Assembly (NCBI GenBank): GCA_900016675.1
Contig: LN483071.1
Span: 620,001 to 684,000, forward strand
Direction of reading: 5' to 3'
Origin: Arthrobacter saudimassiliensis
Lineage (GTDB): Bacteria; Actinomycetota; Actinomycetes; Actinomycetales; Micrococcaceae
DNA length: 64,000 bases
Shown: positions 1 through 64,000 of the stretch, piece by piece
Position numbering within the stretch: position 1 is the first letter of the stretch
Layout: each line of letters opens with the position of its first letter
Position numbers and translations under genes: made by a program
Notes under the pieces: model-generated
What the model saw: the letters and a program-made list of their open reading frames with translations, nothing else
Told to the model about the DNA's origin: nothing
Databases searched by the model: none

Positions 1-2436
1 GAACACGACGTCGGAGAGCAGGGTGGAGCTGGTCATCCGGAAGTCGGCGGTCACCAGCAGGTCGAGCTTGCCCTCCGGCGCCTGCCCATGCCAGGCCACG
101 TCGCGGGGCCGGGAGTCGCCGTGGTCGGCGCCCTGGACGTTGCTGAGCGTGCCGAGCAGGTGCTTCTGGAAGTACTCCTCCCCCTTGGCGGAGGAGCCGA
201 ACAGGTTCGAGCGCCACAGCAGCAGGGTGCGCGGCCAGTTCTCCGGCGCGTCCACGTCCTCGATGGCGAAGCGCAGCGACCCCTCCTTCAGCCGGTCCGC
301 CACCCAGCGGCCCTCGTCCGGGGCGTCACCGGCGGCGACGGCGGCCGCCGCCGCGTCGGCGACGTCCAGCGAACTGCGCTTGTCGAACTGCGGGTAGAAG
401 GGCATCCAGCCCATGCGCACCGACTTCGCCAGCAGGTCCGCGGTGTGCATGCCGGCCAGGTGCCCGTCCGCCAGCGGCGAATGCAGCGCATCTCCCGAAT
501 AGCCGTCGGAACGCCACTGGTCGGTGTGCATGTACCAGAACCCGGTGCCGATCATGAACCGCGGCGGGCGGGTCCAGTCGGTGGCGGCGGCCATCGCGGC
601 CCAGCCGGTGATCGGGCGGCACTTTTCCTGGCCGACATAGTGCGCCCAGCCGCCGCCGTTGCGGCCCTCGCAGCCGGTGAGCATCAGCAGGGCCAGGATC
701 GCCCGGTAGGTGACGTCCCCGTGGTACCAGTGGCAGAGCCCGGCACCCAGGATGATCATCGAGCGTCCGCCCGAGTCCTCGGCGTTCTGCGCGAACTGCC
801 TCGCGGTGCGGATCACCGCATCCGCTCCGACGGAGGTGATCTCCTCCTGCCAGGCCGGGGTGTAGGGGGTGGCGGCGTCGTCGTACCCGCCGGCCCAGCT
901 GCCGGGCAGCCCGTCCCGGCCCACCCCGTACTGGGCGAGCATCAGGTCAAAGACCGTGGTGACCTTCCGGCCGGCGACGACGGCGACCGGCACGCCGCGC
1001 TGCAGCACCGAGCCGGTGCCGTCCGGGTCGGTGAAGGCCGGCAGCTGCAGCGGGCTCACCGATCCGTCCCAGCCGGCGGTGTCGGCCGCGGAGAGCGAGG
1101 GGCGCACGCCGGCCAGGTCCAGGTTCCATTTCCCGGCGTCGGCCTCGTTGTACCGGTGGCCGATGGAACCGTTCGGCACCACGGGCGTCCCGGCGTCGCG
1201 GTCCAGCAGCACCGTCTTGAACGCCGCGTCGGCACCGGCGGCGCCCGGGCGGGGGCCTCCGGCCCGGTGCGCACCGCGCCCGCCTGCCCCGCTGCCGGCC
1301 GGGTCGGCGCCGGCCAGGTCCGCGGCGGTGAGGAACTTGCCGGGCACCACGGTGCCGTCGTCGCGCTCATCCAGGGTGACCAGGAACGGCAGGTCGGTGT
1401 ACTGCAGCACATAGTCCTCGAAGAACGGCACGCGCCGGTCCACGAAGTTCTCCTTGAGCATCACGTGCCCCATGGCCATGGCGAGCGCGGCGTCGGAACC
1501 GGCGGCGGCCGGCAGCCACTCGTCGGCGAACTTGGTGTTGTCCGCGTAGTCCGGGCTGACCGAGACCACCTTGGTGCCGCGGTAGCGCGCCTCGACCATC
1601 CAGTGTGCGTCCGGCGTCCGGGTCACCGGAATGTTGGACCCCCACATCATCAGGTAGGTGGCGTCCCACCAGTCCCCGGATTCGGGCACGTCGGTCTGGT
1701 CGCCGAAGACCTGCGGGCTGGCCACCGGCAGGTCCGCATACCAGTCGTAGAAGCTGTTCATCACCCCGCCGATGAGGTTGATGAACCTCGCCCCGGCGGC
1801 GTGCGAGACCATCGACATCGCCGGAATGGGCGAGAACCCGGTGCAGCGGTCCGGTCCGAAGGTCTTGACCGTGTACACGTGCGCTGCCGCGGTCAGTTCC
1901 AGCGCCTCCGCCCAGCTGGAGCGCACCAGCCCGCCCTTGCCGCGGGCCTGCTGGTAGCGGCGCCGCTTCTCCGGGTCGGTGACGATCCGTTCCCAGGCCA
2001 GCACCGGATCGCCGCCGGTGTCGCGCTTGGCCTCTCGGTACATCTCCGCCAGAACGCCGCGCAGGTAGGGATAACGGACCCGGGTGGGCGAGTACGTGTA
2101 CCAGGAGAACGCCGCGCCGCGGGGGCAGCCGCGAGGCTCGTACTCGGCCCGATCCGGGCCGACCGACGGGTAGTCGGTCTCCTGGGCCTCCCAGGTGATG
2201 ATCCCGTCCTTGACGTAGACCTTCCAGGAGCAGGAGCCGGTGCAGTTGACCCCGTGGGTGGAGCGGACGATCTTGTCGTGGCTCCACCGGTTGCGGTAGA
2301 AGTCGTCGGCCTGCCGGCCGCCTTCCCGGTAGACGGCGCGGCCGTCCGCGCTCTCGTCCCACCGGGTGAAGAACCGGCCAAAGCCAAGCAGGGCATCGGA
2401 TGCGGGGCCGTCAATCCCCGCCGGGGAGCTGACCAT
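1..2436 (-). CDS. narG: Respiratory nitrate reductase alpha subunit, 3' end cut by window edge
   Basis: Catalytic subunit of membrane-bound nitrate reductase, which reduces nitrate to nitrite at a Mo-bis-MGD centre with quinol-derived electrons. The visible 812 residues are about two thirds of the usual ~1,240. The N-terminal FS0 cluster ligands are present as H61-x3-C65-x3-C69 and C104 (motif R-G-C-P-R-G). The presumed molybdenum ligand is D231 in S-F-Y-D-W-Y. Later blocks (G-A-G-L-C-H-W-Y-H, G-G-G-W-A-H-Y-V-G-Q-E-K) match NarG in order. The reading frame is open throughout. A low-complexity Ala/Gly/Pro stretch lies near 1245-1330. narH, narJ and narI would be expected beyond the left edge. 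The start ATG is placed by family N-terminus and by a TAGCGT hexamer 6 bases upstream. Confidence 0.96.
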   Translation of the reverse strand, partial: MVSSPAGIDGPASDALLGFGRFFTRWDESADGRAVYREGGRQADDFYRNRWSHDKIVRSTHGVNCTGSCSWKVYVKDGIITWEAQETDYPSVGPDRAEYEPRGCPRGAAFSWYTYSPTRVRYPYLRGVLAEMYREAKRDTGGDPVLAWERIVTDPEKRRRYQQARGKGGLVRSSWAEALELTAAAHVYTVKTFGPDRCTGFSPIPAMSMVSHAAGARFINLIGGVMNSFYDWYADLPVASPQVFGDQTDVPESGDWWDATYLMMWGSNIPVTRTPDAHWMVEARYRGTKVVSVSPDYADNTKFADEWLPAAAGSDAALAMAMGHVMLKENFVDRRVPFFEDYVLQYTDLPFLVTLDERDDGTVVPGKFLTAADLAGADPAGSGAGGRGAHRAGGPRPGAAGADAAFKTVLLDRDAGTPVVPNGSIGHRYNEADAGKWNLDLAGVRPSLSAADTAGWDGSVSPLQLPAFTDPDGTGSVLQRGVPVAVVAGRKVTTVFDLMLAQYGVGRDGLPGSWAGGYDDAATPYTPAWQEEITSVGADAVIRTARQFAQNAEDSGGRSMIILGAGLCHWYHGDVTYRAILALLMLTGCEGRNGGGWAHYVGQEKCRPITGWAAMAAATDWTRPPRFMIGTGFWYMHTDQWRSDGYSGDALHSPLADGHLAGMHTADLLAKSVRMGWMPFYPQFDKRSSLDVADAAAAAVAAGDAPDEGRWVADRLKEGSLRFAIEDVDAPENWPRTLLLWRSNLFGSSAKGEEYFQKHLLGTLSNVQGADHGDSRPRDVAWHGQAPEGKLDLLVTADFRMTSSTLLSDVVF

Positions 2437-2442
2437 TCTGCA

Positions 2443-2448
2443 ACGCTA
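2443..2448 (-). promoter_or_regulatory. Candidate -10 of narG (leaderless)
   Basis: TAGCGT followed by exactly 6 bases and the narG ATG, with no ribosome binding site upstream. Inferred leaderless promoter; no clear -35 seen. Confidence 0.5.
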
Positions 2449-2539
2449 GCGACGCCGTTCCCGGGCCGGTAGGGCCCGCCGGCGTATTGGGCGGCCCGGG
2501 GCCCGATGCGGTGCGGAGGGCGGCCCGGAAGGCGGGGGA

Positions 2540-2545
2540 TAGACT
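2540..2545 (+). promoter_or_regulatory. Candidate -10 of menB (leaderless)
   Basis: TAGACT, then 6 bases, then the GTG start of menB. The nearest purine-rich stretch is too far upstream to act as a ribosome binding site, so the transcript probably begins at the start codon. Confidence 0.5.
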
Positions 2546-2551
2546 CGATGC

Positions 2552-3505
2552 GTGAGCATCGAACTTCCGGAAAAGGTATCGGACATCTTCGACCCGCGGC
2601 AGTGGCGTGTGGTCAGCGGGTTCGGGGACCTGCAGGACATGACCTACCACCGGCAGGTGGAGCGCGACGCCGACGGGCGGATCCTGCGCGACCTGCCGAC
2701 CGTCCGCATCGCCTTCAACCGGCCCGAAGTGCGCAACGCCTTCCGCCCCGGCACCGTGGATGAGCTCTACCGGGCCATGGACCACGCACGGATGACCCCC
2801 GACGTCGCGACCGTCCTGCTCACCGGCAACGGACCCTCCCCCAAGGACGGCGGGCACTCCTTCTGTTCCGGCGGCGACCAGCGCATCCGCGGACGCGACG
2901 GCTACCGGTACGCCGAGGGCGAGACGCAGGAGACGATCGACCCGGCCCGCGCCGGCCGGCTGCACATCCTGGAGGTGCAGCGGCTGATGCGCACCATGCC
3001 GAAGGTGGTCATCGCCGTCGTCAACGGCTGGGCCGCCGGCGGCGGACACAGCCTGCACGTGGTCTCCGACCTGACCCTGGCCAGCCGCCAGCACGGAAAG
3101 TTCAAGCAGACCGACGCCACCGTGGGCAGCTTCGACGCCGGTTACGGCTCCGCCCTGCTGGCACGGCAGATCGGGCAGAAGCGGGCCCGGGAGATCTTCT
3201 TCCTCGCCCGTGAGTACTCCGCCGAGGACATGGTCGCCATGGGAGCCGTCAACGAGGCCGTGGACCACGAAGACCTGGAAAAGGTCGCCCTGGAGTACGC
3301 GGCGGACATCGCCCGGCAGTCGCCGCAGGCCATCCGGATGCTGAAGTTCGCGTTCAACCTCGCCGACGACGGCCTGGCCGGGCAGCAGGTGTTCGCCGGC
3401 GAAGCCACCCGGCTGGCCTACATGACCGACGAAGCGGTCGAGGGCCGGGACGCGTTCCTGGGTAAACGGGAACCCGACTGGTCCGCCTTCCCCTACTACT
3501 TCTAG
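2552..3505 (+). CDS. menB: 1,4-dihydroxy-2-naphthoyl-CoA synthase
   Basis: Crotonase-fold enzyme that closes the second ring of the naphthoquinone: o-succinylbenzoyl-CoA to 1,4-dihydroxy-2-naphthoyl-CoA, in menaquinone synthesis. The 317-residue length suits the longer actinobacterial MenB. Family blocks are visible: N-R-P-E-V-R-N-A-F-R-P near residue 50, the S-G-G-D-Q oxyanion region near 108, and N-G-W-A-A-G-G-G-H-S near 155. The C-terminal E-P-D-W-S-A-F-P-Y-Y-F is typical of MenB. GTG start. It leads the menB-menE-menA group, with menE only 6 bases downstream. The other men genes (menF, menD, menC) are not in the window. Confidence 0.96.
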   Translation: MSIELPEKVSDIFDPRQWRVVSGFGDLQDMTYHRQVERDADGRILRDLPTVRIAFNRPEVRNAFRPGTVDELYRAMDHARMTPDVATVLLTGNGPSPKDGGHSFCSGGDQRIRGRDGYRYAEGETQETIDPARAGRLHILEVQRLMRTMPKVVIAVVNGWAAGGGHSLHVVSDLTLASRQHGKFKQTDATVGSFDAGYGSALLARQIGQKRAREIFFLAREYSAEDMVAMGAVNEAVDHEDLEKVALEYAADIARQSPQAIRMLKFAFNLADDGLAGQQVFAGEATRLAYMTDEAVEGRDAFLGKREPDWSAFPYYF

Positions 3506-3511
3506 GCCCGA

Positions 3512-4645
3512 ATGGAACTGCTTCCCGTCCACACGCACCCCGGCTTCGAGGGCCGGCAGCTGCTGGCCCCGCTCGCCGCCGCGCTGGCAGGTGAAGGACC
3601 GGCCGTCGCCCCGCACGCCGATCCCGGGCAGAGCTTCTCCGGCCAGCTGCCGAACGACGACATCGCCCTGGTGGTCAGCACCTCCGGCTCCACCGGGCTG
3701 CCGAAGCAGACCATGCTCAGCACCGACGCGCTCGCGGCGTCGTCGATGGCCACGGCGATGGCTTTGGAGGCGGACGGGCAGTGGCTCTCGGCCCTGCCGG
3801 TCAGCTACATCGCCGGGGTCCAGGTCCTGGTGCGCTCCCTGTTCGCCGGCACCGACCCCGTGTTCATGGACCTCACGCAGCCCTTCACGGCGGAGGCCTT
3901 CACCGAGGCGGCGGCGGACATGACCGACCGGCACCGGTTCACGTCCCTGGTGCCCACGCAGCTGCACCGCCTGCTGCAGGATCCCTCGGAGGCGACGCTG
4001 CGGGTGCTGCGCCGCTTCGACGCCATCCTCCTCGGCGGCGCCCCGGCCGGGGCCCGGCTGCTGGACTCCGCCCGCTCCCACGGCGTGCGCGTGGTGACCA
4101 CCTACGGCATGAGCGAGACCTGCGGCGGCTGCGTGTACGACGGCGTGCCGCTGCCCGGCGTCGAGGTGATCCAGGACGAGGGCCGGCTGTGGGTCAGCGG
4201 CGATGTGCTGGCCGACGGATACCTCGGCCAGCCCGAGCTGACCTCCCGCCGCTTCCCGTTCCACTCCGGCCGCCGCTGGTTCCGCACCGACGACACCGGC
4301 GTCGTCGCCGGCCGCAGCGTGCGCGTCACCGGGCGGGTGGACGACGTCGTGATGAGCGGCGGCGTGAAGATCTCCGCTCCCGCGGTGGCCGCGGCGATCG
4401 AGCAGCTGCCCGAAGTCCACCAGGCGGTGGTGCTGGGCATCGAGGACGCCGAGTGGGGCGAGGCCGTCGGCGCCGCCGTCGTCGGCGAGGTGGATCCACG
4501 GAAGGTCAGCGACGCGGTCCGCGCGGCGCTGGGACCGGCCTCCGTGCCCAAGGTGGTGCTCCTGCTCCAGGAGCTTCCGCTGCTGCCCAACGGCAAGACC
4601 GACCGGCTGGGCCTGCGCCGCCTGCTGGCCGCGGCCCGCCGCTGA
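3512..4645 (+). CDS. menE: o-succinylbenzoate--CoA ligase
   Basis: Acyl-adenylating enzyme that makes the CoA thioester used by MenB, the step just before it in menaquinone synthesis. ANL-superfamily motifs are visible: the P-loop S-T-S-G-S-T-G-L-P-K near residue 58, T-Y-G-M-S-E-T near 200, the R-T-D-D-T-G core, and a C-terminal P-N-G-K-T-D-R lysine motif. At 377 residues it is short for the superfamily (MenE is often 400-480), because the N-terminal lobe is compact, as in other actinobacterial MenE. The ATG lies 6 bases after the menB stop, so the two are probably co-transcribed. Confidence 0.93.
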   Translation: MELLPVHTHPGFEGRQLLAPLAAALAGEGPAVAPHADPGQSFSGQLPNDDIALVVSTSGSTGLPKQTMLSTDALAASSMATAMALEADGQWLSALPVSYIAGVQVLVRSLFAGTDPVFMDLTQPFTAEAFTEAAADMTDRHRFTSLVPTQLHRLLQDPSEATLRVLRRFDAILLGGAPAGARLLDSARSHGVRVVTTYGMSETCGGCVYDGVPLPGVEVIQDEGRLWVSGDVLADGYLGQPELTSRRFPFHSGRRWFRTDDTGVVAGRSVRVTGRVDDVVMSGGVKISAPAVAAAIEQLPEVHQAVVLGIEDAEWGEAVGAAVVGEVDPRKVSDAVRAALGPASVPKVVLLLQELPLLPNGKTDRLGLRRLLAAARR

Positions 4646-4764
4646 GTCCGCGCGCCGCTGCCGGCGCCGGGCCGGCCGAGGCGCCTGCGCCGATTTCTGC
4701 TGGACGCGGCGGCGGAGAAGAATGGTCCCGAGGGATACCAACACCATGACGAGAAGGATGCACA

Positions 4765-5649
4765 GTGGCCACAGCCGCCCAGTGGATTGAAGGCGCCCGA
4801 CCGCGCACCCTGCCGATGGCGGTGGCGCCTGTCATCATCGGCAGCGCCGCAGCCTACGGGCTGGATGCCTTCAAACCGGTCAATGCCGTCCTGGCCCTGC
4901 TGGTGGCCGTGCTGCTGCAGATCGGGGTCAACTACGCGAACGACTATTCCGACGGCGTGCGCGGCACCGACGACGTGCGCGTGGGTCCGCTGCGGCTGAC
5001 CGGTTCAGGCGCCGCCGCCCCCAGGCAGGTCAAGTACGCGGCGTTTGCGTCCTTCGCCGCGGCGCTGCTCGCGGGCCTGGCGCTGGTGCTGCTGTCGCAG
5101 GCCTGGTTCCTGCTGCTGGTGGGCGTGGGCTGCATCGCCGCCGCCTGGGGCTACACCGGCGGCCGCAACCCGTACGGCTACCTCGGCCTGGGAGATGTCT
5201 TCGTCTTTGTGTTCTTCGGGCTCGTGGCCACCCTGGGCACCACCTATACCCAGGCCGGGACGGTGGACTGGGCGGCCGTCGTCGGCGCCGTGTCCACCGG
5301 CCTGTTTGCCACCGCGCTGCTGATGGCCAACAACGTGCGGGACATTCCCACCGACCGCGAGGTGGGCAAGCGCACGCTGGCCGTGCGGCTGGGCGACGAG
5401 GCCGCGCGCATCAGCTACGTGATGATGCTGGCGCTTGCCGTGCTGCTGCCGCTGCTGATCGCCCCGGACCGGCCGTGGGTGCTGCTGGTGCTGCTGCTGA
5501 CCCCGGCCTGCCTGATGCCCTCCTGGCTGATGCTGCGCGGCAAGAAGCGCAAGAGCCTGATCCCCGTGCTGAAGCAGACCGGGCTGATCAACCTGGGCTT
5601 CAGCGTGCTGTACGGGCTGGGCCTGGTCCTGACCCGGGTCCTGGCCTGA
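4765..5649 (+). CDS. menA: 1,4-dihydroxy-2-naphthoate polyprenyltransferase
   Basis: Integral membrane UbiA-family enzyme that attaches the polyprenyl chain to 1,4-dihydroxy-2-naphthoate, giving demethylmenaquinone. The 294 residues hold eight or so hydrophobic segments. The first Asp-rich prenyl-diphosphate motif is N-Y-A-N-D-Y-S-D-G near residue 55, and the second is N-N-V-R-D-I-P-T-D-R-E near 190. GTG start behind a GAGAAGGA-type ribosome binding site. It follows menE after about 120 bases, so it may belong to the same unit or have its own promoter. Its last codons lie inside a 34-bp tandem duplication. Confidence 0.95.
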   Translation: MATAAQWIEGARPRTLPMAVAPVIIGSAAAYGLDAFKPVNAVLALLVAVLLQIGVNYANDYSDGVRGTDDVRVGPLRLTGSGAAAPRQVKYAAFASFAAALLAGLALVLLSQAWFLLLVGVGCIAAAWGYTGGRNPYGYLGLGDVFVFVFFGLVATLGTTYTQAGTVDWAAVVGAVSTGLFATALLMANNVRDIPTDREVGKRTLAVRLGDEAARISYVMMLALAVLLPLLIAPDRPWVLLVLLLTPACLMPSWLMLRGKKRKSLIPVLKQTGLINLGFSVLYGLGLVLTRVLA

Positions 5650-5684
5650 CCTGGGCCTGGTCCTGACCCGGATCCTGGCCTGAC
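5617..5684. repeat. 34-bp tandem duplication across the menA stop codon
   Basis: Two adjacent 34-base units (5617-5650 and 5651-5684) differ at a single base, and a third partial copy starts at 5685. The first copy encodes the last residues of MenA and its stop. Because 34 is not a multiple of three, the second copy does not extend the protein. Confidence 0.9.
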
Positions 5685-5735
5685 CTGGGCCCTGGCCGGC
5701 CTACCGCCCGGAAGAGCGGGGCGGCTGCCGGCGAA

Positions 5736-6044
5736 CTAGTTGCCGCGGGGCTTGCGGTCGTTGTCGATGCGCACGTCGGGGACCTCGTCGACCAGGGTGT
5801 CCTCCGCCTGCGCGTCATCCAGCTCGGCGCGGTTGCGCTTGGGCGGTGCGCCGTCGCGGAAGCGGTTCTGCAGGCTGCGCGCGGCGTCGTCGCGCATGTT
5901 CCGGAAGAACAGGTACGTCACGCACCAGGCGAGCACCGCGGAGACCAGTGCCGAAAAGATCAGGCCAAGGCCCAGGAACAGGCAGGCAGCAAAGAAGACG
6001 GCCACGAGGCCAAGGCGCAGTGCGGTGAATTTCCAGAAAGCCAC
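5736..6044 (-). CDS. DUF4229 family small membrane protein
   Basis: A 102-residue protein with two adjacent hydrophobic segments (about residues 10-30 and 32-47) and a charged cytoplasmic tail rich in Asp, Glu and Arg, the layout of DUF4229 proteins found next to menaquinone and cytochrome c biogenesis genes in actinomycetes. No function is known for the family. GTG start with TAGAAT exactly 6 bases upstream, so it may be leaderless. It is divergent from the PLDc_N-domain gene and convergent with menA. Confidence 0.8.
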   Translation of the reverse strand: MAFWKFTALRLGLVAVFFAACLFLGLGLIFSALVSAVLAWCVTYLFFRNMRDDAARSLQNRFRDGAPPKRNRAELDDAQAEDTLVDEVPDVRIDNDRKPRGN

Positions 6045-6050
6045 CTCTTC

Positions 6051-6056
6051 ATTCTA
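6051..6056 (-). promoter_or_regulatory. Candidate -10 of the DUF4229 gene
   Basis: TAGAAT on the minus strand, then GAAGAG, then the GTG start. GAAGAG is too close to the start to serve as a normal ribosome binding site. Confidence 0.45.
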
Positions 6057-6107
6057 CGCAGGTCATTCACTCTGCCTTCGGCTGGCGGCCGGCCGAAGGC
6101 CCTCCCC

Positions 6108-6113
6108 TACAAT
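6108..6113 (+). promoter_or_regulatory. Candidate -10 of the PLDc_N gene (leaderless)
   Basis: TACAAT followed by 6 bases and the ATG at 6120. No ribosome binding site is visible. Confidence 0.5.
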
Positions 6114-6119
6114 TGGGAT

Positions 6120-6503
6120 ATGCCACGCCTCCTGCTGTTCGGTATCATCGTCGTCGCCGCCGTGATCATCTACGCGCTGATCGACTGCATCATGTCCGCG
6201 GCCAGGGAGGTGAGGAGCATCTCCAAGCCCGCCTGGCTGGTGGTGATCCTGCTGCTGCCGCTGCTCGGAGCAGGGCTGTGGTTCCTCTTCGGCCGCCCGC
6301 GGTCCGGGCCCGGCCCCAAGCGGCCCCAGCCCCGCCATCCCACCGCGCCCGACGACGACCCCGAGTTCCTCCGCAACCTGGAGATCCGCCGTCGGCAGCA
6401 GGAAAAGGAAGCCGAGCTGCGCCGGCGGGAAGCCGAAATCCGTGAGCGGGAAAAGCGCGCCGCGGAGCGCGGGGAACAGGGCGAGGAGCAGGACTCCGCC
6501 TAG
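6120..6503 (+). CDS. PLDc_N-domain membrane protein
   Basis: A 127-residue protein. The N-terminal 60 residues form two membrane segments around a short loop with S-K-P-A-W, and match the domain that precedes the catalytic part of cardiolipin synthases (PLDc_N). Here that domain stands alone, with no H-x-K-x4-D phospholipase motif. The C-terminal half is a charged Arg/Glu-rich helix, probably a coiled coil (about residues 85-125). Stand-alone PLDc_N proteins are common in actinomycetes and have no assigned role. The gene ends in front of a strong bidirectional terminator shared with ccsB. Confidence 0.8.
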   Translation: MPRLLLFGIIVVAAVIIYALIDCIMSAAREVRSISKPAWLVVILLLPLLGAGLWFLFGRPRSGPGPKRPQPRHPTAPDDDPEFLRNLEIRRRQQEKEAELRRREAEIREREKRAAERGEQGEEQDSA

Positions 6504-6553
6504 GAGCCGGTTTCCTCCGAAACCCCTTCGAGATCGTCAACAGACCAAGCCGC

Positions 6554-6595
6554 AGAGAAAGCAGCTCAGAGAAAGCAGCTCAGAGAAAGCAGCCC
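6554..6595. repeat. Three tandem 14-bp units leading into a terminator
   Basis: AGAGAAAGCAGCTC occurs at 6554-6567 and 6568-6581, and a third copy with one change at 6582-6595. The third copy forms the foot of the terminator stem, so the left arm of the terminator has been locally amplified. Confidence 0.85.
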
Positions 6596-6629
6596 GCCCC
6601 GGAACCGAGGTTCCGGGGCGGGCTGCTTT
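6586..6629. terminator. Bidirectional intrinsic terminator
   Basis: A perfect 20-bp stem (6586-6605 with 6610-6629) and a 4-base CGAG loop, flanked by AAA on one side and TTT on the other. It lies between the convergent PLDc_N and ccsB genes and can serve both. Confidence 0.9.
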
Positions 6630-6665
6630 GTCTGGGCTGCAGGACGGCTGGGTGCCCGGTGCCGG

Positions 6666-7715
6666 TCAGACTCCGGCGTAGCTGTGCAGGCCGGAGAAGA
6701 AGATGTTCACGATGGTGAAGTTGAAGACCACGCACAGGTAGCCCACGATCGACAGCCAGGCGGCACGGGTGCCGGTCCATCCGCGGGTGGCGCGGGCATG
6801 CAGGTAGCCGGCGTAGACCACCCAGATCACGAACGACCAGACCTCCTTGGTGTCCCAGCCCCAGTAGCGGCCCCAGGCCTGCTCGGCCCAGATGGCGCCG
6901 GCGATCACGGTGAAGGTCCACAGCACGAAGCCGACCGCGTTGATCCGGTAGCTGAGGTTCTCCAGGCTCAGGGCCGAGGGGACCAGGCGCAGGAAGCCCA
7001 TGGTGTTGCCGCCGCCGGCCCGGATCTTCGCCTCGCGGCGGGACTGCAGCAGCTGCAGCACCGACATGGCAAAGGTCAGCGTGAACAGTGCCGAGGCCAG
7101 GACGGCCACCGAAACGTGGATGATCAGCCAGTAGCTCTGCAGGGCCGGAACGAGGTGGGCAACCGGCGTCGGGAAGCCGATGGTGGCGGCCATCATCATG
7201 ATCAGCACCAGGCCGATGACGAAGGTGCCGAGGAATCGCAGGTCCTTCTTGACCAGTGCGATGAGGAACACCACGGACACGACGAGGGCACCGGTGGTGC
7301 AGAACTCGTACATGTTGCCCCAGGGAACCCGGTGGGCGGCCATGCCGCGGGTGATGACGCCGGCGGCGTGGATGGCTGCGGCCAGGACCGTCAGGGCGAC
7401 GCCCACGCGGGCGGCGTTGCGGCGGGTGCCGGAGTACTGCATGGCGTCATCGGCGGTGTGCGCGGCGACGTTCCGGTCCCCCCGCTCGGCGGGCAGCGCA
7501 TCCGTGCCGCCTCCGGCCGAAGCGCCGGCTGCGACCATCTCGCGTGCCGGCTGCTGCTGCTGCTGTGCGGCCAGCCGCTCTTCGAGGGAGGCCAGGGACC
7601 GGCTGCTCCGGGCCAGGTCCCAGCAGAACGCCAGGAACGCCACCGTATAGGTGAACGCGGCCAGGAGCATGAACAGCTCGCTGTACTCCGCCAGGGTCTG
7701 ATCGATGGAGGGCAT
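6666..7715 (-). CDS. ccsB: Cytochrome c biogenesis protein CcsB (heme handling, System II)
   Basis: Integral membrane half of the System II cytochrome c synthase, which with ResB moves heme across the membrane and ligates it to apocytochromes. The 349 residues carry about eight membrane segments. The tryptophan-rich heme motif of the family appears as W-A-E-Q-A-W-G-R-Y-W-G-W-D-T-K-E near residue 275. Conserved His residues lie in membrane loops, for example near 195 and 310. A basic Gln/Ala-rich linker separates the first segment from the rest. The start codon overlaps the resB stop by one base (TAATG), which implies translational coupling. Last gene of the tlpA-ccdA-resB-ccsB operon. Confidence 0.95.
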   Translation of the reverse strand: MPSIDQTLAEYSELFMLLAAFTYTVAFLAFCWDLARSSRSLASLEERLAAQQQQQPAREMVAAGASAGGGTDALPAERGDRNVAAHTADDAMQYSGTRRNAARVGVALTVLAAAIHAAGVITRGMAAHRVPWGNMYEFCTTGALVVSVVFLIALVKKDLRFLGTFVIGLVLIMMMAATIGFPTPVAHLVPALQSYWLIIHVSVAVLASALFTLTFAMSVLQLLQSRREAKIRAGGGNTMGFLRLVPSALSLENLSYRINAVGFVLWTFTVIAGAIWAEQAWGRYWGWDTKEVWSFVIWVVYAGYLHARATRGWTGTRAAWLSIVGYLCVVFNFTIVNIFFSGLHSYAGV

Positions 7716-9463
7716 TACTTGTCCTTACCTGGTTCTGTTTCCCGCACGTCGGCGGCGACGGGGTCGTTTCCGGTCGCGGTCCCGGCCGGGGACCACTGCT
7801 TTTCGAAGAGTTCGTGCAGCGCCTTCGCCTCCGGGCCCAGGCGTGCGTCCTCGCCGCGGGCCAGCAGTCCGTACTCGACCATTATGCGGCCATCATCCCC
7901 GCCGGCGGCACGTACCCACACCCGGCGGCGGGCGAGGAAGAGCGAGGCGATGAGTCCGGCGAAGCCGAGCGCGGCGAAGGTCAGCGCCCCGACCTCCCCC
8001 GGATCGTAGGCGATGTCGACGGCGATGTAGCGCTTGAGGCCGTCAAACGTGATGCTGCCCTTGCCCTCGGGCAGTTCGTAGGTGTCGTTGGCGCCCAGCA
8101 CGATGCCGCCGGACTCCAGGTCCCGGTTGTTCAGCTCGGTCAGGTCCTCGGTGTCCAGCACATAGACGTTGCTGGGCACGCCCTCGTCGAGCCCGAGGTC
8201 GCCGTAGTAGGAGTTCAGGTTCAGCTGGGGGTTGAACGGGTCCGGGTCCCCCGAATACGAGACGCCGTTTTCGTCCAGCATGGCGGTGGGCAGGAAGAAG
8301 CCGACAAATCCGAGCTGGTCGGGGCGGGCATCCGGCACCTTGATGACGGTGAGCGAGGTGAACATGCCGTCCTGCGGGACGCCGATCACCGGCCCGGAGA
8401 AGGCGATGTCGCCGTTTCCGTCCCGCACCGTCACCATCGGGGCGTAGCCGTTGCCGACCAGGTAGACCCGCGTGCCGTCCACCGACAGGGGCGAGTTGAC
8501 CTTCAGCTCGTCGGTGCGCGGCTCGCCGTCGACGTCGTCGCGAACCGTGACCTTGGCGGTGTAGTCCAGCGGCTGTCCGTAGTGGGTCTGCGACTCCCGG
8601 TCGAACTCCACCTGGAACTCGTCCAGCGTCACGGAGAACGGGTTGAGCTCCTCGGCGGTGAAGCTGCTGCCCGGGGTGAAGGTGTCGTAGCCGACCAGGG
8701 TGTTGACGAACGTATCGCCCTCCACCACGATCTTCTGGCCGTTGTACCCGTACAGGCTGCCGACCGCCACGGAGACGAGCACGCCGATCAGCGACGTATG
8801 GAAGAGCAGGTTGCCCAGCTCCTTGGCGAAACCGCGCTCGGCTCCGACCGAGGGGGCACCGGTGTCGGCGTCGCGCACGTCCACCCGGTAGCCGCGGCGG
8901 CGCAGGATGTCGGCGGCCTCGCGGACCGCGCCCTCCGGCGTGAGCCCACGGTCGGCGGGGACGGCCAGCGTGCCGTGCTCGGGCAGCCGGGACAGTCGGC
9001 GCGGGGTCCGCGGCGGCTTGGACCGCATGGCCTTGAAGTGCGCCTTGGCCCGCGGGGTGACACAGCCGATCAGCGAGACGAACAGCAGCAGGTAGATGGC
9101 GGAGAACCACACCGAGGAATACACGTCGAAGAGCTGGAACCGGTCCAGCCAGGGCCCCAGGGCCGGGTTTTCCTGCAGGTACTGGTTGACGCCGGCGGGG
9201 TCGGAGGGCCGCTGCGGGAACAGCGAACCAGGCACAGCCGCCACTGCCAGCAGCAGGAGCAGGAACAGGGCGGTGCGCATGCTCGTGAGCTGGTTCCAGG
9301 CCCAGCGCAGCATGCCGCGGGCGCCGAGCGCCGGGAGCGCGACGTCGGCGTCCCGGCCTCCCTGCCGGGACCTGCCGGACTCGGGCCCGGGGCTTCCGGA
9401 CGGGGTTTCGTGTTCGGTCTTCACGGGCTTCCCAAGGGGTTCGGTGTTCGGGTTCTCGGTCAT
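7715..9463 (-). CDS. resB: Cytochrome c biogenesis protein ResB
   Basis: Partner of CcsB in System II cytochrome c maturation. The 582-residue protein begins with a Pro/Gly-rich cytoplasmic tail, followed by membrane segments near residues 60-80, 115-135 and 215-235, a large outer domain of about 270 residues, and a final membrane segment near 490 (E-V-G-A-L-T-F-A-A-L-G-F-A-G). This order matches ResB/Ccs1. A C-terminal cytoplasmic tail of about 70 residues follows. The ATG lies 7 bases after the ccdA stop. The product is needed for cytochromes such as those of the bc1-aa3 branch. Confidence 0.95.
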   Translation of the reverse strand: MTENPNTEPLGKPVKTEHETPSGSPGPESGRSRQGGRDADVALPALGARGMLRWAWNQLTSMRTALFLLLLLAVAAVPGSLFPQRPSDPAGVNQYLQENPALGPWLDRFQLFDVYSSVWFSAIYLLLFVSLIGCVTPRAKAHFKAMRSKPPRTPRRLSRLPEHGTLAVPADRGLTPEGAVREAADILRRRGYRVDVRDADTGAPSVGAERGFAKELGNLLFHTSLIGVLVSVAVGSLYGYNGQKIVVEGDTFVNTLVGYDTFTPGSSFTAEELNPFSVTLDEFQVEFDRESQTHYGQPLDYTAKVTVRDDVDGEPRTDELKVNSPLSVDGTRVYLVGNGYAPMVTVRDGNGDIAFSGPVIGVPQDGMFTSLTVIKVPDARPDQLGFVGFFLPTAMLDENGVSYSGDPDPFNPQLNLNSYYGDLGLDEGVPSNVYVLDTEDLTELNNRDLESGGIVLGANDTYELPEGKGSITFDGLKRYIAVDIAYDPGEVGALTFAALGFAGLIASLFLARRRVWVRAAGGDDGRIMVEYGLLARGEDARLGPEAKALHELFEKQWSPAGTATGNDPVAADVRETEPGKDK

Positions 9464-9470
9464 GGGGTGC

Positions 9471-10256
9471 TCAGATCGGCAGCGTCACGGAGTCCAGCCA
9501 GCCCTGCAGTTCGTTGATCCACAGGTTCCAGACGCCGGTCACCATCAGCAGGCCCAGCAGGATCAGCATGCCGCCGCCGAAGCGCTGCAGGCCCAGGCGA
9601 TGCCGCCGCAGGAAGCCCAGGGCGCCGGAGGCACGCCGGAACCCGAGGGCGATAAGGAGGAACGGCAGCCCCAGGCCGAGGCAGTAGACGAAGGTCAGCA
9701 GGGCGCCCTTGGCGGCGCTGGCGTCGTCGCCGGAGAAGGACAGCAGCTGCACGGCGGACAGGGTGGGCCCCAGGCAGGGCGCCCAGCCGAGGCCGAAGGT
9801 GACGCCCAGCAGCGGTGCGCCCCAGAGCCCGGCCGGCGGCCGGGCGTTGATCTTGCGGTCGCGCTGGAACCAGCTCAGCCCGCCGAGGAACACCACGCCC
9901 ATGAGGATGATCAGCACGCCCAGGACCTGGGGCACCCAGCCCTGGTCGGGGCTGCGCAGCCAGCCGCCCAGCTGGCCGACGCCGGCGCCGATGAGCACGA
10001 AGACCAGCGAGAAGCCGAACACGAACAGGCTGATGCCGGCCAGCATCCGGCCGCGGCGCTGGTTCGCCAGGTCGATGCCGGTCAGCCCGGTCACGTAGCC
10101 GAGGTAGCCCGGCACCAGGGGCAGCACGCATGGAGACAGGAAGGAGACCAGGCCGGCGAGGACAGCCACCGGGATGGCCAGCAGCATGGAGCCGTTGAGG
10201 ATGGTCTCCGCGAAGACGTTGGCCGCAGGGAGGGCCGCCGGAAGGAAAGGCTGCAC
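9471..10256 (-). CDS. ccdA: Thiol-disulfide carrier CcdA
   Basis: Membrane protein that passes reducing equivalents from cytoplasmic thioredoxin to extracytoplasmic thiol proteins, keeping apocytochrome cysteines reduced for heme attachment. The 261 residues hold six membrane segments. The two redox cysteines are visible in S-P-C-V-L-P-L-V-P-G-Y near residue 47 and in G-W-A-P-C-L-G-P near 158, both standard for the CcdA/DsbD membrane domain. GTG start 3 bases after the tlpA stop, so the genes are tightly coupled. Its likely electron acceptor is the TlpA-like protein encoded just upstream. Confidence 0.94.
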   Translation of the reverse strand: MQPFLPAALPAANVFAETILNGSMLLAIPVAVLAGLVSFLSPCVLPLVPGYLGYVTGLTGIDLANQRRGRMLAGISLFVFGFSLVFVLIGAGVGQLGGWLRSPDQGWVPQVLGVLIILMGVVFLGGLSWFQRDRKINARPPAGLWGAPLLGVTFGLGWAPCLGPTLSAVQLLSFSGDDASAAKGALLTFVYCLGLGLPFLLIALGFRRASGALGFLRRHRLGLQRFGGGMLILLGLLMVTGVWNLWINELQGWLDSVTLPI

Positions 10257-10259
10257 GGA

Positions 10260-10895
10260 TCAGGCCGCCAGGGCGTCGGTGATGAGCGCCTTGAGGGTGC
10301 CCTTGTCGGCCAGGCCCAGGATGCGGGCGGCGACGCGGCCTTCCCGGTCGAGCACCAGCGTGGTGGGCACCGCCTGCGGCGGAACGTAGCTGGTCATGGA
10401 CAGCAGCACGCCGCCGTCGCGGTCATTGATGCTCGGGTAGGGGATGTTGAAGGTGCGCTCGAACGCCTCGGCGGTCTGCCGCTCGTCCCGGATGTTGACG
10501 CCGTAGAAACGCGCGCCCTCGGCTTCGAACTGGCCGTGCAGGTCCACCAGGTCCGGAGCTTCCTTGCGGCACGGCGCGCAGGCGGCGTACCAGAAGTTCA
10601 GGACGACGACGTCGCCGGCCCAGTCGGCCGAGCTGACTTCCGTCCCGTCGAAGAGCCGGGCGCTGAGCTGCACCGGCTCGCCGCGTTCGGATGCCGCGTA
10701 TTCGGTGACGGAACCGTCGCCGGCGATGTAGTTCTTGTTGTCACCCGCGCGGGCCTGGGCGGCCAGGGGGTCCTCCTCTGCACTGCACCCCGCGGCCATG
10801 ACCGCGAAAGGCGCCGCGACCGCGAGGGCCGCACCGGCGCGCAGGAAGCGGCGGCGGCCCATGGTGTCCGGCTCAGGGCTCCGGGGATTGTTCAA
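10260..10895 (-). CDS. TlpA/ResA-like thioredoxin lipoprotein
   Basis: Exported thiol-disulfide reductase of the TlpA/ResA family. Its likely role is to reduce apocytochrome c cysteines with electrons from CcdA. From the N-terminus there is a twin-arginine-like motif (R-R-R-F-L-R), a hydrophobic stretch, and a lipobox ending in A-A-G-C with the lipidated cysteine at residue 37. The thioredoxin fold follows with active site C106-A-P-C109 in F-W-Y-A-A-C-A-P-C, and a cis-proline region A-V-P-T-T. The TTG at 10895 is used here. An ATG at 10862, giving an N-terminus M-G-R-R-R-F, is an equally reasonable start. First gene of the cytochrome c operon. Confidence 0.9.
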   Translation of the reverse strand: MNNPRSPEPDTMGRRRFLRAGAALAVAAPFAVMAAGCSAEEDPLAAQARAGDNKNYIAGDGSVTEYAASERGEPVQLSARLFDGTEVSSADWAGDVVVLNFWYAACAPCRKEAPDLVDLHGQFEAEGARFYGVNIRDERQTAEAFERTFNIPYPSINDRDGGVLLSMTSYVPPQAVPTTLVLDREGRVAARILGLADKGTLKALITDALAA

Positions 10896-10955
10896 GGGTG
10901 TCCAACTTTCATCGCGGCGCGGGCAGTGCCCTTTCTACGAAGCGTAGTAATTCTA

Positions 10956-11618
10956 TTACGCTCCGGGGACGTTCGCCGCCCCGGGCAGCAGGTCGGCGGA
11001 CGGCTCCGCGTATCGGACCCCCGTCAGCACAGGCCCTTCGAAGTTCAGGGTGGTGACGCTGGTCAGCGTGCACTGCCGCTGCCGGGGGTCGTGCCAGAGC
11101 CGCCGGCCTTCCGCGGCCAGCCGGGTGACCCAGATCGGCAGCTGGTGGCTGACCAGGACCGCTTCGGCGCCGTCGCCGGCCGCCTCCACGGCGGCGACGC
11201 GGGCGTCCTCGACAGCCGCCATGACCCTCTCCACCTGCTTGGCGTAAGGCTCTCCCCAGGACGGCGTGAACGGATTGCGCAGCAGCGGCCAGTAGCGCGG
11301 GTTGCGCAGCTGCCGCTGCACCGCCGAGAGCCCCTCAAAGCGGTTCTCCGCTTCCAGGATGCGGTCATCCGTGACCACCTCCAGGCCCAGCGCGGCGGCG
11401 ATCGGCGCCGCGGTTTCCTGGGCACGGGTCAGCGGCGAAGCGACGAGCCGCACCACATTGGCACCCGCCTGCTGCCGGTCCCCGAAGTAGCCGGCGACCC
11501 GGTCGGCCATCTGCCGCCCCAGGTCCGAGAGGTGGAATTCAGGCAGCCGGCCGTAGAGCACTCGGTCCGGGTTGTGCACTTCGCCATGGCGGACCAGATG
11601 TATGGATGAGCGGGACAT
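10956..11618 (-). CDS. Histidine phosphatase family protein
   Basis: Phosphoglycerate-mutase-like phosphatase of 220 residues. The catalytic R-H-G-E signature is at residues 9-12 (H-L-V-R-H-G-E), with a second arginine in S-P-L-T-R-A and a distal histidine in V-S-H-Q-L-P. The substrate cannot be told from sequence; members of this group include broad-specificity phosphatases and cofactor-dependent mutases, and the conserved spacing fits a phosphatase. The ATG at 11618 is preferred over upstream codons because it starts directly at the family N-terminus. Divergent from yceI, with a palindrome-rich 140-base gap between them. Confidence 0.88.
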   Translation of the reverse strand: MSRSSIHLVRHGEVHNPDRVLYGRLPEFHLSDLGRQMADRVAGYFGDRQQAGANVVRLVASPLTRAQETAAPIAAALGLEVVTDDRILEAENRFEGLSAVQRQLRNPRYWPLLRNPFTPSWGEPYAKQVERVMAAVEDARVAAVEAAGDGAEAVLVSHQLPIWVTRLAAEGRRLWHDPRQRQCTLTSVTTLNFEGPVLTGVRYAEPSADLLPGAANVPGA

Positions 11619-11657
11619 GCACCCCAGTTTCGCAGAGTCGGCGCCGGGCACTAAATC

Positions 11658-11679
11658 AACGCTTGAACTTTCAAGCGTT
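11658..11679. promoter_or_regulatory. Perfect 10-bp inverted repeat over the yceI -35
   Basis: AACGCTTGAA and TTCAAGCGTT are separated by two bases. The repeat covers TTGAAC (11663-11668), which is spaced 17 bases from CAGACT (11686-11691) as a -35/-10 pair. A TTGAA-N2-TTCAA core resembles MarR-family operators, but no such regulator is encoded next to it. Confidence 0.7.
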
Positions 11680-11692
11680 TCATGCCAGACTG

Positions 11693-11706
11693 CATGCATA
11701 TGCATG
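11693..11706. promoter_or_regulatory. 14-bp perfect palindrome near the yceI transcript start
   Basis: CATGCATATGCATG lies just downstream of the candidate -10. It may be a second protein-binding site or part of the same regulatory region. Confidence 0.45.
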
Positions 11707-11758
11707 AACATGGCCTCGGGGTTGCCCTCGTCGCCACCAACCCACCAAGGAGAACCAC

Positions 11759-12298
11759 ATGATCCCCAACGGACTGGCCGCCGGCACCTGGACCCTCGAT
11801 CCCTCCCACAGCGAGGTCGGGTTCTCGGTCCGGCACGCGGGCATCAGCAAGGTGCGCGGCGCCTTCCAGGATGTGGAGGCCGTCATCGAGGTCGGCCCGA
11901 CCGCCGAGGAGTCCCGCATCGCGGCGACGATCAAGGCCGACTCCTTCAACTCGAAGGACGCGAACCGGGACGCGCACGTCAAGGGCGAGGATTTCTTCGA
12001 CGTGGCCAACCACCCCGAGCTGACCTTCCGGTACACCGGCCTGGAGGCGTCCGGCGAGACGTACCGGGTTGCCGGTGACCTCACCATCAAGGGCGTGACC
12101 CGTCCGGTGGTCCTGGACGCCGAGTTCAACGGCGTCACCGTGGATCCCTTCGGCGTCACCCGCGCAGGTTTCTCCGCCAGCACCAGCGTGAGCCGCAAGG
12201 AGTTCGGCCTCACGTGGAACGCGCCCCTGGAAGCCGGCGGCGTCCTGGTCGGCGACAAGGTCACCATCAACATCGACGCCGAGTTCGTGGCCAACTGA
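11759..12298 (+). CDS. YceI family protein
   Basis: A 179-residue beta-barrel of the YceI family, whose members bind long isoprenoid or lipid chains in a central cavity. Family blocks are clear: W-T-L-D-P-S-H-S-E-V-G-F-S-V-R-H-A near the N-terminus, H-P-E-L-T-F-R near 90, G-D-L-T-I-K-G-V-T-R-P-V near 108, and F-G-L-T-W-N near 160. No signal peptide, so the protein is cytoplasmic, unlike the periplasmic E. coli form. The ATG follows an AAGGAG ribosome binding site. Its promoter lies under two palindromes, so expression is probably repressor-controlled. Isoprenoid binding would fit the nearby menaquinone genes, but that is only inference. Confidence 0.92.
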   Translation: MIPNGLAAGTWTLDPSHSEVGFSVRHAGISKVRGAFQDVEAVIEVGPTAEESRIAATIKADSFNSKDANRDAHVKGEDFFDVANHPELTFRYTGLEASGETYRVAGDLTIKGVTRPVVLDAEFNGVTVDPFGVTRAGFSASTSVSRKEFGLTWNAPLEAGGVLVGDKVTINIDAEFVAN

Positions 12299-12340
12299 CC
12301 CGGCAGACGGACACCGCTGCCTGACAGGCAGCCATGGACC

Positions 12341-12379
12341 GCGGCCCCGGACGCCTGACCCCCACGCGTCCGGGGCCGC
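12341..12379 (+). terminator. Terminator-like hairpin after yceI
   Basis: Perfect 14-bp stem (12341-12354 with 12366-12379) and an 11-base loop, 43 bases after the yceI stop. The T-tract is weak. Confidence 0.65.
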
Positions 12380-12612
12380 CTCATCTGTTCCGCAGCCCGG
12401 CACGCCTGCCCCTTCGGGGCGCCCCGCGCGGACCCCGGTCCGGCAAAGCCGGAAAGCCGGGTGCAACGTCTCCGGTGGAACGGTCCGGATCCTCAGCTGC
12501 GCAGGTAGGCTGGGCAAAACGGGCCTGTGACCTGCTGCATGGCCCCGGTCCATTTCCGCACCCGCACCGGCGAGCCGGTGTCCGGGCCTGTCAGAGAGGC
12601 GAACCAACTGCA
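12380..12612. other. Intergenic stretch upstream of the PQYGQ-repeat protein
   Basis: Together with the hairpin before it, this makes a 314-base gap. A TAGGCT near 12507 could be a -10 element. The only other recognisable signal is a GAGAGGCG ribosome binding site just before the next start codon. Confidence 0.4.
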
Positions 12613-13746
12613 ATGACCACACCGAACAGCCCCGAACCCCAGGACGCCGGGCCCGTGGGACCGGACGCCGGGACCGAGCCCGACGCCGGTGCGCCTGAAT
12701 CAGCGCACGGCTCGGGGGCCGTCGGCGGCAGCGCAGCCTCTCCCGGTTCGCACTCCGCCGGAGCCGGCAAGGCCGATGCCGCAGCTGCTCCCAACCGGCA
12801 GGCCGACGCCGCCGGCCAGCAGCAGTACAGCCACCCCGCCGAGCCGACGCAGCAGCCCCAGTACGGGCAGCAGTACGGCCAGCAGTTCGGGCAGTACGGG
12901 CAGCCCGCCGAGCCGACGCAGCAGCCCCAGTACGGGCAGCAGTACGGCCAGCAGTTCGGGCAGCCCGCCGACCCGGCCCAACCCCAGTACGGGCAGCCCG
13001 CCGACCCCTCCCAGCCCCAGTACGGGCAGCCGCAGTACGGCCAGTACGGCCAGCCCACCGACCCGGCCCAGCCGCAGTACGGGCAGCAGTACGGCCAGAA
13101 CGGCCAGCCCGCCGACCCGGCCCAGCCCCAGTACGGCCAGCAGCAGTACGGGCAGCCGCAGTACGGCCAGTACGGACAGCCCGGCGTTCCTTCCGCCTAC
13201 GGCTACCAGGCTGCCCAGCCGTCGGGATACCCGCACCCCGGTTCCACCGGAGCGGCCGCGAAGGGTCCGCGCCCCCGTGAGGTGATGATCAGCTTCTGGC
13301 TCCTCGTCGCGGCCGGGGTGCTGTCCCTGGTCAACAACGTCGTCGCCGCCTTCAACCCCGAAGGGTACGTATCGGCGCAGCAGGAACGTGACTTCGAAGC
13401 CCAGGGCCTGTCCCTCGACGAGGTGCTCCCGGTCTTTTCCGGTGCCCTGGTGGTGATGGGCCTGCTCGCTCTGGGTGTCTACCTGCTCGTCGCCTTCTTT
13501 ATCCGCAAGGGAAGCAACTGGGCACGGATCCTGGGCACCGTCCTGGCGGCGCTGAGCCTCGTTCCGTTCCTCTTCAGCCTGCTGGGGAATCCTGCGTCCC
13601 TGTTCCTGGGCACCGGCCTGCTTTACACCGCGGTGAACCTGCTCGGCTACGCGGCGATCATCCTGCTCTGGCTCACCCCGTCCCGGCCCTACTTCAGCGG
13701 TTCCAGGGGCGGAACCGGCAGCACGAACCCCTACGGCACCTACTAG
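12613..13746 (+). CDS. Gln/Tyr/Pro-repeat protein with a C-terminal four-helix membrane domain
   Basis: A 377-residue protein I cannot name. Residues 1-70 are Ala/Gly/Asp/Pro-rich. Residues 70-205 are a disordered tract built from repeats of the type P-Q-Y-G-Q, with A-E-P-T-Q-Q or A-D-P-A-Q spacers. Residues 225-365 hold four predicted membrane helices (near 230, 280, 310 and 340) with an N-W-A-R-I-L-G motif between helices 2 and 3. The start ATG has a GAGAGGCG ribosome binding site and removes upstream sequence that lacks coding character. Such N-terminal repeats are common on actinobacterial membrane proteins. The membrane domain resembles that of the next gene. Confidence 0.8.
12835..12963. 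repeat. 60-bp exact duplication at 69-bp period in the PQYGQ tract
   Basis: The stretch beginning CCCGCCGAGCCGACGCAGCA at 12835 recurs at 12904 and is identical for about 60 bases. Shorter copies of the CAGTACGGGCAG unit continue to about 13180. The repeats stay in frame. Confidence 0.8.
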
Positions 13747-13849
13747 CAGCCGGCGGGCTCCGCCCGAAGGGTTCGGCTCCCGGGCCTCCCCTGCACGCGC
13801 CCCGGACCGCCCCGCGGGCGCCACGGGTCAGCAGCTCCGCACACCGTCC

Positions 13850-13881
13850 GACGCCGGCGGTCCCCCGGGACCGCCGGCGTC
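13850..13881 (+). terminator. Intrinsic terminator after the PQYGQ protein
   Basis: Perfect 14-bp stem (13850-13863 with 13868-13881), CCCG loop, followed by CTTTCATTT. Confidence 0.8.
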
Positions 13882-14007
13882 CTTTCATTTCGGCTGCGGG
13901 AGGGGCAAAGCACCCTTGATGTGGTCCGCACGGAGGGCCCGCAGCGTAGCGTTATTGCTCCCGCAGCAGACCAGCGCGGTTTCGCACCTGTTCCCTTGAA
14001 GGCGGCG

Positions 14008-15273
14008 ATGACCATGAGCTCCTCCCCCGCAGCCGGCCACCCCGATCCCCGTTCCCTGAGCGTCACGCGCACACCCGCGCCATCGAAAAGGCCGCGGCAT
14101 TCCAGTGCGCCGCCCGCCCCCGTCGTCCGCCCGCTGTCCAGCGTCCCGCCGCGGCCGGCCCGCCGCCCCTCCCCCGCAGCTTCCGCCGCGTCCGAAACCC
14201 GGCGGTCCCTTCCGGACCTGCCGTCATTGCTCCGCCGTGCCGCCGCGGCCCGTGTCTTCGGCCGGCCGCCGGCCCTGCTGCTTGGCGCCGCGCTGATCAT
14301 CGCCGCTGCCTGCTTTGGCCTGAGGGACAACCTGGGAGGCGACGGCCCGTTCGGGCTGTCCGACGACGTCGGCGCGTTCGTCCTCGACCTGGGAGTTCCG
14401 CCGCCGGTGCTGGACGGCGTGTTTGCGTTCGTCAACGCGGCTGCAGCGGTGGTCATATTCGGTCTCTACCTGCTCGTCGCCGTCTGCGCCCTGGAAGGCC
14501 GCCCCTGGGCCCGGGTTCTCGGGGCGGCTGCTGCGCTCCCCGCGGCCGCGGCCGCCTGCGCGGCGCATTCCGGGGCGCAGCTGTTCGCCGTCCTCGTCGC
14601 CGGGCTGGGCGTGGCGCTGATCTTCACCGACCAGGTCTCGCTGTGGCTGGAGGACCGGCGCGAACGCTCCCGCGCGGACGCCGATGCCGCCAGGGCATTC
14701 CTCGACCAGGCAGCGGAACACTACGAGCAATCCGAGGACAACCGGGACCCGGACGGCCACGACGCCCTCGGCGCCTCCGGACTCCTCGGCTCCGTCACGG
14801 AACCTGCCGCTGAGGCGACGGCGAGGGGCGACGATGCTCCGCCCGCCCCGGCGCAGGCAGATCGGCCTACCCGCCATGCAGCCGGCGGCAGCCCCGGGGA
14901 ACGGGGCCTTTGGCTGAGGCTGGGCCTTCCCGGCCGTCTGGCCAGCCTGCTGAAGCGTGCCAGGCTGTCCCGACGGCGGCCGCTGGTACAGCCCCTGCCC
15001 GGCGGCAGCGCCGGCCAGGTCACATCCGGAGTCCCCGGAGCCCCCTTCGAGGCACGTTCAGGCGCCGCCCGGACCGCCGCGCCGGGCCTGTTGGACGGTG
15101 CGCCGGGCCTGTTGGACGGTGCCGGCTCCGCCGGTCCCGACGCTGCCGGTGAGCGTGCCGGCGTCCATGCCGGCGTCGGCGGAGCAGACACCCCCGATTC
15201 GGGTGCGGTCCGCATCGGCACCGCCCGGAGGCGGGGCGTCAACGGGCTGCTGGCCCGCAGGCGGCGGCGTTGA
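14008..15273 (+). CDS. Uncharacterised membrane protein with four helices and a basic tail
   Basis: A 421-residue protein with no family I recognise. Residues 1-75 are Pro/Ser/Arg-rich. About four membrane helices lie between residues 85 and 220, with an R-P-W-A-R-V-L-G motif that matches the N-W-A-R-I-L-G of the upstream protein in position and context. An acidic helix (about 220-250) and a long Ala/Pro/Gly/Arg-rich tail follow, ending in polyarginine. ATG 14008 is chosen because a GAAGG ribosome binding site precedes it; an in-frame GTG at 13918 or 13921 is also possible. A 21-bp tandem duplication adds a repeat of A-P-G-L-L-D-G near residue 360. Convergent with rex. Confidence 0.6.
   Translation: MTMSSSPAAGHPDPRSLSVTRTPAPSKRPRHSSAPPAPVVRPLSSVPPRPARRPSPAASAASETRRSLPDLPSLLRRAAAARVFGRPPALLLGAALIIAAACFGLRDNLGGDGPFGLSDDVGAFVLDLGVPPPVLDGVFAFVNAAAAVVIFGLYLLVAVCALEGRPWARVLGAAAALPAAAAACAAHSGAQLFAVLVAGLGVALIFTDQVSLWLEDRRERSRADADAARAFLDQAAEHYEQSEDNRDPDGHDALGASGLLGSVTEPAAEATARGDDAPPAPAQADRPTRHAAGGSPGERGLWLRLGLPGRLASLLKRARLSRRRPLVQPLPGGSAGQVTSGVPGAPFEARSGAARTAAPGLLDGAPGLLDGAGSAGPDAAGERAGVHAGVGGADTPDSGAVRIGTARRRGVNGLLARRRRR
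15079..15120. repeat. 21-bp perfect tandem duplication
   Basis: Units 15079-15099 and 15100-15120 are identical and encode A-P-G-L-L-D-G twice in frame. Confidence 0.85.
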
Positions 15274-15316
15274 ACCACTGCCGCTGAAGCACCGCCGCTG
15301 GAACACCGCGGCGCGC

Positions 15317-16087
15317 CTAGCCGGCCTTTCCCGAGGAACGGGGCAGGCCCTGGCCGTCCGCCAGCTGTGCCCTGGCGTCCGTAGCAATCTCCGAGACCTG
15401 TGCGCGCTGGGCATGGTAGGCCAGGATCTGCAGCTCGGTCGCCATGTCCACCTTCCGCAGCTGGACATGGTCCGGGGCCTGGAGCAGCACCGGCGCAAAG
15501 CTGAGGATGCTCCTGACCCCGGCGGCGACCAGCCGGTCGCAGAGAACCTGCGCCACCTCCGCGGGGACGGCCAGGACAGCCATGTTGGACGCGGTGCTCT
15601 CGAGTATGGTTTCGAGGTCGTCGACGTGGCTGATCTCCAGGCGGCCCACCTGCTGGCCGACGGCCTCGGGGTCGGAATCCAGCAGGGCCACGACCTCGAA
15701 TCCGCGCGAGGCGAACCCCGGGTAGCCGGCCAGGGCGCGCCCGAGGTTGCCCGCACCGATGATGGCCACCCGCCAGTCGAGGGTGAGTCCGAGGGCTGCG
15801 GCTATGCGCCCGCTGAGATAGGAGACGTCGTAGCCGACGCCGCGGGTCCCGTAGGACCCCAGATAGGACAGGTCCTTGCGCAGCATCGGAGAGTTCACGC
15901 CTGCCGCTTCCGCCAGCTCCTCGCTGGAGACCCGCTCGACGCCCTCCGTCAGCAGCGCCCCGAGCGCCCGCAGATAGATGGTCAGCCGGGTCAGGGACGC
16001 GGGCGGGATATGCCTGCCGGCGGAATGGGCGCCGTCGTCCGGCGCTTTGTCCGCAGGTGCCTTGATCGGTTTCGGAGGACGGCTCAC
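15317..16087 (-). CDS. rex: Redox-sensing transcriptional repressor Rex
   Basis: Senses the NADH/NAD+ ratio and represses respiratory genes when NADH is low. The 256-residue protein has an N-terminal winged helix (residues 30-100, with S-S-E-E-L-A-E-A-A-G-V-N-S-P-M-L-R-K-D-L-S-Y-L-G) and a Rossmann domain (A-I-I-G-A-G-N-L-G-R-A near residue 110). The C-terminal domain-swapped helix follows. GTG start behind a strong GGAGGAGGGAG ribosome binding site. In streptomycetes Rex controls cytochrome bd, nuo and the rex-hemA operon, so the respiratory genes in this window are plausible targets. No full TTGTGAA-N-TTCACAA operator was found near it. Confidence 0.95.
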   Translation of the reverse strand: MSRPPKPIKAPADKAPDDGAHSAGRHIPPASLTRLTIYLRALGALLTEGVERVSSEELAEAAGVNSPMLRKDLSYLGSYGTRGVGYDVSYLSGRIAAALGLTLDWRVAIIGAGNLGRALAGYPGFASRGFEVVALLDSDPEAVGQQVGRLEISHVDDLETILESTASNMAVLAVPAEVAQVLCDRLVAAGVRSILSFAPVLLQAPDHVQLRKVDMATELQILAYHAQRAQVSEIATDARAQLADGQGLPRSSGKAG

Positions 16088-16220
16088 AGCTGCTCCCTCC
16101 TCCGGTACGTACGCCGGCTCCGCCGGCTGATGCCCCCATCGGGCACTACGATAGGCCGCGCCGGGCGAAGCCGGAAGCCGTTGCGCGGGCTGCCGGCCGC
16201 CGCGTCATCGGCGGTGACGC

Positions 16221-16490
16221 TCATGCTTTCCCCGCAGCGAGCAGCCGGCGCAGCCTGGTCTCATCGATCTGCCAGAAGTCGCGCTGGACCCCGTCGACAA
16301 AGAGCACCGGCAGCTCCTCGCCGAAGCGGTGCTCCCGCTCCGGATCCCCGTCCACCGATTCCTCCCGCCACGGCAGCCCGAAGTCTCCCGCCACGCGCCG
16401 CAGCACCTCCCGCGCCTGCTCGCAGAGGTGGCATCCGGTGCGGGTGAGCAGCATCAGGTCGGGCGTGGCGGAGGCTGGCGAAGCATGCAT
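16221..16490 (-). CDS. Glutaredoxin family protein
   Basis: A small thioredoxin-fold protein of 89 residues, with the redox site C20-H-L-C23 in L-L-T-R-T-G-C-H-L-C and the family L-P-V-L-F-V-D-G-V-Q block with its cis-proline near residue 61. It probably reduces disulfides in the cytoplasm; its physiological partner cannot be read from sequence. A GGGAGA ribosome binding site sits directly before the ATG. It precedes rex in the same direction, an arrangement common in actinomycetes, where hemA often follows. Divergent from the HAD-IB gene. Confidence 0.88.
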   Translation of the reverse strand: MHASPASATPDLMLLTRTGCHLCEQAREVLRRVAGDFGLPWREESVDGDPEREHRFGEELPVLFVDGVQRDFWQIDETRLRRLLAAGKA

Positions 16491-16574
16491 TCTCCCAAAA
16501 TAGCGTCCGATGCCCCTCGCCCCGCATTGTGCGACGCCTGCACCGGCCCGTGCGGCCGCCCGACGGGCATTGCG

Positions 16575-16580
16575 TAGACT
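16575..16580 (+). promoter_or_regulatory. Candidate -10 of the HAD-IB gene (leaderless)
   Basis: TAGACT, six bases, then ATG. Same hexamer and spacing as upstream of menB. Confidence 0.5.
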
Positions 16581-16586
16581 CGAAAC

Positions 16587-17399
16587 ATGCCCCGTTCCAC
16601 CGCCGTCAAACTCCCGGGTCCCGAGGCCGCGGCTGGGCGGCCCGGCGAGGCCGCGTTCTTCGACGTCGACAACACGCTCATGCGCGGGGCGAGCCTGTTC
16701 CATGTCGGGCGGAAGATGTACCAGCGGGGGGCCTTCACGCTGCGTGATGCGGCGGGTTTCGCCGCCAAGCAGCTGCGCTTCACGCTGCGCGGAGAGAATA
16801 TGCAGGACGTACACTCCGTCCGCGACGCGGCCCTGGCCTTCGCCACCGGCCTGGCCGCCGAGGACGTCCGCACGCTGGGTGAAGAGGTCTACGACGAGAT
16901 GATCGAGTCGAAGATCTGGCCCGGAACCCGTGCCCTGACGCAGCAGCATATGCAGGCGGGCCGCCCGGTCTGGCTGGTGACCGGCACTCCGGTGGAGGTG
17001 GCCTCCGTGATCGCCAGCCGGCTGAACCTGACCGGAGCGCTGGGAACGGTCAGCGAGGTGACGGACGGGCTGTACACGGGCCGCCTGGTGGGTGAATTCC
17101 TGCACGGCCCGGCCAAGGCCGAAGGGGTACGTGAGCTGGCCAGGAAGGAAGGGCTGGACCTGGCTGCCTGCTGGGCCTACAGCGACTCCTACAACGACGT
17201 GCCGCTGCTGAGCATGGTCGGGCACCCGGTGGCCATCAATCCCGACGCGCGGCTGCGCCGGCATGCCAGGGACAACAACTGGCCCGTCTATGACTTCCGC
17301 GCGGGCCGCAGGGCCGCAACGCTCGGGCTCAAGACGGCGACCACGGCCGGAGCGGCCTACGGGCTCTGGCGCGGCTGGTCCTGGATGCGGGCCCGCTGA
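16587..17399 (+). CDS. HAD-IB family hydrolase (SerB-like phosphatase)
   Basis: A 270-residue phosphatase of the haloacid dehalogenase superfamily, subfamily IB. The nucleophile motif D-V-D-N-T-L is near residue 26, motif II is L-V-T-G-T-P near 131, and motif III/IV is S-D-S-Y-N-D-V-P-L-L near 197. The C-terminus has a hydrophobic stretch (A-T-T-A-G-A-A-Y-G-L-W) that may touch the membrane. Family members act on phosphoserine and related monophosphates, but the substrate cannot be assigned. The gene commonly sits beside the glutaredoxin-rex pair in this group of bacteria. Confidence 0.88.
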   Translation: MPRSTAVKLPGPEAAAGRPGEAAFFDVDNTLMRGASLFHVGRKMYQRGAFTLRDAAGFAAKQLRFTLRGENMQDVHSVRDAALAFATGLAAEDVRTLGEEVYDEMIESKIWPGTRALTQQHMQAGRPVWLVTGTPVEVASVIASRLNLTGALGTVSEVTDGLYTGRLVGEFLHGPAKAEGVRELARKEGLDLAACWAYSDSYNDVPLLSMVGHPVAINPDARLRRHARDNNWPVYDFRAGRRAATLGLKTATTAGAAYGLWRGWSWMRAR

Positions 17400-17429
17400 C
17401 CCTGTTTGTCCCGGCCGCCGTTAAGGCGT

Positions 17430-17462
17430 GAAGCCCGCTTCCCTGGACGGGATGCGGGCTTC
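17430..17462. terminator. Intrinsic terminator between HAD-IB and bS22 genes
   Basis: Stem GAAGCCCGC/GCGGGCTTC (17430-17438 with 17454-17462), with an inner TCCC/GGGA helix, followed by CTTTC. It sits between convergent genes. Confidence 0.75.
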
Positions 17463-17484
17463 CTTTCACAAGGGCCGAAGAAGG

Positions 17485-17583
17485 CTACTTCTTGTTGCGG
17501 CGCTGGTGACGGGTCTTGCGAAGCAGCTTGCGGTGCTTCTTCTTGGCCATACGCTTGCGGCGCTTCTTGATAACAGAACCCAC
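17485..17583 (-). CDS. Small ribosomal protein bS22 (AURKAIP1/COX24 domain)
   Basis: A 32-residue, extremely basic protein with the actinobacterial pattern V-G-S-V-I-K-K-R-R-K-R-M at the N-terminus and H-R-K-L-L-R-K-T-R at the centre. Proteins of this size and sequence were identified as bS22 on mycobacterial 30S subunits, near the decoding centre; homologues carry the AURKAIP1/COX24 domain. The GTG at 17583, behind GAGG, gives the exact family length. Longer readings that begin upstream add sequence unlike the family. Confidence 0.92.
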   Translation of the reverse strand: MGSVIKKRRKRMAKKKHRKLLRKTRHQRRNKK

Positions 17584-17750
17584 GTAGTCCTCACAAACTC
17601 TTGTCGGATTGCTCCGGCACAGGGGCACCTCCGCCGGAAGGCAACGATGCATCCATACCGGCAGCACATGCCATGAATGAAAAACGTTCGTTAACAGGGT
17701 ACCGCTTCGCTGCGGCTCCCGTTGACACCGGTTCCCGCGGGCGGGAAAGG

Positions 17751-17963
17751 CTACGCGGTGTCGGTGCGCCGGTTGGTTGCGGCGTCACGCAGCACCTGCT
17801 GCACAGCGGATTCCGGAACCCGGTAGGAGCGCCCGAACCGGACCGCCGGAAGCTCACCGGAGTGAACGAGCCGGTAGACGGTCATCTTGGAAACACGCAT
17901 GACATCGGCGACTTCCGACACGGTCAGGAAGCGCACGTTCGAGAAGTTGCTCTCGTCTGCCAT
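17751..17963 (-). CDS. BldC-like helix-turn-helix protein
   Basis: A 70-residue MerR/excisionase-type DNA-binding protein. The single helix-turn-helix with wing (T-V-S-E-V-A-D-V-M-R-V-S-K-M-T-V-Y-R-L-V and G-R-S-Y-R-V-P) is close to BldC of Streptomyces, which binds head-to-tail direct repeats and delays development. In non-sporulating relatives the role is not known. An AAGGAAC ribosome binding site precedes the ATG. It lies just upstream of the bS22 gene in the same direction, an order kept in many actinomycetes. Confidence 0.9.
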   Translation of the reverse strand: MADESNFSNVRFLTVSEVADVMRVSKMTVYRLVHSGELPAVRFGRSYRVPESAVQQVLRDAATNRRTDTA

Positions 17964-18073
17964 TGGTCAATAGTTCCTTCGCTCGCAGGCAGCGGGGCGG
18001 TCCACGGAGGGTGTGCCGCGCCACAGCCGCCATCCGGGAGGCGTGTCGCCTTGAGGACCACTGCGGTGATCGT

Positions 18074-19216
18074 CTAGTCCACCACTCTAGTGGCTGAAGT
18101 AACCATAGTGGAAGTTCCGGGAACCGTTTGACGCCCGTTCCGCCTGTGCCCGGCAGCCTCGGCCAGGTCCGCCAGGACCGCTTCCGTAACGCCCCAGTCC
18201 ATGCAGGCGTCGGTGATGCTCTGCCCGTAGGTCAGATGGGCCGGCCCGGACGCCGGCAGCTTCTGCGCCCCGCCCTGCAGGAAGCTCTCCAGCATCACTC
18301 CCGCCACCCGCTCCGCGGCGTCGTCGGCGGCGGCGATCTGGGCGGCTATGTGGCGGGCGACGGCGGCCTGGCGGACATGGTCCTTGCCGCTGTTGGCATG
18401 GGAGGCGTCAATGATCAGGCGCGGGTTGAGGCCCCGGGCCGCCAGGCCGGCGGACGCCTCGGCGACGTGGGCGGAGGAGTAGTTGGGCCCGTCGCTGCCG
18501 CCGCGCAGGATCAGGTGCGTATCCGGGTTTCCTGCGGTGGCCACCATCGCGGCCCGCCCCTCCGCGTCTATGCCCAGGAACGTCTGGGGTGCCGCTGCGG
18601 CGGCGCAGGCGTCCAGTGCGACGGTCGTGCCGCCGTCGGTGCCGTTCTTGAAACCGACCGGCATGGACAGCCCGGACACCAGCTGGCGGTGGATCTGGCT
18701 TTCGGTGGTGCGGGCGCCGATCGCACCCCAGCCGACCAGGTCGGCCAGGTACTGCGGGCTGATCGGCTCAAGGAACTCGGTGGCGGTGGGCAGGCCAAGG
18801 TCCGCCACGTCCAGGAGGAACCGCCGCGCGGCCCGCAGCCCCGCCTCGATGTCGTGGCTGCCGTCCAGGTGCGGGTCGTTGATCAGGCCCTTCCAGCCCA
18901 CGGTGGTGCGCGGCTTTTCGAAGTAGGCCCGCAGCACGATCAGCAGCTGGCCGCGGTGCCGGTCGGCGGCCTCTGCCAACCGGTGGGCGTATTCCAGCCC
19001 CGCCTGCGGATCGTGGATGGAACACGGCCCGGCGATCACCAGCAGCCGGCTGTCCTCGCCGTCGAGCACGCGGCGGATCTGCGCGCGGCCGGCCTCCACG
19101 CCGGCGGCGGCCAGCCCGCCGAGCGGCAGCTCGTCAAGCAGCTGCCCGGGCGCGGGCAGGGCCCGGAAGGAGGTGACCCGAAGGTTCGAGGTGGCTGCAG
19201 GAGCAAGTGTGTGCAT
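18074..19216 (-). CDS. aroG: 3-deoxy-7-phosphoheptulonate synthase (type I DAHP synthase)
   Basis: Commits phosphoenolpyruvate and erythrose 4-phosphate to the shikimate pathway. The 380-residue protein matches the AroF/G/H class: A-G-P-C-S-I-H-D near residue 60, R-A-Y-F-E-K-P-R-T-T-V-G-W-K-G near 95, G-A-I-G-A-R-T-T-E-S-Q near 165, G-F-K-N-G-T-D-G-G near 190, and the metal-binding D-A-S-H-A-N-S-G-K near 268. The ATG at 19216 is preferred to an upstream GTG because an AGGGACGG ribosome binding site precedes it. A leader peptide and paired RNA stems upstream suggest attenuation by aromatic amino acids. The symbol follows class, not proven feedback specificity. Confidence 0.94.
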   Translation of the reverse strand: MHTLAPAATSNLRVTSFRALPAPGQLLDELPLGGLAAAGVEAGRAQIRRVLDGEDSRLLVIAGPCSIHDPQAGLEYAHRLAEAADRHRGQLLIVLRAYFEKPRTTVGWKGLINDPHLDGSHDIEAGLRAARRFLLDVADLGLPTATEFLEPISPQYLADLVGWGAIGARTTESQIHRQLVSGLSMPVGFKNGTDGGTTVALDACAAAAAPQTFLGIDAEGRAAMVATAGNPDTHLILRGGSDGPNYSSAHVAEASAGLAARGLNPRLIIDASHANSGKDHVRQAAVARHIAAQIAAADDAAERVAGVMLESFLQGGAQKLPASGPAHLTYGQSITDACMDWGVTEAVLADLAEAAGHRRNGRQTVPGTSTMVTSATRVVD

Positions 19217-19221
19217 GATGG

Positions 19222-19358
19222 TCCGTCCCTGTGGTGACACGGCGGGACCGGATGCTCAGAACCCGCCGGGAATGGCGAAGGGCAGGGAATTCTCCCTGCC
19301 CTGTTGGCTCTGAAGGTAAGCGTCAGCGTATTACCGCGCGGGCTCCTCCAGAGCCAAC
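19222..19358 (-). promoter_or_regulatory. Candidate aromatic attenuator: pairing stems and ribosome-site complement
   Basis: RNA elements in order. Segment A (19358-19345) lies directly after the W-Y-A-Y-F codons. Segment B (19316-19303) pairs with A over 14 bp including one G-U. A separate hairpin GGGCAGGGA/TCCCTGCCC (19301-19293 with 19288-19280) follows. Its 3' arm is complementary (TCCCTG) to CAGGGA at 19231-19226, the ribosome binding site of the DAHP synthase gene. B can alternatively pair with GGTTCTG at 19263-19257. There is no clear U-run, so translational control is at least as likely as termination. Confidence 0.7.
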
Positions 19359-19387
19359 GGAAAATACGCATACCAACGCTTGGTCAT
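19331..19387 (-). CDS. Aromatic-rich leader peptide of the DAHP synthase gene
   Basis: An 18-codon reading frame, [18 protein letters not shown], with a TAA stop, 114 bases before the DAHP synthase start. Trp, Tyr, Tyr and Phe, the three end products of the pathway, occur within five codons. A TAGGGT hexamer is exactly 6 bases before the ATG, so the peptide is probably translated from a leaderless transcript. The codons just after the aromatic cluster form one arm of a 14-bp stem, so a ribosome stalled for lack of charged aromatic tRNAs would mask that arm. This is the layout of ribosome-mediated attenuators such as aroR in Corynebacterium glutamicum. Confidence 0.82.
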
Positions 19388-19393
19388 GCCCCG

Positions 19394-19423
19394 ACCCTAG
19401 ACCCCTGCCCGTCCCCGGCGCAA
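19394..19423 (-). promoter_or_regulatory. Candidate promoter of the leader peptide-aroG unit
   Basis: TTGCGC (19423-19418), an 18-base spacer, TAGGGT (19399-19394), then 6 bases to the leader ATG. Confidence 0.5.
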
Positions 19424-19437
19424 ACCGTGACGCACCG

Positions 19438-20139
19438 TCAGCCGGCAGCCGCCTGCTGCGCGGGCTCGGACTCGCGGTAGTAGCCGCGGATGTGCTCCGC
19501 GAGCAGCCGGCCCGCGTCGCCGCTCCGCCCCTCCCGGACCGCGGCCAGTATGGCGCGGTGCTCCCCGCGCAGCCGGCATGCCGTGTTCTCCCAGCTGGGG
19601 ACGTTGCGGGCGCGGGCCAGCGTGTAGCCGCGGATGGAGTCACGCAGCGAGGCCATCATGGCGTTGATCAGGGAGTTGCCGGCGGCTTCCGCCAGCGCCA
19701 CGTGGAACCGGGTGTCGAGTTCCAGGAAGTCGGCCACGTCGAGGCCGGCGTCATCCATGGCGTCCAGCAGCTGTCCGGCCTGTTCAAGCGACGGCGCCCC
19801 GGCCCTGGCATGGAGCCCTGTCCAGGACTCCAGCATGACGCGCGTCTCGACGACGTCGGCCACCGCCAGGTGGGAGCTGGCAATGTGAAGGCGCAGGGCC
19901 GAACTCAGGGCGGCGGCCGGATTGGCGGTCACCACCGTCCCGGACTCCGGGCCGGATCCCACACCCGCGCGCACCATGCCCATGGCCTCCAGGATCCGGA
20001 TGCCTTCCCGGACGGAGGCCCGGGACACACCGATCTGCTCGGCCAGGGCGCGCTCTCCCGGGAGGCGGTCGCCCACGGCCAGGTCCCCGGCGGCCAGGGC
20101 GGTCTCAAGCCAGTTCAGCACCAGCTGGTGGGTTCTCAT
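19438..20139 (-). CDS. FadR-type GntR regulator, probably of lactate use
   Basis: A 233-residue repressor of the FadR subfamily. The N-terminal winged helix (residues 5-70) contains [18 protein letters not shown], and the C-terminal all-helical FCD ligand domain (about 85-220) contains [11 protein letters not shown]. FadR-type proteins divergent from an FMN-dependent lactate dehydrogenase gene usually control it in response to lactate (LldR), which is the likely role here. The start has TATCCT 6 bases upstream and no ribosome binding site, so the mRNA is probably leaderless. Half of an inverted repeat lies between -10 and start, which suggests autoregulation. Confidence 0.88.
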
Positions 20140-20199
20140 TGGTTCAGGATACTTGTCCCCCCACGTGCGGTTTCCGTAGGCTCGGAAACCCCGAACCAA
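20139..20199. promoter_or_regulatory. Divergent GntR/lldD promoter with nested inverted repeats
   Basis: For lldD: TTGTCC (20153-20158), 18 bases, TAGGCT (20177-20182). An inverted repeat GGTTTCC-N8-GGAAACC (20169-20190) brackets that -10. An outer repeat TTGGTTC (20139-20145) and GAACCAA (20193-20199) frames the whole gap and touches the GntR start. Both are candidate operators for the GntR protein. Confidence 0.6.
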
Positions 20200-20217
20200 C
20201 CTGCAAGGAAGCAGAAC

Positions 20218-21507
20218 GTGACCCACCTTCCTCCCGCCCTGAGGCGACGCATCCCCAAGCCCGCCGATCTGCGCCCGCTGCTGCAGTTCAAGCCCCCGGT
20301 GGTGGGGCAGGCCGCCCGGCTGCGGCGCGCCTCGACGATCTGGGACCTGCGGGACATGGCCCGCCGGCGCACCCCCAAGGCGCCCTTCGACTACACCGAC
20401 GGCGCCGCGGGCGAGGAGATCACACTGAACCGTGCCCGCGCCGCGTTCCGGGACCTGGAGTTCCGCCCGGGCGTGCTGCGCAACGTCCAGCGGATCGACA
20501 CCGGGGTGCAGATCCTTGGAGCCCGCTCCGCGCTGCCCTTCGGCATCGCCCCGACCGGCTTCACCCGGATGATGCACTCCGAGGGCGAATACGCCGGAGC
20601 CCGGGCGGCGGCGGCCGCGGGCATCCCCTACACGCTCTCCACCATGGGCACCGCCTCCATCGAGGACGTCGCCGAGACCGCAGGATCGGGCCGGAACTGG
20701 TTCCAGCTCTACCTGTGGACCGAGCGGGAAAAGTCGCTGGAGCTGATCGAACGGGCGGCGGCCGCCGGTTACGACACGCTGATGGTCACCGTGGACACGG
20801 CGGTTGCCGGTGAACGCCTGCGCGACGTCCGCAACGGCATGACCATCCCTCCGGCGCTGACGCTCAAGACCGTCCTCGACGCTTCGTACCGGCCGGCCTG
20901 GTGGTTCAACTTCCTCACCCACGAGCCGCTGGCCTTCGCCTCGCTGAACCGGTACAGCGGCACCGTGGGCGAACTGATCAACTCGATGTTCGATCCGACC
21001 CTGACCTTCGCGGATCTGGACTGGCTGCGGGAGGTGTGGAAGGGCAAGCTCGTGGTCAAGGGCATCCAGACCCTCGACGACGCCCGGAAGGTGGTCGACC
21101 ACGGGGCGGACGGCATCGTGGTCTCCAACCACGGCGGCCGGCAGCTGGACCGTGCACCGATCCCGCTGCACCTGCTGCCGGAAATCGCGGCCGAGCTAAA
21201 GGGCCGTACCGCCATCATCCTCGACACCGGCATCATGAACGGCGGCGACATCGTGGCCGCCCATGCCCTGGGCGCGGACTTCACCCTGATCGGGCGCGCC
21301 TACCTGTACGGGCTGATGGCCGGCGGCCAGGCCGGCGTCGAGCGGGCCATCGAGATCCTCGGCGCGCAGGTGCGCAACACCCTGGCGCTGCTGGGCGCGG
21401 CGTCCATGTCGGAGCTGACGGAGGACCATGTCCGGCTGCCCGCCGGTGCGGCCGTGAGCGGCAGCGCCGCCGCGCTGACCCGGACCACCTGGGCGCAGCG
21501 GAACTGA
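20218..21507 (+). CDS. lldD: FMN-dependent L-lactate dehydrogenase / alpha-hydroxy-acid oxidase
   Basis: Oxidises an alpha-hydroxy acid, most likely L-lactate to pyruvate, feeding electrons to the quinone pool or oxygen. The 429-residue TIM barrel has the family order: [11 protein letters not shown] near residue 57, P-F-G-I-A-P-T-G near 107, a flavin lysine K281, the catalytic histidine H305 in S-N-H-G-G-R-Q-L-D, and D-T-G-I-M-N-G-G near 335. GTG start behind an AAGGAAG ribosome binding site. Oxidase and dehydrogenase forms cannot be separated by these motifs; the divergent FadR-type regulator favours lactate use. Confidence 0.92.
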
Positions 21508-21531
21508 CCCGCCCGGAGGCCAGGGGCGCGC

Positions 21532-21579
21532 ACAGCGCAGGGGCGCGGCACCATCACCGGTGCCGCGCCCCTGCGCTGT
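21532..21579. terminator. Long hairpin between lldD and gdhA
   Basis: Perfect 21-bp stem (21532-21552 with 21559-21579) and a 6-base loop between convergent genes. It is symmetrical and lacks a T-run, so it may be a Rho-type or bidirectional terminator. Confidence 0.75.
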
Positions 21580-21607
21580 CCGGGCGGGCCCGGACGTCGG
21601 TCCTTTG

Positions 21608-23080
<1,473 letters not shown>

Positions 23081-23599
23081 CTAGCGGCGGCGGCGGAACT
23101 TCGGCAGCTGGCCGAGCAGGTCGGCGGCCCGTTCGGCGGCGCGGCCCACGGTGCGGCCCAGCTGCGGCTGGGGGCGCGGATCATCCTGCGGGGCGGGGCT
23201 TCCGGCTGCGGCGGCGGCCGCGGCGGCGGGCGGCAGGACGGCGGCGGGCGCCGTCGTCGTCCGGGTGGCGAAGATGCCGCGGCCGGCACGGGACCCGACG
23301 GCGGCGAGGCCCGGCTGGGGTTCGGCCGGCTGCAGCGACTGCAGCCCGAAACCGCGCAGCCACAGGACCACCTCGTCGAGGGGGCCCGTGAGCAGGGAGT
23401 AGTAGCGCTTCTGGCCTTCGGCGCGCATGGAGACCAGGCCCGCCTCGCGCAGGACCTTCAGGTGCTTGGATACGGTGGGCTGGCTGACCTCCAGCTCCTG
23501 TACCAGGGTGCCGACGGACTTGTCACCGGCCCGCAGGGCGGCCAGGATCTCACGTCGGGTACCTTCCGCGATGACGGCAAACACATCGTCGATGACCAT
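23081..23599 (-). CDS. ArsR-type winged-helix regulator with a long Ala/Pro/Arg tail
   Basis: The first 90 residues of 172 form a typical ArsR winged helix (D-V-F-A-V-I-A-E-G-T-R-R-E-I-L, then V-S-Q-P-T-V-S-K-H-L-K-V-L-R-E-A-G-L-V). No metal-binding cysteine motif such as E-L-C-V-C-D is present, so metal sensing is unlikely. The C-terminal 80 residues are low-complexity Ala/Pro/Gln/Arg and end in F-R-R-R-R. Members of this type are conserved beside proC and AcuC-like genes in related genomes, without a firm target. TAAGGT lies 7 bases before the ATG, a probable leaderless start. Confidence 0.85.
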   Translation of the reverse strand: MVIDDVFAVIAEGTRREILAALRAGDKSVGTLVQELEVSQPTVSKHLKVLREAGLVSMRAEGQKRYYSLLTGPLDEVVLWLRGFGLQSLQPAEPQPGLAAVGSRAGRGIFATRTTTAPAAVLPPAAAAAAAAGSPAPQDDPRPQPQLGRTVGRAAERAADLLGQLPKFRRRR

Positions 23600-23658
23600 G
23601 CCCAATACCTTAGCCCCGTTCCCGGCGGGAACGTGTATCCGCAGGTCGCGCTGGAGGG

Positions 23659-24867
23659 TCAGTCGAACCAGGGGTCCAGCCCGTGCAGGGGGAAGACTTC
23701 CTTGCGGGTGGCCATGACGGTGCGGTCGATCGCGTCGTTGGGGTCGTAGCCGACCTCCCAGGAACGCCACCACGTGTCGGCGCCGTCCCCCATGAGCTCG
23801 GGCACCGTGATTCCATGCTTCTCCTGAACGTACTGCCGCCAGGCTCCCGGCACCGGCGTGCTGCAGCGGATGCCGCCGTTGGCGGCCGCCGAGATCAGCA
23901 TCGCCCAGGACCGCGGCACCACGGAGGCGACGTTGTACCCGCCGCCGCCGGTGGCCACCCACCGGCCCTCGCACAGCTGGCCGGCGAGGTCGGCGATGGT
24001 CAGCGCCGCCTGCCGCTGGGTATCCACGCTCAGGCGCAGGTTGGTCAGCGGGTCCTCGGCGTGGCCGTCGCAGCCGTGCTGGCTGACGATCACCTCCGGC
24101 GCGAACGCCTGGGCCAGCTGCGGGACGACGGCGTGGAAGGCGCGCAGCCAGCCGGCGTCGGAGGTTCCGGCCGGCACGGCCACGTTCACCGCCGTCCCCT
24201 CCGCCCCCGGCCCGCCGGTTTCGTTGGCGAACCCGGTGCCCGGGAACAGGCTCAGCCCGCTCTCGTGGATGGAGATGGTCATGACCCGGGGGTCGTCCCA
24301 GAAGATCTGCTGCGTGCCGTCGCCGTGGTGCGCGTCGGCGTCGATGTACAGGACGCGGGAGGCACCGGCTTCGAGGAAGCGGGCGACGGCGGCCGCGGCG
24401 TCGTTGTACACGCAGAACCCCGCCGCCTTGCCCCGGCCGGCGTGGTGCATGCCGCCGGCGAAGTTGACCGCGTGCACGCTGCCCCCGGACAGCACGGCCT
24501 CCGCGGCCGCCACCGAGCCGCCCACCAGCCGGGCGCTGGCTTCGTGCATGCCGGCGAAGGCCGGGGTGTCCTCGGTGCCCAGCCCGTAGGCCTGGTCGGC
24601 GGCCGCGGGGGCTTCGCCGGCGGCCCGGACCGCGGCGATGTAGGCGCGGTCGTGCACGGTGGCCAGGCGGTCGTCGTCGGGCACGAAGGGTTCGGCCAGT
24701 GAAACCGTGGGCAGGTCGAACAGACCCAGCTCGCGGGCCAGGCGGGCGGTCAGGTCCAGCCGCAGCGGACTCATGGGGTGGCTGGGGCCGAAATTGTAGG
24801 CCAGCATCGACTCATGCCAGATGACGGTCGTCGGCATCGCCGGCAGGCTGAGCCCGGAACTGGTCAT
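23659..24867 (-). CDS. acuC: Acetoin utilisation protein AcuC / class I histone deacetylase fold
   Basis: A zinc-dependent deacetylase of 402 residues. In Bacillus, AcuC deacetylates acetyl-CoA synthetase and so activates it; an acetyl-CoA synthetase gene occurs elsewhere in this window. Visible active-site blocks: G-G-M-H-H-A-G-R-G near residue 142, the metal ligands in Y-I-D-A-D-A-H-H-G-D-G-T near 180, S-Q-H-G-C-D near 270, and the catalytic tyrosine in G-G-G-G-Y near 317. TAGCCT lies 6 bases before the ATG, again a leaderless arrangement. Divergent from the potassium transporter genes. Confidence 0.9.
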   Translation of the reverse strand: MTSSGLSLPAMPTTVIWHESMLAYNFGPSHPMSPLRLDLTARLARELGLFDLPTVSLAEPFVPDDDRLATVHDRAYIAAVRAAGEAPAAADQAYGLGTEDTPAFAGMHEASARLVGGSVAAAEAVLSGGSVHAVNFAGGMHHAGRGKAAGFCVYNDAAAAVARFLEAGASRVLYIDADAHHGDGTQQIFWDDPRVMTISIHESGLSLFPGTGFANETGGPGAEGTAVNVAVPAGTSDAGWLRAFHAVVPQLAQAFAPEVIVSQHGCDGHAEDPLTNLRLSVDTQRQAALTIADLAGQLCEGRWVATGGGGYNVASVVPRSWAMLISAAANGGIRCSTPVPGAWRQYVQEKHGITVPELMGDGADTWWRSWEVGYDPNDAIDRTVMATRKEVFPLHGLDPWFD

Positions 24868-24873
24868 GCTGAC

Positions 24874-24879
24874 AGGCTA
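24874..24879 (-). promoter_or_regulatory. Candidate -10 of acuC (leaderless)
   Basis: TAGCCT on the minus strand, 6 bases before the acuC ATG. Confidence 0.45.
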
Positions 24880-24967
24880 CGCGATGCCGGCAGCGCAGGC
24901 ATGCGGGGATCGGTTAGTGGTTTACTAGCTGTTGCACAGCCCCGTAACAGAACTGGAAAACAGCGAG

Positions 24968-26389
24968 ATGGCCTCTTCCCGGCCGGCCCGGCCGCAGGCA
25001 CCGCCCGCCGAGAAGCGGCGGATCATTCCCCCGGTCTTTACCTGGCTTCGGACCCTCGTGGAGGACCTCTTCGGCCGTTCTCCCGCGCGTCTGGCGCTGA
25101 CCGTGTTCGCGCTGGTCATCGTGCTGTTCACCGCCCTGCTGGCGCTGCCCATCTCCTCCGCCACCGGCTATGCGACCCCGCTGCACGACGCCCTGTTCAC
25201 CGCGGTCTCCGCCGTCTGCGTCACCGGCCTGACCGTGGTGTCCACGGCCACGCACTGGTCCGCCTTCGGGCAGGTCATGATCCTGGTGGCCATCCAGGTC
25301 GGCGGCCTGGGCATCCTGACCCTCGCGTCCCTGCTGGCCCTGGCCGTCAACCGGCGGCTCGGCGTGCGCGGGAAGCTGATCGCCCAGGAGGGCATGAACA
25401 CCGGCCGGCTGGGCGAGGTCGGCTTCCTGCTGCGGATCGTGGTGCTGACGACGGTCAGCATCGAAGCGGTGCTGGCGCTGGTCCTCGCGCCGCGGTTCAT
25501 GATGCTGGGCGAGTCGCCCGGGCAGGCGATCTGGCATGCGGTGTTCTATGCCGTCTCGGCGTTCAACAATGCCGGGTTCACGCCGCATTCGGACGGTTTG
25601 GTGCCCTATGAAGAGGACATCTGGATCCTCGCCCCGCTGATGATCGGCGTGTTCGCCGGCAGCCTGGGCTTTCCCGTGATCATGGTGCTGCTGCAGACCA
25701 GGCTGCGTCCGGGCCGGTGGAACCTCCATACCAAGCTCACCCTGCTGGTCTCCGGCATCCTGCTCATCGGCGGCACCGTCCTCTGGGGCCTGCTGGAGTG
25801 GGCCAACAGCCGGACCATCGGCGAGCTGGACGTCGGCGAGAAGCTGCTGCATTCGGTGTTCGCCTCGGTGATGACCCGGTCCGGCGGGTTCAACCTGGTC
25901 GACATGGCGGACCTGACCCCCGGCACGCTGCTGATCACCGACATGCTCATGTTCGCCGGCGGCGGCTCGGCGTCGACCGCCGGCGGAATCAAGGTCACCA
26001 CGGTGGCCGTGATCTTCCTGGCGATCGTCGCCGAGGCACGCGGCAACTCCGACGTCCGGGCCTTCTCCCGGACCATTCCCTACGGCGCCATGCGGGTGGC
26101 GATCTCCGTCGTCGTCCTGGGCGCCACCCTGGTGGCGGTGTCCACGCTGGCCCTGCTGGTGATCACGGGCGAAACGCTGCAGCCGGTACTGTTCGAAGTG
26201 ATCTCGGCCTTCGCGACGGTGGGGCTGAGCATCGGCCTGAGCCCCACCCTGCCGCCGGAAGGCAAATACGTCCTCTCCGCGCTGATGTTCGCCGGCCGGG
26301 TGGGAACCATCACCCTGGCCGCCGCCCTGGCGGTGCGCCAGAGCAACACCCTGTACCACTTCCCGGAAGAGAGGCCCATCATTGGCTGA
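24968..26389 (+). CDS. TrkH/KtrB family potassium transporter, membrane subunit
   Basis: Ion-conducting subunit of a Trk/Ktr potassium uptake system; 473 residues from the ATG used here. The four pore loops with their filter glycines are visible in order: S-A-V-C-V-T-G-L, S-A-F-N-N-A-G-F, S-V-M-T-R-S-G-G-F and S-A-F-A-T-V-G-L. The short N-terminal tail and single-domain length resemble KtrB more than E. coli TrkH. A TTG at 24932 would add 12 residues and cannot be excluded. The stop overlaps the start of the regulatory subunit gene by 8 bases, so the two are translated together. Confidence 0.92.
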   Translation: MASSRPARPQAPPAEKRRIIPPVFTWLRTLVEDLFGRSPARLALTVFALVIVLFTALLALPISSATGYATPLHDALFTAVSAVCVTGLTVVSTATHWSAFGQVMILVAIQVGGLGILTLASLLALAVNRRLGVRGKLIAQEGMNTGRLGEVGFLLRIVVLTTVSIEAVLALVLAPRFMMLGESPGQAIWHAVFYAVSAFNNAGFTPHSDGLVPYEEDIWILAPLMIGVFAGSLGFPVIMVLLQTRLRPGRWNLHTKLTLLVSGILLIGGTVLWGLLEWANSRTIGELDVGEKLLHSVFASVMTRSGGFNLVDMADLTPGTLLITDMLMFAGGGSASTAGGIKVTTVAVIFLAIVAEARGNSDVRAFSRTIPYGAMRVAISVVVLGATLVAVSTLALLVITGETLQPVLFEVISAFATVGLSIGLSPTLPPEGKYVLSALMFAGRVGTITLAAALAVRQSNTLYHFPEERPIIG

Positions 26390-27050
26390 ACGTCCCCCGC
26401 ACAACGCCCCCGTCCTGGTGATCGGGCTGGGCCGCTTCGGCATGGCAACGGCGGAGCAGCTCGTGCGCCAGGGCCGCGAGGTGCTGGCGATCGAGCGTGA
26501 TCCCTCGCTCGTGCAGAAGGCCTCCACCCTGCTGACCCACGTCGTGCAGGCCGACGCCACCAACATCGAGGCGCTGAAGCAGCTGGGCGCGCAGGATTTC
26601 AGTTCCGCCGTCGTCGGCGTCGGCACCTCGATCGAGTCCAGCGTGCTGATCACGGTGAACCTGGTGGACCTGGGCATTGAGCACCTGTGGGTCAAGGCCA
26701 TCACGCCGGCGCACGGCAAGATCCTGGCCCGGATCGGCGCCAACCACATCATCTACCCCGAGGCCGACGCCGGACGCCGCGCCGCCCACCTGGTGGCCGG
26801 ACGCATGCTGGACTTCATCGAGTTCGACGACGACTTCGCGATCGTGAAGATGTACCCGCCCAAGGAAACCCAGGGCTTCACCCTGCGCGAGTCCAACGTC
26901 CGCTCCAAGTACGGGGTCACAATCGTGGGCGTGAAGTCCCCGGGCGAGGACTTCACCTACGCTCAGGCGGACACCAAGGTCTCCGGGCGGGACCTGCTGA
27001 TCGTGGCCGGCCACGCAGATCTGCTGGAGCGGTTCGCCGCCCGTCCCTGA
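26382..27050 (+). CDS. TrkA/KtrA family potassium channel regulatory protein
   Basis: Cytoplasmic gating subunit of 222 residues that forms a ring under the TrkH-like pore. It has an RCK-N Rossmann domain (V-I-G-L-G-R-F-G near residue 13, the acidic ribose-binding E-R-D near 38, and Q-A-D-A-T-N near 57) and a C-terminal TrkA-C domain (about 140-220), the single-unit layout of KtrA. TTG start inside the 3' end of the upstream gene, with GGAAGAG as ribosome binding site. ATP/ADP or cyclic di-AMP binding would be expected for the family but is not shown here. Confidence 0.92.
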   Translation: MAERPPHNAPVLVIGLGRFGMATAEQLVRQGREVLAIERDPSLVQKASTLLTHVVQADATNIEALKQLGAQDFSSAVVGVGTSIESSVLITVNLVDLGIEHLWVKAITPAHGKILARIGANHIIYPEADAGRRAAHLVAGRMLDFIEFDDDFAIVKMYPPKETQGFTLRESNVRSKYGVTIVGVKSPGEDFTYAQADTKVSGRDLLIVAGHADLLERFAARP

Positions 27051-27094
27051 CCGGAGCCGCCCAGGACCAGAGTCGGCGCCGGCCCGGGGTGGCG

Positions 27095-27943
27095 CTAGCC
27101 CTCTCGCAGTTCGGCGCTGATCTGCGCTGCGCGCGCGGCGGCCGCCGCCGCGCCGTCTGCCACGATCACGGGCAGCCCGCGCCGATCGAATTCGGCGATG
27201 GCCGCTTCGGTGGTGCCGTTCGGGCTGGTGACGGCGCGGCGAAGGGCCGCGGCGTCGGCATCGGGTTCGGCAAGCATGGCGCCGGCACCGGCGACGGTTT
27301 CGCGGGCGAGCAGCGCGGACAGCTGCGGGTCCAGGCCCAGGCGCTCACCGGCGGCGGCCATGGCCTCGGCAAGGTAGAACGCGTAGGCGGGCCCTGATCC
27401 GCTGACCGCGGACAGCGCATCGACCTGTTCCTCGGGCACCTGGACAACGGTTCCGGCGGATGCCAGCAGCCGTTCCGCCTCGTCCAGGGCCGCCTGGCTG
27501 CAGGAGGTTCCGGGCGACAGGGAAACCACGCCCCGGCCCAGCTTGGAGGGCGTGTTGGGCATGCAGCGGATCACCGGCTGGCCTTCCGGCAGGGCCGCTT
27601 CGAGCATCTGCACCGTGACGGCGGCAGCCACGCTGATCACCAGGGCGCCGGGCTTCAGCGCGGAGCCGATCTCCTCGAGCATGGCCTTCACGCCCACGGG
27701 CTTCACTCCGACGATGACGACGTCGGCCGCGGCGGCCGCCGTCCGGTTGGCGTCCTCCTGCTCGGACCCGGCCAGGCCCTGCACGCCGTGCCGGCTGCGC
27801 AGCTCGGCGGCCCGCTCCGCCCGCCGCACGGTGGCGGTGATCCGGTCCTTCGGATGTCCGCCGGCGAGCATGCCGGCCAGGATCGCTTCGTTCATGGAGC
27901 CGCAGCCAAGGAAAGCCACGTGGGGAATGTTCTCGCTAGCCAT
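27095..27943 (-). CDS. proC: Pyrroline-5-carboxylate reductase
   Basis: Final step of proline synthesis, NAD(P)H-dependent reduction of 1-pyrroline-5-carboxylate. The 282-residue protein has the N-terminal dinucleotide motif F-L-G-C-G-S-M-N-E-A-I, V-G-V-K-P near residue 78, M-P-N-T-P near 126, and the C-terminal signature around V-S-G-S-G-P-A-Y and S-P-N-G-T-T-E-A. Convergent with the trkA-like gene. The ArsR-type gene and the helix-turn-helix genes nearby make up a neighbourhood that is common in actinomycetes. Confidence 0.95.
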   Translation of the reverse strand: MASENIPHVAFLGCGSMNEAILAGMLAGGHPKDRITATVRRAERAAELRSRHGVQGLAGSEQEDANRTAAAAADVVIVGVKPVGVKAMLEEIGSALKPGALVISVAAAVTVQMLEAALPEGQPVIRCMPNTPSKLGRGVVSLSPGTSCSQAALDEAERLLASAGTVVQVPEEQVDALSAVSGSGPAYAFYLAEAMAAAGERLGLDPQLSALLARETVAGAGAMLAEPDADAAALRRAVTSPNGTTEAAIAEFDRRGLPVIVADGAAAAAARAAQISAELREG

Positions 27944-28058
27944 GGTCCCGATTCTGCCACGGGCGGCGGCACCGGCCGTTCCCGGGAAGTGCCCGGCGGC
28001 CGCCCAGCCGCTGCACAGGTTGCGGACCTACAGTCTTAACTGCCTCTTGGAGGTGCGA

Positions 28059-28148
28059 GTGACGAAGGGCTCCGGCTCTTCGGGTGCCGGCGATCCGCGG
28101 ATGTTTTCCCCCAACCGTCCGCAGGAATCGCCGGCACTTTGCGTTTAA
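28059..28148 (+). CDS. Possible small protein of 29 residues
   Basis: A GTG codon preceded by TTGGAGGTGCGA, one of the best ribosome binding sites in the window with 5-base spacing, opens a 29-codon frame that reads M-T-K-G-S-G-S-S-G-A-G-D-P-R-M-F-S and ends in A-L-C-V and TAA. It fills the gap between the divergent proC gene and the end of the TIM-barrel gene. The peptide is Ser/Gly/Pro-rich with a charged start and a C-terminal cysteine. I do not recognise a family. It could be a real short gene or a chance open frame. Confidence 0.4.
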   Translation: MTKGSGSSGAGDPRMFSPNRPQESPALCV

Positions 28149-28174
28149 CCGTCGAGTGAGCCGAGTGCGTCGAG

Positions 28175-28993
28175 TCAGTCGTCGAGCTGGCCCAGATGAC
28201 GCCGGGTGAACTCCAGGGTCCTGCCCAGCAGGTCCTCCCGCTCGCCGGCGCCCTTCGCCCGCCGGGTGCTGACTTCGATGCTGACGACGCCGGTGAACTT
28301 CCGTTCGGCCAGGTAGCGCAGCGCCTCGGCGCAGCGCTGCGTGCCTTCTCCGGGCAGCAGGTGCTCATCGCGGCCGTTGGGGGTGCCGTCGGTCAGGTGG
28401 ACGTGGGTGAGGCGGTCTCCGAGCCGGCGGATCTCCTCATAGGAGTCCATTCCGGCGATGGCGGCGTGGGAGAAGTCCCAGGTGACGTGCTCATAGGGTT
28501 CGGGCACCGGGTTCCAGTGCGGCAGGTAGGCCTTCGCCTCACGGCCGCGCACGCGCCACGGGTACATGTTCTCGACGGCGATGATCACGCCGTACTCCTC
28601 CGCGACCCGGCGCACGCCTTCGGCGAAGTTCTCCGCATAGCCGGTCTGCCAGCGGAAGGGCGGGTGCACGATCACGGCGTGCGCCCCGACCTCGGCCGCC
28701 ATGGCTGCCGACAGCTCCACCTTCGTCCAGGCCTTGCCCCAGACCTGTTGGGTGACCAGGAGCGTAGGGGCGTGGATGGCAAGGATCGGCTGCTCGTACT
28801 TCTCGCTCAGGTGCTTGAGCTCATCCGGGTTCCGGCTGATCTGGCTGCCGGTGACCATGACCTCCACCCCGTCATAGCCCAGGTCGTGGGCCACGGCGAA
28901 CGTGTCGTACACGCTCAGCGGATAGACGGAGGCGCTGGAAAGCACCACCGGAATGTCAGGCAGGGGCCTGGGGCTGCTGGAGGACTCGGGCAT
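28175..28993 (-). CDS. Sugar phosphate isomerase/epimerase-like TIM-barrel protein
   Basis: A 272-residue protein of the xylose isomerase-like TIM barrel superfamily (AP_endonuc_2 fold). Metal-ligand positions typical of the fold are visible: E in D-G-V-E-V-M near residue 45, H in A-I-H-A-P near 73, H in V-I-H-P-P near 110, E in A-V-E-N-M-Y-P near 142, D in T-W-D-F-S-H near 170, H in H-V-H-L-T-D near 197, and E in S-I-E-V-S near 240. The substrate is unknown. The gene lies between proC and topA with no obvious partner. Confidence 0.85.
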   Translation of the reverse strand: MPESSSSPRPLPDIPVVLSSASVYPLSVYDTFAVAHDLGYDGVEVMVTGSQISRNPDELKHLSEKYEQPILAIHAPTLLVTQQVWGKAWTKVELSAAMAAEVGAHAVIVHPPFRWQTGYAENFAEGVRRVAEEYGVIIAVENMYPWRVRGREAKAYLPHWNPVPEPYEHVTWDFSHAAIAGMDSYEEIRRLGDRLTHVHLTDGTPNGRDEHLLPGEGTQRCAEALRYLAERKFTGVVSIEVSTRRAKGAGEREDLLGRTLEFTRRHLGQLDD

Positions 28994-29104
28994 TCAGCTG
29001 CGCTTTCGCTAGGGAACCTGGCTCGTCTCCATTATGTCCCCGGCGGTGCAGCCCGCCGTCCGCCCGCCGGGGCGTTCACCCGGGCGGACGGCCGGCGGCG
29101 GCGG

Positions 29105-31828
29105 CTACTTCCGTGCCGCGGCCCGCTTGCGGACCGGTTTCTTCGCGGGACCCTTGGCGCGCTTTTCCGCCAGCAGCTCAATGGCCTGCTCGCGGGTCAG
29201 CTCCTCGATGCTGGTGGCCCGGGGAACGGTGATGTTGGTGACGCCGTCGGTGATGTACGGGCCGAAACGGCCTTCCTTCACCACGATCGGCTTCTCCGAG
29301 ACCGGGTCGGGCCCGAACTCGGCCAGCGGCTCGACGGCTGCGCGGGCGCCGCGCTGCTTGGGCTGGGAGTAGATCTCCAGGGCCTGCTCGAGGGTGATCG
29401 TGAAGATCTCCTCCTCGGAGCCGATGGAGCGGGAATCGGTGCCCTTCTTCAGATACGGGCCGAACCGCCCGTTCTGCACCGTGATCTCGTTGCCCTCGGC
29501 GTCGGTGCCCAGCACGCGCGGCAGGCTCATCAGGGCCAGCGCCTGCTCGAGGGTGACGGTGTCCACGCTCATCGACTTGAACAGGGACCCGGTGCGCGGG
29601 CGCACCTTCACGGGCTTCTTCGGCGGCTTGGGCTTGCCGTTCTTGTAGTACTCCACCGGCTGGGCGGCGAGCTCCTCCTCGGTCGGTTCCGGGATGATCT
29701 CGGTGACGTAGGGACCGTACCGTCCGTTGCGCGCCACGATGGTGCGCCCGGTGTCGGGATCGGTGCCCAGCACCCGCTCCTCGGGCCCGGCGCTGTTCAT
29801 CAGCTCCACGGCCTTCTCGGCGGTCAGCTCGTCGGGGGCCAGGTCCTCGGGCACGTTGGCGCGCTCCGGCTCGGCGCCCTCCGGGGCGTCGGCCGGCAGG
29901 ACGCGTTCCAGGTACGGGCCGAACTTGCCCACCCGCAGCACGATGCCGTCGGCGATCTCGATGGAATTGATGGCCCGCGCGTCGATTTCACCGAGGTCGT
30001 TGACGATGGTGTGCAGCCCGGTTTCCTGCCGGTCCCCGTAGTAGAAGCGGTCCAGCCACTCCACGCGGCCGGCTTCGCCGCGGGCGATCCGGTCCAGGTC
30101 CTCTTCGAGCTCGGCGGTGAAGTCGTAGTCGACGTAATCGGTGAAGTGCTCCTCGAGCAGCCGCACCACCGAGAACGCGATCCAGCTCGGGACCAGGGCC
30201 TGGCCGCGGCTGGTGACGTACCCGCGGTCCATGATCGTGGAGATCGTGGCGGCGTAGGTGGAGGGGCGTCCGATGCCCAGCTCCTCCAGGGTCTTGACCA
30301 GGGAGGCTTCCGTGTAGCGGGGCGGCGGGGAGGTTTCGTGGCCGGCGGGGGTGATGTCCCGGGCCGCCAGCGGGTCTTCCGCCTTGAGCACCGGCAGCCG
30401 CGCGCCGTCGCCGGACTCGCCGTCGTCGTCGCCGCGGACCGCATCGCGGCCCTCCTCGTACGCGGCCATGAAGCCGCGGAAGGTGATCACGGTGCCGGAG
30501 GCGGTGAACTCGGCGTCGCGCCCGTCGGAGGACACCGCGCCGAGGCGCACGGACGCCGTCGAGCCCTTCGCGTCGGCCATCTGCGAGGCCACGGTGCGCT
30601 TCCAGATCAGCTCGTACAGCTTGAACTCGTCGCCGCGCAGCGCGGAGGCGACCTGCGCCGGGGTGCGGAAGGAGTCACCGGCGGGCCGGATGGCCTCGTG
30701 CGCCTCCTGCGCGTTCTTCGACTTGCCCTTGTAGATGCGCTTGGCGTCCGGCACGTACTCCGGTCCGTACAGCTCCGACGCCTGCCGGCGGGCGGCGTTG
30801 ATCGCCTGGTCCGACAGTGCCGGGGAGTCGGTACGCATATAGGTGATGTAGCCGTTTTCGTACAGCCGCTGCGCCACCTGCATGGTCACCCGCGAGGAGA
30901 AGCGCAGCTTGCGGCCAGCCTCCTGCTGCAGGGTGGAGGTGGTGAACGGGGCGGCCGGACGGCGGGTGTAGGGCTTGGTGTCCACCGAGCGGACGGTGAA
31001 CGCGGCAGCCTCCAGCGACGCGGCGAGGCTGACGGCGGCCGCCTCGTCCAGGTGCGCGACGTCGGCGCTCTTGAGCTGCCCACGGTCGGTGAAGTCCTTG
31101 CCGGTGGCGATGCGCCGGCCGTCCAGGCTGACCAGCTTGGCCTTGAAGGACTCGTCCTGGGCGGTGGCGAAGGTGCCCAGCAGGTCCCAGTAGGAGGCGG
31201 AGCGGAACGCCATGCGCTCCCGCTCCCGCTCCACGACCAGGCGGGTGGCCACCGACTGCACGCGCCCGGCGGACAGGCCGCGGGCCACCTTGCGCCAGAG
31301 CACCGGAGAAATCTCATAGCCGTAGAGGCGGTCCAGGATGCGGCGGGTTTCCTGCGCGTCCACCATGGCGACGTCGACGTCCCGCATTTCCTGCAGGGCG
31401 CGCTGGATCGCTTCCCGGGTGATTTCCGGGAAGGTCAGGCGGTGCACCGGGACTTTGGGCTTGAGCACCTGCAGCAGGTGCCACGCGATGGCTTCGCCTT
31501 CGCGGTCCCCATCGGTTGCGAGGTAGAGCTCGTCGGCGTCCTTGAGCGCCGCCTTGAGCTCGGCGACCTTCTTCTTCTTGTCCGTGGACACTACGTAGTA
31601 CGGCTCGAAGCCGTTCTCCAGGTCGACGGCGAACTTGCCGAGCGAGGACTTCTTCAGCTCGGCAGGCAGGTCCGAGGGCTGGGGCAGGTCCCGGATGTGG
31701 CCCATCGAGGCGGTCACCTCGAAGTCCTCTCCGAGATAACCGGCAATGGTCTTGCCCTTGGCGGGGGACTCGACGATGACGAGCTTTTTCTTCTTGCCGG
31801 TGTTCTTGTCCGATGCCTTAACTGGCAC
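29105..31828 (-). CDS. topA: DNA topoisomerase I
   Basis: Type IA topoisomerase that relaxes negative supercoils. The 907-residue protein has the Toprim catalytic Glu20 in L-V-I-V-E-S-P-A-K-G-K and the acidic D106-x-D108 in A-T-D-G-D-R-E-G-E. The active-site tyrosine is Y330 in I-T-Y-M-R-T-D-S. The C-terminal region has several G-R-F-G-P-Y repeats and a Lys/Arg-rich tail instead of zinc fingers, as in other actinobacterial enzymes. GTG at 31828 is chosen because AGGAGAG precedes it and the product starts at the family N-terminus; longer readings begin in non-conserved sequence. Confidence 0.96.
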   Translation of the reverse strand: MPVKASDKNTGKKKKLVIVESPAKGKTIAGYLGEDFEVTASMGHIRDLPQPSDLPAELKKSSLGKFAVDLENGFEPYYVVSTDKKKKVAELKAALKDADELYLATDGDREGEAIAWHLLQVLKPKVPVHRLTFPEITREAIQRALQEMRDVDVAMVDAQETRRILDRLYGYEISPVLWRKVARGLSAGRVQSVATRLVVERERERMAFRSASYWDLLGTFATAQDESFKAKLVSLDGRRIATGKDFTDRGQLKSADVAHLDEAAAVSLAASLEAAAFTVRSVDTKPYTRRPAAPFTTSTLQQEAGRKLRFSSRVTMQVAQRLYENGYITYMRTDSPALSDQAINAARRQASELYGPEYVPDAKRIYKGKSKNAQEAHEAIRPAGDSFRTPAQVASALRGDEFKLYELIWKRTVASQMADAKGSTASVRLGAVSSDGRDAEFTASGTVITFRGFMAAYEEGRDAVRGDDDGESGDGARLPVLKAEDPLAARDITPAGHETSPPPRYTEASLVKTLEELGIGRPSTYAATISTIMDRGYVTSRGQALVPSWIAFSVVRLLEEHFTDYVDYDFTAELEEDLDRIARGEAGRVEWLDRFYYGDRQETGLHTIVNDLGEIDARAINSIEIADGIVLRVGKFGPYLERVLPADAPEGAEPERANVPEDLAPDELTAEKAVELMNSAGPEERVLGTDPDTGRTIVARNGRYGPYVTEIIPEPTEEELAAQPVEYYKNGKPKPPKKPVKVRPRTGSLFKSMSVDTVTLEQALALMSLPRVLGTDAEGNEITVQNGRFGPYLKKGTDSRSIGSEEEIFTITLEQALEIYSQPKQRGARAAVEPLAEFGPDPVSEKPIVVKEGRFGPYITDGVTNITVPRATSIEELTREQAIELLAEKRAKGPAKKPVRKRAAARK

Positions 31829-31939
31829 GTCTCTCCTACGTAGCGGAAGTGCTGATGGTTTGGATGATGGTCTTGCCGCGGGCCGCAGCGCCCGGCGCCG
31901 GTTCATCCACAGACAGTATGGGGGTTGCCCCAGCACTAG

Positions 31940-31965
31940 GGTAACTGGTCGGCGGAACAGTTACC
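31940..31965. promoter_or_regulatory. 8-bp inverted repeat upstream of topA
   Basis: GGTAACTG-N10-CAGTTACC in the 147-base gap between topA and the methyltransferase gene. It could be a weak terminator for the latter or an operator near the topA promoter. A possible topA -10 (TACTGT, minus strand) lies about 25 bases further on. Confidence 0.4.
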
Positions 31966-31975
31966 GACGTGCGGG

Positions 31976-33712
31976 TTAATTACCTGCGGAGGGCTGCTCC
32001 GGCCGCTGCCGGGCCTCCAGCGGCACCAGGAACCCGTCAAGCAGCAGGTTCCGGACCTCGGCCTCCAGCCCGGACGCGAACTCGGCGTCGCCGTCGCGGC
32101 CCAGCAGTGCGGCCAGCGCGCCGATGATCTGGCCGGCGGTGAGGTCCCCGTCGGAAGCCGAGACGAAGCCGGCCAGCTCGGTGCTCATCAGGTTGGTGCG
32201 ACGGAATCCGGCACCCTGGCGCAGCAGGATCACGCCCGGGTGCTCGGCGCCGGGCCGCTGGTGGCGTTCCTCGGTCACGTCGTCCGCAACCACCAGCCGC
32301 TCCCGGAGCAGGGAGGCCCGCGGGGCGGCCCAGTCGAAGCGCTCGACGGCGGCGCCCAGGTGCGGCCCGATCGGCTGTTCCAGGGGGTGGGGAATCTCCT
32401 CGAAGCGCAGCAGCGGTTCGCTGCCGGTGCGCCGGCGCAGCCAGATCGAGCCGAAGCCGACCGCCTCCGTGTTACGGGATGCGAAGTCGCGCAGGTAGGC
32501 CTCGTAGGCGGCGGTGTAGAGCTGCCGGTCCCGGTTTTCGGCGGCGTCCCGGAGCCACATTTCGGCGTACTCGGCGGGGCTGAGCTGCTCGCGCTGGATC
32601 ACCCAGGCGTCCAGTTCCTCCGGCACCCAGGAGCGGATCCGCCGTTCCCAGCCGGTGGCGGTGGCCGCGTCGGTAGCCGGGGTGGCGTCCGTATCCGGGG
32701 TGGTGCCCGGGACGCCCTGCGGGGCCTGGATTTCCCAGTTGCCCAGCATCTGGGCCGTGCCGCCGGGGGCCAGCACGTCGCCGAGGCCGCGAATCAGGGA
32801 GGAGACAATGTCGTCTCCCGGCAGCCCGCCGTCGCGGTAGGTGAAGCGGTCCGGCTCGTCCGCTCCGGTGCGCGGGGTGATGACGAACGGCGGGTTGGAG
32901 ACCACCAGGTCGAACCGTTCCCCGGCCACCGGTTCCAGCAGGGACCCCAGCCGCAGCGACACCCGGTCCTCGAGCCGCAGCGGGTCCAGGCCCAGGGCCG
33001 GGGCGTTCAGCAGCAGGTTGAAGCGGGTGAAGCCGAGGGCGCGGTCGGAGATGTCGGTGGCGGTCACGTGGCGGGCATGGCCGAGCAGGTGGAAGGCCTG
33101 GATGCCGCAGCCGGTGCCCAGGTCGAGCGCCCGGTCCACCGGCCGGCGCACCGTCAGCTGCGCCAGGCTCAGCGACGCCTGCCCGATTCCCAGGACGTGG
33201 TCGCGGCGCAGCACGCCGGGGCGCTGATGGGCACCCAGGTCGCTGGCCACCCAGAGCGAGGCGGCCGGGGTGTCCCCTTCGCCGCCGATGCCGTACGGCC
33301 GCAGGTCGACGGCGGCGCGCAGGGCACCGTCCCCGCCTGCAGCATCCGGGACAGGGCGGGAGTCACTGGGCCCGGTGGTCGCCGGTTCCACGAGGCCCAG
33401 GCGGAGGAGCCCGGCAACGCCGGTGCGCGGGAACGCACGGGCGAGGTCCGCTGCGGACAGGTCGGTTCCGATGAGCCACAGGGCGACGGCGGCGGCCACC
33501 GGGCGCGGCTGTGCGGCCGCGGCTTCCTCCCGGCAGGCGAGGATGGCCGGCACGAGCTGTTCACGTCCCAGCGCATCGGCTGCCTCTTCGCCGAGGAAGG
33601 CGGCCACGCCGTCGACGGTGTAGTCCATAGCCGTCAGGTCGGCCGCCAATTGGGCCAGCAGGGCGGGGTCGTCACTGTGCGGGGCATCCGGAATCCGGGC
33701 GAAGCTGTTCAC
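31976..33712 (-). CDS. Class I SAM-dependent methyltransferase with an N-terminal DUF7059-type domain
   Basis: A 578-residue protein. Residues 1-150 form an Ala/Leu-rich helical domain. The SAM fold (about 180-330) has D-L-G-T-G-C-G-I-Q near 195 and S-N-P-P-F-V near 270. The N-P-P-F tetrapeptide is typical of methyltransferases acting on exocyclic or amide nitrogens, such as RlmG, RsmC or PrmC relatives. A Thr/Asp/Ala-rich insert (near 345-358) precedes a C-terminal winged-helix-like domain. The target, rRNA or protein, cannot be decided. TAGACT lies 6 bases before the GTG start. The gene is often found beside topA in related bacteria. Confidence 0.85.
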   Translation of the reverse strand: MNSFARIPDAPHSDDPALLAQLAADLTAMDYTVDGVAAFLGEEAADALGREQLVPAILACREEAAAAQPRPVAAAVALWLIGTDLSAADLARAFPRTGVAGLLRLGLVEPATTGPSDSRPVPDAAGGDGALRAAVDLRPYGIGGEGDTPAASLWVASDLGAHQRPGVLRRDHVLGIGQASLSLAQLTVRRPVDRALDLGTGCGIQAFHLLGHARHVTATDISDRALGFTRFNLLLNAPALGLDPLRLEDRVSLRLGSLLEPVAGERFDLVVSNPPFVITPRTGADEPDRFTYRDGGLPGDDIVSSLIRGLGDVLAPGGTAQMLGNWEIQAPQGVPGTTPDTDATPATDAATATGWERRIRSWVPEELDAWVIQREQLSPAEYAEMWLRDAAENRDRQLYTAAYEAYLRDFASRNTEAVGFGSIWLRRRTGSEPLLRFEEIPHPLEQPIGPHLGAAVERFDWAAPRASLLRERLVVADDVTEERHQRPGAEHPGVILLRQGAGFRRTNLMSTELAGFVSASDGDLTAGQIIGALAALLGRDGDAEFASGLEAEVRNLLLDGFLVPLEARQRPEQPSAGN

Positions 33713-33718
33713 CGCTTC

Positions 33719-33724
33719 AGTCTA
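33719..33724 (-). promoter_or_regulatory. Candidate -10 of the methyltransferase gene (leaderless)
   Basis: TAGACT on the minus strand, 6 bases before the GTG start. Same hexamer and spacing as menB and the HAD-IB gene. Confidence 0.5.
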
Positions 33725-33758
33725 TGGGCGGAGAAACCGCCCCGCGGGCCGCGGAGGT

Positions 33759-34652
33759 TCAGGCCGTACAGCCCTCCGGGCAGCGGAGCGTGGCAGGATC
33801 CGACGCGCAGTCGGCGCAGTAGAGGGTGAGCTTGCGGCAGGCCGGGTTCGAGCAGTTCTCGAACTTGCTGGTGGGCGCCTCGCAGCGGGCGCAGCGGCCG
33901 ATGACCTCGGCGTCGTCGCTGAACTCGGTGTGCATGCGCCGGTCGAACACGTACAGCGAGCCCTCCCAGAGGCCCTTGTCGCCGTAGGCCTCGCCGTAGC
34001 GGACGATGCCGCCGTCGAGCTGGTAGACCTCCTTGAAGCCCCGGTTGACCATCAGCGAGGAGAGCACCTCGCAGCGGACGCCGCCGGTGCAGTACGTCAC
34101 CACCGGCTTGTCCTTCAGCTCGTCGTACTTGCCCGAGTCCAGCTCGCGGATGAAATCCCGGGTGGTCTCGACGTCGGGCACCACGGCGTTCTTGAACCGG
34201 CCGATCTGCGCTTCGAAGGCGTTGCGGCCGTCGAAGAAGACCACGTCCTCCCCCGCGGCGCGGCGGGCGTCCACCAGCTCGTGCAGTTCCTCCGGGCGCA
34301 GGTGCACGCCGCCGCCGACGACGCCGTGCTCATCGACCTTCAGCTCGCCGGGGGCCCCGAAGCTTACGATTTCCTTCCGCACCTTCACGGAAAGCCGCGG
34401 GAAGTCCTCCGCGGAGCCCTCGGAGTACTTCACCTCCAGTCCGCGGAATCCCGGGTACTGCCGGGTGGCCTTCACGTAGGCCTTCACCGCGTCCAGCGGG
34501 CCGCCGACCGTACCGTTAATACCGTCCGGGGAGATCAGGATGCGCCCGCGCAGGCCGAGGGAGTCGCACAGCGTGTGCTGCCACAGGCGGACCGCCTCGG
34601 GGTCCGGCAGCGGGGTGAAGAGGTAGTACAGAGCGATTCGGTTCATTGCCAC
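33759..34652 (-). CDS. trhO: tRNA uridine(34) hydroxylase TrhO (rhodanese family)
   Basis: Oxygen-dependent hydroxylation of U34 in tRNA, a wobble modification. The 297-residue protein has an N-terminal ferredoxin-like domain ([20 protein letters not shown] near residue 36) and a rhodanese domain with the catalytic cysteine in [11 protein letters not shown] near 188. The C-terminus has eight cysteines in paired arrangement (R-C-A-R-C, N-C-S-N-P-A-C, C-A-D-C, C-P-E-G-C), probably zinc-binding. The GTG at 34652 has TACCCT 6 bases upstream. An ATG two codons later has a GAGGGG ribosome site and may be used instead. Confidence 0.9.
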
Positions 34653-34820
34653 CCCTCAAGGGTAGTCGGGCGCCGGGAGCCGGCCGGCGTCCTCGGGCCT
34701 GCGGGCGGACGACGTCGGGCTGCCGGGATCATGCCCGCCCTGATCCCGGACGCACGGGAGCGGCGCAGCAGCCGACTGCGGGTTTACCGCCGCTGCATAC
34801 CGTTCCCCCGCCCCGGCCGC

Positions 34821-34826
34821 TATCGT
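34821..34826 (+). promoter_or_regulatory. Candidate -10 of the GNAT gene (leaderless)
   Basis: TATCGT, 6 bases, ATG. No ribosome binding site is visible. Confidence 0.45.
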
Positions 34827-34832
34827 GCATGC

Positions 34833-35486
34833 ATGGGCGAGCTGAGCGAGGAACTGCTGGAGACCTGGGTCTCCGGATGGGCGCAGGCCCGGGGCTATCG
34901 GATGCGGCACGAGGGCCGCTTTCCTGCCGCGCTGCTGCACGACAAGACCAACGACTGGGAGTATTTCGCCCTGGAACCCTCCCACGACGAGTTCGCGGCG
35001 CTGGCCTCCTCGGCCCGGCACAGCCCGCAGCGGCTGTTCACGATCGTGACCCGGCGGCTGGACGAAATCCACGGTGCGGCGTCCGTGTACGGGCTCCAGG
35101 TCCGGTCCGCGGACGAGGTGTTCATGGTCCTGGCCATGGAGGGCCAGGACGTCGAGGATCCGCTGCCGCCGGGAGACGGATATGAGACGTACACCCTGCG
35201 TTCCGGAACGGTGGGCGATGTGTCGGTGACCCTGGACGGGGCTCCGGTCGCCAGCGGCCGCGTCGCGGTGGTCAACGGCATCGCCGTGTATGACCGGATT
35301 CTCACCGACCCGGAGTACCGCCGGCTGGGGCTCGGCAGCTATGTGATGCGGGCGCTGACCGCGGTGGCCCTGGAGCACGACGCCGAGACCGGGCTGCTGA
35401 TCTCCACCGCAGAAGGCCTGGAGCTATACCGGTATCTGGGCTGGGAGCCGCTGGCCGGCGTCGTCATGCTGGAGCCGCGGCTCTGA
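34833..35486 (+). CDS. GNAT family N-acetyltransferase
   Basis: A 217-residue protein whose C-terminal half (about 120-215) is a GNAT fold: N-G-I-A-V-Y-D-R-I-L-T-D-P-E-Y-R-R-L-G-L-G-S-Y contains the acetyl-CoA pyrophosphate loop (R-R-L-G-L-G), and L-L-I-S-T-A-E-G-L-E-L-Y-R-Y-L-G-W follows as the last strand and helix. The N-terminal 110 residues are less conserved and could shape the acceptor site. The acceptor is unknown. It stands alone between trhO (divergent) and the helicase gene (same direction, 74-base gap). Confidence 0.85.
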   Translation: MGELSEELLETWVSGWAQARGYRMRHEGRFPAALLHDKTNDWEYFALEPSHDEFAALASSARHSPQRLFTIVTRRLDEIHGAASVYGLQVRSADEVFMVLAMEGQDVEDPLPPGDGYETYTLRSGTVGDVSVTLDGAPVASGRVAVVNGIAVYDRILTDPEYRRLGLGSYVMRALTAVALEHDAETGLLISTAEGLELYRYLGWEPLAGVVMLEPRL

Positions 35487-35560
35487 CCCCGCCCGCCGGG
35501 TCGGCTCGGCCTGCGGCGAAACCGCTGCGGCCTGTCGGATCCCGGTGGGAGAATGGCCGC

Positions 35561-37927
35561 GTGGCCCTACACGACTCCCTGATTCCGCTGCTCGGCGGCG
35601 GAGCCGACCCTGAGCAGCTGGTGCATGTGCACGAGATCCCGGCCCGCGAGGCCCGGACTGTGCCGTGGCCGCAGTGGGTGCACCCCGACGTCGTCGCCGG
35701 GTACCAGCGCCTGGGCGTGCAGCTGCCCTGGCGGCACCAGGTCGAGGCCGCGGACACGGCACATGCCGGCAACGACGTCATCGTGGCCACCGGCACCGCC
35801 TCCGGCAAGTCGCTGGCGTATCAGCTGCCGGTGCTGGATGCGATCCACCGCGGCGGGCTGGATGAGCGGGCCACGCTGGAACCCTCGGGCGCCGTCGCCC
35901 TCTACCTGGCGCCGACCAAGGCGCTCGCGGCGGACCAGCTCTCGGCGGTCAAGGCGCTCGGGCTGCCCACGGTGCGGGCGGAAACCTACGACGGCGACAC
36001 CGACCCCGGCGCCCGCCGCTGGATCCGCGACCATGCCAACCTGGTGCTCGCCAACCCGGACATGCTGCACTTCGGGGTGCTGCCCAACCATTCCTGGTGG
36101 GCGCGGTTCTTCCGCCGCCTGAAGTACGTGGTGATCGACGAGGCGCACAGCTACCGGGGCGTGTTCGGGTCCAACGTGGCGAACCTGATGCGCCGGCTGC
36201 GGCGGATCTGCCGCTGGTACGGGGCCGACCCGGTGTTCATCGGCGCCTCGGCGACCTCCTCCGATCCCGGGGAGTCCTTCGGCCGGCTGATCGGCGGCCC
36301 GGTGCAGGCCGTGACCGAGGACGCGTCCCCGCACGGCGCCGTGACGGTGGCGTTCTGGGAGCCGCAGCTGACCGAGCTGAAGGGCGAGAACGGGGCCCGC
36401 GAGCGCCGGACGGTGATCGCCGAGACTTCCGATCTGCTGGCCAACCTGGTCTCCGCGCAGGTGCGCACCATCGCGTTCATCAAGTCCCGGCGGGGTGCGG
36501 AGAGCATCGCGTCGATTACCCGCAGGCTGGTCGAGGAGGTGCACCCGTCGCTGCCGGACCGGGTGGCGGCCTACCGTTCCGGCTACCTGCCGGAGGAGCG
36601 GCGGGCGCTGGAGCGTCGGCTGCGCAACGGAGAGCTGCTGGGCATTTCGAGCACCTCCGCGCTGGAACTGGGGATCGACATTTCCGGACTGGACGCCGTG
36701 CTGGTGGCCGGCTGGCCCGGCACAAGGGCCTCGCTGTTCCAGCAGATCGGCCGCGCCGGGCGGGCCGGGCAGGACGCGCTGGCGGCGTTCGTTGCCTCCG
36801 ACGACCCGCTCGACACTTATCTGGTCCACCATCCGGAGGCGGTGTTTGACCGTTCCGTGGAGGCCACCGTCTTCGATCCCGCCAACCCCTACGTGCTGGG
36901 CCCGCATCTGTGCGCTGCCGCGGCGGAGCTGCCGCTGCGGCCCGAGGAACGGGCGGACTTCGGACCTACCGCTGCCGGCCTGCTGGAGCAGCTGGTGGCC
37001 CAGGGCTACCTGCGGCGTCGTCCGGCGGGCTGGTTCTGGACGCACGCCGAGTCCGCGGCGTCGCTGGTGAACCTCCGAGCGGCCGGCGGCGGGCCGATCA
37101 GCATCGTGGAGTCCGAGACCGGCACCCTGCTCGGGACGATGGATTCGCCGCAGGCCCACTACCAGGCCCATACCGGCGCCGTGTATGTCCACCAGGGCCA
37201 GACGTTCCTGGTGGATGAGCTGAACGAGGCCGACCACTGCGCCATGGTCAGCCGCGCGAATCCAGAGTTCTACACTCAGGCCCGGGACGTGACGCAGATC
37301 GAGGTGCTGGAGACCGAGCGGAGCGAGCAGTGGGGCCCGCTGCAGGCGTGCTTCGGCATGGTCAAGGTGACGACCCAGGTGGTCTCCTTCCAGCGCAAGG
37401 CCCTGGTCTCGAACGAGATCCTCGGCGAGGAGCCGCTGGAGCTGGAGGCCCGGGAGCTGTTCACCAAGGCGGTCTGGTTTGTCCTGCCCGAGGAGGAGCT
37501 CACCGCCGCCGGGCTGGCCGCCGCGGACTTCCCCGGCGCCCTGCACGCGGCCGAGCACGCCTCGATCGGCATGCTGCCGCTGGTCGCGACCTCGGACCGG
37601 TGGGACATCGGCGGGGTATCGACCGCCCTGCACGCCGACACCGGCATGCCGACCATCTTCGTCTATGACGGCCACCCCGGTGGAGCAGGCTTCGCGGAGC
37701 GGGCCTATGAAGCTGCACAGATCTGGCTCTCGGCCACCCGTGACGCCATCCGCGCCTGCGAGTGCGAGGCCGGCTGCCCCTCCTGTGTCCAGTCCCCCAA
37801 GTGCGGAAACAAGAACAACCCGCTGGACAAGAACGGTGCGGTCACCCTGCTCGGGGTACTGCTGGAGCACGCGCCCGCCATGGCGGCCGAAAGGGAGCGG
37901 GAACAGGTGTCCGCGGCGGGCCGCTGA
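35561..37927 (+). CDS. DEAD/DEAH helicase with C-terminal DUF1998 zinc domain (MrfA-like)
   Basis: A 788-residue superfamily 2 helicase. Motif I is A-T-G-T-A-S-G-K-S near residue 76, motif II V-I-D-E-A-H-S-Y near 192, motif III G-A-S-A-T-S near 228, and motif VI Q-Q-I-G-R-A-G-R-A-G near 396. The C-terminal domain ends with four clustered cysteines (C-E-C-E-A-G-C-P-S-C near 730 and P-K-C-G-N-K). This matches the MrfA family, implicated in repair of mitomycin damage in Bacillus. GTG start with GGGAG. Its neighbour on the other strand is the tad operon, as for Rv3649 in Mycobacterium. Confidence 0.92.
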   Translation: MALHDSLIPLLGGGADPEQLVHVHEIPAREARTVPWPQWVHPDVVAGYQRLGVQLPWRHQVEAADTAHAGNDVIVATGTASGKSLAYQLPVLDAIHRGGLDERATLEPSGAVALYLAPTKALAADQLSAVKALGLPTVRAETYDGDTDPGARRWIRDHANLVLANPDMLHFGVLPNHSWWARFFRRLKYVVIDEAHSYRGVFGSNVANLMRRLRRICRWYGADPVFIGASATSSDPGESFGRLIGGPVQAVTEDASPHGAVTVAFWEPQLTELKGENGARERRTVIAETSDLLANLVSAQVRTIAFIKSRRGAESIASITRRLVEEVHPSLPDRVAAYRSGYLPEERRALERRLRNGELLGISSTSALELGIDISGLDAVLVAGWPGTRASLFQQIGRAGRAGQDALAAFVASDDPLDTYLVHHPEAVFDRSVEATVFDPANPYVLGPHLCAAAAELPLRPEERADFGPTAAGLLEQLVAQGYLRRRPAGWFWTHAESAASLVNLRAAGGGPISIVESETGTLLGTMDSPQAHYQAHTGAVYVHQGQTFLVDELNEADHCAMVSRANPEFYTQARDVTQIEVLETERSEQWGPLQACFGMVKVTTQVVSFQRKALVSNEILGEEPLELEARELFTKAVWFVLPEEELTAAGLAAADFPGALHAAEHASIGMLPLVATSDRWDIGGVSTALHADTGMPTIFVYDGHPGGAGFAERAYEAAQIWLSATRDAIRACECEAGCPSCVQSPKCGNKNNPLDKNGAVTLLGVLLEHAPAMAAEREREQVSAAGR

Positions 37928-38329
37928 CGCGTCCGGCGTCGCGTCCATACCGCCCGCTGCGGGCGGCCCGGCATGGGCCGTTCCCGTCACGGCCATGCCG
38001 GCCAGCGCCGGGACCGGCACCCGCACGGTGACGGTCGCGGTACCTGCTGCTTCGTCGAGCAGGCACTCCCCCATTCGGGCACCGTTACGTCCCGCTGTCT
38101 CGTCCGCAAGGCCGCAGGGATTAGCCGGCCTGAGCCCGCGCACGGCGTCGGCTGCGGCCAGGGCAGACAGGTCCGCTGCCGTCGATGCCCGGGCGGAGGC
38201 CACCAGTGCCTGTGCCATGAGCAGGATTCCGGCCAGCAGCAGGACCACGGCCAGGGCAACCCCGAGCAGCAGCGCCGTTCCCGCTCCCCGCTCCCCGTCA
38301 GCGGACCATCCGCCGCCGGTCGGTCCCAT
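37928..38329 (-). CDS. TadG/Rv3654c-like pseudopilin, no in-frame stop before the helicase gene
   Basis: Last member of the tad operon. From the ATG (overlapping the tadE stop as TGATG) it has a short basic stretch, a processing-type motif R-G-A-G-T-A-L (G15, with Leu where pilins have Glu at +5), one membrane helix (about 19-45), then T-A-A-D-L-S-A-L-A-A-A-D and a disulfide-type Cys pair (C72, C89), as in Rv3654c proteins. Family similarity fades near residue 120. No stop codon follows in frame until 35567, deep inside the opposite-strand helicase gene, so I give only the part outside that gene. Its real C-terminus is uncertain. Confidence 0.65.
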
Positions 38330-38775
38330 CACGGGCCGTCTTCAGCCGGTGCTGCGGCCGACGCCCGGAGCGTGACGGGAAGCCACCGCAGCAGGGGCGC
38401 GTCCAGCCCCGCGGACACTTCCACCTGTACCCATCCCCCGGTTTCCTGCAGTTCCACGGCAGCGCCGTCACCGGCAACCCGAAGGGCTGCCCCCACCGCC
38501 TGCTCGTCCTGTCCGCGCAGCACCTCCCTTGCGGCTGTCCGTGCCGCTTCCTGCACCCTGAGCTGGGTAACCCCGGCGGCTGCACCGGTCAGCAGAGCAG
38601 CCAGGAGCAGCGTCAGGGCGGGCAACCCCACCGCCATTTCGGCTGTGACGGCGCCCCGCTCGCGCTGCCGGCGATGCCCCGTTTCGGTTCCGGCGCCGGA
38701 CATGCCGCCGGAACCGCTGCTCTCACGCTGCTGCCCGGCACCGGCACCCGCACCCACACCCGCTAGTCCCCGCAT
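38329..38775 (-). CDS. tadE: TadE-like pseudopilin
   Basis: A 148-residue minor pilin. The class IVb processing motif is R-G-A-V-T-A-E-M: cleavage after G41 puts Glu at +5, as in pilins handled by a TadV/PilD-type peptidase. One hydrophobic helix (about 45-68) and a small outer domain follow. The N-terminal 40 residues are Gly/Ser/Arg-rich. The ATG has an AGGAGG ribosome binding site. The stop overlaps the next start by one base. Confidence 0.88.
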   Translation of the reverse strand: MRGLAGVGAGAGAGQQRESSGSGGMSGAGTETGHRRQRERGAVTAEMAVGLPALTLLLAALLTGAAAGVTQLRVQEAARTAAREVLRGQDEQAVGAALRVAGDGAAVELQETGGWVQVEVSAGLDAPLLRWLPVTLRASAAAPAEDGP

Positions 38776-38877
38776 CCTGCCTTCCTCCTTCCGCGCATGG
38801 CACGCCCCCTTTCCCAGCTGAGACGTGGGGCAGCTCGTTGAACTGCCCCACGCCTCCCGGGGCAGGCACAGCGGGTT

Positions 38878-39225
38878 TCAGCCGAAGCTGAGCGCCGATT
38901 GGATCAGCGACATCAGCATCCCCCGCACCTCACCGCTGCCCAGGACGGCGGCCAGAAGCGCAGCAAAGGCGACTGCCGCCAGGGTGGCGATGGCGTACTC
39001 GGCGGTGGCCATGCCCGCTTCAGCGTCATCCGGCAGCTGCCGGGCGGCCGTACGGCGAACCTTCCAGTCGGCCAGGTCCACGACGTCAGAGCTTTCCACC
39101 CGGCTGCGCCGGGCGGCTTCCGCTGCCTGACTGCTGTCCCCGAGGGCCGGTTCCGCCCCGCAGCCGGTAAGGTTTCCCGGCCGCTGGTTTTCAAGGCGGC
39201 GGGCGTTCTGGATCTGCTTCATCAT
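38878..39225 (-). CDS. DUF4244 protein, probable Flp-type major pilin
   Basis: A 115-residue protein. A hydrophilic leader of about 71 residues ends in D-D-A-E-A-G, and M-A-T-A-E-Y-A-I-A-T follows. G71 with Glu at +5 and Tyr at +6 is the G/XXXXEY cleavage signature of Flp pilins. The mature part would be only 44 residues, nearly all one hydrophobic helix, again as in Flp. The leader is longer than in most Flp proteins. The start is placed at the first of two ATG codons, behind GGAAGGACGA. It lies between tadC and tadE in operon order. Confidence 0.85.
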   Translation of the reverse strand: MMKQIQNARRLENQRPGNLTGCGAEPALGDSSQAAEAARRSRVESSDVVDLADWKVRRTAARQLPDDAEAGMATAEYAIATLAAVAFAALLAAVLGSGEVRGMLMSLIQSALSFG

Positions 39226-39406
39226 TCGTCCTTCCCGGAGATGCCGACGGTCGGCTGACCGGTCGGTGAACGCCATCCTTCGCGAGCACCGGACCCGATA
39301 GGACGAGGGCAGGGGCGGCTCTGGACCGGCATGGACGCTTCACCGGGGTGTGGAGGAACCGGCGCCGGCGCTTGACCAGCCGGGCGGCGCCGCTCTGCCC
39401 GGGGCC

Positions 39407-39538
39407 GGCAGCCGGTCAGCCCAAGTCAGGCAGCCGGTCAGCCAGAGCCAGGCAACCGGTCAGCCAGAGCCAGGCAACCGGTCAGCCAGGTCGGCCAGCA
39501 GGTCAGTCCAGGTCGGCCAGCAGGTCAGTCCAGATTGG
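39407..39538. repeat. Six-unit 22-bp tandem array at the 3' end of tadC
   Basis: Six consecutive 22-base units starting at 39407, 39429, 39451, 39473, 39495 and 39517, each with a GGTCA core near the middle. Units 2-4 are nearly identical; the outer units have drifted. The last unit contains the tadC stop codon, and the rest occupies the gap before the pilin gene. The remaining gap (39226-39406) shows no other feature. Confidence 0.88.
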
Positions 39539-40106
39539 GGAGCAGGGACATGAGCAGCGGAAGGACGGTCAGGGCGGCGAAGGCGGGCAAGGCGCACAGC
39601 CCCAGAGGCAGCACCAGTCGGACTCCGAGCACCGCGGCCCGCCGTTCCAGCGAGCGCATCCGCCGCCTCCGCAGCTGGGCCGCCTGTGCCTGCAGCACCC
39701 GCGCGGCGGGCGCCCCGCTGCCCGCCGCATACGTCAGCGCGTAACGCAGGTCGGCCAGGGCATGGGTGGCACCCGGGCGGCCCGGCACCGGGCCCGCCGC
39801 GGGCTGACCGGCAGCCAGGGCCCAGGCTTCCTCCCAGGCCAGCCCAAGGGCCAGGCCTGCAGCCAGGCGTTGCAGGCCCTCCGCTGTCGTCTGCTCACAC
39901 AGCCCTCCGACCACGTCCAGGGCGGAGCCGAGCGGTCGTCCGGCCGCCAGCATCACCGCCACGAGGTCCAGCATCAGCGCAGGGTCGCTGATGCCGGGCG
40001 GTGGATCAGGTTCGATAGACGGCCCCGTCTGTCGTGCCGACGCCGGGGGAAGAAGCAGCACGACGGAACCGGCGGCCAGCAGCAGCGCCACCAACCCTCC
40101 GATCAT
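39525..40106 (-). CDS. tadC: TadC-like type II secretion system F-domain protein
   Basis: A 193-residue membrane platform protein of the Tad pilus machine. It has membrane helices near residues 3-22 and at the C-terminus (about 165-190), and a GspF/T2SSF-type cytoplasmic part (D-L-V-A-V-M-L-A-A-G-R-P-L-G-S-A-L) between them. The start ATG overlaps the tadB stop by four bases (ATGA). In Mycobacterium the equivalent is Rv3657c. The gene ends inside the 22-bp repeat array. Confidence 0.85.
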   Translation of the reverse strand: MIGGLVALLLAAGSVVLLLPPASARQTGPSIEPDPPPGISDPALMLDLVAVMLAAGRPLGSALDVVGGLCEQTTAEGLQRLAAGLALGLAWEEAWALAAGQPAAGPVPGRPGATHALADLRYALTYAAGSGAPAARVLQAQAAQLRRRRMRSLERRAAVLGVRLVLPLGLCALPAFAALTVLPLLMSLLPNLD

Positions 40107-41065
40107 GTCGGTGCCGTTCCCGCTGCGGCGGCAACGAGCCGCCGGGACCAGACCCGCCCGGCCGCAGTCAGTACTGTCGCCGCCGCCAGCACCACCCACC
40201 CGAACCACGAATCCAGCAGCGTTTCCACCGGATCCGCGCCCAACATATATCCCAGGCCCAGTCCACCCACCGGCAGCCAGGCCAGGAGCCGGACGGTGGC
40301 CTGCGGTCCGGCAAGGACGCCGTCACGGGCAGCCCGGGCGTCCTGGTCCGCTTCCAGCGCCTCTGCGTACCGGTGCAGCAGCTCCGAGAGAGGCGCTCCG
40401 CTGGCCTCGGCAACGTGCACGCAGGCGGCCAGGTCCCGCCAGAACCTGCCTTCGCTCGACAACTGCCCGGAGCGGCTGCCCGGCCGGAGACCGGGCCGGA
40501 GGAGAGCAAACTGTCGGCTCCGCCGCCTGCCGACCGTGGACGCTGCCTCCTGCAGTACCGGCACCACGCTCAGGCCCAGCCTGGCGGCGCGCGCCGCAGC
40601 GGCCAGGACGTCGGCCCGGTTCGGAGGGATGTCCCCCGCTTCGGCTTCAGCCCGGCAGAGAGACGCCGCGTCCGCCCACAAGGATCCCGGTGAGCGGCCG
40701 GCGGCCAGCAGTCCCGCCAGCTGGTGTACCAGCAGCGGCAGGGAGTCATCCTGTGGCGATTGCGCCCGCGGACCCTGCCGGCGGTCTGCCGCAAACGTCC
40801 GGCGGCCCGGTGCGGTGTGCCCGAATCCTTCCGCACGGCGTGCCTCCCCGCCCGGGACGGACGCCCGTCCGGTTTGCCGGCGGAGCAGCCTGAACATCCG
40901 GAGCGCCGGCGTCGCCCCGGATCCCGCACCCGCACCAGCTCCCGCTCCCGCACCAGCTCCCGCTCCCGCACCGGACGCCGGGCTGGTGCGACCGCGGCGT
41001 CCAGGTGGTGTCTCCAGCAGGGTGATGGCTGCGAGCAGCAGCAGCGTCACTGCGGCCCCGGTCAC
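40103..41065 (-). CDS. tadB: TadB-like type II secretion system F-domain protein
   Basis: Second platform protein, 320 residues. An N-terminal helix (4-16) is followed by a Gly-Ala repeat linker (about 32-50) and an Arg-rich stretch. The GspF-like domain (L-V-H-Q-L-A-G-L-L-A-A-G-R-S-P-G near residue 113, L-A-A-C-V-H-V-A-E-A-S-G-A-P-L-S near 213) and two C-terminal membrane helices (about 255-305) come after. GTG start overlapping the tadA stop (GTGA). An 18-bp perfect tandem repeat encodes part of the Gly-Ala linker. Confidence 0.87.
   Translation of the reverse strand: MTGAAVTLLLLAAITLLETPPGRRGRTSPASGAGAGAGAGAGAGAGAGSGATPALRMFRLLRRQTGRASVPGGEARRAEGFGHTAPGRRTFAADRRQGPRAQSPQDDSLPLLVHQLAGLLAAGRSPGSLWADAASLCRAEAEAGDIPPNRADVLAAAARAARLGLSVVPVLQEAASTVGRRRSRQFALLRPGLRPGSRSGQLSSEGRFWRDLAACVHVAEASGAPLSELLHRYAEALEADQDARAARDGVLAGPQATVRLLAWLPVGGLGLGYMLGADPVETLLDSWFGWVVLAAATVLTAAGRVWSRRLVAAAAGTAPT
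40931..40966. repeat. 18-bp perfect tandem repeat in tadB
   Basis: Units 40931-40948 and 40949-40966 are identical and encode the Gly-Ala linker. A third partial unit follows. Confidence 0.8.
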
Positions 41066-42306
41066 GGTCCGCCTGCGGACAGGAGGGCGTCCAGCTCGGA
41101 CTTTGCCGCGCCGGGAACCATGGCACCGTTCCTGCGGATCAGGGCCGGACTCACCGACAGCCCGCCCGGGCCGCTCCTGAGCAGGGCCACCTCGCCCACC
41201 TGCCGTCCCTGCCGGGTCCGGGTGAGATGGATCAGCACGTCGAGGGCACTGCCGGCCTGCAGTTCCAGGGCCCGCTGGCTCATGCCCGCGAGCGCACCGA
41301 GCGCCGCCAGCCTGGCCGGGACGGCCTCGGCGGAGTTCGCGTGCAGCGTTCCGCCGGCGCCGTCGTGCCCGGTGTTCATGGCAGCCAGCAGCTCACGCAC
41401 CTCACCGCCCCGGCACTCTCCGACCACCAGCCGGTCGGGGCGCATCCTCAGGGCCTGGCGCACCAGATCCGCCAGGTCGATGCCGCCGCTGCCCTCGATG
41501 TTGCCGCGTCGGCTCTGCAGGCCCAGCACGTGCGGGTGATCCGGCCGCAGCTCGGAGGCGTCCTCCACCACCACTATGCGCTCCCGGGGACCGCACAGGG
41601 ACAGCATGGCGGCCAGCAGGGTGGTCTTTCCCGTGCCGGTGGCGCCGCTGATCAGGAAGTTGAGCCGCCGGGCGACCACTGCCTGCAGCACCGAGGCAAC
41701 GGCTTCGTCGACCATGCCGCCGGCCACCAGCTCCGGCAGCAGCAGGACCCGGCTCCGCCGGATCCGGACTGAAAGCACCGTTCCGGCCGTGGAGACCGGC
41801 GGCAGGACGGCATGAATCCGGTACGGACCCAGCTGCACGTCCGCGCAGGGGCTGGCGTCGTCGAGACGGCGGCCGCCCGCCGCCACCAGCCGTACGGCCA
41901 GGGCCCGCACCTCGGTTTCGGTGCCCAGCCGCAGTCCGGACAGTGCCAGCCCGTCATGGCCTTCGGTCCAGACCTGGTCGGGCGCGTTGACGAGAATGTC
42001 GGTCACCGCCGGGTCCTCCGCCAGCGGCTGAAGCGGCCCCAGGCCCTGCAGCTCCGCACGGACCCGGTCCACGGCGGCCAGCGCTCCCTGGGTGCCAAGC
42101 ACCCGCCCGCTCTGCTGGACCGCTTCCGCCAGGCCGACCCGGGTCACCGGCGCCGGATCCGCCACGACCCTGCGGCGGATCAGCGCCACGACGTCGTCCA
42201 TGCCGGGTTCCCCGGACGGCCCCGCGGACGACGTCGGATGGCCGGGACGGAACGGCCGGGACTGGACCGGCTCGCCGGCAACGTGGCGGCCGGACCGGGC
42301 ACTCAT
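41062..42306 (-). CDS. tadA: Tad pilus assembly/secretion ATPase TadA (CpaF)
   Basis: Cytoplasmic hexameric ATPase powering pilus assembly; 414 residues. Visible motifs: Walker A G-A-T-G-T-G-K-T-T near residue 222, an Asp box V-V-V-E-D-A-S-E-L near 247, Walker B-like R-P-D-R-L-V-V-G-E-C-R-G-G-E near 290, and a His box T-G-H-D-G-A-G-G-T-L-H-A-N near 313. The N-terminal domain contains I-L-V-N-A-P-D-Q-V-W near 107. The start ATG overlaps the upstream stop as ATGA. The equivalent in Mycobacterium is Rv3659c. Confidence 0.94.
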   Translation of the reverse strand: MSARSGRHVAGEPVQSRPFRPGHPTSSAGPSGEPGMDDVVALIRRRVVADPAPVTRVGLAEAVQQSGRVLGTQGALAAVDRVRAELQGLGPLQPLAEDPAVTDILVNAPDQVWTEGHDGLALSGLRLGTETEVRALAVRLVAAGGRRLDDASPCADVQLGPYRIHAVLPPVSTAGTVLSVRIRRSRVLLLPELVAGGMVDEAVASVLQAVVARRLNFLISGATGTGKTTLLAAMLSLCGPRERIVVVEDASELRPDHPHVLGLQSRRGNIEGSGGIDLADLVRQALRMRPDRLVVGECRGGEVRELLAAMNTGHDGAGGTLHANSAEAVPARLAALGALAGMSQRALELQAGSALDVLIHLTRTRQGRQVGEVALLRSGPGGLSVSPALIRRNGAMVPGAAKSELDALLSAGGP

Positions 42307-43394
42307 GGAGCACCCGCCGTCCAGGCCAGGCCGGCGGCGAGCACGCCCTGAAGGCGGCGCCTGACGGACCGGCGCCGCCCGGCGGCCAGCACTCCGACCC
42401 GGTCTGATGCGCGGTCCAGCCGCGGGTAGCGGGGCAGGTACCCGGCGAGCGGCAGGCCCACGATCTCCGCCGCCCGCTGCTCGTCCAGTCCGTCGGCCAG
42501 CGGCCCGCGCACCACGACCTGCGCACCGGAGAGCCGCACCGCGGACTGGGCGGCGGCCAACAGCGCCCGATGCGTGCCGGGAACCACCAGCAGGACAGCA
42601 TCGCAGCGGCCGGACGCGCTTCCGCCGCCCCGGCCTAGGTCCATCACCACCGTGCCGGCCGTGCTGCGTCCCGCCTCGAGCACCGCATCCAGCAGCTGCG
42701 CATCGGGCGGGCCGTCCCTGCCGCTGAGGACGCTGATGCCGGCCGCCGTCGGCAGGGCCGGGAACAGCTGCTCGGGGTGGATGGAGCCGCGGACATCCCG
42801 CAGCCCGGACCAGCGCAGCCCGGGCGCATCGGCGATGTCGAGGCAGAGGTCGAGTCCGTGGCTGCCCGGGTCGGCGTCCAGCAGCAGGACGGGTCCGGTG
42901 TGCAGCGCTTCCTGGGCCAGCCAGCAGGCGGTGGTGCTGGTCCCGGCGCCGCCGCATGCTCCGGCGACCCCGAGCACCACCGCCGGGGACGCGGCGGGAG
43001 CCGGGCGCAGGTGATCGACAAGCCACGCCGCCGCATCGGGCAGGACGGCGACCCGGTGCGCGCCCAGCTCCGCGGCAAGCTCCCAGACGTGGGCCTGTCC
43101 CGGCCCGGCAAGCAGAATGATCCGCCGGCCGCCGCGCCGGGCAGCCGCCGGTACTCCGGTCCGGAGGGCCGTGTCCACGTCGATCAGCAGGGTTGCGGCA
43201 GCAGCCGCGGCGGCTTCTCCGATGCCGGCGCAGACGATGAGCTCACGGTCTGCGGCGGCGGCGATCCGGGCGATTTCCTCGTGCAGGGTCTGGGATCCGG
43301 TGAGCAGCAGCAGCGCCTCAGGCACCCCTGCCCCTGCCCCTGCCCCTGCCCGGGCAGTGTCCGTCTCCGCCGGGACTCCAGACCAGGAGTTCAT
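42303..43394 (-). CDS. ssd: Septum-site-determining Ssd/CpaE-like P-loop protein
   Basis: A 363-residue MinD/ParA-related protein that heads the tad operon, like Rv3660c (Ssd). The N-terminal 130 residues are a receiver-like domain. The deviant Walker A is seen as G-A-C-G-G-A-G-T-S-T near residue 144, lacking the usual lysine before Thr/Ser, and L-L-L-D-A-D-P follows near 170. Loss of the lysine is typical of Ssd/CpaE proteins of this branch. Role: probably localises or regulates the pilus machine; mycobacterial Ssd affects septum formation. ATG placed behind GGAG; upstream in-frame sequence has no homologous look. Confidence 0.85.
   Translation of the reverse strand: MNSWSGVPAETDTARAGAGAGAGVPEALLLLTGSQTLHEEIARIAAAADRELIVCAGIGEAAAAAAATLLIDVDTALRTGVPAAARRGGRRIILLAGPGQAHVWELAAELGAHRVAVLPDAAAWLVDHLRPAPAASPAVVLGVAGACGGAGTSTTACWLAQEALHTGPVLLLDADPGSHGLDLCLDIADAPGLRWSGLRDVRGSIHPEQLFPALPTAAGISVLSGRDGPPDAQLLDAVLEAGRSTAGTVVMDLGRGGGSASGRCDAVLLVVPGTHRALLAAAQSAVRLSGAQVVVRGPLADGLDEQRAAEIVGLPLAGYLPRYPRLDRASDRVGVLAAGRRRSVRRRLQGVLAAGLAWTAGAP
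43325..43348. repeat. Four CCCCTG hexamers at the ssd 5' end
   Basis: CCCCTG is repeated four times in frame and encodes an Ala-Gly run near the N-terminus of the Ssd-like protein. Confidence 0.75.
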
Positions 43395-43865
43395 CCGGCG
43401 CTCCGGCCCCTGGGCGCCTTCCGGTGCGGCCCGGGCGCGTCGACGACCCCGTGATGGCCTCCCGGCGACGGCCGGCTCCTGCCTCCCCGGACGCCGTTCC
43501 CCGGGCGCTCCGGCCGCGGCCGGCCCTGTTGGCACCCACCCTGTGTCTGCTTCCGGCAGCACCGCCGCCATCCTGCCCTCCCCAACCTTGTCCCGCACCT
43601 GTCCTGCGCCCGCGGCCCGCCATCCGGCCCCCGCGGCTCCGTCCGGCGGGTCAGTCCGGTCGGTCTGCCCTGCTGCACCTTCAGCCTCGGGTGCTGGCAT
43701 ACCGCGGGAATCGGGAACGAAGCCGGCTGGGGACCGGTTGGAGGGCAGCGGCTGCTGTGGAGGACAGCCGCCGCCCAGGGGATCTGTCCTTCCCGTGCCC
43801 CGGCAGGCGGGTACGGCAGGGTACGGCAGGCGGGGAGAATGGGCGGGGCCGGGGACAATGGAGGC
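43395..43865. other. 471-base divergent intergenic region, no gene recognised
   Basis: Lies between ssd (minus) and the PolA-like gene (plus). Open frames exist on both strands but look like chance in very GC-rich DNA. GTACGGCAG occurs twice near 43810-43830. It must hold the tad operon promoter, which I could not place. Confidence 0.5.
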
Positions 43866-45632
43866 ATGTACGTTCTCCTCGCCCGCGGTGCTGCGGACCG
43901 CCGCGCCCCGCTGACGCCCCTCAGTGCGGCGCCGGCAGGGGCCGGAGCCCCGGCGCAGCCGGTCGTCCTTCAGCCGCTGGACGAGCACGGCCACCCCGCC
44001 GGCGAGGCCCGTACCCTGGGGCCGGCGGAGCTGCCGGCCGCCGTCGCGCACTTCGAAGCCGCCGGAGCCCGCTGGGTCTGGGACGGCACCCGTGCCGCCT
44101 ACGCGCCGCTGCTCGCCGCCGGGCTGCGGGTGGAGCGCTGCCATGACCTGGCCCTGGTCCGCGGCATCCTGCGCTTCTCACCGGCCGCCGCGGCCACCCC
44201 CTACGTGGAGAAGCTGCGCGCCGAGGCGCCGGACGAAGATCAGCCCGACCTGCTGCCGCGCTCCGTGCCGCCGGCCCGGGTCAGCCCGGACCAGGGTTCG
44301 CTGTTCGACGACGCCGGGCTGCCCGGCGCGGATGTCCCGGCTCCCGGCCCGGACACGGCGGCCATGGCAGCCGAACTGGCCGAGCAGCTCGCCGCCGTCG
44401 CCGGTTCCCCGTCGCGGCAGCGGCTCGCCCTGCTCTGCGCCGCCGAATCGGCCGGCGGGCTGGTCGCAGCGGAGATGGAGCACGCCGGAATTCCGTGGCG
44501 GCGGAACCTGCACGAGGCCATGCTCGAGGAACAGCTCGGCCCTCGCCCGCCCGAGGGCTCCCGCCCCCGGGAACTGGAAACCCTGGTGGAGCAGCTGCGC
44601 GCGGCGCTGGGCAGCCCCCGGCTGAATCCGGATTCTCCGCAGGAGCTGATCCGTGCCCTGCACCGCGCCGGCATCGAGGTGCGCAGCACCCGCTCCTGGG
44701 AACTGCAGCAGCACAGCCACCCCGCCATCGAACCGCTGCTGCGCTACAAGAAGCTCGCCCGGCTGCTCGCCGCCAACGGCTGGCACTGGCTGGACGCCTG
44801 GGTGCACGATGACCGGTTCCGCACCGAGTATGTGGTCGGCGGCGTCGTCTCCGGGCGCTGGTCCTCCCGCGGCGGCGGTGCGCTGCAGATTCCCAAGGAG
44901 GTGCGCGACGCCGTCCGCCCGGACCCCGGGCACCGGCTGGTGGTGGCCGACGCCGCCCAGCTGGAGCCGCGGGTGCTCGCGGCCCTGGGGCAGGACGACG
45001 GCCTGGCCGCCGCGGCCCGCGGCCAGGACCTCTATCAGGGCATCGCGGACCAGGGCTTCGGCGGCGACCGGGCGAAGGCGAAGATGGCGATGCTGGGGGC
45101 CATGTACGGTGCCACCAGCGGAGAGGCCGGACGCCTCATGCCGGTGCTGACCCGCGCCTATCCGCGGGCGATCGGCGTCGTCGAACAGGCCGCGCGCACC
45201 GGCGAGGCCGGCGGCACCGTGGCCAGCCACCTGGGCCGCGGCTGCCCGCCGGCGTCCGAACGGTGGCGGGCGGCGCAGCGGACGGCGAGCGCCGAGGAAC
45301 AGCGGCGGGCCGATGCCCTCGCCCGGTCCAGGGGCCGGTTCACCCGTAACTTTGTGGTGCAGGCCAGCGCGGCGGAGTGGGCGCTGTGCTGGCTGGCCGG
45401 CATCCGGCGCCGCCTGCGGGCGGCCTCGGCGGACGGGCGCGGACCGGCCGGGGAGCTGGTGTTCTTCCTGCACGACGAGGTGATGCTGCACGTTCCGTCG
45501 CATCGCGCCGAGGAGGCGGCGGCCGCCGTGCAGACCGCAGCAGCTGAGGCGACGTCGCTGCTGTTCGGCCGGATCCCGCTGGAGTTTCCGGTGCAGACCG
45601 TCATCGTGGATTCCTACGCGGACGCCAAGTAG
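43866..45632 (+). CDS. PolA-like bifunctional 3'-5' exonuclease/DNA polymerase
   Basis: A 588-residue family A DNA polymerase without the 5'-nuclease domain. Residues 1-190 form a shortened 3'-5' exonuclease-like domain in which I cannot see intact D-x-E motifs. The [14 protein letters not shown] keeps motif A (V-A-D-A-A-Q-L-E-P-R near 357, catalytic Asp), motif B (R-A-K-A-K-M-A-M-L-G-A-M-Y-G near 405, with Lys and Tyr) and motif C (L-H-D-E-V near 538). Such proteins are widespread in actinomycetes next to the tad locus, and their role in repair is unclear. ATG chosen behind GGAGG. Confidence 0.88.
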   Translation: MYVLLARGAADRRAPLTPLSAAPAGAGAPAQPVVLQPLDEHGHPAGEARTLGPAELPAAVAHFEAAGARWVWDGTRAAYAPLLAAGLRVERCHDLALVRGILRFSPAAAATPYVEKLRAEAPDEDQPDLLPRSVPPARVSPDQGSLFDDAGLPGADVPAPGPDTAAMAAELAEQLAAVAGSPSRQRLALLCAAESAGGLVAAEMEHAGIPWRRNLHEAMLEEQLGPRPPEGSRPRELETLVEQLRAALGSPRLNPDSPQELIRALHRAGIEVRSTRSWELQQHSHPAIEPLLRYKKLARLLAANGWHWLDAWVHDDRFRTEYVVGGVVSGRWSSRGGGALQIPKEVRDAVRPDPGHRLVVADAAQLEPRVLAALGQDDGLAAAARGQDLYQGIADQGFGGDRAKAKMAMLGAMYGATSGEAGRLMPVLTRAYPRAIGVVEQAARTGEAGGTVASHLGRGCPPASERWRAAQRTASAEEQRRADALARSRGRFTRNFVVQASAAEWALCWLAGIRRRLRAASADGRGPAGELVFFLHDEVMLHVPSHRAEEAAAAVQTAAAEATSLLFGRIPLEFPVQTVIVDSYADAK

Positions 45633-45667
45633 GCCCCGCTCTCCGGGCCCCGCGTCACGGACACCCG

Positions 45668-46363
45668 CTACAGCGGCGGCTCGATCTCCAGTGCCCGGTC
45701 CCAGGGCAGGGTCCAGCCCAGCCTCTCCAGCAGCGCGTCAAGGATCACCCCGGTGAAACCCCAGACCAGGACCCCGTTCACGGTAAATGCCGGCGTGCGG
45801 TGGACCATCCGGCCGCGGCGGACGACGGCGGTGCGCCGGTTTGCGGGATCGAGCAGGTCCGCCACCGGGACCCGGAAGACCTGCGCCGACTCCGCGTAGT
45901 CCACCACGTCCACCGGGGTCGGTTTCTCCCACCAGGCCAGCACCGGGGTCACCAGGAAGTTGCTCACCGGAAGGCCCATCTCGGGCAGCAGGCCCAGCAC
46001 CCGCACGCCGGCCGGGTCCAGGCCGGTTTCCTCCTCCGCCTCGCGCAGCGCGGCGCCGGCGGGCCCGTCGTCGTCCGGATCCACGCCGCCGCCGGGAAAG
46101 GCCACCTGCCCGGGATGGGAGTTCAGGGTCGCGGCCCGCTCGATCAGCAGCACGTCCAGGTCCGCAGGGGCCGCGGAACCGGGGAACTCCGCCGGCCGGT
46201 CGTCCAAGGTGCCAAACAGGATCAGTACCGCCGCCCGGCGTGCCCGCGCCGGGTCCACGCTGCGGCGCATCTGCTCCAGCGCCACGTCCAGGTCGGATCC
46301 GGAGCCCGGAGTCCAGTCCCGCGCGGCCGCGGCCAGCGCTTCAAGCTGCTCGCGTGCGCTCAT
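45668..46363 (-). CDS. NUDIX hydrolase, CoA pyrophosphatase type
   Basis: A 231-residue NUDIX protein that probably cleaves CoA or acyl-CoA to 3',5'-ADP and phosphopantetheine. The NUDIX box is seen as [11 protein letters not shown] followed by [11 protein letters not shown] near residue 100. The upstream [18 protein letters not shown] motif is specific to the CoA pyrophosphatase subfamily. The ATG overlaps the nth stop by four bases (ATGA). Order nth-nudix on the strand opposite acs follows the Rv3672c-Rv3674c region of Mycobacterium. Confidence 0.9.
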
Positions 46364-47154
46364 GCGTCGAGGCTGAAGCCGGCCGCGCGCAGCTGCGCGC
46401 GGGTCTCGGCGGCCATCATCCGCCGGTACAGGTCCTCACGTCCGGGCGCCAGCTCATACTTGAGCAGTTTCCGGGCCTTGTCCGGGTCGGTTTCGCCTTC
46501 CCCGTAGGACGGGCACAGCTGCGCGACGGCGCACGCCCCGCAGGCGGGCTTCCTGGCGTGGCAGACCCGCCGCCCGTGGAACACGACCCGGTGCGAGAGC
46601 ATCGTCCAGTCCTTCGGCTCGAACAGCTCGGCGACGTCCTGCTCGATCTGCACCGGATCGGTGGATTCCGTCCAGCCAAACCGGCGCGAGAGCCGTCCGA
46701 AGTGGGTGTCCACGGTGATGCCGGGCACCCCGAAGGCGTTGCCCAGCACCACGTTCGCCGTCTTGCGGCCCACCCCGGGCAGCGTAACCAGGTCCTCCAG
46801 CCGGCCCGGCACCTCGCCGTCGTACTCATCGACCAGCCGGTTGGCGAGGGCCAGGAGGTTCGTCGCCTTGGCGCGGAAGAACCCGGTGGGCCGGATCAGC
46901 TCCTGCAGCTCCACCTCGTCGGCCTCCGCCAGCGCCCGGGGGTCCGGATAGCGGGCGAACAGCGTGGGGGTGACCATGTTCACCCGGACATCGGTGGTCT
47001 GGGCGGAGAGCACGGTGGCCACCAGCAGCTCATACGGATTGGTGAAGTCCAGCTCGGCCACCGCGTACGGGTACAGCTCGGCCAGCAGCCGGTTGATGCG
47101 GCGGGCCCGGCGCTTGCGTGCCAGCTCCGTTTCCTGCCCCCAGGCCTTTGCCAC
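46360..47154 (-). CDS. nth: Endonuclease III
   Basis: Base-excision repair glycosylase and AP lyase for oxidised pyrimidines; 264 residues. The helix-hairpin-helix with catalytic lysine is [10 protein letters not shown] near residue 130, the catalytic aspartate is in V-D-T-H near 152, and the 4Fe-4S ligands are C-x6-C-x2-C-x5-C near 200. GTG start behind AAGGAAG. It shares a transcript with the NUDIX gene by start-stop overlap. Confidence 0.96.
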
Positions 47155-47235
47155 GCGAGTCTTCCTTCGTTCAGGTGACGGCCGGGGCCGCCATGTTTCC
47201 TTCTCCTGCGGTGCCGGGCAGCGGTGCCCGGTACC

Positions 47236-48624
47236 TCAGCTGTCGTCGCCGGAGACGCGTTCGATGTTGCTCAGGTCCCGCAGGACGCCGATCCGGCCGG
47301 TGCGCTTGTCCTGGACCAGGAACTCATGCCCGCGGTCCTCCAGGCCCAGCTCCCAGTCCCCGGGGTAGAACATGAACAGCGGCAGCCCGGTGCGCTCGTC
47401 GACGATCTGCCGGGGCGTGCCGACCGCGAACCAGAAGGCCTCGACCACGGGCTCGTTCTCGTCGCGGACCGCGCTGATCGATTCCGTGCGCGGGTGGGCG
47501 GCGGAGCTGTCGACCACCGGGTTGGCGGTGGTCGCCGGGAGCGTCTCCTCACGGCCGGCCTGCACGGTGGCGGCGCCCTCGGGGCGGCCGTCCGCGACGT
47601 CGCCGCCGCTCACTTCGGGATGCCCGGCGGCGGCCGGGGAAACGCCTGCGGCATCGGGGCGTCCGGCAGCCTCCGGCGCGGACCCGTCCCAGCCGGTGCC
47701 GGCCCGGTCAGCGGCCGGCGATCCGGTGGCGCCAGTGTCCGGCGACGGCGCGGCGGCACCGGCCTGGGCGGGGGCACCGGCCTGGGCGGGCGCACCGGCC
47801 TGCTGCGGCGGCTGCGCGCCGGATCCGTGCACGGCCTGCCCGGCTTCGGCCGCTCCGGCGCCGGCACCGGCCGCCGCGGCGGCACCGGCACCGGCGGCAG
47901 CAGCCGCACCGTCGGCCGCGCCGCGGCCCGCGGACGGGAATCCGGCTGCCGGAGCGCCTGCCTGCATCCCGGGGCGTCCGGACGTCCGGGGATCGGGCTG
48001 CCCGACGCCGGCGGGCTGGCCGGGCGTCCCCGGCTGACCGGTGGCTGCAGGCGCCGCCTTCGGCCGGCGGGCCAGCGGGGCGGCGTCACGCGCCACCCGG
48101 TTCGCCGGAACCTCGGCCCGCCCGGCGAAGTCGGCCGAGAAGCCAGGGATATGGGGCGCCAGCGTGGTCGCGGCGAAGAACACCAGCGCGCCAAGCAGGC
48201 AAATGAACAGGGACGCACTCAGCAGGACCGAGAACTGGACCAGGAAGTAGAGGAGGCACAGCACGGCGCTGACGGACGCAAACTGGTCCAGCGACAGGGA
48301 ACCCACCCTGAGTTTGGTGCCCGGGCTCAGCCGCCGGGCCGCGAAGAGCGCTCCCACGGCGAGGGGCACCAGGACGCCGATGCCCAGGAAGAACACCGAT
48401 CCGGTGTTCCAGATGTTGACTCCGAACAGTTCGCCGCGGCGGATCCCGAAGGGCACCAGCGAAGCGATCAGGATGACCAGCAGCGCTCCGAAGACCACCA
48501 GCTCCCGCAGGCTGAAGGGGCCGAGCACGGCGGTGCCGCCGGCCGCGCCGTCTTTCTGCTGAGGGGCCGCCGCGCGCGCGGCGGCGTCGTTCCTGCCTTC
48601 GTTCCCGACCTGGGGCTGGTTCAT
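47236..48624 (-). CDS. Membrane protein with a long Ala/Gly/Pro-rich linker and a C-terminal domain
   Basis: A 462-residue protein that I cannot assign to a named family. Residues 1-30 are Ala/Gln-rich. Four predicted membrane helices lie at about 42-62, 78-95, 117-133 and 138-155. Residues 165-370 are low-complexity Ala, Gly, Pro and Gln, with a short Q-A-G-A-P-A repeat. The last 90 residues return to normal composition (E-A-F-W-F-A-V-G-T-P-R-Q-I and F-Y-P-G-D-W-E-L-G) and could be a cytoplasmic binding domain. GGAGAG precedes the ATG. It lies between nth and acs; function unknown. Confidence 0.75.
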   Translation of the reverse strand: MNQPQVGNEGRNDAAARAAAPQQKDGAAGGTAVLGPFSLRELVVFGALLVILIASLVPFGIRRGELFGVNIWNTGSVFFLGIGVLVPLAVGALFAARRLSPGTKLRVGSLSLDQFASVSAVLCLLYFLVQFSVLLSASLFICLLGALVFFAATTLAPHIPGFSADFAGRAEVPANRVARDAAPLARRPKAAPAATGQPGTPGQPAGVGQPDPRTSGRPGMQAGAPAAGFPSAGRGAADGAAAAAGAGAAAAAGAGAGAAEAGQAVHGSGAQPPQQAGAPAQAGAPAQAGAAAPSPDTGATGSPAADRAGTGWDGSAPEAAGRPDAAGVSPAAAGHPEVSGGDVADGRPEGAATVQAGREETLPATTANPVVDSSAAHPRTESISAVRDENEPVVEAFWFAVGTPRQIVDERTGLPLFMFYPGDWELGLEDRGHEFLVQDKRTGRIGVLRDLSNIERVSGDDS

Positions 48625-48784
48625 GCTGCTCTCCGTTCCGACCCTGCGATGACGCGGTTGAGTCCCTCAACAGCCTAATCAACGCAGGGAACACACACTA
48701 GCCGAGGCAGGGCCCGGCGCGCGGCCAGGGCCGGGCCCGCCGGCTACCGCTCACCGCACGTTTACCCCCGTTGACGGTCCCGGT

Positions 48785-48800
48785 TGTGACCGCGACCACA
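48785..48800 (+). promoter_or_regulatory. Crp/GlxR-type binding site upstream of acs
   Basis: TGTGA-CCGCGA-CCACA, one change from TGTGA-N6-TCACA, the consensus for actinobacterial Crp/GlxR. It is 82 bases before the acs start and about 10 bases before a TAGTGT hexamer (48810-48815). A crp gene lies 6 kb downstream. Confidence 0.7.
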
Positions 48801-48882
48801 GCTCGGCGATAGTGTGGAGGCCAAGCCGGTGGACGCCCAGGCGTCCGCCGCCCGCATTGGACACGTCGAGAAAGGGCCAAAG

Positions 48883-50889
48883 ATGTCTGTCAATCCCCCC
48901 GCCGGGCAGGAAGCCTCCACGAAGCGCCACGGTGACGCCCTCGAGAACCTCATGCATGAACGGCGCAGCTTCCCGCCCAGCCCGCAGTTCGCCGAGAACG
49001 CCGTGGGCAAGGCCTCCCTCTATGAGGAAGCCGCCGCGGAAGGCCCCGAGTTCTGGGCACGGCAGGCCCGGGAGCTGCTGACCTGGGACGAAGACTTCAG
49101 CCAGACCCTCGACTGGTCCGACGCCCCCTTCGCCAAATGGTTCGTCGGCGGCAAGGTCAACGCCGCGTACAACGCCCTGGACCGCCACGTGGAAGCCGGC
49201 AACGGCGACCGGGTGGCCATCCACTTCGAAGGCGAGCCGGGCGACACCCGCACCTACACCTACGCGCAGCTGACCGAAGCCGTGAAGAAGGCCGCCAACG
49301 CCTTCGAATCCCTGGGCGTGGCCAAGGGCGACCGCGTGGCGGTCTACCTGCCGATGATTCCCGAAGCGGTCATCACCATGCTCGCCTGCGCCCGGATCGG
49401 CGCGGTGCACTCCGTGGTCTTCGGCGGGTTCTCCGCCGAAGCGCTGCGCAGCCGCATCGACGACGCTGAGGCCAAGCTGGTGGTCACCGCCGACGGCAGC
49501 TACCGGCGCGGCAAGCCCAGCGCACTGAAGCCCGCCGTCGACGCGTCCCTGGCCAAGGACGGCCACAGCGTCGAGCACGTGCTGGTGGTCCGCCGCAACG
49601 AGCAGCCGGTGGAGTGGACCGAGGGCCGCGACGTGTGGTGGCACGACGTCGTCGACTCCGCGAGCGCCGAGCACACCGCCGTCGGGCACGACTCCGAGCA
49701 CCCGCTGTTCATCCTGTACACCTCCGGCACCACCGGCAAGCCCAAGGGCATCCTCCACACCACCGGCGGATACCTGACGCAGACCGCGTTCACGCACCGG
49801 AACACCTTCGACCTGCACCCGGAGACCGATGTCTACTGGTGCACCGCCGACATCGGCTGGGTCACCGGCCACAGCTACGTGGCCTACGCCCCGCTGGTCA
49901 ACGGCTCCACCCAGCTGATCTACGAAGGCACCCCGGACACCCCGCACCAGGGCCGCTGGTGGGAGCTGGTGGAAAAGTACAAGGTCTCCATCCTGTACAC
50001 GGCGCCGACGGCGATCCGCACCTGCATGAAGTGGGGCCGCGACATTCCGGGCAAGTTCGACCTCGATTCCCTCCGCGTGCTGGGCACCGTGGGCGAGCCC
50101 ATCAACCCCGAGGCGTGGATGTGGTACCGGACGGTCATCGGCGCCAACGGCGGCAAGAAGGAGAACCCGGCGCCGATCGTGGACACCTGGTGGCAGACCG
50201 AGACCGGAGCGCACATGATCGCCCCGCTGCCCGGCGTCACCGCCACGAAGCCCGGCTCTGCGCAGGTGCCGGTACCCGGGATCAGCGTCGACGTGGTGGA
50301 CGAAATGGGCGAGTCGGTGCCGGACGGCTCCGGCGGCTTCCTGGTCATCCGGGAGCCGTGGCCGTCCATGCTGCGCGGCATCTGGGGAGACCCGCAGCGC
50401 TTCAAGGACACCTACTGGTCCCGGTTCGACGGCATGTACTTCGCCGGCGACGGCGCCAAGAAGGACGAGGACGGCGACATCTGGCTGCTGGGCCGGGTGG
50501 ATGATGTCATGAACGTCTCCGGGCACCGCCTGTCCACGACCGAGATCGAGTCGGCGCTGGTGTCCCATCCGTCCGTGGCCGAGGCCGCCGTCGTCGGCGC
50601 CGCGGACGAGACCACCGGTGAGGCCGTGGTGGCGTTCGTGATCCTGCGCGGCAGCGCCAAGGAGGATCCGGACATCGTCACCACGCTGCGCAACCACGTG
50701 GGCAGCGAAATCGGCCCGATCGCCAAGCCGCGGAACATCCTGGTCGTCCCGGAGCTGCCCAAGACCCGCTCCGGCAAGATTATGCGCCGCCTGCTCAAGG
50801 ACGTCGCGGAGGGCCGCGAGGCCGGCGATGCGAGCACGCTGGCTGACAACACGGTGATGCAGCAGATCGCGGAGTCGCTGAAGAAGTAG
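48883..50889 (+). CDS. acs: Acetyl-CoA synthetase
   Basis: Activates acetate to acetyl-CoA with ATP through an acetyl-adenylate. The 668 residues fit the family. Motifs: [11 protein letters not shown] near residue 283, the acetyl pocket around W-W-Q-T-E-T-G near 435, D-G-Y near the hinge, and the C-terminal [10 protein letters not shown] whose lysine is the site of regulatory acetylation. The ATG follows GAGAAAGGG; an upstream in-frame GTG gives an extension that is not conserved. Likely controlled by Crp (site upstream) and, through the AcuC-like deacetylase, after translation. Confidence 0.96.
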
Positions 50890-50896
50890 GACGAAA

Positions 50897-50944
50897 CACA
50901 CAAAAGGTGCGCGCCCCCGCGTGGGGACGCGCACCTTTTGTGTG
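50897..50944. terminator. Bidirectional terminator between acs and ohr
   Basis: A 17-bp perfect outer stem (50897-50913 with 50928-50944) with A-tracts and T-tracts at the ends, and an inner CCCC/GGGG helix. It lies between convergent genes. Confidence 0.9.
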
Positions 50945-50968
50945 CCGCGGGTTCTGGCGGCGGGCGGG

Positions 50969-51388
50969 TCAGCCGACGACGGCGTCGACCTCCACCTCGA
51001 TGTTGCCGCGGGTCGCGTTGGAGTAGGGGCACACCTCATGCGCCCGGGCGACCAGCTTGTCCGCGGTGCCCTGGTCCACTCCGGACATCTCGGCGTGCAG
51101 GGCCACGGAGAGCTGGAAGCCGCCGCCGTCCACCGGGTGGATGCTCACCTCCGCGGTGATCGCGCTGTCGGCGATGTCCGCCTTGGCCTCGCGGGCGGCG
51201 AGCTTGAGGGCCGAGTGGAAGCAGGCCGCGTAACCCAGGGCGAAGAGCTGCTCGGGGTTGGTCGCGCCGCCGGCGCCGCCCATTTCCTTGGGCACGGCCA
51301 GGTCGACGGCGACCTGCCCGTCGCTGGTGCGGGCTTCTCCGTTGCGTCCATCGCCGACGGCGGTTGCGACCGCGGTGTACAAAGCGCT
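50969..51388 (-). CDS. ohr: Organic hydroperoxide resistance protein (Ohr/OsmC family)
   Basis: Thiol peroxidase of 139 residues that reduces organic hydroperoxides. The two redox cysteines are in G-Y-A-A-C-F-H-S-A near residue 60 and E-V-C-P-Y-S-N-A-T-R-G-N near 124, the Ohr pattern. The N-terminal T-S-D-G-Q-V-A-V-D-L-A and P-E-Q-L-F-A-L-G-Y are also typical. ATG 51388 follows GGAGG with 7-base spacing; the longer reading from 51433 is not supported. No OhrR gene is adjacent. Confidence 0.92.
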   Translation of the reverse strand, partial: SALYTAVATAVGDGRNGEARTSDGQVAVDLAVPKEMGGAGGATNPEQLFALGYAACFHSALKLAAREAKADIADSAITAEVSIHPVDGGGFQLSVALHAEMSGVDQGTADKLVARAHEVCPYSNATRGNIEVEVDAVVG

Positions 51389-51564
51389 CATGGGGTTCCT
51401 CCAATGCTCGGGGACAGTGTCAGGTGTAACCATCCTGCGGCCCGGCTATTCCCCGCAGCCCGGCCGCTCCGCCCCGGCCCCTTGCCGCCTGGCCGGGGCA
51501 GGGGACGTTGCACGCGTCACACTTGCTGGCGCGGCAGCGCCCCCGCAGAGCAGAATCAGGTTTC

Positions 51565-52926
51565 GTGTCCATCTCACCCGCCCCAGGTTCCTCCCCCGCT
51601 CCCGACGCCGCTCCGCCGGCACCTGCCGCCCCGGCACCGGATGCGCGGACCGCGCGCAAGGTCGCCGCGGCCTCGTTCATCGGCACCGCCCTGGAGTCCT
51701 ACGACTTCTACGTGTTCGGCACGGCCGCGGCACTGGTGCTCAACCGGATCTTCTTTCCCGACGTCGATCCGCTCACCGGCACCCTGCTGGCGTTCCTGAG
51801 CCTGGGCATGGGCTTCGTGGCGCGGCCGGTCGGGGCCGTGCTCTTCGGCCACATCGGTGACCGGATCGGGCGCAAGAAGGCGCTGATCTGGACCATCGTC
51901 CTGATGGGCACCGCCACCGGCCTGATCGGGCTGCTGCCGGACTACGGCGTCATCGGCGCCTGGGCTCCCGTGCTGCTGACCGTGCTGCGGCTGCTGCAGG
52001 GCCTGGCCGTGGGCGGCGAGTGGGGCGGAGCCGTCCTGATCGCCACCGAGTACGCCCCGCGGCGCCGCCGGGCGCTGTACGCGGCCATTCCGCAGATCGG
52101 CTCCCCGGTGGGCACCATCATGGTCAGCGGAACCTTCCTGCTGCTCGCCCTGGCCTCCCCGGAGGCGGTGGAGGCGGGCCTGTGGCGCGTCCCCTTCCTG
52201 CTGGCCTTCCCGTTCATGGCCATCGCCATCTACCTGCGCGTCGCCATCGACGAGACACCGGTCTTCAAGGCCGTCGAATCCCGCCACCAGGTCTCCCGGA
52301 TCCCCCTGCTGGACGTGCTGCGCAGCCAGCCGCTGGCCGTCCTGACCGCCGTGGCCGCCTCCCTGCTCGGCATCGGCTCCTACTTCCTCATGACCACCTA
52401 TACCCAGTCCTACGGGGTGGAGGTCCTGGGCCTGTCGCAGAACACCGTGCTCAACGCCGCCTTGGTCGGGTCGGTCCTGCAGCTGGCCACCATTCCGGCC
52501 TTCGGCTGGCTGGCCACGCGGATCGGCTCGGCCCGCGTGGTGGCCGGCGGCGCCGTCGCCACCGCCCTGATCTCCTTCCCGCTGTACTACCTGATCAGCA
52601 TCGCCGACCGGCCGCTGTACATCCTGACGATCCTGGTCGGCGGCATCGCCCCCACGGCAGCCTGGGCCGCCCTCGGCGGGCTGATGGCCGACCTCTTCCC
52701 CGCCCGCACCAGCTTCACGGCCATGTCCCTGGCCTACAGCTTCGCGGGCATCGCGGCGGGCTTCACCCCGTCCGCCACCGCCCTGTTCGCCGAACTGACC
52801 GGCAGCGCCTGGTGGCACCCCGGCGTCGTGCTGGCCCTGATGAGCCTCATCACGCTGGCCGGCGCCGCAGGGGCCGCGCGGATGAGCCGCACCCGTTCCG
52901 TGACGGCAGGGGCTTCTGCGGCATAG
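51565..52926 (+). CDS. MHS-family MFS transporter
   Basis: A 453-residue proton symporter of the metabolite:H+ symporter branch (ShiA, ProP, KgtP relatives). Twelve membrane helices follow a Pro/Ala-rich N-terminus. The MFS loop motif is G-D-R-I-G-R-K-K near residue 105, and [10 protein letters not shown] in helix 1 is typical of MHS proteins. The substrate is unknown. The aroQ gene begins 8 bases after the stop, so a shikimate-pathway compound such as shikimate or quinate is a fair guess, but only a guess. GTG start. Confidence 0.88.
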
Positions 52927-52934
52927 TGGTAGGC

Positions 52935-53402
52935 ATGAACGCTGCTGATTCCGCCCGTACCCTGCTCATCCTCAACGGTCCGAACCTGAACCTGCTCGGC
53001 ACCCGGGAACCCGCCGTCTACGGCACCGACACCCTGGCGGACCTGGAGGCGACCGCCGAAGACGCGGCACGGGAACTGGGCTGGAACGTGCAGTGCCTCC
53101 AGTCCAACCATGAAGGCGAGCTGATCGAGGCGATCCACGCGGCCCGCGGGACGGCGGCCGGCATCGTCATCAACCCTGCGGCCTACACGCATACGTCGGT
53201 GGCGATCCGCGACGCCCTGGCCGGCGTCGGGCTGCCGGTGGTCGAGGTGCACCTGAGCAACATCCACCGGCGCGAGGAGTTCCGCCACCACTCCTACGTC
53301 TCCCCGGTGGCGGAGGCAGTCATCGCCGGAGCCGGGCGCCACGGCTACCGGATGGCGGTGCAGTTCCTGGCCTCCAAGCTGCAGGAAGCGGCCGCCGGCT
53401 AG
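52935..53402 (+). CDS. aroQ: Type II 3-dehydroquinate dehydratase
   Basis: Third step of the shikimate pathway, 3-dehydroquinate to 3-dehydroshikimate. The 155-residue protein has the N-terminal [12 protein letters not shown] with the catalytic tyrosine just after (A-V-Y-G), N-P-A-A-Y-T-H-T-S near residue 82, and [14 protein letters not shown] near 107 with the catalytic histidine. It also serves quinate breakdown in some bacteria. It probably shares a transcript with the MHS transporter gene upstream (8-base gap). Confidence 0.95.
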
Positions 53403-53407
53403 GCACT

Positions 53408-53464
53408 CCGCCCGGCCTTCCGGGCGGCGTTCGGGCGGTGTCCGGCCTGCCTCGCGGGCCGGAC
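53408..53464. terminator. Two hairpins between aroQ and marP
   Basis: CCGCCCGG-CCTT-CCGGGCGG (53408-53427) and GTCCGGCC-N9-GGCCGGAC (53440-53464) lie between convergent genes. No T-run. Confidence 0.55.
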
Positions 53465-53488
53465 GGCCCGACGGCAGCCGGCGCGCGG

Positions 53489-54670
53489 TTACCGGCTGGT
53501 GCACTCCCCTGCGGACACGGGCTGGGCGTAGTCCGGCGCGGCCTGCACCAGCGGGGCGAGCTCCGCCGCCGAGAGCGCGTAGCCGATCGGCTGGTCGCCG
53601 GTGGTCTTCGCGAAGATGACCCCGACGGCGCGCCCCTCGGTATCCAGCAGCGGCCCGCCGGAATTGCCCTGCTGCACGTTGGCGGCGAGCGTGTACACCT
53701 GCACCGCCTTGGGGTCGTCGCCGTAAATGTCCCGGACGATGATGTCGGACAGCGCCTCCACGCCGGCGCCCTGGAGACGGAACGGACCGCCGGCCGGATA
53801 GCCGGCAAAGGCGGCGGTGTCTCCGCGGGCGAGGTCGGTGCCGAGCGGAATGGGCTCCGCCGACAATCCGTCCACCGCAAGCACCGCGAGGTCCCGGGCG
53901 GCATCGAAATGGACGACGCGTGCGGGCAGCGCTCCGCCGGAGAGCAGCTGCACCACGGGTTCGTCGACTCCGGCCACCACATGCGCGTTGGTCACCACGC
54001 GCTCGTCGGCCACCACGAACCCGCTGCCGGTCTGGTTCTGCCCGCATTGGAACGCCGTGCCGGTGATCTTCAGGACGGAGGCCGAGGCGCTGCGCAGCCC
54101 CTCCGTGTCGGGAATGCCGGCCGGGACCTCGACCTGCTGCGGGGCGGCGCTGTCCAGGATGGTGGGCAGCCCGTCCGACAGGGTGAACGAGCGCAGCTGC
54201 GCGGTCCAGCGGTCCACCGGTTCCGGCGTCAGGCGGTCTATCCCGGCCAGCACCCGGGATGAGGCGATCTGCTGGGAGACCGCGGGCATGCCGAGGGTGG
54301 TCAGGCTGAAGGCCAGGATGGACATCACCAGCGCGGCGACGCCAACGTTCAGCACCCCGCCAAGCGCCCGGTCCAGGCCCCGCAGCGGGCGAAAGTTCAG
54401 CCAGCGGCGCAGCCCGGCGCCCAGGGCGGCGCCGGCGGCGTGGCCGCCGATCACGAGCACCACCGCCACGGCGAGGACCACGACCATGCGCCAGGTGGGA
54501 TCCGGCACCCAGGCCGAGACGAACGGCACCGCGAAGAACGCCGCCACCCCGCCGGCCAGGAAACCCAGCAGCCCGCCCAGCGTAACCATCAGGCCCTTGC
54601 GCAGCCCGGCCACCAGGTAGGAGAGCAGCAGCAGGAGCAGGATGATGTCGAGGACGGTCAGGTCGAGCAC
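53489..54670 (-). CDS. marP: MarP-type membrane serine protease
   Basis: Membrane-anchored trypsin-like protease that supports acid and oxidative stress resistance in mycobacteria (Rv3671c). Four N-terminal membrane helices form a CvpA-like domain (about 1-130). The outer protease domain has the triad His230 (V-T-N-A-H), Asp260 (A-R-D-L-A) and Ser337 (G-N-S-G-G-P). C209 and C390 match the redox-sensitive disulfide of MarP. GTG 54670 is preferred because GGAG lies 6 bases upstream; a TTG four codons earlier (54682) is possible but lacks a ribosome site. Role in this organism is inferred. Confidence 0.9.
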   Translation of the reverse strand: MLDLTVLDIILLLLLLSYLVAGLRKGLMVTLGGLLGFLAGGVAAFFAVPFVSAWVPDPTWRMVVVLAVAVVLVIGGHAAGAALGAGLRRWLNFRPLRGLDRALGGVLNVGVAALVMSILAFSLTTLGMPAVSQQIASSRVLAGIDRLTPEPVDRWTAQLRSFTLSDGLPTILDSAAPQQVEVPAGIPDTEGLRSASASVLKITGTAFQCGQNQTGSGFVVADERVVTNAHVVAGVDEPVVQLLSGGALPARVVHFDAARDLAVLAVDGLSAEPIPLGTDLARGDTAAFAGYPAGGPFRLQGAGVEALSDIIVRDIYGDDPKAVQVYTLAANVQQGNSGGPLLDTEGRAVGVIFAKTTGDQPIGYALSAAELAPLVQAAPDYAQPVSAGECTSR

Positions 54671-54860
54671 AAACAGCTCCAATGGGGGGGGTCTGCCGCG
54701 GCCGATCGGGTTCCGGCCGATGATCCACGAGTCTATCCCGGGCCGCCCCCGCTTCCGCAGCCGCCGGGTCCGCGCAGCAGGGCCGGAGGCCGGGCCGGCC
54801 GGCGGTCCCGGCCTCGTCGCGGCGCGGTTTTCTCATCCAATGGCGAACATGGGCGGTGCA

Positions 54861-54894
54861 GGTGTGACATCGACCCCAGGTGCGGCAAGATAAT
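54861..54894 (+). promoter_or_regulatory. crp promoter region with a Crp half-site
   Basis: TGTGA (54863-54867) within GGTGTGACAT overlaps a GTGACA -35-like hexamer. GATAAT (54889-54894) is a likely -10. The second half-site is degenerate, so autoregulation is possible but weakly supported. Confidence 0.45.
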
Positions 54895-54923
54895 AGAAGA
54901 GACAACTATTTACAGGAGATTTC

Positions 54924-55601
54924 ATGGATATCGAGGTACTGCGCCGCGCGCCGTTGTTCGCCTCACTGGGAGACGATGTCTTCGCCGCTCTGACCGAGGA
55001 GCTGACCGAAGTCGACCTCTCCCGCGGGGCTTCGGTCTTCCGCGAGGGGGACCAGGGCGACCAGCTGTATTTCATCGTGTCCGGAAAGATCAAGCTGGGC
55101 CGCACCTCCCCCGATGGCCGGGAGAACCTGCTGGCCATCCTGGGCCCCGGTGAGCTCTTCGGCGAAATGGCCCTGTTCGACCCGAGCCCGCGCAACGCCA
55201 CGGCGACGGCGGTCTCCGAGACCCGCCTGGCCGGCCTGCGCCACGAGAACCTCCGCCAGCTGCTGCAGTCCCGCCCCGAGGTGTCGGTGCAGCTGCTGCA
55301 GGCCCTGGCCCGCCGGCTCCGCCGCACCAACGAGTCCCTCGCGGACCTCGTGTTCTCCGACGTTCCCGGCCGCGTGGCCAAGGCCCTGCTGGACCTGGCC
55401 GACCGGTTCGGCCGGCCCGCCACCGACGGCATCCTCGTCGCCCACGAACTCACGCAGGAGGAGCTGGCCCAGCTGGTCGGCGCCTCGCGCGAGACCGTGA
55501 ACAAGGCCCTGGCCGAGTTCGTGCAGCGCGGCTGGCTGCGGCTGGAAGCGCGCGCCGTCGTCATCCTTGACGTGCAGCGGCTGCGCCAGCGCTCGCGCTG
55601 A
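54924..55601 (+). CDS. crp: Crp/Fnr family cAMP-responsive regulator (Crp/GlxR)
   Basis: Global regulator of 225 residues, corresponding to Rv3676 and GlxR. The cyclic-nucleotide domain (1-115) contains G-E-L-F-G-E-M-A-L near residue 76 with E81 and R90, the residues that hold cAMP in the family. The helix-turn-helix (about 176-198) reads T-Q-E-E-L-A-Q-L-V-G-A-S-R-E-T-V-N-K, with the S-R-E recognition residues expected for TGTGA sites. No Fe-S cysteines, so it is not Fnr-like. CAGGAGA ribosome binding site. Likely target in this window: acs. Confidence 0.94.
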   Translation: MDIEVLRRAPLFASLGDDVFAALTEELTEVDLSRGASVFREGDQGDQLYFIVSGKIKLGRTSPDGRENLLAILGPGELFGEMALFDPSPRNATATAVSETRLAGLRHENLRQLLQSRPEVSVQLLQALARRLRRTNESLADLVFSDVPGRVAKALLDLADRFGRPATDGILVAHELTQEELAQLVGASRETVNKALAEFVQRGWLRLEARAVVILDVQRLRQRSR

Positions 55602-55649
55602 TCTTTCCGACACCGGTGTGACATCCGGCCCGCGGGGCCGGATACGGTG

Positions 55650-55689
55650 ACGGCGGCAGGCCCGGACTTCGGTCCGGGCCTGCCGCCGT
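55650..55689. terminator. Terminator with UUCG tetraloop after crp
   Basis: Perfect 18-bp stem (55650-55667 with 55672-55689) closed by a C-TTCG-G loop, an unusually stable tetraloop. It lies between crp and the convergent NUDIX gene. Confidence 0.85.
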
Positions 55690-55756
55690 TAACGCTGCCT
55701 GCCGGCGGGGCCCCAGCCCGCGGAACTGCCCGTGGAGCGGAGCCGGTGCGGGCGGT

Positions 55757-56665
55757 TCAGCGCACCCGGCGGCCGGCGTCCTCGCTGTGCGGGGACCGGA
55801 CGGCCAGCCTCAGCTCCCCGTCCACCTCCACCAGCTCGGGCCGGAACGGCTCGGGGGCGCGGCGCTTGGACAGATAGGCGATGCAGCTGCGCGAGGCGGC
55901 AATCTTCTCCAGCATCAGGCCGACGGCGGGCACGGTCAGCTCGCCCAGGGTGCGGCCCTGGGTCTCGGGCCGGCCGATCTCATCGCCCAGCGCCGAGGTG
56001 TCGGCCGCGGCGACCACGTCCGCGGCCGCCACCCAACGCCCCCAGACCCCCTTGCCCTCCAGCAGCGACGCCTCCTGGCCCATGGGCGCGACCGCCGCGA
56101 AGTAGCGGGTCTCGAAGCGGCGCAGGGCGAAATCCGGGCTCTGCCAGTAGGACAGCGGCCGCAGCAGGTCGGTGCGCAGGCCCAGGCCCCGGCGGTTCAG
56201 CAGGTCGAGGAAGTTCGCGTCCCGGGAGGCGATGGCCGTCCGGGCGGCCATCCAGTCCGGCCCGCCGTTGCCTTCCAGCAGGGAGGATTCGTCGCGGCCG
56301 GCGAGCAGGATGCCGGTCTCCTCGAACAGCTCACGGATCGCTGCCACCACGTGGCGCCGTGCGACGTGGTGGTCCTCCAGCCCCATGGTGCGCGCCCATT
56401 GGGCCGGTTCCGGCCCAAACCAGCCCACGGCGTCGTCGTCGCCGGGCTCGACGCTTCCGCCGGGGAAGGCGACCCGCCCGAGCGGCGACTCACCGGGCCG
56501 GTAGGCCAGATAGGTCAGCGGCCCCTGCGGCGAGTCCCGGACCAGGACCACGGACGAGGCCGGCCGCGGCCGGCGCGGCGCGCGGTCCGGGTCCTCGAGC
56601 CAGCTCTCGGCAGCTCCGCGCTGGTCGGGCGCGACGGGGAAGAGCCGGACGGCTGAATTAGACAA
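55757..56665 (-). CDS. NUDIX hydrolase, NUDT19-like
   Basis: A 302-residue NUDIX protein. The box is split by an insert of about 45 residues: A-F-P-G-G-S-V-E-P-G-D-D-D is near residue 68, and R-E-L-F-E-E-T-G-I-L-L near 113. This pattern and R-R-F-E-T-R-Y-F near 182 resemble the NUDT19/RP2 group, whose mammalian member cleaves CoA derivatives. The substrate here is unknown. TTG start overlapping the ridA stop by 8 bases, so it is translated with ridA. Confidence 0.88.
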   Translation of the reverse strand: MSNSAVRLFPVAPDQRGAAESWLEDPDRAPRRPRPASSVVLVRDSPQGPLTYLAYRPGESPLGRVAFPGGSVEPGDDDAVGWFGPEPAQWARTMGLEDHHVARRHVVAAIRELFEETGILLAGRDESSLLEGNGGPDWMAARTAIASRDANFLDLLNRRGLGLRTDLLRPLSYWQSPDFALRRFETRYFAAVAPMGQEASLLEGKGVWGRWVAAADVVAAADTSALGDEIGRPETQGRTLGELTVPAVGLMLEKIAASRSCIAYLSKRRAPEPFRPELVEVDGELRLAVRSPHSEDAGRRVR

Positions 56666-57140
56666 ACTCCGCGGTCACTTCCACTTCCACCGGCGCGTCC
56701 AACGGCAGGACGGCGACACCGACGGCGGAGCGGGCGTGCGCCCCGGCCTCACCGAACACGTTGCCGAGCAGTTCGGAGGCGCCGTTGATGACGGCGGGCT
56801 GGCCGGTGAAGGACGGATCGGAGGAGACGAATCCGGTGACCTTCACGATCCGGGTGATCCGGTCCAGGTCTCCGATCCGGTCCTTGATCGCGGCGAGGGC
56901 GTTGATGGCGCACAGCGCCGCGAGCTCCTTCGCCTGCTCCGGGGACACGGAAGCGCCCACCTTGCCGGTGGCCGGCAGGGCCCCGTCGACGAAGGGCAGC
57001 TGCCCGGAGGTGAACACGTGGCTGCCGCTCACGACCGCGGGAACGTAGGCCGCCACCGGCGCCGCCACACCGGGCAGGGTGTGGCCCAGCTCCTGCAGGC
57101 GGGCCTCGACCGCGGACACGGCTCCCGTTAGTTCGCTCAC
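56658..57140 (-). CDS. RidA family protein
   Basis: A 160-residue member of the YjgF/YER057c/UK114 family. RidA proper hydrolyses reactive enamines from PLP enzymes; this longer subgroup (Rv3678c-like) is less well characterised. Family blocks: F-T-S-G-Q-L-P-F near residue 42, C-A-I-N-A-L-A near 75, and V-T-G-F-V-S-S near 97. The C-terminal arginine that binds substrate carboxylates in RidA is not obvious. GTG start overlapping the stop of the DUF4177 gene (GTGA). Confidence 0.87.
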   Translation of the reverse strand: MSELTGAVSAVEARLQELGHTLPGVAAPVAAYVPAVVSGSHVFTSGQLPFVDGALPATGKVGASVSPEQAKELAALCAINALAAIKDRIGDLDRITRIVKVTGFVSSDPSFTGQPAVINGASELLGNVFGEAGAHARSAVGVAVLPLDAPVEVEVTAEFV

Positions 57141-57295
57141 GCGGCCTTTTCCCGCTTCATGTAGGCCACCGAGCCGGTGCCGTTGGGTGCCGGAGCGATC
57201 TGCACCAGCTCCCACCCCTCGTCACCGTGCATGTTCAGCACCTGGCCCGGAGTGTGAAGGGGCAGCGGAGTGATGAAGTATTCCCATTTGCTCAT
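57137..57295 (-). CDS. DUF4177-type small protein
   Basis: A 52-residue protein, M-S-K-W-E-Y at the start and D-E-G-W-E-L-V-Q in the middle, the core of the DUF4177 family. Function unknown. It heads the transcript DUF4177-ridA-NUDIX with overlapping start and stop codons, the same order as Rv3678A-Rv3678c. Its start is 38 bases from the divergent penicillin-binding protein gene, and the promoter of that gene overlaps it. Confidence 0.87.
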   Translation of the reverse strand: MSKWEYFITPLPLHTPGQVLNMHGDEGWELVQIAPAPNGTGSVAYMKREKAA

Positions 57296-57297
57296 AG

Positions 57298-57325
57298 CTG
57301 ACAGGGTAACGCGTGCTTGTAGACT
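57298..57325 (+). promoter_or_regulatory. Promoter of the penicillin-binding protein gene
   Basis: CTGACA (57298-57303), 16 bases, TAGACT (57320-57325), then 7 bases to the ATG. A good -35/-10 pair and a probable leaderless start. Confidence 0.6.
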
Positions 57326-57332
57326 GGGGCGC

Positions 57333-59633
57333 ATGGCCTCACGCAAATCCCCGTTTTTCGACACGGCGACGACGCTCGGAAAGCTGGTTGCCTTCTTCGG
57401 TGTCAGCGCCCTGTGCGGCGTCCTTGCCGCCGGTCTCATGGTGCCCGTCGCGGCGGCTGCCGGCACCGCCGCCTCCGGTTCGCTGCAGTTCTTCGACCAG
57501 CTTCCGGCCGAACTGGAACGCGGGGCACTCGCCCAGCCGTCCAAGATCTACGCGAACGACGGCGCACTGATCGCGACCCTGTATGAGGAGAACCGCCAGC
57601 CGGTGACCCTGGACCAGGTGTCGGAAAACATGGTCGACGCGATCCTCGCGATCGAGGATGACCGGTTCTACGAGCATGGCGGCGTGGACCTGCAGGGCAT
57701 CGCCTCGGCGCTGGTGTCCAACGCCACGAGCGATACCAGCCGCGGTGCCTCCACCATCACGATGCAGTACGTGAACAACGTGATCATCGATACCGCCCGC
57801 CAGAACGGCGAGGAGTATGTCCTCAGCGGCAACAAGACCGTGGGCGACAAGCTGCGTGAGATCAAGCTTGCCATCGCCGTCGAGAAGGAGCTGAGCAAGG
57901 AGGAAATCCTTGAAGGCTACTTCAACATCGTGCCGTTCAGCGGCACCACGTACGGGGTGCAGGCGGCGGCGCGCTACTTCTACAACGTTGACGCCAAGGA
58001 CCTGAACGTCCAGCAGTCGGCCATGCTGGCCGGCCTGGTGAACGGGCCCACGTACTACAGCCCGGAGGCCTACCCGGAGCGGGCCGTCGAGCGACGGAAC
58101 CTGGTGCTGGGCGCCATGCTGGACAAGGGCCGGATCGACCAGGCGGAATACGACGCCGCGGTCGCCTCCGAGCTGGGGATTACCCCCACGCCGGTGCCCA
58201 GCAACTGCGTGGGAGCCGCGCAGGCCCCCTACTTCTGCGACTACGTCCAGGCGCTGATCGAGAACGACGAGAACTTCGGCGCGACCCGCGAAGAGCGCCG
58301 GAAGCTGCTGCTGCGCGGCGGCCTGACGATCAACACCACCCTGAACTCCAACATCCAGGCGGCTGCCCAGGAAGCCATCAACGAGACCGCCAACCCGGAC
58401 ACCACCGACGGCGAGATCGGCCATGCCATGGTCTCCGTGGAACCGGGAACGGGCAACATCCTGATGATGGCGCAGAACACGCGCTTCAACCCGGATACGA
58501 CTGTGCCGGGCAACTCGGTGCAGAACTTCAACGTCGACGTCAACCAGAACGGCGACCCGAACAAGCCGCTGAACGGCCTGGGCGGTTTCCAGCCCGGCTC
58601 CACCTACAAGCCCTTCACCGTGGCGGCCTGGCTCGACGCGGGCAAGACCCTGAACACGTCGCTGGACGGACGCAAGCGGACCTACCCCGCCGGACACACC
58701 TGGAACGCCAGCTGCCTGCCCGGCGGCCGGTACGTCACGCCCGAGGCCTGGACGCCCATCAACTACGGCGACACCAACTACAAGACCACCACCGTGCTGG
58801 ACGGCCTGGCGAACTCGCTGAACACCATCACCCTGGCGGAGATCAACCAGCTGGACCTCTGTTCCTTCCAGCAGCTCGCCTTCCAGGCGGGCATCCACAA
58901 CGGCAAGGGCCAGGACGGTGAGCGGCAGATGCTGTCCGTGGACCCGCCCTCGACCTTCGGCGGCGGCGGCGACGCCTCGCCGCTGTCCATGGCCACCGGC
59001 TTCGCCACCCTGGCCGCCGAGGGCCTGAAGTGCGAGCCCCGCGCCCTGACCTCGGTCACCGCTGCGGACGGCCGGGAGTTCCCGGTGCCGGAGCAGCAGT
59101 GCGAGCAGGTCATGAAGAAGGAAGTCGCGCAGGGCGTCAACTACGCCACCCAGCGCGTGATGACCAACGGCTCCGGTTACAACCTGCAGATCGGCGTTCC
59201 GGTCGGCGGCAAGACCGGTACCAACGATGAGCGGTCCCAGACCTGGTTCATGGGCTACACGACCGGCATGTCCACCGCTTCCTGGATCGGAAACTGGAAG
59301 GCGAACAACACCACCATGAGCGACAAGCTCATCGGCGGCCGCGTCTACCCCGAGATCGACGGCTCCCTGATCGCCGGGCCGTCCTGGAAGAACTTCATGC
59401 AGCGCATCCCGGGCCAGTATGAAGCCAACGCCTTCACCAACCCTCCGGGCAGCGTGATCGGCCAGGTGGCCCAGCCCCGCCCCGCCCCGAACAACAACAA
59501 TGACAACAACAACGGCGGCGGTGGCAACAACAACAACAACGGCGGCGGAAACAACGGCGGCGGTGGCAACAACAACGGCGGCGGCAACGGCGGCGGTGGG
59601 AACAACGGCGGCGGAGACGGCGGAGACGATTGA
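57333..59633 (+). CDS. Bifunctional penicillin-binding protein (class A, PonA2-like)
   Basis: Builds peptidoglycan by glycan polymerisation and cross-linking. The 766-residue protein has a short cytoplasmic tail, one membrane anchor (about 18-45), a GT51 domain with catalytic Glu108 in E-D-D-R-F-Y-E-H and R-G-A-S-T-I-T-M-Q near 138, and a transpeptidase domain with S423-T-Y-K426, S495-L-N and K627-T-G. No PASTA domain is present, although mycobacterial PonA2 has one. Residues 720-766 contain only Asn, Gly and Asp. The metallophosphoesterase start overlaps its stop. Confidence 0.94.
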   Translation: MASRKSPFFDTATTLGKLVAFFGVSALCGVLAAGLMVPVAAAAGTAASGSLQFFDQLPAELERGALAQPSKIYANDGALIATLYEENRQPVTLDQVSENMVDAILAIEDDRFYEHGGVDLQGIASALVSNATSDTSRGASTITMQYVNNVIIDTARQNGEEYVLSGNKTVGDKLREIKLAIAVEKELSKEEILEGYFNIVPFSGTTYGVQAAARYFYNVDAKDLNVQQSAMLAGLVNGPTYYSPEAYPERAVERRNLVLGAMLDKGRIDQAEYDAAVASELGITPTPVPSNCVGAAQAPYFCDYVQALIENDENFGATREERRKLLLRGGLTINTTLNSNIQAAAQEAINETANPDTTDGEIGHAMVSVEPGTGNILMMAQNTRFNPDTTVPGNSVQNFNVDVNQNGDPNKPLNGLGGFQPGSTYKPFTVAAWLDAGKTLNTSLDGRKRTYPAGHTWNASCLPGGRYVTPEAWTPINYGDTNYKTTTVLDGLANSLNTITLAEINQLDLCSFQQLAFQAGIHNGKGQDGERQMLSVDPPSTFGGGGDASPLSMATGFATLAAEGLKCEPRALTSVTAADGREFPVPEQQCEQVMKKEVAQGVNYATQRVMTNGSGYNLQIGVPVGGKTGTNDERSQTWFMGYTTGMSTASWIGNWKANNTTMSDKLIGGRVYPEIDGSLIAGPSWKNFMQRIPGQYEANAFTNPPGSVIGQVAQPRPAPNNNNDNNNGGGGNNNNNGGGNNGGGGNNNGGGNGGGGNNGGGDGGDD

Positions 59634-60601
59634 GCTTGACGGCTGAGGCCACCCGTTCCGCCCTTCGTTCCGCCACCCGTACCGCCGCCTGGACCGCCGG
59701 CAGCCTGCTCGGCGCAGGCGCAGCCGCCTTTGCCTACGGTTCGTTGATCGAGCGCAACCTGTTCGGTGTCCGGTCGGAAACCGTTGCAGTGCTCCCTCCG
59801 GAAGCCGCGCCGCTGCGGGTGCTCCATCTCTCGGACATCCACTTCGTGCCCGGCCAGGCGGCGAAGGTCCGCTGGCTGCACTCGCTGGCGGACCTCGAGC
59901 CCGATCTGGTGGTCAATACCGGCGACAACCTGAGCCACCTGGAGGCGGTCCCGCCGCTGCTTGAGGCCCTGGAACCGCTGATGCGGTTTCCCGGGGTCTT
60001 CGTCCCCGGATCCAACGACTACTACGCGCCCATGCTGAAGAACCCGTTCACCTATTTCACGGGTCCGTCCAAGGTGCAGCGGCAGCCGAAGGACCTGCCC
60101 TGGGAGGACCTGTTCCTGGCCTTCGGGCGGGCCGGTTGGCTGGACCTGACCAACCGCAGCCTCTCGATGGTGCTCGGCAAGACCCGGGTGGACTTCTCCG
60201 GCGTCGACGACCCGCATCTGTCCAGGGACCGGCACGTCGGCTTCCCGGCGGGCAGCTCGACGTCGGGCCGGTCCCGGCACCTGCGCGTGGGAGTGGCCCA
60301 TGCCCCCTACCAGCGGGTCCTTGACCGCTTCACCGACGACGGCGCGGACCTGATCCTGGCCGGGCACACGCACGGCGGCCAGGTCTGCATCCCCGGCTAC
60401 GGTGCCCTGGTGAGCAACTGCGACCTGCCGACCTGGCGGGCCAGCGGCCTGACCATGTGGGAGCACCGCGGCCGGGAGGTGCCGTTGAACGTTTCGGCCG
60501 GCATCGGCACCTCCCGCTTCGCCCCGGTGCGGTTCGCCTGCCGCCCCGAGGCAGTGCTCCTGACCCTGGAGCCCCGCGGCAACGAACCGGACCCGGTCTA
60601 G
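59630..60601 (+). CDS. Metallophosphoesterase (calcineurin-like)
   Basis: A 323-residue protein with an N-terminal hydrophobic anchor (about 18-40) and a calcineurin-like domain. Metal-binding motifs in order: L-S-D-I-H near residue 68, N-T-G-D-N near 96, G-S-N-D-Y-Y near 127 (with Asn-Asp where many members have N-H-E), and A-G-H-T-H-G-G-Q near 245. Related to YkuE/YaeI-like enzymes, some of which act on lipids. TTG start overlapping the PBP stop by four bases (TTGA), so the two are translated together, as in the ponA2-Rv3683 pair. An envelope role is likely. Confidence 0.9.
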   Translation: MSLTAEATRSALRSATRTAAWTAGSLLGAGAAAFAYGSLIERNLFGVRSETVAVLPPEAAPLRVLHLSDIHFVPGQAAKVRWLHSLADLEPDLVVNTGDNLSHLEAVPPLLEALEPLMRFPGVFVPGSNDYYAPMLKNPFTYFTGPSKVQRQPKDLPWEDLFLAFGRAGWLDLTNRSLSMVLGKTRVDFSGVDDPHLSRDRHVGFPAGSSTSGRSRHLRVGVAHAPYQRVLDRFTDDGADLILAGHTHGGQVCIPGYGALVSNCDLPTWRASGLTMWEHRGREVPLNVSAGIGTSRFAPVRFACRPEAVLLTLEPRGNEPDPV

Positions 60602-60781
60602 GCTCCAACGGCCGCTGATACCGGCAGTGCCCTTCCTCCGAAGCGTGGTGGTTCACGGCACTCATGCCAGGACAGAGAGCATCACTTCTTGCCAAGCCGC
60701 GGCGTTGGCCGGATTCTGGCCTAGGATGATCCGGTACCTGCTGCACCCGGAGCGTGCGGCGCCTTGCAATGAAGGGGTTTC

Positions 60782-62611
60782 ATGCCCGCGCAGACGACTT
60801 TGTGGCAATCGCTTGGACGTCTGTACCCGCACCTCAAACCGATCCTGCCCCGTCTGTTCCTCGGTTTGCTCTGCGCCCTGGGGGCCAGCCTGATGGCGCT
60901 GGCCATTCCGCAGGTGCTGCGGGTGCTCATCAACTCCTACCTTGCGCCGGGCGGAAGTGTGCCCGCCCTGTGGACCGCAGCAGGGATCGTCCTGCTGCTC
61001 GGTGCCCTGGAGGCCGCGTTCGTCGCCATGCGCCGCCATCTGGTGATCGCCCCGGCGGCGACCGTGGAGAACCGGATGCGCCGGGGGTTCTACCGCCACC
61101 TGCAGGACCTCTCGGTCGAGTTCCATGACCGGTGGGGCAGCGGGCAGCTGCTGTCCCGGTCCATGAGCGACCTGAACCTGCTGCGCCGCTGGATGGCTTT
61201 CGGGGCCATCATGCTGGTCGTGACCTCGCTGACGGTCCTCATCGGCGTCACGGTCATGTTCTTCACCAGCTGGCAGCTGGCGCTGGTGTTCCTCGCCGCA
61301 GCGGTGCCGATCATCTTCTACGGCTTCCGCTTCCGCCGCTTTTACGGCCGGGTCACCCGGCGCAGCCAGGACCAGGCCGGTGACCTCGCCACCACCGTCG
61401 AGGAATCCGTGCACGGGATCCGGGTGCTGAAGGCCTTCGGCCGCAGCCGTGAGGCGCTGGACGGGTTCGAGGAACAGGCCCAGGAGCTGCGGGAGACCGA
61501 AATCGTGCGGGCCGGTTCGCTGGCGCGGTTTTCGCTGGTCGTCACGCTGCTTCCGGAGGCGGCCCTCGCCGTCGGGCTGGTCCTCGGGATCTTCCTGGCG
61601 GCCGACGGCGCGCTGAGCATCGGCGGCCTGGTCGCCTTCTTCGCCACCGCTTCGGTGGTGGCGGGGCCGGTCGAATCGATCGGGATGCTGCTGTCGATGA
61701 CGCTGACGGCCAAGACCGCGATCGACCGGCACTACGAAGTCATGGATGCGCGCCGGACCGTCACCGACCCCGAGCACCCGGCGGACCCGGACGCCGTGCG
61801 CGGCGACTTGGCGTTCGAGGATGTGCACTTCGCGTATCCGGACGCGGAGGCCGGGAAGGGTACCCGCCGGGACCTGCTCGACGGCGTCAACCTCACCGTG
61901 CGGGCCGGAGAGACCATGGCGCTGGTCGGCGTCACCGGCAGCGGCAAGTCCACGCTGCTGCAGCTGGTGCCCCGGCTCTATGACGTCACCGGCGGTGCCG
62001 TCCGGATCGACGGCATCGACGTGCGCCGGCTGCGCCTGGCCGACCTGCGCCGGATCACCGCCGTCGCGTTTGAGGACACGACCCTGTTCTCCAGCTCGGT
62101 GCGGGAGAACGTGCTGCTGGGCGCCGACCCGGCGGATGAGGCGGACGGTGACCGGCTGCTGGCCGAGGCGCTCGACGTCGCGCAGGCCGGGTTTGCCTAT
62201 TCGCTGCCGGACGGGGTGGACACGCTCATCGGCGAGGAGGGGCTGAGCCTCTCCGGCGGGCAGCGGCAGCGCATCGCCCTGGCCCGTGCAATCGCCGCCC
62301 GGCCCAGGATCCTGGTGCTGGATGATCCCCTGTCGGCGCTGGACGTGCAGACCGAGGAGCTGGTGGAGACCCGGCTGCGGGAAGTGCTCGCCGAGACCAC
62401 CACCCTGGTCGTGGCGCACCGGCCCTCCACCGTGGCGCTGGCGGACCGGGTCGCCCTGCTGGAGGACGGGCGGATCACCTCCGTCGGAACGCACGCAGAG
62501 CTGCTGGCCTCCAGCGCCCACTACCGCTACGTGATCGCGAGCCTGCCTGAGGAACCGGCGGATCTCGACACCGCCCTGGCCGACGCCGAGCAGGAAGGGG
62601 CGGGCCTGTGA
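60782..62611 (+). CDS. ABC exporter half-transporter, first subunit
   Basis: A 609-residue fusion of a six-helix exporter domain (about 20-315) and an ATPase. ATPase motifs: Walker [10 protein letters not shown] near residue 385, signature L-S-G-G-Q-R-Q-R near 487, Walker B I-L-V-L-D-D-P near 508, and H-loop V-V-A-H-R-P near 541. Walker B is followed by Pro instead of the catalytic Glu (D-D-P), so this ATP site is probably degenerate, as in one half of heterodimeric exporters. It pairs with the next gene through a GTGA overlap. Substrate unknown. Confidence 0.92.
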
Positions 62612-64000
62612 GCCGCGTACGTTTCCGGCCGGCGCGCGCCTCCGCTGCGGCCGCGCCCGTCGGCACCGCCGGCGAGGACGCCGTCGAGCTCACCCGGGGG
62701 CAGAACCGGGCCGTCCGCCGGCGGTCGCTGGCCCTGCTCGGCTCGCTGCTGCGTCCGCGGCGGGCCCGGTTCCTGTTCACCATCACCCTGGTGGTGCTGT
62801 CCCAGGCGGCCCGGGTGGCCGGCCCGGCGGTCATCGCGTTCGGCATCGACCATGCCCTGCCCGCCCTGCAGTCCGGCGCCCGGCTGCCCCTGCTCGGCGC
62901 CGGCGCCGCGTACCTGACCGCCGCCGTCCTGGCCGGGGTCCTCACCGCCGGCTACGTCGCCGCCACGGCGGCACTCAGCCAGGCGATGCTGCTGGACCTC
63001 CGGCTGCGGGTGTTCCGGCACACGCAGCGGCTGAGCCTCGAGTTCCACGAGAAGTACACGTCGGGGCGCATCATTTCCCGGCAGACCTCGGACCTGGAGG
63101 CGCTGCGGGAGCTGCTCGATTCCGGCATCAGCTCCCTCGCCTCCGGTGCCATGTACATGCTCTTCACGGCGGTGAGCATCTTCCTGCTGGACTGGCAGAC
63201 CGGCCTGCTGCTGCTGGCCGCGTTCGTGCCCATGTACCTGCTCACCCGCTGGTACCAGAAGCGCTCGGCCATCGCCTACCGGGGCCAGCGGGTGGCCAGC
63301 GCGGCCCTGATCGTGCACTTCATCGAGACCATGACCGGCATCCGCGCCGTGAAGGCCTTCCGGCGGGAGCACGCCAACGCCGAGCGCAACGACGAGCTGA
63401 CCGAGGACTACCGGCTCGCCACCATGCGCTCGATCAACCTCAACGGCGTGTTCCAGCCCGGCCTGGTGCTGATCGGCAACGTGATGGTCGCCGTCGTCCT
63501 GCTGGCCGGCGGGTTCCGGGTGCTCGACGGCGGGCTGGAGGTGGGCGCGCTGCTGGCCCTGCTGCTGTACTCCAAGCGGTTCTTCCAGCCCGTGGACCAG
63601 ATGGCGATGTTCTACAACTCCTTCCAGTCCGCCTCCGCCGCCCTGGAGAAGGTCTCCGGGCTGCTGGAGGAGGTGCCCACCGTGCGGCCCCCGAAACACC
63701 CCGTGCAGCTGCCGCACGCCGCCGGAGAGGTCCGGTTCGACGGCGTCGAGTTCCGTTACGGGGACGGCCCGGTGGTGCTGCCCCGCATGGACCTGCACGT
63801 GCCGGCCGGGCAGACGGTCGCGCTGGTGGGGGCCACCGGGGCCGGAAAGTCCACGCTCGCCAAGCTGATCGCCCGGTTCTACGACCCCTCTGAAGGAGCC
63901 GTGCAGCTGGACGGCGTGGACCTGCGCAGCCTCGCCCAGCAGGACCTGCGCCGCGCCGTCGTCATGGTCACGCAGGAGGCGTTCCTCTTCTCCGGGTCGG
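62608..64000 (+). CDS. ABC exporter half-transporter, second subunit, cut by window edge
   Basis: The first 464 residues of the partner subunit: a basic Ala-rich N-terminus, a six-helix exporter domain (about 45-340), then the ATPase domain with Walker [10 protein letters not shown] near residue 410 and the Q-loop V-T-Q-E-A-F-L-F near 455. Signature and Walker B motifs lie beyond the edge. GTG start overlapping the previous stop by four bases. The pair probably forms a heterodimer in which this subunit supplies the consensus catalytic site, which cannot be checked here. Confidence 0.92.

Follow-up and report, generated by a model that had tools for sequence, protein, structure and literature searches.

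We found that the DAHP synthase gene in the stretch of DNA analysed here (the window, 64,000 nucleotides in all) is preceded on the minus strand by an 18-codon leader ORF and a series of RNA stems. Judged from sequence comparison, leader and stems very probably form a real switch, in which a ribosome could sense the three pathway end products together. The best explanation, and one that we consider rather probable, is a ribosome-mediated attenuator acting most likely on DAHP synthase translation. The step catalysed by DAHP synthase commits carbon to the whole set of aromatic amino acids; well-studied bacteria usually divide its control between isoenzymes or repressors. If the explanation is correct, a single leader could combine the signals of the three end products, and the element might provide a testable system in which leaderless initiation, rare codons and RNA switching act together. 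An earlier reading of the window from its sequence alone (the sequence-only reading) had pointed to this region; the observation is real, and all the elements that it named occur in the window. What it overlooked was segments F and G, which provide the conserved connection to the ribosome binding site (RBS), a complement of the aromatic codons past the leader stop, and how widely the element is spread. The features are collected in Table 1.

Table 1. Features of the leader region and DAHP synthase gene in the window, in the order of the minus strand
Feature	Position	Strand	Basis
−35-like TTGCGC, 18 nt from −10	19418..19423	−	Sequence; TTG −35 in 123/135 regions
−10 box TAGGGT, 6 nt before leader ATG; predicted 5′ end = ATG	19394..19399	−	TANNNT search, 135 regions
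Leader ORF including TAA	19331..19387	−	Sequence; comparison of family upstream regions
Segment A, codons 4–9, CGT TGG TAT GCG TAT TTT (R W Y A Y F)	19361..19378	−	Near-invariant synonymous sites
Segment B, 5′ arm of 14-bp stem, just after aromatic codons	19345..19358	−	Alignment, swap test, pair counts
Segment C, post-stop complement of A	19318..19332	−	A:C versus shuffles
Segment D, predicted to pair with B or alternatively F	19303..19316	−	Alignment, swap test, pair counts
Hairpin E, AGGGCAGGGA/UCCCUGCCCU, 10 bp, terminator-like, no U-run	19279..19302	−	Folding; shares no arm with B, D, F
Hairpin H (CGCC/GGCG), part of predicted OFF state	19264..19277	−	Folding
Segment F, GGCGGGUUCUGA, predicted to pair with D or G	19256..19267	−	Shuffles, swap test, pair counts
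Segment G, GGUCCCGCCG, predicted to pair with F or RBS	19240..19249	−	Swap test, 16 genera
RBS region of DAHP synthase gene, CAGGGACGGA	19222..19231	−	Sequence
aroFGH-type DAHP synthase, TIGR00034	18077..19216	−	Profile match, E=1.6e-139; sole match in its genome

The leader runs from an ATG at 19387-19385 to a TAA whose last base is 19331, with the DAHP synthase gene following from 19216. The DAHP synthase protein was matched in 135 of 345 Micrococcaceae genomes, including 12 of the 29 within the genus; the other 17 of 29 had no aroFGH match. For comparison of the upstream regions we used 133 sequences, the window and 132 relatives, leaving out two of the 135 matching genomes: G122, a weak partial protein match (E 6.7e-4), and G196, which has an exact copy of the 17-mer CGTTGGTATGCGTATTT ~210 nt upstream of its protein match. 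The leader was present in all 133, and the 18-codon frame with its W-Y-A-Y-F cluster was confirmed. When the sequences upstream of the DAHP synthase genes were compared, the W/Y/F cluster was kept in 133/133, which supports the proposal of a single conserved leader whose codons cover Trp, Tyr and Phe. Allowing at most one mismatch, we found the 17-mer in 131 of 345 family genomes, and its reversed control gave 0 matches; a one-mismatch match in G327, lying inside a coding frame, was taken as chance. A looser pattern matched 23 of 396 genomes in the order. Three of these matches were outside Micrococcaceae, and two of the three (L215 and L216) are leaders before aroFGH. At two loci (L113 and L171) a one-base insertion and a one-base deletion, respectively, shift the leader frame after WYAYF, with the RNA kept. 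The genome of the window also encodes a type II DAHP synthase (L277, G000:C1:1215155-1216450), and no aromatic leader was found in the ~400 nt upstream of it.

The TAGGGT hexamer noted six bases 5′ of the leader ATG is present at 19399-19394. To this promoter comparison L215 and L216 were added, giving 135 regions, and TANNNT was searched 4–10 nt before the ATG, with the same range for control positions. The motif ended 6–8 nt before the leader ATG in 135/135 regions, compared with 72 of 2700 control positions, and a TTG −35 at a spacing of 15–20 nt was seen in 123. An SD-like 4-mer preceded the leader in just seven of the 135 regions and the DAHP synthase gene in 108. The constancy of the −10 geometry indicates that the leader is very probably leaderless, with transcription starting at the leader ATG, as the sequence-only reading had proposed.

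The RNA segments (A, B, C, D, E, H, F, G and RBS) were defined from alignment A1 of 49 representatives together with masked folding; the masked folds are those listed among 28. Compared with 200 dinucleotide shuffles, the region 19190-19400 gives the better fold (z=−5.0). In the 14-bp stem, GUUGGCUCUGGAGG (19358-19345) pairs with CCUUCAGAGCCAAC (19316-19303), one of the pairs being G-U. Starting from this stem, a chain emerges in which B:D excludes D:F, D:F excludes F:G, and F:G excludes G:RBS; on comparative evidence, B, D, F, G and the RBS are linked in a series of mutually exclusive helices. Hairpin E, which had been given as 9 bp, does follow the stem but measures 10 bp; among the folds listed, it shares no arm with B, D or F in the window or the family representatives. 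By eye, hairpin H has a counterpart in another genus (GCUAU/AUAGC). No Rfam match was obtained in the window or in L015 and L018, the best sub-threshold hit (E 1.1) being on the other strand.

We assessed each pairing by a swap test in 16 genera, comparing a segment's pairing with its own partner and with the partners of other genera. Own pairing was better in 15/16 genera for B:D (p=1.5e-4), in 15/16 for F:G (p=0.002) and in 13/16 for G:RBS (p=0.0017). Controls gave no such preference: B:RBS was better in 4/16, tending worse (p=0.058), and F:RBS in 4/16 (p=0.50). The alternatives begin just after the sensing codons with B:D versus D:F, of which D:F is the weaker, its swap test not being significant (10/16, p=0.18).

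Pair counts were limited to B:D and D:F, because MAFFT misplaces hairpin E in some genera. For B:D, 98.3% of cells were paired and 15 cells had changed on both sides, with 0 of 500 shuffles as high on either measure. Together with the swap test, this upholds the 14-bp stem as a real helix. All of the both-side changes are at one pair, U-A to C-G, and the counts of both-side-changed pairs and of pair types showed no excess over shuffles. For D:F, 88.2% of cells were paired, a level reached by 51/500 shuffles, and four cells had changed on both sides, which 3/500 shuffles equalled; compared with shuffled sequence, D:F pairing was significant (p≤0.05) in 86% of the 49 representatives. Compensatory changes were seen for the 14-bp stem (15 cells, one pair). 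The 3′ arm of hairpin E does complement CAGGGA at the DAHP synthase RBS in the window, but the complementarity is not conserved (own better than cross-genus pairing in just 7/16 genera, p=0.90), and we rejected it as an RBS-pairing element.

In four genera (g10, g29, g18 and g19), F pairs better with its own RBS than with those of other genera; such pairing would act with the wrong sign. At three loci of one genus (L111, L112 and L120), an 8-bp match between F and the RBS (GGGUUCUG:CAGGACCC) complicates the model.

On the explanation that we favour, the chain would work as follows. Shortage of an aromatic aminoacyl-tRNA would make the first ribosome stall on W-Y-A-Y-F, leaving B free. B:D could then form, releasing F to pair with G, and the DAHP synthase RBS would be open (ON). 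With all three amino acids plentiful, the ribosome would cross B while D and F are made, so that D:F forms and G, without its partner F, would mask the RBS (OFF). If the leader is untranslated, A:C and a local B hairpin may keep B from D (OFF); this step is the weakest of the scheme. Because the number of steps between B and the RBS is even, the control would have the sign required by physiology.

We compared, by equilibrium folding in silico, a ribosome covering B with one stalled at W5 in the 16 genera. In the predictions, moving from the first state to the second lowered D:F in 16/16 genera, raised F:G in 16/16 and lowered G:RBS in 13/16 (p=0.013). The net openness of the RBS and start was unchanged between the two ribosome positions (six genera up, eight down, p=0.67), and with other ribosome footprints the change was likewise not significant (p=0.18), so equilibrium folding did not demonstrate that the RBS opens. 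For the window, G:RBS was flat in silico (8.28 versus 8.31 expected pairs), and with the ribosome stalled F:G came to just 0.08 pairs. Support is thus good for the first half of the chain and weaker for its output, because RBS openness did not change and the last steps are flat in the window. With a ribosome parked at the leader stop, predicted D:F averaged 1.7 pairs (7.8 in the window), and with no ribosome B:D dominated on average (8.8 pairs versus 2.6 for D:F). Given these two values, the OFF state has to depend on timing. F:G can form while the RBS has yet to be transcribed, and we infer that the order of synthesis may decide. Control at the level of translation, which the sequence-only reading had raised, stands as the best reading, although equilibrium folding gives it no net change in RBS openness.

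That unchanged openness would also suit transcription attenuation, in which hairpin E acts as a terminator with a weak U-tract and passage of RNA polymerase depends on the leader ribosome, as in Corynebacterium glutamicum aroR, described as a transcription attenuator (PMC11802643). Hairpin E is strong and, by eye, is followed in many regions by a UUCGYCAUU-like sequence; a true U-run follows the hairpin in some lineages (L185, L248, L252 and L275), and at Pseudonocardiaceae-like loci D seems, by eye, to share sequence with the 5′ arm of the hairpin that follows. In the window, however, hairpin E has no U-run, and its lack of an arm in common with B, D or F means that neither alternative helix excludes it in the folds listed; the stem therefore does not look like an antiterminator. 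A classical attenuator of the trp or aroR type, with a U-run terminator sharing an arm with its antiterminator, was not found in the window. Furthermore, termination at E would not require the observed covariation of F:G and G:RBS with the RBS. We regard this alternative as possible but unlikely.

Across 132 regions, the codons of segment A were CGT in 130, TGG in 132, TAT in 131, GCG in 130, TAT in 131 and TTT in 129. Codons 12–14, which lie in the stem, are also fixed, whereas codons 2, 3, 15 and 16 vary synonymously. TAT and TTT are both rare in the window genes: in six of these, TAT makes up 4 of 48 Tyr codons and TTT 2 of 67 Phe codons. The fixation of synonymous sites across genera, with two of the codons rare, indicates that selection acts on the nucleotides. 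Pairing of A with segment C was significant against shuffled sequence (p≤0.05) in 61% of the 49 representatives, compared with 2% for a control region. A:C gave no covariation signal in the swap test (9/16, p=0.86), because A hardly changes, and it accounts for only part of the codon constraint, because C varies and A does not.

The residues R, W, Y, A, Y and F are each found in 130–133 of 133 regions, unusually constant for an attenuator leader, which could point to nascent-chain arrest, with the WYAYF peptide stalling the ribosome on a free aromatic amino acid or another ligand. Selection on the peptide, however, gives no account of the fixed synonymous sites; the frameshifted leaders of L113 and L171 have lost the C-terminal part, with the RNA preserved, and the order of the aromatic residues differs between families, making arrest very improbable. 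Slightly less probable still is that leader translation governs the access of Rho or RNase between leader and gene, with the stems protecting the transcript: the window lacks a U-run and Rho has been suggested for mycobacterial cys leaders with no obvious terminator (PMC1262725), but the covariation of G with the RBS is not predicted.

No published account of this element was found, and exact peptide strings returned 0 papers; most subscription papers fell outside the search. The nearest mechanism to the translational attenuator is that of leaderless polycysteine short ORFs, which reportedly involve sequestration of the RBS. These mycobacterial ORFs (Canestrari et al. 2020; PMC9031893, PMC13236596) are likewise leaderless and short with cognate codons, and control translation of the downstream gene. 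They respond to one amino acid; the element described here would read three and has a longer chain, B-D-F-G-RBS.

The nearest system, which we compared by its published description, is aroR before aroF in C. glutamicum (Neshat et al. 2014), possibly the known tip of the same family. It too is an aromatic leader peptide before an actinobacterial DAHP synthase gene. In the accessible descriptions it contains Phe-Tyr-Phe and confers transcription attenuation under Phe limitation, with ribosome stalling said to raise expression (PMC11802643, PMC4046766); Trp, part of the leader here, is not mentioned in them.

Further parallels exist in the leuA LEU element of actinobacteria (Seliverstov et al. 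2005), described as having Leu codons that pair with the RBS and a proposed pseudoknot (PMC1262725). Both systems have a leader peptide and competing RNA structures with no clear terminator. Unlike the Leu codons, however, the aromatic codons show no link to the RBS (A:RBS, 9/16 genera in the swap test, p=0.71), and pairing of the LEU type was rejected. The same study reports no conserved RNA structure before the phenylalanine and tyrosine operons of the actinobacteria studied (PMC1262725). The trp attenuators of Streptomyces and Corynebacterium (PMC1262725) also combine a cognate-codon leader peptide with competing helices, and S. lividans TrpL1 is leaderless (PMC8079986). As described there, they differ in having a U-run terminator and an antiterminator that share an arm, and in responding to one amino acid (PMC1262725). 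A survey of S. lividans leader peptides lists eight, of which only two are aromatic, both for tryptophan (PMC8079986). The leader described here suggests that further actinobacterial leader ORFs are still unannotated.

In the phylum, DAHP synthase was matched in 57 of 396 genomes. We examined 66 regions, made up of 40 of 54 new upstream regions and 26 named loci; two duplicate pairs reduce these to 64. An aromatic ORF, defined by at least three aromatic residues in six codons, was found before aroFGH on the sense strand in 33/66 regions (32/64 distinct) and on the antisense strand in three. By origin, with duplicates kept, the sense ORFs occurred in 10/10 regions from same-class genomes, 4/30 from other classes (one of the four, L261, being doubtful) and 19/26 named loci. 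W, Y and F were all encoded in 27 of the 28 leaders studied in detail (26/27 distinct), the Streptomyces leader of L015 having W and Y only. TANNNT stood 6–8 nt before an in-frame start in 31/31 leaders outside the family (30 distinct), in-frame starts up to 60 nt upstream being allowed; the background was 37/516 starts, a figure that includes those 31.

Part of the loci outside Micrococcaceae were placed in 19 groups by peptide likeness. B paired better with its own post-stop region in 18/19 groups (p=7.6e-6), and the control B:RBS did so in 10/19 (p=0.59). A link resembling G:RBS was unsupported in these groups (10/19, p=0.89). It is about evenly balanced whether these loci make up an old, actinobacteria-wide family of leaderless sensor ORFs before aroFGH that report on Trp, Tyr and Phe together, with the codon nucleotides fixed, a helix chain relaying ribosome position to the RBS, the output part re-invented between lineages and C. 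glutamicum aroR as a member.

Three loci of a distant phylum group (L248, L252 and L275) have leaders reading ERFYYRF or nearly so, a stem resembling B:D and then a hairpin that carries a true U-run, and are possibly a transcriptional version. The Pseudonocardiaceae-like loci with the apparent overlap of D and the next hairpin are L260, L262, L041 and L063; their output part may have been rebuilt. In a Streptosporangiaceae locus (L010), the WYWRF-coding and B segments are kept with no short ORF called, and by eye the frame may run on into the gene.
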